A stretch of 36,816 nucleotides of DNA from Nitrospinota bacterium (GTDB lineage: Bacteria > Nitrospirota > Nitrospiria > Nitrospirales > UBA8639). Made by a program: the position numbers and the translations under genes. Below, piece after piece: positions 1 to 36,816 of this stretch (the first letter of the stretch is position 1; each line of letters opens with the position of its first letter). The stretch is from NCBI GenBank assembly GCA_022572725.1, contig JACZVJ010000019.1:1-36816 (forward strand), written 5' to 3'. The notes under the pieces were generated by a model that had not been told where the DNA came from, searched no databases, and was given only the letters and a program-made list of their open reading frames with translations.

Positions 1-142
1 TTCCACTGTTGCCACACATCCCCTTTTTGGGTAGTCGAAAGTCCTGGACGCCCTAATTGTGCCATAACCAACACCCTCCATATCAATATTGGTACGAATG
101 GTGTTGCATTGACCAGTTGAACTCAAGGGGGCCTTCTTTGCA

Positions 143-721
143 ATGTTTACCCTGAGTCCTGCCTTCGCCCAGGAGGGAGGCGAAGGGCAAACAAACCGGT
201 TAGATCGCATGGGCGACCGAATTGACCACCGCCTTGACCAGAGAGGGAATCGAATCGATAACAGATTGGACCACCGGGGAGATAGAATGGATAGACGGTT
301 GGACCGAAGAGGAAACCGAATTGACCGGCGAATGGACCACAAGGGTGATCGGGTCGATCGGCGGCTTGACCGAAGGGGAGACCGCATCGACCACCGGCTT
401 GATCGGAAGGCCGAGCGAGCCCGGCAAGCAGGTCTTGACGGCCTTGCCGACCGCCTTGACCGCAAGGGTAACCGAATCGATCGGCGGTTGGACCAGAAGG
501 GCGATCGAATTGACCGGAGAATGGATCGGAGAGGTGATCGAGTCGACAGGCGTTCAGACCGCCGTGGAGATCGAATTGACCATCGGATGGATCGAAAAGG
601 AGACCGAATCAACGCCCGCATGGACCGGCGTGGGGACCGCATATCCCACCAACAGGATCACCAACGAGGTCGAGCAGGTATGGGACAAATACCCCAGCGC
701 CATCGAGGTGGCCGAAAGTGA
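143..721 (+). CDS. Arg/Asp-rich 11-residue-repeat protein
   Basis: Function unknown. After a short N-terminus ending in an Ala-Phe-Ala-Gln signal-peptidase-like site (about residues 7-10), almost the whole 192-residue protein is a tandem 11-residue repeat of the form D-R-R-G-D-R-I-D-R-R-L. About 13 copies are present, in two blocks separated by one degenerate unit near residue 90. The period matches a 33-base DNA repeat. Such units would favour a highly charged, hendecad-type helix. The only in-frame ATG gives a leader too short for Sec export; the frame stays open upstream only to a stop at 110-112 with no ATG, GTG or TTG. Either the protein is cytoplasmic or the leader has been lost. An AAGGGGG run 11 bases upstream could serve as ribosome site. 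It precedes a sigma-factor operon whose last product is also basic and repetitive. Confidence 0.7.
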   Translation: MFTLSPAFAQEGGEGQTNRLDRMGDRIDHRLDQRGNRIDNRLDHRGDRMDRRLDRRGNRIDRRMDHKGDRVDRRLDRRGDRIDHRLDRKAERARQAGLDGLADRLDRKGNRIDRRLDQKGDRIDRRMDRRGDRVDRRSDRRGDRIDHRMDRKGDRINARMDRRGDRISHQQDHQRGRAGMGQIPQRHRGGRK

Positions 722-777
722 GGGCTGCTGCAAGCAATGGGCAATCCCTGTATGATCAACGGGGTTGACGGTCATGT

Positions 778-795
778 GGGAGGCCAACGACTCTG
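778..795 (+). promoter_or_regulatory. Shine-Dalgarno and probable CTG start of sigma factor
   Basis: GGGAGG at 778-783 lies 9 bases before CTG at 793-795. The frame after CTG encodes L-D-H-F-L-A-G-V-E-R-R-A-F-R, the expected first helix of an ECF sigma factor region 2, and no in-frame ATG, GTG or TTG exists between the upstream stop (766-768) and ATG 853. Confidence 0.5.
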
Positions 796-1338
796 GATCA
801 AACCCAGGCACTGGATCATTTCCTGGCTGGCGTTGAGCGTCGGGCTTTCCGCATGGCCGAATTGGCGACTCGTAACCGAGACGAGGCATTGGACTTGGTT
901 CAGGACACCATGTTCAAATTAGTCCAACGCTATGTGGATCGGGACGAGTCGGAATGGGGACCTCTGTTTTATCGAATTCTTCAAAACCGGATTCAAGACT
1001 GGCACCGCCGGAATTGGGTCCGTACCCGCTGGCGAGTCTGGTTTCAAGAAGACCCTGAGTCCGAAGAGGGTGAAGGGAACCCCATAGAACACATTCCCGA
1101 TCCCACCATCCCCGACCCAACCGACCAAATTGCAAAAAAACGAGCCGCCGCCGCACTGGACGGGGCGCTGCACGAGTTACCGCTTCGGCAGCAACAAGCC
1201 TTCCTGCTAAGGGCCTGGGAAGGATATGGTGTTGCCGAAACGGCTCGATCCATGGGGTGCTCGGAAGGGAGTGTCAAAACTCATTATTCACGGGCCGTCC
1301 ATACTCTCCGAAAGCGCCTAGAAGACCACTGGCCATGA
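793..1338 (+). CDS. ECF-type RNA polymerase sigma factor
   Basis: A sigma-70 family factor of the extracytoplasmic type that should redirect RNA polymerase to a small regulon. Region 2 is seen in the stretch ending D-E-A-L-D-L-V-Q-D-T-M-F-K-L-V and the L-F-Y-R-I-L-Q-N-R-I-Q-D-W-H core-binding and melting segment. A Pro/Glu-rich linker follows. Region 4 has L-P-L-R-Q-Q-Q-A-F-L-L-R and the helix-turn-helix G-C-S-E-G-S-V-K-T-H-Y-S-R-A. Starting at ATG 853 would cut off the first helix of region 2, so I chose CTG 793 (181 residues), which has a good Shine-Dalgarno. A frameshift upstream is the alternative. The stop overlaps the next start (ATGA), so it is translationally coupled to the DUF3619-like gene, which may act as its membrane partner. 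Confidence 0.88.
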   Translation: MDQTQALDHFLAGVERRAFRMAELATRNRDEALDLVQDTMFKLVQRYVDRDESEWGPLFYRILQNRIQDWHRRNWVRTRWRVWFQEDPESEEGEGNPIEHIPDPTIPDPTDQIAKKRAAAALDGALHELPLRQQQAFLLRAWEGYGVAETARSMGCSEGSVKTHYSRAVHTLRKRLEDHWP

Positions 1339-1688
1339 GCGATCAGGAAAACGACCAGGCATTTGTCGCATTTGCTAAACAACAACTTGACCAGAGCGTC
1401 GAGCCTTTGGATTCTGAAACCGTTACACGGCTGTGCGCGATGCGGTACGAAGCCCTTCACAGCCAGCCGCAACGAATTCCTTGGCTTTGGCCGGCCTCAG
1501 GCCTAGCCACAGCCTGTACAGCTATTCTGGCTTTGGTCCTTTGGTGGTCCGGTCCCACCGAAAATGGCCACCTAGGAGTGGGGGGCCTGGTTGAGGATCT
1601 GGATCTCCTCGCTGCAGCGGACAACTTCGATCTCTATGAAGATTTGGAATTCTATAGCTGGCTGGCGGAGCAGGATCAATCCAGCTAG
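1335..1688 (+). CDS. DUF3619-like single-pass membrane protein
   Basis: A 117-residue protein with an acidic cytoplasmic-looking N-terminal half (residues 1-45), one transmembrane helix (about 47-70, W-P-A-S-G-L-A-T-A-C-T-A-I-L-A-L-V-L-W-W) and a very acidic C-terminal tail rich in Asp, Leu and Tyr. The start overlaps the sigma factor stop by four bases. The order sigma factor, DUF3619, DUF3106 is one I know from betaproteobacterial genomes, and the size and topology fit. The anti-sigma role is inferred from position and topology only; no zinc-binding anti-sigma motif is visible. Confidence 0.7.
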   Translation: MSDQENDQAFVAFAKQQLDQSVEPLDSETVTRLCAMRYEALHSQPQRIPWLWPASGLATACTAILALVLWWSGPTENGHLGVGGLVEDLDLLAAADNFDLYEDLEFYSWLAEQDQSS

Positions 1689-1998
1689 GTGGCTGCTCAT
1701 GGGGTGTGCATTGGTGTGCGGCGCCGCAACGGTGGAGGCCAGGGAAGACTCTCCCCCATCAGGGCCAGATCTTGAGTTCCTGGAGTTTCTGGGAAGCTGG
1801 GAAACTGAAGATGGGCAATGGGTCAACCCCTTGGACCTGATGGACCAATCCTTCTCCGATGTGGAGGGAATGCCCACTCAAAATGATCCGAGTGATCGGA
1901 ACCGGGGCTCCTCCGTTCCAGACGGGGACTTAGGCCAAACCACCGAGGGAGATCCTTTCCCTGAATCGAACCCCCAGCCAAAAAGGGAGGGGCCATGA
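1636..1998 (+). CDS. Small secreted acidic protein of sigma operon
   Basis: I do not recognise a family. The 120-residue product begins with a basic segment and a hydrophobic stretch W-L-L-M-G-C-A-L-V-C-G-A-A-T-V-E-A, which reads as a Sec signal peptide cleaved after about residue 36. The mature part is short, acidic and rich in Pro, Asp and Ser, with no Cys. The chosen ATG overlaps the end of the previous gene by about 50 bases because a later ATG (1699) would remove the basic n-region. An earlier in-frame ATG at 1591 is also possible. The stop overlaps the next ATG (ATGA at 1995-1998), so it belongs to the same transcript. Confidence 0.6.
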   Translation: MKIWNSIAGWRSRINPARWLLMGCALVCGAATVEAREDSPPSGPDLEFLEFLGSWETEDGQWVNPLDLMDQSFSDVEGMPTQNDPSDRNRGSSVPDGDLGQTTEGDPFPESNPQPKREGP

Positions 1999-2567
1999 CG
2001 AAACGAATCCTCCTGGCCTTGCTATGCCCAATTCTGTTTGTCATCCCATACGCACCAGCCTGGGCGGAACCGGACCCCTCTGGGATTACCTGGGACCAGC
2101 TCACGCCGAAGGAACAGCGGATCCTCCAGCCCCTCAAGGAAACCTGGGATCAATTGCCACCGGCAAGGCAGGAACGCATGACGAAAGGGGCTGATCGGTG
2201 GGCAGGCATGACTACCGAACAACGGCAACAGACCCGCGAACGATTCCAAAGGTGGAAGCAAGTACCTTCGGAACAAAAGGAACGGATTCGACAACGATTT
2301 CAAAGATTTCGCCAACTCCCCACGGAAAAACGCCGGATGCTTCGCCAAAGGCGGCAATGGTTCAAAAGCCTCCCGCCCGAACGCCGCCAAGAACTCCGGC
2401 AACAGTGGCGAAAGATGAGCCCTGAAAAGCGCCGGGAGCTCCAGCAACAGGGGCGAAAGATGACCCCCGAAAAGCGACGGCAACTCCGCCGCGGGCCTGG
2501 CTCCGATCGACCCCATAAGCGGCCGCTCAAGCGACCACCCCCTCACCGCCCCAATCGAGGCCGGTAA
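1995..2567 (+). CDS. DUF3106-like secreted basic repeat protein
   Basis: 190 residues with a clear signal peptide (M-T-K-R-I-L-L-A-L-L to A-W-A, about residues 1-25). Recurring units of the kind W-x-x-L-P/T-P-E-x-R-x-x-L/M follow, in which Trp/Leu, Pro and Arg recur every 14-16 residues, as in DUF3106 proteins. The C-terminus is extremely Arg/Pro/His-rich. Function is unknown; the envelope location and basic repeats suggest binding to an acidic polymer or to the acidic neighbours in the operon. AGGGAGGGG lies just upstream of ATG. The stop is 13 bases from the convergent flavoprotein gene. Confidence 0.75.
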   Translation: MTKRILLALLCPILFVIPYAPAWAEPDPSGITWDQLTPKEQRILQPLKETWDQLPPARQERMTKGADRWAGMTTEQRQQTRERFQRWKQVPSEQKERIRQRFQRFRQLPTEKRRMLRQRRQWFKSLPPERRQELRQQWRKMSPEKRRELQQQGRKMTPEKRRQLRRGPGSDRPHKRPLKRPPPHRPNRGR

Positions 2568-2580
2568 ACCATCACAAGGT

Positions 2581-4236
2581 CTATTTTGGCGGAAACCTTG
2601 TAATCTTGACGGGGGTGTAGGAAAGATTCGGCCCGGTCGAAGACCAAGAGGCCAACGTATGCTTAAGCCAGTTGGCATCGTCCCGTCTGGGGAAGTCTTG
2701 TCGATAGTGGGCCCCTCGGCTCTCCTCCCTGGCCAAAGACCCGGCCACGATCGTTTCCGCAACATCGAGCAGAAACCCCAATTCCTGGGCTTGGATGAGG
2801 TCTGTATTAAACGTTTGCCCCTTATCCCGAAGTGTTAATCCCCTTGTCCGGTCCTTGAGCAACTGAATGGTCTCTTGAGCATTGGCCATGGAAGCCCGTG
2901 TCCGGAAAATGCCCAGGTTTTGATTCATCGCCTCACCCAACTCGCCCAGAAGCTCCCAAGCCCAAACCTGGCCCTTCCTGCGCACCAGACGCTGAAGTCG
3001 GGATTGTTCATCCCGTAGGAAGGAGCCGGAGGGATTATGCCAATTTACGGTCTCCGCATACTCTCCTGCCCGCTGACCGGCCCGCCGCCCAAACACCACC
3101 GTTTCCAAAAGTGAATTCCCACCAAGGCGATTGGCACCGTGCACACTGACACAGGCGCACTCACCCGCCGCGAACAGCCCCGCAATGTCGGTCTCGGTCC
3201 ATTGGTTCGTGGAGACTCCCCCCATTTGGTAATGGGCACCCGGTCGGACCGGGATGGGGCTTTCAACAGGGTCCACCCCAGCAAAATCAAGGGACAATTG
3301 CCTGATCTGGGGTAACCGCTCCAAAATCCTCTCCCGACCCAAGTGCCGAAGGTCCAACAACACGCAACCTTCCACCCCACGCCCTTCAGCAATTTCTCGA
3401 CCAATCGCCAAGGAAACCGTTGAGCGGGTCGCCAGCTCCATCTGCTCCGGAGCGTAGTGTTTCATGAATCGTTCGCCAAGCGTGTTGAGCAAGTATCCAC
3501 CCTCCCCACGTGCGCCTTCGGTGATGAGGATACCCGTGTTCTTCAAGGTGGATGGGTGAAACTGGACAAACTCCATGTCTTTCAGAGGTACTCCTGCCCG
3601 GTAGGCCAAGCCCATTCCGTCACCTGTGTTGATGACGGCATTGGTGCTGGTCAGAAACACCCGGCTACTGCCCCCGGTCGCCAATATCACCGCCTTGGCA
3701 CTCAGCGCATGAAGCCCGCCGTGGAGAATGTCCCAAGCAATGACCCCGCGACAGACCCCGTCTTCCACCATCAAGGCAGTGACATACCATTCCTCATACA
3801 CCTTCAACCCACGCTTCATGAGCTGCTCATACAGGGCATGGAGAATGGCATGGCCGGTACGATCGGCTGCATAGCAAGCTCGGGGAAAGCCGGCTCCTCC
3901 AAAGGGCCGTTGCGCAATTCGCCCTTGATCGTCCCTGCTGAAAATGACGCCCATTCGCTCCAATTCCAAAATGTCGCCAGGGCCCTCTCGGCACATCGTT
4001 TCAATTCCATCCTGATCCCCAAGGTACAGCCCACCCTTCGTGGTATCGAATGCATGGGCATCCCAAGAGTCCTTGTCCCCGAGCGCGGCATTAATCCCAC
4101 CTTGAGCAGCAACGGAATGGCTCCGGACCGGGTGGACCTTGGAAAGGACCGCAACACTGAGGTGGGGTGGCGCGGCAAGAGCGGCCCTCATCCCAGCCAA
4201 CCCGGCTCCGACGATGAGAATGTCATGATGTATCAT
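2581..4236 (-). CDS. sdhA: Succinate dehydrogenase/fumarate reductase flavoprotein subunit
   Basis: Flavoprotein that interconverts succinate and fumarate in the forward or reductive TCA cycle; 551 residues, slightly shorter than typical SdhA. The Rossmann FAD motif G-A-G-L-A-G is at residues 10-15. His40 in [10 protein letters not shown] matches the histidine that binds FAD covalently. The substrate-site segments [22 protein letters not shown] and [13 protein letters not shown] are intact, and a C-terminal helical domain is present. The covalent His and the HPSTL segment favour SdhA/FrdA over L-aspartate oxidase (NadB). No iron-sulfur or membrane-anchor subunit gene lies beside it, so partners must be elsewhere. 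It is transcribed away from gcvP. Confidence 0.88.
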
Positions 4237-4551
4237 GCGCAGTGAGTTCTCCTGAGCAACCCGTTCATTGCCCTTGAATTACCACATTCCAGTGGCCTTT
4301 ACCCACTTCCGAAATCCCTTCGCAACTTTGCACAAATCCTCGGAGCATGTTAACCTCTCTAACCAGCCTGACTTCAACTGCATAGAGCTGCCAACATACA
4401 CATCAAAAGAGACCCTGTTTTGAAGTCGTGAAATTTCCACAACAGGCCTCCACAACCCACCTGGTGTTTTAATCCGATCGGAATTATGCCGAAATAAAGG
4501 GAGAACGCGGGATTTCCTCCCACACATCCATCACGGAGTGGTAAAGAACAA
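4237..4551. other. Divergent intergenic region sdhA / gcvP
   Basis: 315 bases between two divergently transcribed metabolic genes; both promoters should lie here. I saw no glycine-riboswitch core, no convincing hairpin and no credible small gene. Confidence 0.6.
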
Positions 4552-7443
4552 ATGACCAAAATGAAAGAAAAGGATTGGCTGGATCCAACTGATACGTTTC
4601 CACGCCGGCACATCGGTCCCACCGAGGCCAACATCCAGGAAATGTTGGGAACCCTTGGTCTCCCTTCACTGGACGCTTTGATAAGCGCCACGGTGCCGGA
4701 AGCGATTCGATTGAGCAAGCCGCTTGACCTTCCCGGCCACAGACCCGAACAGGAGGTGTTGGCGGAGTTGCGGAACCTCGCCAGTCAAAACAAGGTGTTT
4801 CGTTCCTTTCTCGGAATGGGGTACTACGATTGCATGACGCCCCCTGTGATTTTGCGCAATATTTTGGAAAACCCGGCTTGGTACACCCAATACACGCCCT
4901 ACCAATCGGAAATTGCCCAGGGGCGACTCGAGGCCCTGCTCAATTTCCAAACGATGGTAGCCGATTTAACCGGCTTCCCTCTAGCCAATGCCTCGTTGCT
5001 GGATGAAGCCACGGCTGCCGCCGAGGCCATGTCCATGTGCCGAGCCATCGCCGGAAAGGACCGGAACAGCTTTTTCGTGGCCCAGGATTGTCATCCCCAA
5101 ACCATTGCGGTGGTCCAAACACGGGCCAAGTCGTTGGGCCTCACTATTCACCTGGGGCCACTGGATCACATTAAGTGGAAAAAAGAAAAGTACTGCGGGG
5201 TACTGCTGCAGTACCCCACCACGGAAGGCTTCATCCGAGATTATCACGAAGTGGCCAAGGAAGCCCATGATTTCGGCGTCCGAGTGGTCGTCGCAACGGA
5301 TCTGCTCGCCCTCACGCTTCTTTGTCCACCAGGCCAATTTGGTGCCGATATCGCAGTCGGGTCCAGTCAACGATTCGGCGTCCCACTCGGCTTTGGAGGA
5401 CCACACGCGGCATTTTTATCAACCAAGGAAGAGTACAAGCGGCAAATGCCAGGCCGAATGGTGGGGGTGTCGCGGGATGCACGGGGACGGATCGCCTATC
5501 GGTTGGCACTCCAGACCCGGGAGCAGCACATCCGCCGGGACCGGGCGACGAGCAACATTTGCACGGCACAGGTACTGTTAGCCAATGTGGCCAGTATGTA
5601 CGCGGTGTACCACGGACCGGAGGGCCTTCGACGTATCGCGGAACGCGTGCATGGGTTAACGAGGGTCCTGGCTGAAGGGCTCACTCGTCTGGGATGCCAC
5701 GTGACGGAAGAACTCTTCTTTGACACCCTCCAAGTGAGGCCGACTGCACTTCCCGCCAAACACATCGACAACAAGACTCGGGACCACAGCATCAACCTCC
5801 GGAGGTTCGAAGATGGGGCCTTCGGCATTTCACTGGATGAAGCCACGACCTCGGCGCAGGTGGAACAACTGTTTCAAGTGTTCTCCAGGGACGGTCGGGT
5901 TTGGTTCTCCGCGGCGGAGTTGGCGGAAACCCTGACCACCCCCACCATTCCGGCCCCGTTTGGCCGTACCACGCCCTATCTCACGCACGAGGTGTTCAAT
6001 CAGTACCACTCCGAACACGAACTGCTCCGCTACCTGCACCGTCTGCAGTCCCGTGACCTCTCACTCGTGCACTCCATGATTCCCTTAGGGTCCTGCACGA
6101 TGAAGCTTAATGCAACGGCGGAAATGATACCGATCACCTGGCCGGAGTTCGGGCGGATCCATCCGTTTGTGCCGAAGGATCAGACCGCCGGGTATCAGGC
6201 CCTGTTCACACAGCTCGAAAGGTGGCTAGCGGAAATCACGGGGTTTGCGGCAGTCTCGCTGCAGCCCAATGCCGGCTCCCAGGGCGAATATGCAGGCCTG
6301 ATGGTCATCCGTGCCTACCACGAGCAGCAGGGGGAAGGGAACCGGACCGTGTGCCTGATTCCGGCTTCGGCCCATGGGACCAACCCGGCCAGTGCCGCCA
6401 TCGCCGGGCTCAAAATCGTTCCGGTGGCCTGTGATCAGCAGGGGAATATTGACTTGACTGATCTCCAGGCCAAGGCTTCCCAGTATGCGGATACCTTAGC
6501 CGCCTTAATGGTGACCTATCCTTCGACCCACGGGGTATTTGAGGAAACCATCCGGGAGGTATGCCAAATCGTCCACAACCACGGCGGACAGGTCTACATG
6601 GACGGAGCCAATATGAATGCCATGGTGGGGATCTGCCGACCGGGAGATATTGGGGCAGATGTGTGTCACCTGAATCTCCACAAGACCTTTTGCATTCCCC
6701 ATGGAGGAGGCGGACCGGGGATGGGCCCCATCGCCGTGGCGGCCCACCTTGCACCTTTTTTACCGGGTCACCCGGTGCGGAATTCTGGAGGGAAAAAAGC
6801 CATCGGCCCCATTTCAGCCGCGCCTTACGGAAGCCCAAGCATCCTGCCGATTTCCTGGGCCTTCATCGCACTTATGGGGGGAGATGGTTTGACCAAAGCC
6901 ACGAAGGTAGCCATCCTAAACGCCAACTATATGGCCAAACGGCTCGAGAAGCATTACACCATCCTCTACAGTGGAAAGAACGGACTGTGCGCACATGAGT
7001 TCATTCTCGACCTCCGCCCGTTTAAAAAATCAGCGGAGGTCGAAGTCGAAGATATCGCGAAACGTTTGATGGATTTCGGCTTCCATGCCCCAACCATCTC
7101 CTGGCCGGTGGCCGGGACAATGATGATTGAACCAACGGAAAGTGAATCCAAAGCGGAAATGGATCGCTATTGCGAGGCTTTAATTAGGATCCGGAAAGAA
7201 GTGGAAGAGATCGAAGAGGGCCGCTTCCCTCGGGACGACAACCCCCTCAAAAATGCCCCTCATACTATCGAAGCCATCGCGTCGTCGGAGTGGAAGCACC
7301 CCTATACGCAGGAGCAAGCCGCGTTTCCGGCACCCTGGCTGCGGGACCACAAATTCTGGCCGGCCGTCTCCCGCATCGACAACGCCTACGGGGACCGGAA
7401 TCTAGTATGTACCTGTCCGCCGATGGAGAGCTTTCCATCCTAG
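4552..7443 (+). CDS. gcvP: Glycine dehydrogenase (decarboxylating), P-protein
   Basis: P-protein of the glycine cleavage system: a PLP enzyme that decarboxylates glycine and passes the aminomethyl group to lipoylated H-protein. At 963 residues it is the fused single-chain form, with N-terminal half (R-R-H-I-G-P near residue 19; [11 protein letters not shown]) and C-terminal half ([12 protein letters not shown]). Lys711 in H-L-N-L-H-K-T-F is the PLP Schiff-base lysine, followed by the glycine loop [11 protein letters not shown]. All landmarks are present. gcvT is about 5 kb downstream on the other strand, and gcvH and the lipoamide dehydrogenase are not in the window. In an autotroph it may supply one-carbon units or run in reverse; direction cannot be told from sequence. 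Confidence 0.96.
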
Positions 7444-7506
7444 CACCTCTCTCCCAACTCTCAAGTGGCCTTAACTTTGTTCCCTTCTCCTTAATGTGAA
7501 CACAAC

Positions 7507-8844
7507 GTGAACCCCAAGGCGCCCAACAGGTTGCTAATCGCCCTTCTCTTGGGGATCACGAGCGGAATTCTGCTAGGGGGGATGGCCCCAGAGGCAGGCA
7601 AGGCCGTGCAATTCCTCGGGGAAGTGTTCCTCAAGGCATTGTTCCTCATGGTGGTCCCGCTCGTCATGAGTTCCATCATAGTCGGCGTGAGCAGCCTGGG
7701 CGATGTGAGAAAACTTGGGCCCCTGGGTGGCCGCACCGTCCTGTACTTTATGGCAACCACGGGGGTGGCCGTGGTGATTGGCTTGACGCTGGTCCTAATC
7801 ATTCAGCCAGGGGTGGCCCTTGAAAAAGAGTCGGCAGGAATTCAAGCCAGCCACCAGCAAGGAAATGGGGTCTCCGAGCGAATGGTGGACAAGCCCACGA
7901 CGATCGGAGCACTGCTCCGCACGATTCTCACCGGCCTCGTTCCCCAAAACCTCTTCGCTGCGATGGCGAACGCGGAGGTCCTGCCGCTGATCATTTTCTC
8001 CCTGGTCTTTGGGGCCGTGCTCACCACCCTCGGGGAACGTGGGCAGTTGGTGATTCGCTTCTTCGAAGGCGTGAATGAGGCGGTGATGGCGATGGTGCAC
8101 CTGCTCATGTGGGCGGCTCCCATTGGAATCGGGGCCCTTATCGCCGGCCGGCTCGGCGAAGCCGGCGGCTTCAGCGGATTTTGGCCCCAATTGGCCCAGT
8201 TGGGGGCCTACGCAGCGACCGTGATCATCGCCCTGGCCATTCATGGGGTCATCATCCTTCCACTGTGCCTGCGTTTCCTGGGCCACCAGAAGGTAGGGAC
8301 CTATGCGAAAAACCTCAGCACGGCCCTCACGACCGCGTTCTCCACCAGCTCCAGCTCAGCTACCCTCCCTCTGACCATGGAAGGCGTAATCGAACGGCAG
8401 GGGGTCTCTCCACGGATTGCGCGATTCGTCCTGCCCTTGGGGGCCACGATCAACATGAATGGCACGGCACTGTACGAAGCCGTGGCAGCCATCTTCATTG
8501 CGCAAACCTATGGCATTGAACTCGGCGCGGGGCACACCATCATCATATTCCTCACCGCTACCTTGGCCGCCGTGGGCGCCGCCGGCATTCCCGAAGCCGG
8601 CCTGGTCACCATGGTCATCGTGCTGAAGGCGGTCAACCTGCCCCTGGAAGGCATTGCGCTCATATTGGTCATTGACTGGTTTCTGGACCGCTGCCGCACC
8701 ACCGTCAACGTCTGGGGAGATGCCGTAGGCGCCGCAGTGATTCATCGGCTAGAGGAAAAGGGAGAGCCCTCACAAAAAAACAACTCTCCGGTCGAGAAGG
8801 GAAGCCAGGGCAGGAGGAAAATCAAAATCTGGAAAGCCTTTTGA
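7507..8844 (+). CDS. Dicarboxylate/amino acid:cation symporter (DAACS family)
   Basis: Inner-membrane secondary transporter using a Na+ or H+ gradient to import dicarboxylates or acidic amino acids. 445 residues with eight or so hydrophobic segments plus re-entrant hairpins. The serine-rich hairpin F-S-T-S-S-S-S-A-T-L-P, the N-M-N-G-T-A-L-Y motif of TM7 and the TM8 motif D-R-C-R-T-T-V-N-V-W-G-D are all family signatures. The Asn in NMNGT replaces the usual Asp (NMDGT); this is common in the family and I do not read it as loss of function. The start is GTG at 7507; no strong Shine-Dalgarno is seen. The basic C-terminal tail is longer than average. Substrate cannot be decided between glutamate/aspartate and C4-dicarboxylates. 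Confidence 0.92.
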   Translation: MNPKAPNRLLIALLLGITSGILLGGMAPEAGKAVQFLGEVFLKALFLMVVPLVMSSIIVGVSSLGDVRKLGPLGGRTVLYFMATTGVAVVIGLTLVLIIQPGVALEKESAGIQASHQQGNGVSERMVDKPTTIGALLRTILTGLVPQNLFAAMANAEVLPLIIFSLVFGAVLTTLGERGQLVIRFFEGVNEAVMAMVHLLMWAAPIGIGALIAGRLGEAGGFSGFWPQLAQLGAYAATVIIALAIHGVIILPLCLRFLGHQKVGTYAKNLSTALTTAFSTSSSSATLPLTMEGVIERQGVSPRIARFVLPLGATINMNGTALYEAVAAIFIAQTYGIELGAGHTIIIFLTATLAAVGAAGIPEAGLVTMVIVLKAVNLPLEGIALILVIDWFLDRCRTTVNVWGDAVGAAVIHRLEEKGEPSQKNNSPVEKGSQGRRKIKIWKAF

Positions 8845-8868
8845 GAAATCTTGAGATAAGGAAAGAAA

Positions 8869-8895
8869 CCCTTTGATTCTCAACGAATCAAAAGG
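8869..8895. terminator. Hairpin between convergent genes
   Basis: CCTTTGATTC, loop TCAAC, GAATCAAAAGG forms a stem with one bulge between the symporter (plus) and CBS (minus) genes. The minus-strand side is followed by a T-rich run, so it could terminate the CBS transcript and possibly both. Confidence 0.5.
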
Positions 8896-8902
8896 CCCGC
8901 GG

Positions 8903-9310
8903 TTATATCTTAAAAAAAGCAGCCAGAAGATCTTTCCAGGTCACGATTCCTTCAACTTCACCCTCAGGAGATGTGACAGGGAGGCAAGAAACCCCCTCCT
9001 CCAACAGCAGGGCAGCCGCATCAGCAATGGACGTTTCTCGGGAGACGGTGATGGGCTTTCGGCTCATGATCTGATGAACCCGCTTTTCGAGCGTGGCTCG
9101 ATCCCTCGTCGTTTCAGACAGGGTATCGACAAACGGGCTCACAGCCTTCAGAAGGTCCCGATCCGAGATCACACCAAGGAGCCTCCTCTTTTCCCCTACG
9201 ACCAGCAGATGGTGAAAGCGGACTTGCTCAAAGAGGGCACGCACAGTTTCAAGCGAGTCGTCCATCCCCACCGTCACCACTTTCCCACTCATGATGGAAC
9301 CCACCGTCAT
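8903..9310 (-). CDS. Tandem CBS-domain protein
   Basis: 135-residue stand-alone CBS pair (Bateman module), a cytoplasmic sensor usually binding adenine nucleotides. CBS1 covers about residues 1-60 (M-T-V-G-S-I-M-S ... L-L-G-V-I-S-D-R-D-L-L). CBS2 covers about 75-135 (V-H-Q-I-M-S-R-K-P-I-T-V ... V-E-G-I-V-T-W-K-D-L-L). Both have the G-hydrophobic-V/I-S/T-x-x-D-L signature. ATG 9310 was chosen over an upstream in-frame ATG (9373) because GAGGAG lies correctly before it and the protein then begins at the CBS fold. No output domain is present. Confidence 0.88.
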   Translation of the reverse strand: MTVGSIMSGKVVTVGMDDSLETVRALFEQVRFHHLLVVGEKRRLLGVISDRDLLKAVSPFVDTLSETTRDRATLEKRVHQIMSRKPITVSRETSIADAAALLLEEGVSCLPVTSPEGEVEGIVTWKDLLAAFFKI

Positions 9311-9451
9311 GGTGTTCTCCTCTCGCCTAGCCAAGGCAACAGGACCGAACCAGCCCCCGACGAGCCCTTCCATTCTCCCCCCGGTCCCTATCCCGTCTCC
9401 TATTTTCTCGGTCGCCGTTAAGGGGCGCGGGGTCCTTAGGATGGAAGGCCC

Positions 9452-9931
9452 TCAGGCGGCAAGGCCGGGAACTTTGACAAAGTTTACAGGATGATGGCCG
9501 GGGAAGTCCTCCCAAATCCGCCTTCGGAAGTCCCTGAGCCCCGGAGGCGACTCGACATAAAAGAGATGGCTGGGGCAGCCACAATCGGAAGCCCCAAATC
9601 CTTTTAGCGGAATCGAGGCACCGTCAGTAACTCCCAAGATTTTAGCCCAGGCACATTCACGATGGAAGGGGTCATAGGAAAACCACACTTCCTTTAGTTG
9701 TACCCCAGCCCGCAAATAGTCAATGTGCCAATGAGGAGACTCAGGCTTATTGAAATGGTGACGAACCCTTGCTCTCAATCCGCCAGGGCCGAATGCGCTT
9801 CCCACGTAAAGGTAAAACCCCTGGCCAACCCTCAAGATTCCGCGTTTTCCAATCATAACCTTTCGATTGGCCGAGGCGCGAAGAATGAGAGCATAGGTCC
9901 CTGGCCTGCTGCCTATCTGAGCAAATACCAC
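9452..9931 (-). CDS. DUF123 / GIY-YIG-like nuclease family protein
   Basis: 159 residues of the DUF123 type, which is related to the GIY-YIG fold and is sometimes fused to endonuclease III. Visible landmarks are G-T-Y-A-L-I-L near the N-terminus (degenerate GIY), G-F-Y-L-Y-V-G-S-A-F-G-P-G-G-L-R-A-R-V-R-H-H (degenerate YIG plus Arg and His), H-W-H-I-D-Y-L-R, and the Cys-rich segment G-A-S-D-C-G-C-P-S-H-L-F-Y. All are typical of DUF123. Activity is unproven; the conserved residues suggest a nucleic-acid-related function. Start ATG at 9931; 141 bases separate it from the CBS gene on the same strand. Confidence 0.85.
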   Translation of the reverse strand: MVFAQIGSRPGTYALILRASANRKVMIGKRGILRVGQGFYLYVGSAFGPGGLRARVRHHFNKPESPHWHIDYLRAGVQLKEVWFSYDPFHRECAWAKILGVTDGASIPLKGFGASDCGCPSHLFYVESPPGLRDFRRRIWEDFPGHHPVNFVKVPGLAA

Positions 9932-10176
9932 TTGGTGATCATGCCCACGTTGAATGACGTGATGAAGGAGATGGTGAAGGCGAACTCATGAGGTGCAAGG
10001 CAGGTGCTACACGGAATCACAAGTTAACCACATAAATCTGTTCCCTTTTCAATTCTGCCCACCGGGTCCCCCTCCCCCTCATTGACATCGAGGAGAATCC
10101 TGTGGCTTACTCGAACACCATTTCCCTTCCACCGGCCGGGGCGGCTGGGTGACCATCCGAAAGGATCATTTTGCCT

Positions 10177-10875
10177 ATGAGGGTCCGGTTCAAGGAGTTC
10201 AACCCAGAGAAATTTTCCTTCCACAAGGACCCGGTGTTGGTTATTGAAGATTTCTGGTCCCAAGAGGAGCGGGCCCTCTTTCAGGACGCTTTGCAGCGCT
10301 CAACGTGGAAGTGTCTCACCGAAATGCCCGAAGTGAAGCGGGTATTCCCGAATTGCGGGAATTGGCTCAAAGCCGAAATTGGCCCGCAAGAAGCGACGAT
10401 CTTTCGCAATCGGGTCACCCTCCCCTGTATCGCCGACTTTATTGAATCGTTCCCCAACATTAAACAGCGCCATATGACCTTTAGTTACTACTCTTATGGT
10501 GTTGGCGATTGCCTCTCTACCCATGATGATACCGGCGAAGATTATTCCGTTGAACGGCAACCCCACCAAGACCATACCGAAGGCCGCGACCGGAGCACGC
10601 AACCGTTTCCGGCCCTTCGTCGCATCGCGCTGGTCGCGTACCTTCACCACAGATGGGATCACGATTGGGGAGGAGAACTCATCATTTACAACGCCCGAAA
10701 GGGAAAAGATGGGAAACTGAACCTTGAGGTGGCCCACTGTCTTGAGCCCAAACCAGGGTCTCTGGTCCTTTTTACTGTGCCCCGCTATCACCGTGTCTGC
10801 CGCGTGGATCCCCTGGCGGATTCTCAAAAACGCCTTTCTATCGGCGGGTGGTTCATGACCGAACACCATGGATGA
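10177..10875 (+). CDS. 2OG-Fe(II) oxygenase, prolyl-hydroxylase-like
   Basis: Predicted 2-oxoglutarate/iron(II)-dependent oxygenase of the prolyl 4-hydroxylase superfamily. The double-stranded beta-helix region carries a candidate iron ligand pair in S-T-H-D-D-T-G (His-x-Asp type). A second possible set is H-Q-D-H. The distal His is in P-R-Y-H-R-V-C-R-V, and the 2OG-binding Arg in R-L-S-I-G-G-W-F. The G-G-E-L-I-I-Y core strand is typical. The substrate may be a free amino acid, a protein proline or something else; sequence alone does not say. An in-frame TTG (10171) is an alternative start; AAGGAT lies upstream. It precedes the hydroxyproline-dehydratase-like gene on the same strand, with a repeat element between. 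Confidence 0.82.
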   Translation: MRVRFKEFNPEKFSFHKDPVLVIEDFWSQEERALFQDALQRSTWKCLTEMPEVKRVFPNCGNWLKAEIGPQEATIFRNRVTLPCIADFIESFPNIKQRHMTFSYYSYGVGDCLSTHDDTGEDYSVERQPHQDHTEGRDRSTQPFPALRRIALVAYLHHRWDHDWGGELIIYNARKGKDGKLNLEVAHCLEPKPGSLVLFTVPRYHRVCRVDPLADSQKRLSIGGWFMTEHHG

Positions 10876-10894
10876 ACCGGCCTGCCTACTCTAA

Positions 10895-11093
10895 CAGGTT
10901 GTTGAAAAACACTTTTGGCACAGGGGCAACACAGCACTCGAGGAGATCAGGGACGGCATCAGCAGCCCGCAGGATGGTCAAAAAGGCCGTCCAGCGCGGC
11001 CGCAGCAAGCGAGGAGGCGAGGCGTACTCTGTTCGGTACGTCGAGCCTCCAAGCACCGCGAGAACAAAGCTGGCGGACTTTTTCAACATTCTG
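10895..11093. mobile_element. MITE-like inverted-repeat element
   Basis: Non-coding element of about 199 bases. The ends CAGGTTGTTGAAAAA (10895) and, inverted, CAGAATGTTGAAAAA (11079-11093) match at 13 of 15 positions. A nested copy of the end motif at 10970-10995 also pairs with 11069-11093 (GCTGGCGGACTTTTTCAACATTCTG), enclosing a 70-base interior with its own GGAGGC...GCCTCC arms around GTAC. No transposase. From memory this resembles an abundant repeat in Nitrospira genomes; that needs a genome search. Confidence 0.7.
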
Positions 11094-11155
11094 CTAAGCC
11101 TGATACCCTTTCCCCTTTTTCCTCTCTATGTCCTCCCTTTCTAGGCCTACCCATT

Positions 11156-12154
11156 ATGCACCGCATTACCACCATTGATGTGCACGTGGCCGGGGAACCA
11201 CTCCGGGTGATTACCTCGGGATTCCCCGAGCCCCCTGGAAACAGCATTCTGGAGAAGCGCCGGATGTGCCAGGACCAGTCTGATCACATCCGGCGTGCCT
11301 TAATGTGGGAGCCCCGCGGGCACCCCGATATGTACGGTTGCCTGGTGGTGTCACCTTCCCTTTCTGAAGCCGATTGTGGCGTTCTGTTTTTTCATAACGA
11401 GGGCTACAGCACCATGTGCGGGCACGGGATCATTGGACTCGTAACCGTGCTCTTGGAAAACGCCATGATCCCTTGCGCTGAGCCGGAGACGACTGTTCGA
11501 CTGGAAACGCCTAGCGGACTGGTCACGGCCAAGGCATCAATTCAGAATGGTCGTGTGAGCTCGGTGGCCTTTCGAAATGTGCCTTCTTTTGTCGTTGATC
11601 TCGACCAGAGGATGGAGGTCCCAGGTGTAGGAGTCGTTCCGTACGATCTCGCCTTTGGGGGGGCCTTTTATGCCTTCTGCCAGGCTGAAGCGCTGGGGAT
11701 CGAGTTAATGCCGGAGCAGTCCCGTCGGTTGGTGGATCTGGCCATGGCGATCAAGCAGGCCATCACCGCCCACCGACCGATCTCTCACCCCGTGGAGCCG
11801 GAATTGGGGTTTTTGTATGGAACGATTTTTGTGGGCCCTGCCTCGGGCTCCGGGGTGTATCGACGCCACGTGTGCGTCTTTGCCGACGGGGCCTTAGACC
11901 GGTCGCCCACGGGAACCGGCGTGAGTGCTCACTTAGCTCTGCTTAATTCGAGGGGACTGGTGGCGCCTGGCGAACCGTTGGAATTTGAAAGTATCCTCGG
12001 GACTCGGTTCACCGGTCGGGTTGTGGAGCAGATGGAATTCGCCGGTCATCCCGCGATCATTCCGGAAATTGGAGGGTGTGCATATCTGACCGGTCGACAG
12101 GAATTCTTTATCGATCCCGATGATCCTCTCAAAGATGGTTTTTTATTGAGATAG
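11156..12154 (+). CDS. Trans-3-hydroxy-L-proline dehydratase-like (proline racemase superfamily)
   Basis: Member of the proline racemase/hydroxyproline epimerase superfamily, 332 residues. The first catalytic Cys is kept (Cys88 in T-M-C-G-H-G), but the second motif reads D-R-S-P-T-G-T-G, with Thr252 where racemases and epimerases have Cys. A Cys/Thr pair is the signature of trans-3-hydroxy-L-proline dehydratases, which make delta-1-pyrroline-2-carboxylate. The remaining conserved segments (D-V-H-V-A-G-E-P, F-G-G-A-F-Y-A, V-C-V-F-A-D-G) are intact. It sits about 280 bases after a prolyl-hydroxylase-like oxygenase on the same strand, which fits hydroxyproline metabolism. No pyrroline-2-carboxylate reductase gene is nearby. 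Confidence 0.87.
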   Translation: MHRITTIDVHVAGEPLRVITSGFPEPPGNSILEKRRMCQDQSDHIRRALMWEPRGHPDMYGCLVVSPSLSEADCGVLFFHNEGYSTMCGHGIIGLVTVLLENAMIPCAEPETTVRLETPSGLVTAKASIQNGRVSSVAFRNVPSFVVDLDQRMEVPGVGVVPYDLAFGGAFYAFCQAEALGIELMPEQSRRLVDLAMAIKQAITAHRPISHPVEPELGFLYGTIFVGPASGSGVYRRHVCVFADGALDRSPTGTGVSAHLALLNSRGLVAPGEPLEFESILGTRFTGRVVEQMEFAGHPAIIPEIGGCAYLTGRQEFFIDPDDPLKDGFLLR

Positions 12155-12190
12155 AGGATGGTGGGCTTGGATAAAAAAAGAGAGGGAGGG

Positions 12191-12706
12191 TTAAAACCCT
12201 TTAAGTTGAAGGTAAGCCATCTGGAGCCCAATGATGGTCTTTCCATCACGAATTGTACCTTCTTTTATCAGGGCAATGGCCTTGTCGATCGGCATCTCCA
12301 GGACCTCTAATACTTCCTCGGCTCCAAGGTCCTGCGTTCCAGGTTGTAAATCCTTTCCCAAAAAAATGTGAATCACTTCGTTCGTAAAACCTGGGGTCGT
12401 AAAAAAACTCAGGAGCGGCTCTAGGTTTCCCACTTTATAACCAATTTCTTCTTCCACCTCTCGCACCGCGCATTCCCGTGGATCTTCACCTGGATGCAAT
12501 TTCCCTGCTGGGATTTCATAGATAAATCCACCGACAGCATGGCGGTACTGCCTAATCATTACGACTGTGGTTTCATCTTTCATGGGAACGACCGCCGCAG
12601 CGCCGGGATGCGTAATGATCTCCAGCTCGGCGGTTGCTCCATTAGGGAGTGTCACGGTTTCAACCGAGAGATCGATGATGCGGCCCTTAAAAATGGATTT
12701 CTTCAC
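12191..12706 (-). CDS. Nudix hydrolase, ADP-ribose pyrophosphatase type
   Basis: 171-residue Nudix protein. The Nudix box is complete: G-K-L-H-P-G-E, seven residues, R-E-V-E-E-E-I-G-Y (about residues 66-88). It is preceded by the A/G-rich strand I-Y-E-I-P-A-G of the ADP-ribose pyrophosphatase subgroup; such enzymes hydrolyse ADP-ribose or related nucleoside diphosphate derivatives with Mg2+. The first codon is GTG (M-K-K-S-I-F-K-G). The Shine-Dalgarno-like GGAG nearly abuts it, so the start is slightly uncertain. It lies 25 bases downstream of gcvT on the same strand and is probably cotranscribed. Confidence 0.92.
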   Translation of the reverse strand: MKKSIFKGRIIDLSVETVTLPNGATAELEIITHPGAAAVVPMKDETTVVMIRQYRHAVGGFIYEIPAGKLHPGEDPRECAVREVEEEIGYKVGNLEPLLSFFTTPGFTNEVIHIFLGKDLQPGTQDLGAEEVLEVLEMPIDKAIALIKEGTIRDGKTIIGLQMAYLQLKGF

Positions 12707-12731
12707 TCCAAGTCACACAATCTGAGGAGGG

Positions 12732-13829
12732 TTATTTTTTCGGCCTCTTATAGAAAGGCGGCTTGACCACGACGGCCGAGACACACCGACCTCGAATGTC
12801 CACCTGGAAGGATGTGCCAATTGCCGTGTGGGCGGGGATCACATAGCCCAGGCCAATTCCCTTTTGAAGGATCGGGGAAAGATTCCCACTGGCTACCTCC
12901 CCGATCGGGTGGTCATTAGTGTAGAGTTTCATACCATGCCGGGGTACCGCCTTTTCGAGGAGTTCAAAGGCGACCAGCCTTTGTGGTGGTCCCTTCTGGA
13001 TCTGCTCCTTCAATACGGTGTCGCCAATGAACTGGCCCTTTTCACACTTCACCGCCCACTCGGCTCCTGCTTCAATGGGAGTCGTTTCTTCCGTCAAATC
13101 ATTCCCATAGAGAAAATACGCCATATCCAACCGTAGGAGGTCCCGTGCGCCGAGGCCTATCGGTTTCAGACCATAGGCCGCCCCAGTGGAGATGAGCTTC
13201 TCCCAGACTTCCAGAGCTTTGTCAGCAGGCACATACAATTCATAGCCGGGCTCGCCCGTGTAACCAGTTCGGGTGATCAGTGAAGGAGCACCGAACAGTT
13301 CGGAATCAAGGCATCCCCGGGGCTTAAGCGTCTCAAGGGCTAGTCCAACCGATTCCTGAAGGATGGCCTTCGAGGCCGGACCCTGCAAGGCTAATTGGGC
13401 CATCTCCGCTGACCGGTCCAGGATTTCAATGGAATTATTTTCTTTGGCGTGCTGCTCACCCAACCAAGCCACAATCTTTTCCCGGTTCGCGGCATTCACA
13501 CAGAGAAGAAATTTGTCTGGACCAAGCCGATAGAGGAAGATATCATCTTTGATGCCACCCTTTGGATTGCAGATCATGGAATACTGAGCACCCATCACCT
13601 CAATCTTGGCGACATCGTTGGTCGTCACCCGTTGGAGGAACGCGAGAGCTTCCTCTCCTTCCACCGCGATCCGCCCCATGTGGCTCACATCAAAAAGGCC
13701 GGCCTTGCTGCGGACGGCCTGATACTCGTCGATGACCCCCGTGTACTGAAGCGGCATCTCCCATCCGGAAAAATCCACCAGCTTCGCACGGTGTGCGACA
13801 TGCGCCTCATACAGGGGTGTTCGCTTCAT
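12732..13829 (-). CDS. gcvT: Aminomethyltransferase, glycine cleavage T-protein
   Basis: T-protein transfers the methylene group from aminomethyl-H-protein to tetrahydrofolate and releases ammonia. 365 residues, the normal bacterial length. Landmarks are T-P-L-Y-E-A-H at the N-terminus, G-W-E-M-P-L-Q-Y, G-L-F-D-V-S-H-M-G-R with the catalytic Asp-Val-Ser-His region, T-G-Y-T-G-E-P-G-Y-E-L-Y and the folate-binding/C-terminal segment R-D-L-L-R-L-D-M. The gene heads a minus-strand pair with the Nudix gene. gcvH is not adjacent; gcvP is in the window at 4552-7443. Confidence 0.95.
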   Translation of the reverse strand: MKRTPLYEAHVAHRAKLVDFSGWEMPLQYTGVIDEYQAVRSKAGLFDVSHMGRIAVEGEEALAFLQRVTTNDVAKIEVMGAQYSMICNPKGGIKDDIFLYRLGPDKFLLCVNAANREKIVAWLGEQHAKENNSIEILDRSAEMAQLALQGPASKAILQESVGLALETLKPRGCLDSELFGAPSLITRTGYTGEPGYELYVPADKALEVWEKLISTGAAYGLKPIGLGARDLLRLDMAYFLYGNDLTEETTPIEAGAEWAVKCEKGQFIGDTVLKEQIQKGPPQRLVAFELLEKAVPRHGMKLYTNDHPIGEVASGNLSPILQKGIGLGYVIPAHTAIGTSFQVDIRGRCVSAVVVKPPFYKRPKK

Positions 13830-13898
13830 TGTGCAGGGAATACCTTTAGATAGAATTCGCAGGTGTTAGCTAGGCTAGTTGCGTCAGGTCACCTGAGA

Positions 13899-14333
13899 TT
13901 AGCGCAAATCGAGTAATTCCACTTCGAAAGTTAACGTGGCATTGGGCGGGATCACTCTTCCTGACCCTGGCCTACCATAACCGAGGTGTGGAGGAATAAT
14001 CAGCTTCCGCTTCGATCCAATTTTCATGCCCACGACCCCTTCATCCCACCCTTTGATAACTCGACCCGCACCTAATCGAAAGGAGAAGGGCTCGTTCCGA
14101 TCCACCGAACTGTCGAACTTCGTGCCATCCTCCAGCCAACCTGTGTAATGCACGATAGCGGTTTCCCCAACATGGGCCACCCTGCCGTCGCCCTCAACGA
14201 GATCCACGTATTGAAGGCCAGAGGGAGTCATAACAGGCTCTTGTTTTTCCGCATGAGCTATGGCTCCGATCACTGCCAGGATTCCACCAATCATGAACAG
14301 GATGGCCCATCGCTGGCGGGTACTGTTGTGCAT
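13899..14333 (-). CDS. Secreted FKBP-type peptidyl-prolyl isomerase
   Basis: 144-residue single-domain FKBP preceded by a signal peptide (hydrophobic I-L-F-M-I-G-G-I-L-A-V-I-G-A-I, cleavage after A-H-A, about residue 28). It therefore should catalyse prolyl cis-trans isomerization in the periplasm. FKBP core motifs are V-H-Y-T-G-W-L-E-D-G-T-K-F-D-S-S, F-R-L-G-A-G-R-V-I-K-G-W-D-E-G-V-V-G-M, P-P-H-L-G-Y-G and F-E-V-E-L-L-D-L. All active-site aromatic positions I can identify are intact. It is downstream of the FIST gene, on the same strand. Confidence 0.94.
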   Translation of the reverse strand: MHNSTRQRWAILFMIGGILAVIGAIAHAEKQEPVMTPSGLQYVDLVEGDGRVAHVGETAIVHYTGWLEDGTKFDSSVDRNEPFSFRLGAGRVIKGWDEGVVGMKIGSKRKLIIPPHLGYGRPGSGRVIPPNATLTFEVELLDLR

Positions 14334-14356
14334 GGCTTTTCCCTTGTCTGCTCAGG

Positions 14357-15592
14357 TTATGATGAATGGGGCTGGTGAGATGGAGACGCCTCGGTCGGCT
14401 CGGAGAACAAGGCCACACTGGCCGTATACCCATGAATGAAATTCTGTCCTCCAACCGGTCCAATTTCGCCGGCGGCAAAAAACCCCGCCACTGGGATGCT
14501 CCCCACCCTCTTTTGCACCGCGCTGATGTCATGGTGGGGCTCGGCAAAAAACCTTCTCCCCCGACCATTACAGCTAAACAAAAGGGCACCTTTGGGCACC
14601 TCCTTGGGGAAGTCTACCCGATCCTTGGCCAATAGAAGATTCAACTCTTCGCTCGCGGATTGTGCATCTCTCACATGAAACTGGACGGTTTGGCCTTCTT
14701 TCACCAAATCCGAAACGGCCACTCCGCCGGACTGTTGGTCAGCTCCAAGCAACCCCCGAATCAAAAAATCCCCACGGTCCAACCGCTCACGGTGCTCGTC
14801 GAATGCGACACCCACCTGTAGGGCCATTGCAGCTTGCCGGGCTTCATCCGCACCCAAGCCCTGGAGGATGGTCTGAAGCCGCTCCAAGGTAGGAGCGCCA
14901 CCAAGCTCATAGATGATATTACGCTCCGCCTTGGTTACCACATACCGATCTCCGATCGGTTTGCACCCCTGAGACACAACCGTCCTAATGGATATGGCCC
15001 CCCATACGACCACCCCGACAATGCCGGTATGAAAAACCTCATCATTCAGAACCAAGCGATTTTCGCCTAAATCGGCTCCCCCACTGGCCACCCCTCCTAT
15101 GGCCGGGGCTCCCGGACACTGTTGATCGATCCGGGAAAAAAGCTCTTCAATCGGAGTGGAAAAGGGGTCAGCTAACAGGATAAAGGTCGGACGCTCGGTT
15201 GAGGAAGCAACCCCCTCGGGCCACCCCTGCATGACATAGCTGTTCCCTTCTTCACGAAAGGTCAGGTGCATGGGAAACACATGGACTTTGGGTAAGCGAG
15301 CTGCCCATAAGGTGACGACCGCAGGTCCTTCAAATTCTTCTGAGTCCCCGATCACGCCTTCTCCCATACAGCCGAGTAAAACTTGTATGGGCACCTCATG
15401 GCGAATCGCCTTGACTAACCTTTGAGCGTCTTCAGCGTAATGGGTGGAAAAGAACACAAAGGCTAAATCAACGGGGCTTTCCCCAAAGGCCTCTTTGACC
15501 GCGTTTCCCACCGCTCGTCCGGCTTTTTCGACATTGGTATCCCGAGACACGGTCACATGGAATTGCATGCCTGTTTGTTCTTCACCCATCAT
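14357..15592 (-). CDS. FIST domain protein (FIST_N + FIST_C)
   Basis: 411-residue cytoplasmic protein with no signal peptide or transmembrane segment. The N-terminal half (A-F-V-F-F-S-T-H-Y, V-L-L-G-C-M-G-E-G-V-I-G) and C-terminal half (G-A-L-L-F-S-C-N-G-R-G, V-A-G-F-F-A-A-G-E-I-G-P-V) are the recognisable signatures of FIST_N and FIST_C. These are predicted small-ligand sensing modules often fused to signalling domains. Here the domain stands alone with no kinase or output domain. Amino-acid-like ligands have been proposed for the family; no ligand can be named from sequence. The start is ATG 15592, with a second ATG immediately after. Confidence 0.88.
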   Translation of the reverse strand: MMGEEQTGMQFHVTVSRDTNVEKAGRAVGNAVKEAFGESPVDLAFVFFSTHYAEDAQRLVKAIRHEVPIQVLLGCMGEGVIGDSEEFEGPAVVTLWAARLPKVHVFPMHLTFREEGNSYVMQGWPEGVASSTERPTFILLADPFSTPIEELFSRIDQQCPGAPAIGGVASGGADLGENRLVLNDEVFHTGIVGVVVWGAISIRTVVSQGCKPIGDRYVVTKAERNIIYELGGAPTLERLQTILQGLGADEARQAAMALQVGVAFDEHRERLDRGDFLIRGLLGADQQSGGVAVSDLVKEGQTVQFHVRDAQSASEELNLLLAKDRVDFPKEVPKGALLFSCNGRGRRFFAEPHHDISAVQKRVGSIPVAGFFAAGEIGPVGGQNFIHGYTASVALFSEPTEASPSHQPHSS

Positions 15593-15678
15593 GCGTTGAG
15601 TCTAGCAATCACCGTCGAAATTTGTCCACCGAGACGAGGCTTCTCCTCGCCGTCTTGTCGATTGCCGAATTCGCAGGA

Positions 15679-16959
15679 CTAGCCTTCATTGGCTAGGCTG
15701 GGATACGCGTCAAGAATACGCCGGAGCCTAGGCAATGAGATCGCCTCCACCCGACGCCCGTCTCGCCCCACCACAGTGGTGGCTGCCATCAAGGCATTCA
15801 CAATCGCCTCTTCCGTCGCCTCCACGGTGGCCGACAGAAGGGGATTGATGTATGTATCGGCGAGATGGACCATGGTAAAAACAGGTTCGTCGGGATAATG
15901 CGGGATTACATTGGCTGTGGAAAAGGCTAAGATAAAATCTCCGCTTCCATGATGCGAAATCGCACCGGTTCGCGCGAGCCCCATGACCGCCCTCTTGGAC
16001 ATCCTGGTGAGCTGCCGGCTATCCAGCGGGGCGTCGGTGGCTACGATGATGATGATGGAGCCCTGGTCACCCAATTGATGCCGTTTGGACAGCCTCCGGG
16101 TTTCCGGCTCAGCCTGAGCCGATTCCATTCCCACCGATTGGCCCATATTCTCCCAGAGCCGGCCGACCGGTACCCCCGCGATCGTTAACTCGTATCGGCG
16201 CCCATGATTCGCATTGACCAGAACCCCAACCGAATACCCTCCTTCCTTTTCTGGGAGTCGCCTGGAAGACGTCCCAATGCCCCCTTTAAATTGATAGGCA
16301 ATCATTCCGGTCCCAGCGCCAACACTTCCTTCTTCAACTGGACCAGATTTGGCTCCATCCAAGGCTTGCATCACATCTTCCTCTGAGACATGCCGGCCCT
16401 GGCTGTCATTCAATCGGCTATCGTCACACTCTGCCACCACCGGGGTCAGTGTGTCATCGGTGATCCCTATTTCAGGATAGTTTCTGATCATCCAACTCAT
16501 CATCCCATTGGCGACTCGAGGAACATTGAGGGTATTCGTGAGGGCAATGGGATATTCAAGAAAACCCGATTCCGCCACCCATGCCAACCCCGTCATTTCC
16601 CCCGTCCCATTGAGAACAAAAGCCCCAGCTGGAACCTTCTTGTGCCAGACATCCTCTCTGGGAATGACAACCGTTACCCCGGTTCGAACGGGCCCCTGTC
16701 CAGGCCGAAGCTCCCCTTCTCCCCTTGAAAGCGTCACCTGACCGACTCTGACGCCTGCCACATCCGTAATCGCGTTGAGAGGCCCAGGCGGGTACCGACC
16801 AATGACAATTCCGAAGTCACGTGCGCGAACCCTATCCTTCTTCCTATCATCCAAGGCGGCGCCTTGGGCCGCTGCACCTGTCGCCAAGGCTATCCATACG
16901 AGGAAGCCCACCACGCATAACACGGACAGGACACCAGGAGGTTTGATTAAAACCCTCAT
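15679..16959 (-). CDS. P1 family peptidase (DmpA/BapA type), secreted
   Basis: 426-residue Ntn-fold aminopeptidase related to DmpA and the beta-peptidyl aminopeptidases. An N-terminal signal peptide (L-S-V-L-C-V-V-G-F-L-V-W-I-A-L-A-T-G-A-A-A) suggests export. The family start I-T-D-V-A-G-V-R-V-G is present. The autoproteolysis site is G-G-I-G-T-S-S-R, where the chain should break before the nucleophilic residue to give alpha and beta subunits. Downstream N-A-N-H-G, the V-A-T-D-A-P-L region and F-S-T-A-N complete the fold. Likely role: N-terminal trimming of amino acids or amides from small peptides in the periplasm. Confidence 0.92.
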   Translation of the reverse strand: MRVLIKPPGVLSVLCVVGFLVWIALATGAAAQGAALDDRKKDRVRARDFGIVIGRYPPGPLNAITDVAGVRVGQVTLSRGEGELRPGQGPVRTGVTVVIPREDVWHKKVPAGAFVLNGTGEMTGLAWVAESGFLEYPIALTNTLNVPRVANGMMSWMIRNYPEIGITDDTLTPVVAECDDSRLNDSQGRHVSEEDVMQALDGAKSGPVEEGSVGAGTGMIAYQFKGGIGTSSRRLPEKEGGYSVGVLVNANHGRRYELTIAGVPVGRLWENMGQSVGMESAQAEPETRRLSKRHQLGDQGSIIIIVATDAPLDSRQLTRMSKRAVMGLARTGAISHHGSGDFILAFSTANVIPHYPDEPVFTMVHLADTYINPLLSATVEATEEAIVNALMAATTVVGRDGRRVEAISLPRLRRILDAYPSLANEG

Positions 16960-16975
16960 CCGGACGGTTCTTTCC

Positions 16976-17380
16976 TTATTGAATCCGCTTCACTCTTTGC
17001 AGAGGCCCAACCAGATTGGTTTGACAAGTTGGACATGACTCTAAAGCAGCCAACTCCACGATCCAGGATGAATGGGACCGTGTTTTTATCATGACCCACA
17101 ACAACTTGGACTGACAGTGAGGGCACCGGATCACGTTGACGACCCAGGCAAAGGTGGCTAACCCTAGAAGGGTTCCCAAGGTGAAAACCGTACCTGAATA
17201 TTCAGGACCCGCCGCCAGCAACAATCCTCCAGCGAGGTACGCACACAGCGTCCCACCAAAACCCATGATTGCTACATAGAGTTTCCAAATCTGTTTGGTC
17301 TCTTCTAACCAATTTGTTTGGCTCTTCTGGCTCAACTTGGGAGGAGGGGAGACCATAATTTTCGAATGATCTTGCTCCAT
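16976..17380 (-). CDS. Small zinc-ribbon membrane protein
   Basis: I do not recognise a named family. 134 residues: a charged N-terminus, two adjacent hydrophobic helices (about residues 33-55 and 63-84), then a C-terminal soluble tail with two knuckles, C-P-H-C and C-P-T-C, spaced about 30 residues apart. This is a probable four-Cys zinc ribbon. Stop lies 16 bases before the P1 peptidase gene start on the same strand, so cotranscription is plausible. Function unknown. Confidence 0.72.
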   Translation of the reverse strand: MEQDHSKIMVSPPPKLSQKSQTNWLEETKQIWKLYVAIMGFGGTLCAYLAGGLLLAAGPEYSGTVFTLGTLLGLATFAWVVNVIRCPHCQSKLLWVMIKTRSHSSWIVELAALESCPTCQTNLVGPLQRVKRIQ

Positions 17381-17476
17381 GTCCTACTCATACCACATGG
17401 AGCCATGGGAAACAGTACTCCGGATTGGGTCGGCCAGAGCCGAAATATTTTTTCATGGCAACTCCGGTTCCCTTAG

Positions 17477-18019
17477 TTAAAGTACGAAATCGTCTTCAAA
17501 AACACGATACGGGGTCATCGTGAGACCTAACTTCTGGTACACACCTTGCGCAATGGTATTTTCACTCTCCACATACAGCCGAATCCCCGCCACACCTCCC
17601 CGCTCTTTTGCAACATTGAGCACGTATTGGTAAAGGTGGCGAAAGACACCCTTCCGCCGCCATTCGACCTGGACATACACACTCTGAATCCACCAAAACA
17701 CGGCGTTCCGCCAATCACTCCATTCATAGGTCACCAAAAGCTGAGCGATCACCTTAGGAGAAGCTCTATCTTCTGCAACGAGATAAAACCCACGGTTGGG
17801 GTCTTCCAACACCGCTCTTGTGCCTAATCGAAGACGATCCTCGGCCAAACGTTTCCCCTCAGTCTCCCAGGCCAAAGCCGCATGAAAGGCAGCCAGACTT
17901 TCCACGTCTTCAATGGCAGCGGGACGGACGAAAAGATGGGCACTTTTTCTGGTAGACAAGGGGCAACCCTTTCCCCTTTCTCTGAATGGCAGCTCTAATC
18001 CTTCTCTATAGCCAACCAT
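17477..18019 (-). CDS. GNAT family N-acetyltransferase
   Basis: Acetyl-CoA-dependent acetyltransferase fold of about 160-180 residues. Motif A is V-Y-V-Q-V-E-W-R-R-K-G-V-F-R-H-L-Y, with R-R-K-G-V-F as a variant of the Q/R-x-x-G-x-G/A pyrophosphate loop. Motif B is L-Y-V-E-S-E-N-T-I-A-Q-G-V-Y-Q-K-L-G-L. Substrate unknown. The first ATG (18019) overlaps the DUF502 gene by 25 bases. An in-frame TTG at 17959 preceded by GAAAGGG would give the usual GNAT beginning (A-H-L-F-V-R-P-A) and is an equally good start. Confidence 0.88.
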   Translation of the reverse strand: MVGYREGLELPFRERGKGCPLSTRKSAHLFVRPAAIEDVESLAAFHAALAWETEGKRLAEDRLRLGTRAVLEDPNRGFYLVAEDRASPKVIAQLLVTYEWSDWRNAVFWWIQSVYVQVEWRRKGVFRHLYQYVLNVAKERGGVAGIRLYVESENTIAQGVYQKLGLTMTPYRVFEDDFVL

Positions 18020-18621
18020 CCTCGGGGGGGATGGTACAGCCCTGCAGAAAATTCCATTTTCATGGCCTCCTGGGGACGGAGGTGAATACGATGTGCTTTA
18101 GCCTCAGGCACAAAGGCCAAATATCCGGTAAAGGGATGAATCGCGGTCGGAACGAAGACCATGACGAGCGGCCCTTCCTGGCTCACCTGCAGAACGGGTG
18201 GTGCTGTGCCCATCACAAACCCCAAAGCCCAGAGCCCCTCACGGGGGAAGGGAAACACGACTACCGTGCTTTGACCGAACCGCTCCCGAAACTGAAACAC
18301 ATCCGTCATCCCCTTAAGGGTGTTGTAAATACTCCGAACAAGGGGAATTCGATCCAGTGACTCTTCCACCTGGAAGTAAAGCCAGTGCCCCAAAAAGTGG
18401 GTCGTGACCATTCCGCCTACCAGAATAAGGAGAAGCAAAGAAGCCACACCAGCCCCAGGGAATTCGACCTTAAACATGGGCCCTAGGGTGTTTTCCCATA
18501 AGCTATCCAGTGTGGTGAACAAGGCATACAAAATGAGGAAGGTTCCCCAGGCCGGAACGAGGACAAAGAGGCCCGTGATGAGGTAACGCTTCAGCCTGGG
18601 AACCCAAAACAGTTGACTCAT
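17995..18621 (-). CDS. DUF502 family inner-membrane protein
   Basis: 208 residues with two N-terminal transmembrane helices (about 10-37, G-L-F-V-L-V-P-A-W-G-T; and 55-80, V-A-S-L-L-L-L-I-L-V-G-G). A soluble beta-rich domain follows with the family segments R-I-P-L-V-R-S-I-Y-N-T-L-K and V-V-F-P-F-P-R-E-G and the G-F-V-M-G/V-F-V-P-T-A core. These are clear DUF502 signatures. Cellular role not established. It overlaps the acetyltransferase gene downstream. Confidence 0.92.
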   Translation of the reverse strand: MSQLFWVPRLKRYLITGLFVLVPAWGTFLILYALFTTLDSLWENTLGPMFKVEFPGAGVASLLLLILVGGMVTTHFLGHWLYFQVEESLDRIPLVRSIYNTLKGMTDVFQFRERFGQSTVVVFPFPREGLWALGFVMGTAPPVLQVSQEGPLVMVFVPTAIHPFTGYLAFVPEAKAHRIHLRPQEAMKMEFSAGLYHPPRGWLAIEKD

Positions 18622-18968
18622 TTATTCCGTTCGCCTTTTCCGGCCTGTACCATTCTGACAGAAGAAGTTGGAACCCACCAGCAAAGATGCCATCTCTGAT
18701 CCCAGGGGATTCAACACCCGCTTGTGACCATGAACCTCAAGCTAAACGTTTTGCCACACTAACAGGTAACCCCTCTTCCTCAAGGAAAACAACTCCTCTC
18801 CCTGAGACCTCCCTGTCAGTCTTTTTCCCACTGAAAAGGGTAGCTCGTCAATAAGGCCTCTCCCATCATTCATTTCTTTCCCCTCTTACCTTGATCTGGA
18901 AACTGGTTTTCTCTAAGGTAGTGATAGGTCGAGGCTGAAGGAAACCAAGAACGGTCTGGGGGTAACCA
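18622..18968. other. Intergenic region without recognisable content
   Basis: 347 bases between divergent DUF502 and Trm112-like genes. Apart from the promoters that must be here, I see no credible gene, RNA or repeat. Confidence 0.5.
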
Positions 18969-19307
18969 ATGGACAGAGATCCGTCCGCTTCAACAAAAGT
19001 CAACATAGACAAGGAATTACTGGCAATTCTTTGCTGTCCCGAATCGAAACAGGATGTCTCCCTCATTGATGAAAAAGCCCTACGGATTTTAAACAAAAAA
19101 ATCGAGGAAGGTGAATTAAAAAATAAGGCTGGAGCCTTAGTGAAGGAAAAACTGGATGGGGGGCTAGTACGGGCTGATAAGAAGATTGTTTATCCTATTA
19201 GAGAGGACATCCCTGTGATGCTGATTGAAGAAGGTATCCCGGTGGAGGGCTTTCTTCAAATGGAAAAGAAGGCTGGATTTTCCGATGATAAAACCGCTCC
19301 GGATTGA
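18969..19307 (+). CDS. Trm112-like / UPF0434 family protein
   Basis: 112-residue small protein of the Trm112/YcaR type. The N-terminal segment L-L-A-I-L-C-C-P-E-S-K-Q and the strand G-L-V-R-A-D-K-K-I-V-Y-P-I-R-E-D-I-P-V-M-L are the family hallmark. In eukaryotes and archaea Trm112 activates methyltransferases; the bacterial role is not settled. The usual zinc ribbon is reduced: one C-C pair is present and the second knuckle is missing, as is common in bacterial forms. An insertion of about 25 Lys/Glu-rich residues separates the halves. GGGG lies upstream of ATG. Confidence 0.85.
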   Translation: MDRDPSASTKVNIDKELLAILCCPESKQDVSLIDEKALRILNKKIEEGELKNKAGALVKEKLDGGLVRADKKIVYPIREDIPVMLIEEGIPVEGFLQMEKKAGFSDDKTAPD

Positions 19308-19336
19308 TGATGGTTTGGAATCTTTAAGAGGGAGGT

Positions 19337-19594
19337 TCAAAAAAGGTCTCTCTGAGGGGACTCCGAAGGGGTGGATCCAGCTCGAAAGAACCACCAAATT
19401 GAGCGAGCGAGTTGGACCACTACATAGAAGGACATTGCCATGAGGAGTCCATATACCCACACCGTGTTAAGAGGCCAAACCTCGGGAGCATGGAGAACCA
19501 AGCCTAGAGCTATGTGGCCACCTAGACCCAAGCACAAGGAAAAAATGATCCATTCCTTAATAATCTTGGACTTCCTTTGATCCTGGCTATCCAT
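19337..19594 (-). CDS. Small two-helix membrane protein
   Basis: 85 residues, not recognised. A short basic N-terminus is followed by two hydrophobic helices (about 14-34 and 43-66), with W-P-L-N-T-V-W between them, and an Arg/Ser/Pro-rich tail. Codon pattern and topology look real, but there is no family match I can name. It is convergent with the Trm112-like gene. Confidence 0.55.
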   Translation of the reverse strand: MDSQDQRKSKIIKEWIIFSLCLGLGGHIALGLVLHAPEVWPLNTVWVYGLLMAMSFYVVVQLARSIWWFFRAGSTPSESPQRDLF

Positions 19595-19661
19595 TGGGGG
19601 ATTAAATTAAAAAAGCAATCTAAAAGACTGCAGGCTGGCTGAGTAAATTTTCGCCAAAACC

Positions 19662-20030
19662 CTAAACTGGGCTCTTGGCGGATTCAATTTCGGTGGCGGT
19701 CATGAGGCTTGCTAAGTAGTCGGTCACAAAAATAAGAGCTTCTTCCCTACCGTCCGCCCTTCGTCCCTTTTCCCTCCGCTGAACGGACAATTCATGGTCA
19801 AGGTCCGACTTCACATCACCTAGCAGTCTTTGGAGAGAAGCTGTAGTTAGGTTCATATCCACATCTTCAAAGTCCTGGCAGCGATCCAAAACCCAATTCA
19901 GACCCTCGACTCGTCCTAAATAGCGATCTTGATCGGTGGAGTCGATCCTCGCCATGGTGGTGGCAAATGCCTGCGCCTCATAGATAAGGTTATAGAAACT
20001 GGATACCGCCTTATGCAAAGTAGAATTCAT
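19662..20030 (-). CDS. Small helical cytoplasmic protein of unknown function
   Basis: About 122 residues, almost entirely charged amphipathic helix. It starts M-N-S-T-L-H-K-A-V-S-S-F-Y-N-L-I and includes R-Y-L-G-R-V-E-G-L-N-W-V-L-D-R-C. No signal peptide or membrane segment. GGGAGGG lies 3-4 bases before ATG 20030, which is close; an ATG 12 bases upstream (20042) is the alternative. Not recognised. Confidence 0.6.
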   Translation of the reverse strand: MNSTLHKAVSSFYNLIYEAQAFATTMARIDSTDQDRYLGRVEGLNWVLDRCQDFEDVDMNLTTASLQRLLGDVKSDLDHELSVQRREKGRRADGREEALIFVTDYLASLMTATEIESAKSPV

Positions 20031-20042
20031 TGTCCCTCCCAT

Positions 20043-20580
20043 ACCTCACAAAAACTGGGCCGAACTGAGCGAAATCTGGAAAAATGTCAGTGATCACAAA
20101 GGGTGCCACTGGCCATTAGGTAAATTGGGGCTTTCCGGATCCTGACTCGGCAAAGAGGCCAGCAGAGCATTCCCACACCACCCCGCACTCAGCTCGGCTC
20201 TTTAAGCGACCACTAAAATCTTAAGTCATTATACTTGTTTATCTTGAAAAACGCTATAGCCAAACTTGTTCACTAAAACGAAGTATCCCCTAGTCTACCC
20301 TACTTGTTGTTGGTTTTATTTAGGTAATTTACAAACCTCCAATCAAACCACATACCCCAAAATCCTTGGAGAAGAGTGCGCAATCATATGGTCATGGCCA
20401 TACCTCCTCTGAAAAAGAGGTAGCCGATAAGGCATTCTGCCTCTTTCACGGAGAACATATGGACTCCTGACTCACCATTCCCCATACAAGCCTCCGGGCC
20501 CCCATTCATTCCCACCTTTCCAGGCGGGGCAATCCGGCAGTTTTCAAAAAAAATGGAGGACTCCGGCTAAAAGGGCAAGG
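20043..20580. other. Long non-coding region with one hairpin
   Basis: 538 bases without a credible protein gene. The middle is AT-rich (about 20210-20350). A hairpin at 20413-20446 is listed separately. A small RNA could hide here, but nothing in the sequence proves one. Confidence 0.45.
20413..20446 (-). terminator. Hairpin with T-tract downstream of 109-aa gene
   Basis: On the minus strand AAAGAGGCA...TACCTCTTTTTC forms a 9-base stem (one G-T pair) ending in TTTTTC. It lies about 135 bases past the stop of the 20581-20910 gene, so it may terminate that transcript. Confidence 0.4.
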
Positions 20581-20910
20581 TTATGTAAAAAGGAGAGGAT
20601 GGAATTCGGCCATAAACCCGTAATAAAGGGGGGCAAATTCTTTTAAGCTATGGGGGCTAGTTTCTTTCAATAGCTTAAAGAAGAACACCTGTTGGCGAGG
20701 CTCGATTTGCTCAAGAACTCTTGACAATTGAGGCATGGTAAATGACTTTGAAGGCACGCTAAGAATGTAATGCACAAGTCGTTCAACAAATTGTTGAGTA
20801 ACATACTCGCTGGAAAGGAATCCTTCAGGGACTTTTCCAGACTCCAACAATTCCCAAAAGGGTATGGGTTGGGCAGAGAAAGGAACCGGATCTGGAGGAG
20901 TGAAACTCAT
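20581..20910 (-). CDS. Small protein of unknown function downstream of nxrAB
   Basis: 109 residues, not recognised. The N-terminus is Pro/Phe-rich (P-D-P-V-P-F-S-A-Q-P-I-P-F-W-E-L-L). A helical section follows with E-Y-V-T-Q-Q-F-V-E-R-L-V-H-Y-I-L, ending in aromatic residues (Y-Y-G-F-M-A-E-F-H). No signal peptide or membrane helix. It lies on the nxrAB strand about 300 bases after nxrB but beyond a strong terminator, so it probably has its own promoter. Composition looks like a real protein. Confidence 0.5.
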   Translation of the reverse strand: MSFTPPDPVPFSAQPIPFWELLESGKVPEGFLSSEYVTQQFVERLVHYILSVPSKSFTMPQLSRVLEQIEPRQQVFFFKLLKETSPHSLKEFAPLYYGFMAEFHPLLFT

Positions 20911-21150
20911 TCAAGGTTATACTCGATGACTCTCAGTCTAATATTTAAACCGAAAGCTCATTTATTTCAAATTATTTTTTTAACGACCTGAGCGGCATCT
21001 CCAATTTTCTGGGAGCCCCCCTTCACCAAACTACAGGCTCTAAACGGTATTAGTTTCTCCCATATGGAAGAGGGACCGACCTTCAAAAAGTGAGGTCTCA
21101 TGAAGGCCCCCCTAGGGACGATGATGCTGATACTAAAAACCCCGGCCCCC
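20911..21150. other. Spacer between nxr terminator and next gene
   Basis: Forms most of the 308-base gap after nxrB. It holds only a marginal minus-strand small ORF (20970-21101, 44 residues, start ATG with GGGGGG upstream) whose C-terminus is amphipathic (Q-K-I-G-D-A-A-Q-V-V-K-K). I do not consider it proven. Confidence 0.35.
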
Positions 21151-21195
21151 AAAAAAAGAAGAGGCAGGGAACCACAAAGGCCCCCTGCCTCTTCT
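21151..21195 (-). terminator. Rho-independent terminator of nxrAB
   Basis: Perfect 13-base arms AGAAGAGGCAGGG (21157-21169 and inverted 21183-21195) enclose a 13-base loop. Read on the minus strand, the hairpin is followed by TTTTTTT. It begins 24 bases after the nxrB stop. Very strong for a highly expressed operon. Confidence 0.93.
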
Positions 21196-21218
21196 AGCTT
21201 AGGTGCTTGAGCAGTACC

Positions 21219-22508
21219 TTACAACCAGGTTACCCGCTCCGCTGGCCGAATGTAGATCGGCTCCTCGACTTGTACCCGTACCGCTTCCTTACCCGACTTG
21301 TTGAATCCCAGCACGGTGTCATTGTACATCTCAAAACGCTTCCCGTGGATCTGGGTCTCAAACACTTTCGGGCCAGGAATAACATCATACCGGAAGAGGA
21401 TCTGTTGGGTCGTCCGCCATAATTGCAGCACCGCCAACAGTTCCCGGCTCGGCACCAAGTACTTCTCAATTGCGTTGTCCACGCCCGGCCCAAACATCTG
21501 CCGGATGTAGCCACGCGGTGCCTGCCGCGGCGGAATGTAAAACCCGTTCGGCTCCGTCCCCCACTGGGGATACAAGGGCAACGCCACCTGCTCGACCCGA
21601 ATCGTGTAATACAAGGGATTCCACCGATCTTCCGCCCACAAACCATCCTCTCCTATCTTTATCAGGTTCTGCAACCGAATCCGGCCCACGCATGCCGCCA
21701 TACACCGCGTCTCCATGGGCTCGCCTCCGGTCAAGGGGTCCTTCCCCTCTACACGCGGATAACAGGCAATACATTTCTCCGACACCCGCGTCGTCCCCCG
21801 GTACATCGGCTTCTTGTACGGACATTGCTCCACGCACTTCTTGTACCCCCGGCACCGGTTCTGGTCGATCAACACAATGCCGTCCTCCGGCCTCTTGTAG
21901 ATCGCCTTCCGCGGACATGCCGCTAAACAACCTGGGTACGTGCAGTGATTGCAAATCCGCTGCAGGTAGAAGAAATACGTCTCATGCTCCGGCAGGCTGC
22001 TGCCGGTCATCCGCCACGGCTCTTCCTTCGTAAAGCCCGTCTTGTCGATCCCTTCGACAATGGCGCGCATCGAGGTTGCCGTGTCTTCGTATATGTTCAC
22101 GAACCGCCACTCCTGGTCCGTGGGAATGTACCCAATCGCTGCTTGGCCTACCTTGGCCCCCGCATCGAAAATGGTCATCCCTTCGAACACACCGTAGGGC
22201 GCATGGTGCTTCCGCCCTACCCGGACATTCCATATCTGTCCGCCCGGATTGACCTGCTCGATCAACTGCGTGATCTTCACATCATAGAACTGGGGATACC
22301 CCCCATAGGGTTTGGTCTCCACATTGTTCCACCACATGTACTCCTGCCCTTTGGAGAACAACCACGTCGACTTGTCCGCCATTGAACAGGTCTGGCAGGC
22401 CAAACACCGATTGATGTTAAACACAAAGGCAAACTGCCACTTCGGATGCCGCTCCTCATAGGGATACAGCATCTTCCGTCCTAGTTGCCAGTTATAAACT
22501 TCCGGCAT
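21219..22508 (-). CDS. nxrB: Nitrite oxidoreductase subunit beta
   Basis: Iron-sulfur electron-transfer subunit of nitrite oxidoreductase, passing electrons from NxrA toward the membrane. 429 residues, the length known for Nitrospira NxrB. Four ligand sets are visible: Cys35, 38, 41 with Asp45 in the fourth place; Cys186, 189, 194, 198; Cys219, 225, 229 with Tyr222 where NarH has Trp (the 3Fe-4S type); and Cys246, 249, 269, 273. The start was set at ATG 22508, giving M-P-E-V-Y-N-W, because GGAGG lies 7 bases upstream. An earlier in-frame start would add an unrelated 25 residues. No own signal peptide, so it probably travels folded with Tat-targeted NxrA. It follows nxrA after 84 bases. Confidence 0.97.
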   Translation of the reverse strand: MPEVYNWQLGRKMLYPYEERHPKWQFAFVFNINRCLACQTCSMADKSTWLFSKGQEYMWWNNVETKPYGGYPQFYDVKITQLIEQVNPGGQIWNVRVGRKHHAPYGVFEGMTIFDAGAKVGQAAIGYIPTDQEWRFVNIYEDTATSMRAIVEGIDKTGFTKEEPWRMTGSSLPEHETYFFYLQRICNHCTYPGCLAACPRKAIYKRPEDGIVLIDQNRCRGYKKCVEQCPYKKPMYRGTTRVSEKCIACYPRVEGKDPLTGGEPMETRCMAACVGRIRLQNLIKIGEDGLWAEDRWNPLYYTIRVEQVALPLYPQWGTEPNGFYIPPRQAPRGYIRQMFGPGVDNAIEKYLVPSRELLAVLQLWRTTQQILFRYDVIPGPKVFETQIHGKRFEMYNDTVLGFNKSGKEAVRVQVEEPIYIRPAERVTWL

Positions 22509-22592
22509 AATTTCCTCCGTTTCTCGTGAGGCGTAAAGGTACGAGGCTGAGGGGCGCTCCCCTCTCACCTCCCCACCTGCCACCTCACGGTT

Positions 22593-25500
22593 TTACACTT
22601 TAATTTTAATGTGGTCTCCCTTGAGCCACTTGATCATGAACTCATTCTCCTGACCAGGCGTAAACCCGGTTCGCACCGGCTCCCACGGTCCACGGCCACC
22701 GATACCACCGTCCTCTGCTTTGGTGATCCGAATCAGACATTCCTTCGGCGTCGTGTTCACCGCATGGTTGTCTACCTGGAACCCAAACTTAAACTTCCAG
22801 GCTACCGCGTGCTTGCCCGGCAGCGAGTCCAGCTGATGCATTGGCATCAACCAGCTCCGGGTAAACGACTGCTGTGCCCCATACCGGAAGTTCGACTGAT
22901 ACCCCGTATCCATAGCAATCGCCCGCCCGTCTGGCCGGGTCTCGTGACCCTTCACGGACTTCGCGGTCGCTACATACGGCGCGTGCTTCGCCATCGTCAC
23001 ATGGTACGGGAATGCTGGGTTGTACTTACATCGAATCATCAACCGGGCTACCTTGTAGAATGGATCCGACGGCCTCCAGCCCCGATACGGCCGGTCCACC
23101 GGATTCCCGTCCACATACACATAGTCGCCGTCGTTGATGCCCCGGTCCTTCGCCGCCTGAGGGTTCATATGCAACTGATGCTCACCGACTCCAGGCGTCC
23201 GCTTGTCCATCCGGTACGCATCCCCGAAGTTCGACTCATACATTTGTACCCAGTCGTTCACCGACCATTGGCTATGTACGCGGTGCCGGGTCTTCGGTGT
23301 CACGCAGTAGAACTGATACCCCTTCTCCCACAATGGGTTGGAGTACCGCTTGATCTCCTGCCACGGCAACCGAATATTCCGCACCGTTTTGTCGTCATGA
23401 TGCTGCGCGGTGATCGGAATCCCATAGTCGTCCGGTCGCACATACGGGTTCGAGGACATAATCGCATTCGGGAGGTAGGGTGTTGCTTCGGTCCCTTCCC
23501 TGTGCGAAATGAAATTCTCCCCGTATTCAATGGCTTCCGGCTCAACCCGGTAGTTCTCGTACCGCCCCGTCCGGGTCCACTGTGGTTTACTCTCGTTCGT
23601 CTCCTCCCAGAATGGTTGCCGCGGATAGGTTCGGCATAACACCATCCAGCCCTTCTCCGACTTCAGCATGGTGTCCACGCTATAGCCGTAGGACGTGCAG
23701 CTGGCATCCAACAACCGTTGCACATACACGTCCACCCGGTTGTCGTAGACAAACTTGAAGTAATCCCGGAACCGTTTATCCCCGGTTATGTCCGTCAACT
23801 TCGAAGCCACGCCCGCACAGGTATCCAAATCGTTCCGAGTGTCATACAAGGGCCGAATGCCGCCCTTCCACACCTGGAACCACGGATTCGACACCGTCGC
23901 GGTGTGCTCCGGATAGGTAAACTCCATCCACGTGTTCACCCCCAACGCAATATCATTGTGATTGACGTCCGAGGTCATTTCAATATCTTGCGTCACGAGA
24001 CACTCATTATGCGGGTCCACATTCTTGAGCATGTCATAATGGTGCTTCGCATTGTTGAGCACGTTCACGTTGATAACCCAGCGGAACTTACTCGGCGTCG
24101 GCATGTGGGTCTTTCCCGTGAACACCCGCCGGCCATACTTCGGCGTATTCACAATCAACGCGGTATCCCCGTGATTCCAGTAGCCCACTTCCTCGCCATA
24201 GTAATACCCACGCACATGGATTTCCTTCCCGTGCGCGTTCGGGTCCAACGTGATCTTGAACGGATTCTCCGCCGTATGGGTTCCGAGACCGCCCCCGGAC
24301 CACGGCGTGGCATTCCAAATACCTGCCTTGTAGTTGCCCGCCCAGGTATGCTGTCCCGTCCCAAACTTCCCGACGTTGCCGGTAACGATTAAGACCATCG
24401 CCGCGCCACGCGCAACAATGGTCTGGTGGAAGTAGTGGTTCGTCCCTTCCCCGTTATGAATCGCCGCCGGCTTAACCGTACCGCTATCCCGTGCCCACCG
24501 CACAATCAGGTCCTTTGGACATCGATTGATCTGGTGAACGGTATCCAGGTCATAGTCCTGCAAGTGCACCTGATACATCTGGAACACCGGCAGCACGTCC
24601 ACTTCACGCCCATTGATCAGGTTCACCCGGTAGCTCCCGGTCAACGCTGCGTCAATGCCGCTGTTTCTGAAGTGCCAGCCCACCAACTCCCGATGGATCG
24701 GCACGGCTTGCCCTTTATTCATATCCCACACCATGAACCCGCCTAAGCGAGCAATCTTGCCTGGATTCAACGTCTGGACTTTCCCGGAATACGTCTGGGA
24801 GAAATCCGGTAATTTATAGCCCTTCACCACATCCCGGGGATCGAGATACTGTAAGGTATCCGTCCGGATGAGAAGCGGCATGTCCGTGTACGCCTTACAG
24901 AAATCATGATCGTACAGGTTTTCATCGAAAATAATTTTGCAGGCACCCAGGAAGAGTGCCCCGTCCGTTTCCGGCCGGACTGGCATCCAGTAGTCGGCCC
25001 GATAGGACATAGGGTTGTACTCCGGCGTGATCACGACCGTCCGGCAGCCCCGCTCGTTAGCCTCGATATGCCAGTGGGCCTCCGGCATCTTGTTCTCAAC
25101 AAAGTTCTTGCCCCAGTGCGTGTTAAACTTAGTGAACCGCGCGTCGTTCATATCAATGTCCGAGGTTTGCACCCCTGACCAATATGGATGCGCCGGGTTT
25201 TGGTCCCCGTGCCAGGTGTAGTTCGACCAATACCGGCCGCCCTGCGCCTGATGCGGCTTCACCTTCCGATTCCACGTATCGAGCAAGGCCCCGCAGCCGC
25301 CGTTCATCCGGGTCACGGCCATCTTGCCGATGACGCCTAGGATCGGCATGCCGGCCCGGAACTTCATGGTCCGAACCCCGGAGCCTTTCATCATCTCGAT
25401 CATTTCCGGCGGATAGCCCTGCTCACGGAGTCGCCGGGCGCCGGCCTCACCGCTGTACCGCTGCGAAATCACGATCATCGCTTTGGCCAGATAGGTGGAC

Positions 25501-26030
25501 GCCGTATCCCAGGATACCCGCAACATGTCATCCAGGTACCGCGCATTGAACTTATACTTATTTTGGACGGCTGGGGTGAACTCAGGACTTCCGTCATCCA
25601 TCCATTGCTTCCAACCCCGCCGCATCAACGGGCCCTTCAACCGATACGGCCCATACACCCGGCGATGCATGGTGTAGCCCTTCAAGCACATCCGCGGATT
25701 ATGCGCAAACGTGCCCCGATTCCCGTAAAGGTCCTCGTAGGTCTGATGGTCGTAATTCTGCTCGACCCGCATGACCACCCCGTTACGCACAAAGGAGCGT
25801 ACCCGACAGGCGTGGGTGTCATTGGGTGAGCAGACCCACGTGAAGGACGAATCATACCGATACTGATCATGATACACGCGCTCCCAGGCGCGGTCCGGAT
25901 ACTCGCCCAGCGGGTTGCCAACTTCCACAACCGGCTGTAATGCAGTTAGCGCCAGCACCTTATCGGCCAACGCCACCACCGCGACGGTCCCGGTAGTTAC
26001 TTTTAAAAATTGCCGTCTTGAAAGGAACAT
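22593..26030 (-). CDS. nxrA: Nitrite oxidoreductase subunit alpha (Mo-bisMGD)
   Basis: Catalytic subunit that oxidizes nitrite to nitrate; a type II DMSO-reductase-family molybdoenzyme of 1145 residues. A Tat leader with S-R-R-Q-F-L-K at residues 4-10 and a hydrophobic stretch to about residue 30 places it in the periplasm. The FS0 cluster region has Cys67, Asp71, Cys75 and Cys115; spacing matches NarG His-x3-Cys-x3-Cys-x34-Cys with Asp in the second position. Asp276 in W-H-G-D-Q-N-P-A aligns with the NarG molybdenum ligand Asp222. The rest is full length without frameshift. ATG is preceded by GGAGG. It is first gene of the nxrAB operon, behind a long AT-rich leader region. Nitrospira often carry several nxrAB copies; only one is here. 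Confidence 0.97.
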   Translation of the reverse strand: MFLSRRQFLKVTTGTVAVVALADKVLALTALQPVVEVGNPLGEYPDRAWERVYHDQYRYDSSFTWVCSPNDTHACRVRSFVRNGVVMRVEQNYDHQTYEDLYGNRGTFAHNPRMCLKGYTMHRRVYGPYRLKGPLMRRGWKQWMDDGSPEFTPAVQNKYKFNARYLDDMLRVSWDTASTYLAKAMIVISQRYSGEAGARRLREQGYPPEMIEMMKGSGVRTMKFRAGMPILGVIGKMAVTRMNGGCGALLDTWNRKVKPHQAQGGRYWSNYTWHGDQNPAHPYWSGVQTSDIDMNDARFTKFNTHWGKNFVENKMPEAHWHIEANERGCRTVVITPEYNPMSYRADYWMPVRPETDGALFLGACKIIFDENLYDHDFCKAYTDMPLLIRTDTLQYLDPRDVVKGYKLPDFSQTYSGKVQTLNPGKIARLGGFMVWDMNKGQAVPIHRELVGWHFRNSGIDAALTGSYRVNLINGREVDVLPVFQMYQVHLQDYDLDTVHQINRCPKDLIVRWARDSGTVKPAAIHNGEGTNHYFHQTIVARGAAMVLIVTGNVGKFGTGQHTWAGNYKAGIWNATPWSGGGLGTHTAENPFKITLDPNAHGKEIHVRGYYYGEEVGYWNHGDTALIVNTPKYGRRVFTGKTHMPTPSKFRWVINVNVLNNAKHHYDMLKNVDPHNECLVTQDIEMTSDVNHNDIALGVNTWMEFTYPEHTATVSNPWFQVWKGGIRPLYDTRNDLDTCAGVASKLTDITGDKRFRDYFKFVYDNRVDVYVQRLLDASCTSYGYSVDTMLKSEKGWMVLCRTYPRQPFWEETNESKPQWTRTGRYENYRVEPEAIEYGENFISHREGTEATPYLPNAIMSSNPYVRPDDYGIPITAQHHDDKTVRNIRLPWQEIKRYSNPLWEKGYQFYCVTPKTRHRVHSQWSVNDWVQMYESNFGDAYRMDKRTPGVGEHQLHMNPQAAKDRGINDGDYVYVDGNPVDRPYRGWRPSDPFYKVARLMIRCKYNPAFPYHVTMAKHAPYVATAKSVKGHETRPDGRAIAMDTGYQSNFRYGAQQSFTRSWLMPMHQLDSLPGKHAVAWKFKFGFQVDNHAVNTTPKECLIRITKAEDGGIGGRGPWEPVRTGFTPGQENEFMIKWLKGDHIKIKV

Positions 26031-26285
26031 TGCGAATACCTCCTCGTGTGAAGACTGCTAAATTGCAGCCTAACATCATTGAAACTCTTTAAACTCCCTA
26101 AAAGGGACACCTTAACTTTACCACCTCCCTTCATAATTAAATTTCCTGAAAAATCAACTGGTTTTTAATAAGAGCATAAAACCGTTACTTTAAAACCCAG
26201 ATAGTAATTGAGCAAAATCCACACCAATTAAAAAGTTTGAATGAAATTTTTATAAGTCATTGAAAATAAATTAAAAAATTAGATT

Positions 26286-26322
26286 TTTACGAACACGTTT
26301 CATTCCATGAATGTTTCGTAAA
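26286..26322. promoter_or_regulatory. Imperfect palindrome upstream of nxrA
   Basis: TTTACGAA (26286-26293) and TTCGTAAA (26315-26322) are perfect inverted arms, extended inward with near matches (TTTCAT / ATGAAT). It lies about 256 bases before the nxrA start. It could be an operator or a cruciform; the factor is unknown. Confidence 0.4.
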
Positions 26323-26616
26323 GGTAGCACCTGGTAAAACATCTCCACCTGAGTTTAAGGGAAAAGGCCATTTTACTAGGATATTTTATAAATTTCTCAA
26401 CAATTTCAGAAGGTTGTGGATGTCAAACCCAAGGATACCGAAATGTAACAAACCCTCTATCTTTAAAAAGGCTAACCTCTCGTGTCTCGTGGTCCAGATA
26501 AGATTTAAATGGGTGTGAAAAATCCGCTACAAATTTTCGACAATAGATTAGGGAAGAGGCAGGAAAATTCATTTCACCATACTGCCCTGGGCCATTTGTT
26601 TACTTTAGCGTTATTC

Positions 26617-26630
26617 TTGATATGGATTAA
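26617..26630. promoter_or_regulatory. Possible FNR/CRP-type site
   Basis: TTGAT-ATGG-ATTAA matches the FNR consensus TTGAT-N4-ATCAA at 9 of 10 positions. It is nearly 600 bases from nxrA, and AT-rich sequence yields such matches by chance. Confidence 0.2.
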
Positions 26631-26979
26631 TTTTAATATTAATTTCAATGGCTTATGTTAAACTCCCACACCAAATTCTACAATTTTAGAACTAAATAAG
26701 GAATCAAAGGGAAATACACCACAACTTTTTGAGTGAGGCCACTTTTTCTGCCCCAAGGGTTCACCACACATTCTTTAACTGGAAATTTACCAATTTTTAA
26801 TGTTTATTACCTAAGCAAATATGATCTATCAAGACTCTGATGGAGTTACGAAATGGTAACTGGTGAGAGCCTGTCGTTTGGTTGAACCATCGAGGGACGA
26901 GCGCTTGCAGAGTCCGGAAGATAATGGCACGGGGCCAAAGGAATGTTCCAGGTTACCCCAACTCAGAGACCAACGTTCG

Positions 26980-28023
26980 CTATGACTCCTGAATCAAAGG
27001 TAGGCTGACCCAGGATTTCCCTTCATCCGTGCTTCGATATAAACCAGCACCATTGGTCCCTGCATAAAGGGTCTGGAAATTCTGTGGATCCATACGCAAA
27101 ACCCTGATATTCAAATTTTCTAATCCTTGATTCATGGGTTCCCAGCCTTCTCCAGCGTCAAGACTTTTATAAATTCCCTTACTGGTTCCCATATACAGAT
27201 TTCTAGGGTTGGTCGGATCAATAACCACGCTGCTAATGTAAAGCTCACCCAAAGAGCCAGCGATACGGGCCCATGAGTCGCCCCGACTGGTGGTTTTAAA
27301 CAATCCCCTGGTGGTCCCGGCATACACAGTCTCCGGAGTCTGGGGATCAATCACGATAGTATTGACCCCCAAGGCCATGGAGGCCATTTTGGCGTCATGG
27401 GGGACTAATCCCTCATTAATCTTCACCCAACTTTCAGTAGAATCGTCACTCCGATAGACTCCCCCACTTGTCCCTGCATAAAGAATATTAGGCCGTAGGG
27501 GATCAACGGCCAGGGCTACCACAAAGTTAATTTCTGTCATTCCCCGCATCCGTTCGGTCCAGGATTGCCCACCATCCGTACTGCGAAATATCCCCACTGT
27601 CGTCGCGGCATAGAGCGTCTGACTATTTCGAGGATGAAACACCAGTTGATTGACATTGGATGAAATGGTTCCCTTTTGAATTCCTGCATTATGAGGAAGC
27701 CATCGCTGGCCTCCATCAGGGCTTTTATAAACCCCATCCACCAAAGTCCCTGCAAAGACATTGGCAGGCAATTCTGGATCGATCAAGAGGTTCATGACTC
27801 GGATCCGACTCAGTTCGCCATTGAGGCGACGCCAGGAACCTCCCCCATCCCGGGTCTTATACACCGCTTCCTCCGTGGCAATGTACACAAGTTCTGGCTT
27901 TACAGGATGCACGGCAATGGACACGACGCGATCACTCCGTTGACTACATCCCCAAACCCCTGACACGAAGAAGGCCAGAAGAAGTCCAAGAAGTCGAAGC
28001 CAAGTCCCGGATAGCACTAACAT
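26980..28023 (-). CDS. Seven-Asp-box beta-propeller lipoprotein
   Basis: 347 residues. The N-terminal hydrophobic leader ends in the lipobox V-W-G-C (Cys at about residue 26), so this should be a membrane-anchored lipoprotein facing the periplasm or outside. The rest contains seven Asp-box/BNR units, for example Y-K-T-R-D-G-G-G-S-W, F-R-S-T-D-G-G-Q-S-W and Y-R-S-T-D-E-G-K-S-W. They alternate with V-x-x-D-P-x-x-P-x-x-L-Y-A-G-T segments, giving a seven-bladed propeller like Ycf48/HCF136 or sialidase-type proteins. No sialidase catalytic residues are evident. Strong AAGGAAGGA before ATG. It is the gene upstream of nxrA on the same strand; a role as NXR assembly or binding partner is a guess from position and fold. 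Confidence 0.85.
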   Translation of the reverse strand: MLVLSGTWLRLLGLLLAFFVSGVWGCSQRSDRVVSIAVHPVKPELVYIATEEAVYKTRDGGGSWRRLNGELSRIRVMNLLIDPELPANVFAGTLVDGVYKSPDGGQRWLPHNAGIQKGTISSNVNQLVFHPRNSQTLYAATTVGIFRSTDGGQSWTERMRGMTEINFVVALAVDPLRPNILYAGTSGGVYRSDDSTESWVKINEGLVPHDAKMASMALGVNTIVIDPQTPETVYAGTTRGLFKTTSRGDSWARIAGSLGELYISSVVIDPTNPRNLYMGTSKGIYKSLDAGEGWEPMNQGLENLNIRVLRMDPQNFQTLYAGTNGAGLYRSTDEGKSWVSLPLIQES

Positions 28024-28160
28024 TCCTTCCTTCCTTCAAAACCTTGCCCAGGAAACAACGTCCACCAAATCTTAATATCTTAAGGTTATTTCGGCCCTTG
28101 CTCTTCAACCATCGTTTGTACGCACCTTGGAACAGGAACTGGTAGAGGAAGAGCCAACAC

Positions 28161-29315
28161 CTAATTAGTCATACGAATCGGTTTGGCATACCCCGTCAAT
28201 TCAACATAACCCACCCCCATGACGGTTCCACTCTTGAAATGGCCCCGAACGTCCACTGCTCCTTCCCAATACGTCACCTGGGTACTCCGAGTGGTTACAA
28301 GCTCCTGGTCGACTTGACAAGGGACAATATTCAAGGAGATGTTTAAAGAATGAACCTTTACACTCCACCCAGAGGGGTACCGTGCCCCGCTATGCGGACT
28401 TACCCAGTGGTCAAGTACATGTACCGTAATGTCCTGGAGCGGCAAATACCTGGTTTCCCCATCAGCAAACACCACTGTCCCACTTGAAGCCGGGTCCGGG
28501 GTTCCATCCTTCCGGCGTAACAGGTAAATCATCAACTCAACCTTCGAATCCAGTTGAATGCTGAACCAATCCCATCCCACTTGATCCTCCCCCATTTCCC
28601 CCGACCCGAATTCATGATCCATCCAACTTAGTCCGGTCACCTCCATAGGATTTCCATTTATCCATATGGTCCCTTTCGTCGACAGCCTTGTGAATGAATA
28701 ATAATGAGAGGCCTGGCCTTCTCCAGCTCCCTTCCGGCTCACTCCCTGTTCCCCATGAACAGCAGGCGGCTTCTCGGTCTCCACCAGAAGGTCAATCGCA
28801 AAATCCTTCGTTGCCGCTTCAAGCTGGAATTGAGTATGGTCTGGATTCTTGGCCTTTACCCGCCATCGATCAATCCAAACCTCTAATTGATTGGGCTCGG
28901 CTCCGGCCTTTCCCAGTCCCGCTCGACTGAGCTTTTCCGCATACCAAAAGGCTTGGTTTTCTTCATCCGTGAGCGCAAAATGAGCAAAGTACAACTGACG
29001 AATGGCCCACTGTGACGGATTAGAAGCCACACGGGGATCGTCGATAGCGCGTCGGAAAAAGGTCAGCTCAAACCCGAAGCGCCTCCCGTTCTTGGCAAAG
29101 AGATGCCCAGTGAAATACCACCACTCAATTCGAAATTGATCATGGGACCCATGATCTCGGGGAAAAACATAGGAATACCCAGGCCGCGCATGGACAAGTG
29201 GAAGGGCAGAGGGTTGGGGAGACTGAGCGACACAATGATCAAACGGCCCGAGGAGGAGAATCACAAGGGAGACCCATAGAGACCGCCTCCAATGCCCTGA
29301 ACCCACTCGCACCAT
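28161..29315 (-). CDS. AttH/CrtC-like lipocalin-type secreted protein
   Basis: 384-residue protein with a signal peptide (L-W-V-S-L-V-I-L-L-L-G ending near C-V-A-Q, about residue 31). It has the two-lipocalin architecture of the AttH / hydroxyneurosporene synthase-like family. Typical segments are F-R-I-E-W-W-Y-F-T-G-H-L, F-G-F-E-L-T-F-F-R, L-S-W-M-D-H-E-F-G-S and G-W-D-W-F-S-I-Q-L. A homolog from Nitrosomonas europaea is, as I recall, structurally known. Some family members are carotenoid 1,2-hydratases, but no carotenoid genes are nearby, so I leave the substrate open. The gene is divergent from the Lon-N-domain gene. Confidence 0.85.
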   Translation of the reverse strand: MVRVGSGHWRRSLWVSLVILLLGPFDHCVAQSPQPSALPLVHARPGYSYVFPRDHGSHDQFRIEWWYFTGHLFAKNGRRFGFELTFFRRAIDDPRVASNPSQWAIRQLYFAHFALTDEENQAFWYAEKLSRAGLGKAGAEPNQLEVWIDRWRVKAKNPDHTQFQLEAATKDFAIDLLVETEKPPAVHGEQGVSRKGAGEGQASHYYSFTRLSTKGTIWINGNPMEVTGLSWMDHEFGSGEMGEDQVGWDWFSIQLDSKVELMIYLLRRKDGTPDPASSGTVVFADGETRYLPLQDITVHVLDHWVSPHSGARYPSGWSVKVHSLNISLNIVPCQVDQELVTTRSTQVTYWEGAVDVRGHFKSGTVMGVGYVELTGYAKPIRMTN

Positions 29316-29499
29316 TTCGCTCTTCCTTCACCTTGAAGCTGACCGCCACATCAGAGGAAACCGAGGTGGCGAGGCTTATAGCACCCCCAGTTGGAAACGC
29401 GCAAACGCCTTGTGTAGAGCGGGAATGATTCGCCCGTCACACATTTCTTGACCAGTGAATCCCGTTGACAATTCTCAAGAGCGTCGGCTATCGTACCGC

Positions 29500-30168
29500 A
29501 TGGCTCAACAAGATGCTTCAACTCCTTCCGCCACATTCTCCATTCCCGAAGTCATCCCTATTTTCCCACTTCCCAATGTCGTGCTTTTCCCTGATACGTT
29601 TTTACCCCTCCATATTTTCGAACCCCGATACCGGGAGATGGTTGCCGACGCCAGCCAGGGGGGGCAATGTATTGGAATGGCACTTATGAAAGACGGGTGG
29701 GAAGAGGGGTATTATGGCAACCCTCCAATCTTCCCGTTAGGGTGTGTGGGACGCATAAAAACCATCCATCAACTCCCAGACGAGAGGTCCAATATCATTC
29801 TGGAAGGGTTGCACCGTTACGACATTCAGGAAGAATATTTCGAAACCAGCTATCGACGAGCCAGAGTCATGCTGCGGTCGAAGGACCCGTTTGGCTCATT
29901 AGAAGATGCTTCGGTTCGAACCAATCTGATCGATTTAGCCACGCAATATTTACGAGCGAGACAAGCCCAGGACCTATGCAATTTGATTACTGGTCACACA
30001 CTCACGGATGGGGTCTTAGTCAATAGCCTTTGTTCCTGCCTTGATTTCACCCCACTCGAAAAACAATTTTTACTCGAATCACACAATCTCCTCCAACAAG
30101 CCCGCCGGCTCATCGATCTTATCCAATTTAAGATGGAAGAATACGGTCGAAAGCCGGGGTGGGGCTAA
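29500..30168 (+). CDS. Lon N-terminal (substrate-binding) domain protein
   Basis: Stand-alone LON substrate-binding domain (PUA-like) without ATPase or protease. Signature I-P-I-F-P-L-P-N-V-V-L-F-P-D-T-F-L-P-L-H-I-F-E-P-R-Y-R is followed by G-C-V-G-R-I and N-I-I-L-E-G-L-H-R-Y, then a C-terminal helical bundle (222 residues from ATG 29500; GTG 29455 is an in-frame alternative adding 15). Function of isolated domains is unclear; they are common in many bacteria. The stop TAA overlaps the next ATG (TAATG), so it is coupled to the ABC ATPase gene. Confidence 0.88.
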   Translation: MAQQDASTPSATFSIPEVIPIFPLPNVVLFPDTFLPLHIFEPRYREMVADASQGGQCIGMALMKDGWEEGYYGNPPIFPLGCVGRIKTIHQLPDERSNIILEGLHRYDIQEEYFETSYRRARVMLRSKDPFGSLEDASVRTNLIDLATQYLRARQAQDLCNLITGHTLTDGVLVNSLCSCLDFTPLEKQFLLESHNLLQQARRLIDLIQFKMEEYGRKPGWG

Positions 30169-31145
30169 TGAGTTCCTCCCTCGCCATTGAAGTCACAGGT
30201 CTTGGGAAGACCTATGGCACCCTTAGGGCCATTGAGGACCTTTCCTTTACCATTACGAAAGGAGAAGTTTTTGGACTCCTCGGACCCAATGGGGCCGGCA
30301 AGAGTACCACGCTCCGAATCCTCATCACCTTACTGCGGCCAACGACTGGGCGAGCCACCGTTCTAGGCCATGATGTGGTGCAGGATGCCGCGAAGGTACG
30401 AGGGTTAATCGGATATGTACCCCAAGAGCGAGCTATCGACCGGTTTTTGACGGGACGAGAACACCTCGTGCTTTTGGGCCACCTGTATCACCTTCCCAAG
30501 CTAGAAGCCCAAGAGCGAATTAAAAACCTCTTGAAGTTGGTGGAGTTAGAAGACCATGCCGACCGCATTGCCAAGACGTACTCCGGCGGGATGAAGAGAA
30601 AATTGGATATCGCCTGTGGTCTTTTGCCCAATCCACAGCTTCTGTTTTTGGATGAGCCTACCCTGGGCCTCGACGTGCAAAGCCGCCTGCGGATTTGGGA
30701 TTATATTCGTGGCTTGCGTGACCAAGGCATCACCATCGTCATGACCACCAATTATCTAGAGGAGGCCGATCTCTTGTGTGACCGGTTGGCCATTTTTGAC
30801 GAAGGGCATATTCGAGTGATCGGCTCACCCAAGGAGTTAAAGGCTGGTTTGGGGGGAGACAGCCTGTCGTTGACGATCCACAACGCCCGACCGGACATGC
30901 TGGAGCGGTTGAGTGCCGGGTTAAAACCCTTACCGTTCATTCGGGAAACCCGCACCAAGGATAATGTTATTCATGTGAAAGTCGATTCACCTGAAAAGTC
31001 CTTGCCCGCCGTCCTTGAAATAGCAAGTCGGGTCGATTGCCAGGTAGAAACCATCGAATACCACCGACCACGACTGGATGATGTGTTTGTGGCTTACACC
31101 GGGCATGCCATGAAAGGCGAGTTCCCAGAGGTTGAATCCGAATAA
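30168..31145 (+). CDS. ABC exporter ATP-binding protein (DrrA-like)
   Basis: 325-residue nucleotide-binding subunit of an ABC-2 exporter. Walker A is G-P-N-G-A-G-K-S-T (near residue 42), the signature Y-S-G-G-M-K-R-K-L, and Walker B L-L-F-L-D-E-P-T. The switch position reads T-T-N-Y-L-E-E-A-D, with Asn instead of the usual His; I recall this variant from other DrrA-like proteins, so it is not necessarily inactive. A C-terminal regulatory domain of about 80 residues follows. It pairs with the permease 71 bases downstream. Substrate (lipid, drug or polysaccharide) cannot be inferred. Confidence 0.93.
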   Translation: MSSSLAIEVTGLGKTYGTLRAIEDLSFTITKGEVFGLLGPNGAGKSTTLRILITLLRPTTGRATVLGHDVVQDAAKVRGLIGYVPQERAIDRFLTGREHLVLLGHLYHLPKLEAQERIKNLLKLVELEDHADRIAKTYSGGMKRKLDIACGLLPNPQLLFLDEPTLGLDVQSRLRIWDYIRGLRDQGITIVMTTNYLEEADLLCDRLAIFDEGHIRVIGSPKELKAGLGGDSLSLTIHNARPDMLERLSAGLKPLPFIRETRTKDNVIHVKVDSPEKSLPAVLEIASRVDCQVETIEYHRPRLDDVFVAYTGHAMKGEFPEVESE

Positions 31146-31216
31146 GGGCTTGGCACTCTCACAGGGGCTGATAGCCGGTTAATTTTTCTTCTACCCAAAA
31201 ACATGAGTTCCACCCA

Positions 31217-32002
31217 ATGACCACCCAACACTACAGACAAGAGGTCCTGGCCTTGACCATGAGGTGGGTCCGCCGGCTGAGCCGAGAAAAATTTAGCATG
31301 CTGTTCACGCTCGTCCAGCCGATGCTCTTTTGGCTGATTTTCTTCGGGAACCTTTTCCAACACGCCGCTGACACCCAGGTGTTTCAGGTCGAGAATTATA
31401 TGAGTTTTTTAGCCGCCGGTGTGGTGATCATGACCGTGCTTAACAACGGACTTTCGGGCGGGGTTGACCTCTTGTTTGATAAGGAGAATGGTTTTTTAGA
31501 GCGCCTGATGGCCACGCCCATTCATCGGACCTCTATCATCTTAAGCCGGTACCTGTTTGTGATCACCATTACTTCATTGCAAATCCTGGTCATACTGGCC
31601 GTCGCCTTTCTTTTTGGCGTCACCCCGGAAACCGGCCTGCTAGGAGTGGCCGTCATTCTTTTCATCGGTATGCTGTTCGGGATTGGCTTAACCGCCATCT
31701 CCCTGGCCTTAGCGTTTTCCGTCAAAAGCCATGGTGATTTTTTCTCGGTGCTGGGGTTTCTTTCCCTCCCAATGATTTTCCTGAGTTCAGCCCTCGTGCC
31801 ACTCGCAGCGATGCCCGGATGGATGCGAGCAGTGGCGTTTCTCAACCCCATGACTTGGGTGATCGAAGCCGTGAGGCCCTTGATCATCTCGGGCTGGGCC
31901 GCTGCCCTTCCTCAAGTGGCCATAGCTATAGGCATACTGGTGGTCTTTGACGCCATTTGTCTTTATGGAGGAGCCCAAGCCTTCCGACGAGCCATTGGCT
32001 AA
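31217..32002 (+). CDS. ABC-2 type permease
   Basis: 261-residue inner-membrane permease with six transmembrane segments (first about 27-45, M-L-F-T-L-V-Q-P-M-L-F-W-L-I-F-F-G). It has the ABC-2 motif region E-N-G-F-L-E-R-L-M-A-T-P-I and the P-L-A-A-M-P-G-W-M-R-A-V-A-F-L-N-P-M-T-W motif before the last helix, as in DrrB/NodJ-like exporters. It should act as a homodimer with the preceding ATPase. Confidence 0.93.
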   Translation: MTTQHYRQEVLALTMRWVRRLSREKFSMLFTLVQPMLFWLIFFGNLFQHAADTQVFQVENYMSFLAAGVVIMTVLNNGLSGGVDLLFDKENGFLERLMATPIHRTSIILSRYLFVITITSLQILVILAVAFLFGVTPETGLLGVAVILFIGMLFGIGLTAISLALAFSVKSHGDFFSVLGFLSLPMIFLSSALVPLAAMPGWMRAVAFLNPMTWVIEAVRPLIISGWAAALPQVAIAIGILVVFDAICLYGGAQAFRRAIG

Positions 32003-32019
32003 CGTGGAACTGTCCCCAA

Positions 32020-32898
32020 ATGGAAAACCCCTTGGTAAGCCCTGACCAGGTTTCTGAAAGCCAGATTAAGGCCCTGATCTACTTGCTTTCGGACCAAGAC
32101 GAGCGGGTGGCTCAAACCATTCATAACCGCCTGGTTACCGCGGGGAGACCGGCGCTACCCTATCTAAAAGAAGCGGGGCTTGATGACCCGGCCATGGCCC
32201 AAAAAATAACCAAAGTTGTGGAGAACATTTGCTTTTCCGAACTCGAGCTCTCCTTTGAGAGCCTGGTCAGGACACCTGAATCAGAAATAAATTTAGAGAC
32301 GGGGGCATTTCTCATTGCCCGAACCGCCTATCCCGAGCTTAACGTCCAGTATTACCAGGAAATAATCAATGAAATGGCCGAGGACATTCGTAGCCGCTTC
32401 GGAAAGGGACTAACCATCCTTGAGAAAATCAGGATCGTGAATCAATACCTCTTCAAGGAACGGGAGTTCAAAGGAAACACCAAAGATTACTACGACCCTG
32501 AAAACAGTTACCTGAACCGAGTGATCGATCGACGTTTGGGGGTCCCGATCACCCTTTCACTGCTGTATCTGCTCATTGGACAAAGGGTGAATCTCCCCCT
32601 CTATGGAGTTGGCATGCCGGGCCATTTCGTCGTAAGGCTGGAAGCCAGGCAGATTTTCATCGATTGTTTTAGCGCAGGCACCATTCTGACTTGGGCCGAC
32701 TGTGTCAAGTTTCTTAAAGAATCAGGCACCGGAATTAAGCATCACCACCTGTATAAAAGTCCCAACCACCACATTCTCGCCAGAATGCTCCGAAACCTCA
32801 TGGCGATTTTTCAGAAACGTCAGGAGGTTCAGAAAGTCACCCACCTCCACCGGCTCCTCGAGCTCGTGGAGGGATTCGGGAAAAACAGTACCCACTAA
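32020..32898 (+). CDS. SirB1-like transglutaminase-fold protein
   Basis: 292-residue cytoplasmic protein of the SirB1 / transglutaminase_9 type. An N-terminal HEAT-like helical segment (L-L-S-D-Q-D-E-R-V-A-Q-T-I) leads into the family core: R-S-R-F-G-K-G-L-T-I-L-E-K-I, Y-Y-D-P-E-N-S-Y-L-N-R-V-I-D-R-R-L-G-V-P-I-T-L-S-L-L-Y and G-V-G-M-P-G-H-F-V-V-R-L. The Cys of a classic transglutaminase is replaced by a serine-type position (T-L-S), as usual in this family, so enzymatic activity is doubtful. ATG 32020 follows the permease stop by 17 bases; an upstream in-frame ATG inside the permease gene is unlikely. Confidence 0.88.
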   Translation: MENPLVSPDQVSESQIKALIYLLSDQDERVAQTIHNRLVTAGRPALPYLKEAGLDDPAMAQKITKVVENICFSELELSFESLVRTPESEINLETGAFLIARTAYPELNVQYYQEIINEMAEDIRSRFGKGLTILEKIRIVNQYLFKEREFKGNTKDYYDPENSYLNRVIDRRLGVPITLSLLYLLIGQRVNLPLYGVGMPGHFVVRLEARQIFIDCFSAGTILTWADCVKFLKESGTGIKHHHLYKSPNHHILARMLRNLMAIFQKRQEVQKVTHLHRLLELVEGFGKNSTH

Positions 32899-32919
32899 AG
32901 GGTTCACATCCCGGTCTCC

Positions 32920-33573
32920 ATGACCCAATCACAGGGGAAAACCGCACCTGAGGGGCAGCGGGGACAAGCCAACCTGCCTTCCGCCCTTTTTGTCATCGCC
33001 CTAATCGTAGCGGGGATTTGGGGTTGGCACCACCTGTCCTTCGACGCCCAGGATATCATCATCGAGGAGGTGATCCCTGTGGTGTTCCTGACCGGCGTGG
33101 CCAGCTTGTCGGTGTGGTTGGGAATAAAGAAAATCCGGAAGCGGCGGAACATCCTCAAGCGCCGAGATACACTTATCCAGCAATTTACCCAAGAAACCTC
33201 AATTCGGAAACGTTTCGACCTCGCCACTGCTCTCATTGAGTTGAATAACTATGAACGCCAAGGGTTGGAATCCATTGCCCCAGCCATGGCCCAGGTGTTT
33301 GCGTCAACCATCAAAACCTCATTGGGCGACAAACAGCACCGGCTTCGCGGGATGGCCGCCAGTCATTTGGGAGTCCTCGAGCATCGAGAGAGTATCCCGT
33401 TGTTGATCCGGGCTCTGGAAGATGACCATGCCTATGTCCGAGGATGTGCCGCCTTGGCCCTAGGCCGGATGCGGGCGGTCGAAGCAAAGGCCAAATTGGA
33501 AATCACCATGAAAGAGGATTGGGACCAGACTGTGAGAAGCCGCTCACGGGAGGCAGTCGAGAGAATGGGGTAG
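32920..33573 (+). CDS. HEAT-repeat membrane protein
   Basis: 217 residues. Two transmembrane helices (about 22-37 and 50-68) flank a short acidic loop. A basic segment (K-K-I-R-K-R-R-N-I-L-K-R-R) follows, then a HEAT/PBS-lyase-type repeat domain with L-G-V-L-E-H-R-E-S-I-P-L-L-I-R-A-L-E-D and Y-V-R-G-C-A-A-L-A-L-G-R-M. This indicates a membrane-anchored protein-interaction scaffold on the cytoplasmic side. It is last in the run of plus-strand genes beginning at 29500. Partner unknown. Confidence 0.82.
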   Translation: MTQSQGKTAPEGQRGQANLPSALFVIALIVAGIWGWHHLSFDAQDIIIEEVIPVVFLTGVASLSVWLGIKKIRKRRNILKRRDTLIQQFTQETSIRKRFDLATALIELNNYERQGLESIAPAMAQVFASTIKTSLGDKQHRLRGMAASHLGVLEHRESIPLLIRALEDDHAYVRGCAALALGRMRAVEAKAKLEITMKEDWDQTVRSRSREAVERMG

Positions 33574-33649
33574 GAAAGAATGGAGTCGGGTGGATGTAAC
33601 TTTACAATGGGTAATGGTGAATGTAAACGGGGAGCTTTTCTCAGCGGTC

Positions 33650-34288
33650 TTATCCCAAGATACGACTCAGCGCGGCTTGGTCCGCACTCGTAAAGCGGTA
33701 CCCCCTGCCATACAGCGTTCCCATCCCCTTTGTCAAAACTGTAAACTCAACGGCTTGGCGCACGGTATCGAATTTGTGGTTAAGGACCATGACGTACTCA
33801 AACGGAGCGTCGCCCTCATGAAAGATCATGTCAAAGGATTCCAATACATCTTTCAATTCCGTGGCATTATATTCTCCGTCATCGTTTCCATCACCGACTA
33901 AGGCAAACTGGTAATAGTTCAGGCTCAAAGAGAGCGAGGTCTGAGTTCGACTAAAGGCGGCCCGGGCTCCATCCAGGCCATTCGGATATTGAGAGAGACA
34001 TGGGTGTGTTTCCTGCGTCAGGAGAGAATGGGGAAAAGACAGCATTTCCACCTGAGGGCGCGGTGGTTTCTTCTTCAGTTGCCGATAAAACCATTGGGTA
34101 CAGGATTCGGCGTCAACAAACTCTCGTTTATCCTTTGAGATCTGTTGGGTAATATGGTCCGTAAACCCCTGAAAAACCCCAAATACAGCCATTCCCAGCC
34201 CGCTGGTCCCTAAAAGGACCAAGGCACCAATCAGCACCGCGACAAGTTTGGGCGAGACAATCTTTTGGAAGACTTTAGATCCTCTCAT
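33650..34288 (-). CDS. Membrane-anchored EF-hand-like protein
   Basis: 212 residues, no family I can name. One N-terminal transmembrane helix or uncleaved signal (A-V-L-I-G-A-L-V-L-L-G-T-S-G-L-G-M-A-V-F). The mature part contains one canonical EF-hand calcium loop, D-G-N-D-D-G-E-Y-N-A-T-E, with acidic or amide groups at positions 1, 3, 5, 9 and Glu at 12. Two Cys lie in the middle part (S-C-T-Q-W-F and H-P-C-L-S-Q). ATG 34288 is preferred to GTG 34300 because AGGTGG stands 8 bases before it. It is divergent from the TIGR00300 gene. Confidence 0.7.
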   Translation of the reverse strand: MRGSKVFQKIVSPKLVAVLIGALVLLGTSGLGMAVFGVFQGFTDHITQQISKDKREFVDAESCTQWFYRQLKKKPPRPQVEMLSFPHSLLTQETHPCLSQYPNGLDGARAAFSRTQTSLSLSLNYYQFALVGDGNDDGEYNATELKDVLESFDMIFHEGDAPFEYVMVLNHKFDTVRQAVEFTVLTKGMGTLYGRGYRFTSADQAALSRILG

Positions 34289-34418
34289 GGTTTTTCCCAC
34301 CTCTTCAGCTTTTTAATATACCATCATATCGGTACAACGCCTAGCCAAAAAAACTTCAAAATCTTTTGAACGATCCTTGGGGGAGGGGTCTTGATTTTTA
34401 CCCTTATCCCGAACCCCA

Positions 34419-34434
34419 TGTTATGATAACCCCA
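34419..34434 (+). promoter_or_regulatory. Possible extended -10 promoter, leaderless start
   Basis: TG-T-TATGAT (34419-34427) is an extended -10 element whose predicted transcription start falls on or next to the A of ATG 34434. No Shine-Dalgarno and no good -35 box are visible. This would give a leaderless mRNA. Confidence 0.4.
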
Positions 34435-35681
34435 TGGTCTCAGAAACCATCACTTTAGAAGGCCATATCATCGATTCGTTAATCCTCGCGAAGGTCTTGG
34501 ACACCATCCTTCAGATGGGTGGCACCTTTGATCTGACCGAGGTCAAAATCGGCGAAACCCGCGAAGAGTCCTCTCTTGCAAAAATCCGTGTCCGGGCTGA
34601 AGCACCAAAACTTCTGGATGAAATCCTCCAAACCATTCAACCTCATGGAGCGACCGTCCAGCACATCGCCGACTGCCAAGTGGAACCTGCCCCAAAGGAC
34701 GGAGTCCTCCCCGATACCTTTTACGCCACCCCTCATCTCCCCACTCAGGTTCGATTAAAGGGCCAATGGGTGGATGTAGAGGCCATTGAAATGGACCTCG
34801 CTATTCGAATTACCCAAGATCCACCTACAGCCCATACCATTCCTATGGCCGAAGCCAAGAAGGGGGACTTAATCGTCGTCGGGCGAACAGGGGTTCGGGT
34901 GTTTCCCCTGGAGCGTCCAAAGGAACGGGATGTCTTCGGTTTCATGGAAGCGCAGGTCTCTTCCGAACGCCCGCACCAACCAATCATTACCGATGTGGCC
35001 AAAAGAATGGCGGGCATTCGGGAGAACCGAACCTCACATCACGATCCCGGTCTAGGGGAAAAAGTTCTCTTGGTGGGAGGCCCGGCGATTGTCCATTCCG
35101 GGGGCCGAGAAGCTGTGTCCTGGCTCATTCAGGAAGGTTACATCCATACCCTTTTTTGTGGGAACGCCCTTGCCGCACACGATATCGAAGCCAGTCTGTT
35201 CGGGACCTCCTTGGGATTCGGACTGTGTGCCGGAAGGTCGGTGCCTCATGGGCATGAACACCACCTCCGGACCATCAACCGCGTTCGAGCAGCAGGAAGT
35301 ATTCGGAAAGCGGTGGAGTCCGGGCTCATTAAAGATGGGATTATGGCGTCCTGCATTCACCACAATGTGGAAATGGTGTTAGCCGGAAGCATTCGGGATG
35401 ATGGGCCTCTACCCGGTGTCATCACGGATACCGTGCAAGCCCAAACCGCCATGCGCGCGGCCTTACCGGGAGTGGGATTGGCCCTCCTGGTGGCGACGAC
35501 CCTCCACGCCATCGCGACGGGAAATTTGCTCCCGGCCAAGGTGCCCTCCGTGTGCGTGGACATCAACCCTGCCGTTCCGACCAAACTCAGCGACCGGGGC
35601 AGCTTCCAAGCGGTAGGATTAGTGATGGATTCCTCATCCTTCCTTCGACAAGTCGCCCAGGTCCTCGGGTGGAAGGGGTAA
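34434..35681 (+). CDS. TIGR00300 family protein (LOR/SDH domain; ornithine cyclodeaminase-type)
   Basis: 415 residues. The N-terminal 100 residues (E-T-I-T-L-E-G-H-I-I-D-S) form the LOR/SDH bifunctional-enzyme conserved domain. A Rossmann-like region follows with V-L-L-V-G-G-P-A-I-V-H-S-G-G, L-F-C-G-N-A-L-A-A-H-D-I-E, G-H-E-H-H-L-R-T-I-N and C-V-D-I-N-P-A-V-P-T-K-L-S-D-R-G. Archaeal members and the C-terminal half of cyanobacterial AgrE are reported to convert ornithine to proline with ammonia release; that activity is inferred here from family membership and the ArgZ-like gene 4 bases downstream. NAD(P) binding is likely. Confidence 0.86.
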   Translation: MVSETITLEGHIIDSLILAKVLDTILQMGGTFDLTEVKIGETREESSLAKIRVRAEAPKLLDEILQTIQPHGATVQHIADCQVEPAPKDGVLPDTFYATPHLPTQVRLKGQWVDVEAIEMDLAIRITQDPPTAHTIPMAEAKKGDLIVVGRTGVRVFPLERPKERDVFGFMEAQVSSERPHQPIITDVAKRMAGIRENRTSHHDPGLGEKVLLVGGPAIVHSGGREAVSWLIQEGYIHTLFCGNALAAHDIEASLFGTSLGFGLCAGRSVPHGHEHHLRTINRVRAAGSIRKAVESGLIKDGIMASCIHHNVEMVLAGSIRDDGPLPGVITDTVQAQTAMRAALPGVGLALLVATTLHAIATGNLLPAKVPSVCVDINPAVPTKLSDRGSFQAVGLVMDSSSFLRQVAQVLGWKG

Positions 35682-35685
35682 GAGC

Positions 35686-36486
35686 ATGGGCAGACTCCTC
35701 ATATGTTCACCGGACTATTATGGGATTGAATATGAAATTAACCCCTGGATGCGGGTGTCCAATGCCGCGGACCCACAAAAAGCCAGGGATCAATGGGTGC
35801 AACTTATCAGGGTTCTTGAAGAAGAGGTCGGCGCCAAATTAGAGCGGCTGACACCGGTGCCGGGATTACCCGACCTGGTGTTTACTGCCAACGCCGGCGT
35901 CGTGTACGAGGGGAAAGCCGTCCCGAGCCGATTCCGCCATCCTGAACGACAACGGGAAGAAGAGCACTTCGAACGATGGTTCGCGGAAAAAGGCTATCAA
36001 GTGATCACGCTGGAAAAGGAATGTTTTTTTGAAGGAGCAGGAGATCTTCTTGGCTTTCCGGATACCTGGTTTGGCGGGTATCGACAACGCAGCGACATCC
36101 GTGCCTATCCCCAGCTAAGCGAACTATTCGGGAAAGAGATATTACCCCTGGAACTTGTGTCGGGACATTTTTACCACCTCGATACCTGCTTATGTCCGCT
36201 CAGTGGAGGGGAACTGTTGTATTATCCTCCAGCGTTTGATTCGTATGCCCAAACCACCATCGCCCATCGGGTCGAAGAAAACCGCCGACTGGTTGTGCCA
36301 CAGAATGAAGCTGAAAGATTCGCCTGCAATGCGGTGTGCATCGACACCCATGTCGTGCTCCCCTCCGGCTGCCCCGAAACCATGTCGATGCTCCAAGACC
36401 GGGGCTACACCCCCCACCCCGTCGAACTGGATCAGTTTCTCAAAGCCGGCGGCTCCGCCAAATGCCTGACCCTTGCTTTAGATTAA
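35686..36486 (+). CDS. ArgZ-like arginine dihydrolase (amidinotransferase fold)
   Basis: 266-residue guanidine-modifying enzyme of the arginine deiminase/dimethylargininase superfamily, close to the N-terminal domain of cyanobacterial ArgZ/AgrE. The family start Y-Y-G-I-E-Y-E-I-N-P-W-M is clear. F-T-A-N-A-G carries Asn69; as I recall, the equivalent Asn distinguishes dihydrolases. E-G-A-G-D-L-L and H-F-Y-H-L-D-T-C supply the acidic and His catalytic groups. Cys260 in S-A-K-C-L-T-L is the nucleophile. Expected reaction: arginine to ornithine, CO2 and two ammonia; a deiminase or dimethylargininase activity is the alternative. It is cotranscribed with the TIGR00300 gene. AAGGGGTAAGAGC supplies the ribosome site. 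Confidence 0.86.
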   Translation: MGRLLICSPDYYGIEYEINPWMRVSNAADPQKARDQWVQLIRVLEEEVGAKLERLTPVPGLPDLVFTANAGVVYEGKAVPSRFRHPERQREEEHFERWFAEKGYQVITLEKECFFEGAGDLLGFPDTWFGGYRQRSDIRAYPQLSELFGKEILPLELVSGHFYHLDTCLCPLSGGELLYYPPAFDSYAQTTIAHRVEENRRLVVPQNEAERFACNAVCIDTHVVLPSGCPETMSMLQDRGYTPHPVELDQFLKAGGSAKCLTLALD

Positions 36487-36528
36487 TCTTTCCGTTCTTT
36501 TGTTTCGGCAAAAGGACCAAAACCATTT

Positions 36529-36658
36529 CTGCCCCTGCGTGGCCTTTCAGGTTCCCTGCGATGCTCGCCGACTCCGGCGGCTGCGCAACTCGCTTCGCTC
36601 AGATAGTGCTCGCCGTCTTTCCGGATTCGTCTGTGCTTCTCGGCCACGCAGAAGGCAG
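36529..36658. repeat. Inverted-repeat-flanked element (about 130 bases)
   Basis: CTGCCCCTGCGTGGCC (36529-36544) pairs with GGCCACGCAGAAGGCAG (36642-36658); nine inner bases are perfect and the outer ends align with one or two changes. The interior is GC-rich and carries short palindromes such as CGCTTCGCTC. Looks like a non-autonomous MITE or a dispersed structured repeat. Confidence 0.5.
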
Positions 36659-36687
36659 TTGAAAATTCCGGAAGAGTTAATAAAGAT

Positions 36688-36708
36688 CCCCGTAGCAAGC
36701 TGGCGGGG
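36688..36708. repeat. REP-like hairpin repeat, copy 1
   Basis: CCCCGTAGCAAGCTGGCGGGG folds with CCCCG/CGGGG outer and AGC/GCT inner pairing. It matches the second copy, 61 bases further on, at 19 of 21 positions. Confidence 0.75.
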
Positions 36709-36748
36709 TATTCAGAGGAAAAAAGAATCTCATTTTCTAAAAAGGAAA

Positions 36749-36769
36749 CCCCGTAGCAAGCTAACGGGG
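36749..36769. repeat. REP-like hairpin repeat, copy 2
   Basis: CCCCGTAGCAAGCTAACGGGG, same orientation as copy 1, with outer CCCCGT/ACGGGG and inner AGC/GCT pairing. I know this CCCCGTAGCAAGCT motif as a dispersed repeat in several bacterial genomes; genome-wide copy number is unknown here. Confidence 0.75.
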
Positions 36770-36816
36770 AATTGCCAGTTTAAGCTCTCATAATCAAACG
36801 CATCCTACCCCATGGA

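Follow-up and report, generated by a model that had tools for sequence, protein, structure and literature searches.

A two-gene, probably AgrE-like arginine catabolic operon conserved in Nitrospirales

The AgrE-PutA catabolic pathway of Anabaena turns arginine into proline, setting free three ammonium and one CO2, and proline into glutamate (PMC8262935). AgrE (Alr4995; PDB 6lrf-6lrh) and the Synechocystis protein ArgZ (Sll1336; 6juy-6jv1) are each one fused protein, in which the arginine dihydrolase (ADH) part precedes the ornithine cyclodeaminase (OCD) part. OCD of the TIGR00300 type also exists as a stand-alone protein in archaea (MMP_1218, MTH_867; 3c2q), where a role of MMP_1218 and MTH_867 in proline synthesis was reported (PMC10809761).

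The window analysed here, a stretch of 36,816 nucleotides whose last position is also the contig end, downstream of the ADH gene, carries the same two domains as AgrE and ArgZ, with the same catalytic residues and predicted reactions, but as two genes with OCD first. Its OCD stands alone and keeps the core residues, like the archaeal proteins, and is instead paired with an arginine dihydrolase. The enzyme types are already known. The pair is real and well conserved, and it probably constitutes a two-gene operon for arginine catabolism of the AgrE kind. Its distribution, its co-occurrence with PutA and the question of a nickel cofactor are the main points of interest.

Two adjacent genes matching the halves of AgrE

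Table 1. Positions in the window of the OCD and ADH genes and of features within them
Feature	Position	Strand	Basis
OCD (TIGR00300-type ornithine cyclodeaminase), 415 aa, ATG start	34434..35681	+	family and PDB matches
OCD N-terminal domain, PF04455 (LOR/SDH conserved region)	34443..34733	+	110 bits, residues 4-100
OCD middle domain, PF21571 (ArgZ-like_C_1st)	34740..34988	+	101 bits, residues 103-185
OCD Rossmann-fold domain, PF21570 (ArgZ-like_C_2nd)	34992..35651	+	315.5 bits, residues 187-406
GGAAGGGG, plausible ribosome-binding site of the ADH gene	35671..35678	+	inspection of sequence only
ADH (ArgZ/AgrE-type arginine dihydrolase), 266 aa, ATG start	35686..36486	+	family and PDB matches
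Asn69 codon of ADH	35890..35892	+	counterpart of Asn altered in ArgZ 6juz; invariant in 113/113 homologues
Cys260 codon of ADH (putative catalytic nucleophile)	36463..36465	+	counterpart of Cys altered in ArgZ 6jv1; invariant in 113/113 homologues

A profile search with TIGR00300 gave 498.3 bits for the OCD gene product over residues 2-405, above the curated cutoff of 410.8, and in PDB alignments its full length corresponded to the C-terminal part of AgrE (6lrf, 6lrh) and ArgZ (6juy) as well as to the archaeal 3c2q. Its three Pfam domains (Table 1), all above their gathering cutoffs, reproduce the architecture of the ArgZ C-terminal part. In the Rossmann-fold domain the GHxHH and TKLxDRG stretches were invariant among 86 sequences including AgrE and 3c2q, and alignment of the homologues showed H274, H277, R321, D322, H358 and D376 to be invariant and K384 nearly so. 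As judged by these matches, the product is a full-length TIGR00300 OCD, for which an ornithine to proline activity is predicted.

The solved structures of ArgZ and AgrE match the ADH gene product over its whole length (E 1e-64 to 1e-67; 43% and 45% identity, respectively), the next solved relatives being DDAH with E 1e-6. Asn19, Asn69, Glu116, Asp120, His164, Asp166 and Cys260 are invariant in 113 homologues including ArgZ and AgrE; over the part aligned, the ArgZ entries 6juz and 6jv1 each carry a single substitution relative to wild type, an Asn and a Cys, respectively, being replaced by Ser. The profile searches gave 279.8 bits with the arginine dihydrolase model NF052232, below its cutoff of 450, and 274 bits with the model of bifunctional ArgZ, whose cutoff of 1025 applies to the full-length fused protein. 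The NF052232 cutoff appears to be fitted to cyanobacteria, since it was reached by none of the 198 sampled Nitrospirota genomes, every Nitrospirota ADH homologue included. We class the protein as a homologue of NF052232 without assigning it to that equivalog, and arginine dihydrolase is the best assignment that its homology suggests.

The OCD stop and the ADH start are separated by 4 nt. The element GGAAGGGG, located 7 nt upstream of the ADH ATG and inside the end of the OCD gene, suggests on inspection that ADH would be translated efficiently from one shared mRNA. The first-pass annotation had described separate genes, 4 bases apart and in the order opposite to AgrE, and both the coordinates and the full-length homology to the two AgrE halves, a similarity far above chance level, agree with this description. 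A fused polypeptide with ADH first, as in AgrE, was not observed, the reading frames being two with OCD first; the pair may nevertheless work like AgrE without being a fused AgrE.

Gene order and distribution of the pair

TIGR00300 was found above its cutoff in 52 of the 198 Nitrospirota genomes. Of the 56 genomes that represent the window's order (families f1, to which the window belongs, and f2), 51 carry OCD when a frame-broken copy in G197 is counted, and so do two other genomes of the class; OCD is accompanied by ADH in every OCD-bearing genome of the Nitrospirota sample. The two genes lay on the same strand with OCD upstream in all 30 Nitrospiria loci fetched, and the pair in this order is also present in Ca. 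N. defluvii (FP929003) and N. moscoviensis. The coordinates of one sampled genome, G055, agree with those of FP929003 and identify it as Ca. N. defluvii, by which the window's order is Nitrospirales.

A second set consisted of the best 80 relatives listed from GTDB genomes, ranked by similarity to the window, a choice by which fusions elsewhere may escape. OCD lay upstream of ADH on one strand in 59 of them, among which are MAGs of Planctomycetota, Chloroflexi, Deltaproteobacteria, Armatimonadetes, Verrucomicrobia and Gastranaerophilales; for the other 21 no OCD was found within the stretch covered, which a contig end explains in some cases. Neither the reverse order, ADH before OCD, nor an ADH-OCD fusion was seen among these best 80 relatives. 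The split pairs of Planctomycetota, Chloroflexi, Deltaproteobacteria, Armatimonadetes, Gastranaerophilales and other groups share the order and strand of the window, with gaps mostly below 150 nt and OCD identities of about 41-63%, and no characterised member was found among them in the literature. Our literature search, outside which lie most subscription journals, returned no description of the two-gene form and its spread, nor any link between Nitrospira and a TIGR00300/ArgZ-type enzyme.

In a FastTree phylogeny, the fused ArgZ and AgrE fell within the split forms, in a group (support 0.92) with Gastranaerophilales proteins that include a split one. The simplest reading is that the two-gene OCD-ADH order would be the common form and the cyanobacterial fusion derived. 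Nothing supports calling the arrangement unusual, the two-gene form being standard in Nitrospirales and present in several other phyla. In the sample examined, cyanobacteria are the exception, and the wording 'split, order-swapped' fits them better than the window's genome. A two-gene version of the AgrE-type arginine route occurs in nearly all Nitrospirales and in several other phyla, which indicates that the route is not peculiar to cyanobacteria.

Two further observations concern the distribution. The genomes of family f17 and locus L161 (G131:C10) carry ADH without a TIGR00300 partner; G131 has PutA, and another ornithine-to-proline or ornithine-to-P5C step may serve there. A pair whose ADH and OCD are 77% and 76% identical to those of the window was found in a genome titled 'Nitrospinia bacterium' (L059, JAJDAT010000001.1) and groups inside the window's family, reflecting either a mislabelled genome or a gene transfer.

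Predicted fate of arginine

By homology, ADH would hydrolyse arginine to ornithine, two NH3 and CO2 through a cysteine-nucleophile mechanism. OCD would then move the C-alpha hydride of ornithine onto its bound cofactor, a nickel-pincer nucleotide according to the NCBIfam name of the family, after which the imine would cyclise, releasing the third NH3, and return of the hydride would yield proline. PutA, encoded elsewhere in the genome, would oxidise proline to glutamate and pass the electrons to respiration, and the pair and PutA together would recover nitrogen, carbon and electrons from arginine. The predicted conversion of arginine to proline, three NH3 and CO2, already proposed in the first-pass annotation, equals that published for AgrE (PMC8262935), and the ADH, OCD and PutA set of the window's genome matches the Anabaena pathway, in which PutA likewise acts downstream; with PutA encoded, the predicted route appears complete.

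The PutA-type protein of the window's genome (G000:C32, 993 aa) contains both the ProDH and the P5CDH parts and scored 606 bits with a model whose cutoff is 747. PutA was present in 21 of 21 genomes with OCD and in 2 of 9 genomes without it (n=30; Fisher p=1.8e-5, kinship ignored). OCD, ADH and PutA are jointly missing from four genomes (G105, G161, G165 and G179), and all three are retained in same-genus relatives (g7, g10, g2) of three of these. Three of the four are small (1.7-2.0 Mb), so that the joint loss may reflect general reduction. G133 has kept PutA without OCD and ADH. The only arginase or agmatinase match within the window's family was a fragment of 57 residues, encoded in the window's own genome.

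Because of the homology, the retained catalytic residues, the conserved gene pairing and the co-occurrence with PutA, we consider it quite probable that the two genes form an operon for arginine catabolism with the same function as the cyanobacterial AgrE. Separate proteins are more likely to release free ornithine, and ADH could chiefly run an ornithine-ammonia cycle via arginine synthesis, as published for Synechocystis ArgZ (Zhang 2018, as cited in PMC8262935), with OCD draining surplus ornithine. We regard this as unlikely: in Nitrospirales OCD and ADH always co-occur, and the presence of PutA follows that of OCD, a pattern that speaks for onward flux to proline and glutamate. An even smaller chance is given to a hydrolase acting on another guanidine compound, for instance methylated arginine as in DDAH. 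The ADH score below the NF052232 cutoff would fit such a substrate, as would the 233.6 bits obtained with the Mycobacterium-type DDAH model (cutoff 300). This last match is, however, non-discriminating because ArgZ itself scores 239.5 bits on the same model, and solved DDAH structures are far more distant than ArgZ and AgrE. The genome moreover encodes a separate DDAH-like protein, and the pairing with OCD implies ornithine as the product.

Least probable of all, and very improbable in our estimate, is that the pair serves proline biosynthesis, the function reported for its TIGR00300 relatives in methanogens. ProA was found in 40 of 40 and ProC in 30 of 30 genomes tested, including the window's genome and all OCD-bearing ones, so that proline supply is probably independent of the pair and proline is likely made by the usual route. 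On account of these two enzymes the pair was rejected as the only proline route, and the retained PutA points to degradation; the part of proline supplier that the first-pass annotation had given to the pair is not supported. The probable AgrE-like operon offers a simple hypothesis for nitrogen recovery from arginine in Nitrospirales.

The wider roles suggested in the first-pass annotation fared less well than the chemistry. Storage of nitrogen as cyanophycin found no counterpart in the profile searches, which detected no cyanophycin synthetase above cutoff in the window's genome and 29 relatives; the matches in the window's genome were far below cutoff and covered just Mur-ligase-like or ATP-grasp parts. 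The release of ammonia to feed ammonia oxidizers is speculation. So is a hydroxyproline link to the arginine pathway, as nothing was found that ties the gene pair at 10177-12154, which according to the first-pass annotation might use the proline formed by ADH and OCD, to that pathway. At 10171-12154 a 2OG-Fe(II) oxygenase gene precedes one for a member of the proline racemase family, whose active-site signature, Cys in MCGH and Thr in DRSPTGTG, resembles that of the solved trans-3-hydroxy-L-proline dehydratase 7qpo.

The DDAH-like guanidine hydrolase mentioned above (L157:801-1613, G000:C122) matched NF045660 with 208 bits (cutoff 340), and weaker matches occur in several relatives of the window's family. 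Two ProA-like proteins are encoded in the window's genome, the canonical one (496 bits, C15) and another (G000:C181:5330-6544; L040:5237-6592, minus strand) that scored 336 bits with TIGR00407; such a second copy is present in most Nitrospirales genomes tested.

OCD and the nickel-pincer cofactor genes

TIGR00300 bears the NCBIfam name 'ornithine cyclodeaminase, nickel-pincer nucleotide-dependent', for which we found no basis in the literature searched, most subscription journals being outside it. Profile searches showed that the window's genome encodes LarB, LarC and LarE, and found no LarA in it. Of the 43 genomes of the sister family f2, 41 have larC at 4.5-7.6 kb from OCD; the window's own family shows no such closeness. 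Since larB adjoins gpsA with or without OCD nearby in the genomes inspected, the closeness of larC and OCD in the sister family may be one inherited arrangement.

Co-occurrence of LarB, LarC and LarE with OCD failed as a clean test of nickel-pincer use, LarC being present in 151 of the 198 Nitrospirota genomes, some of them without OCD. Five OCD-less Nitrospirales keep LarC and LarE, and all five also have LarB, so that the nickel link of OCD, a plausible prediction, is suggestive only. LarA (PF09861) exceeds its cutoff in 15 of the 198 genomes, and most Nitrospirota therefore carry nickel-pincer genes without a known client enzyme. OCD is a candidate client for these genes in many LarA-less bacteria. 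Tentatively, and at somewhat less than even chances, the OCD of the mostly LarA-less Nitrospirales could be a main user of an otherwise orphan nickel-pincer pathway, in which case nitrogen recovery from arginine would hinge there on the assembly of a nickel cofactor. In four sister-family loci (L048, L049, L053 and L054), gpsA, larB and larC stand beside OCD and ADH in a conserved order.
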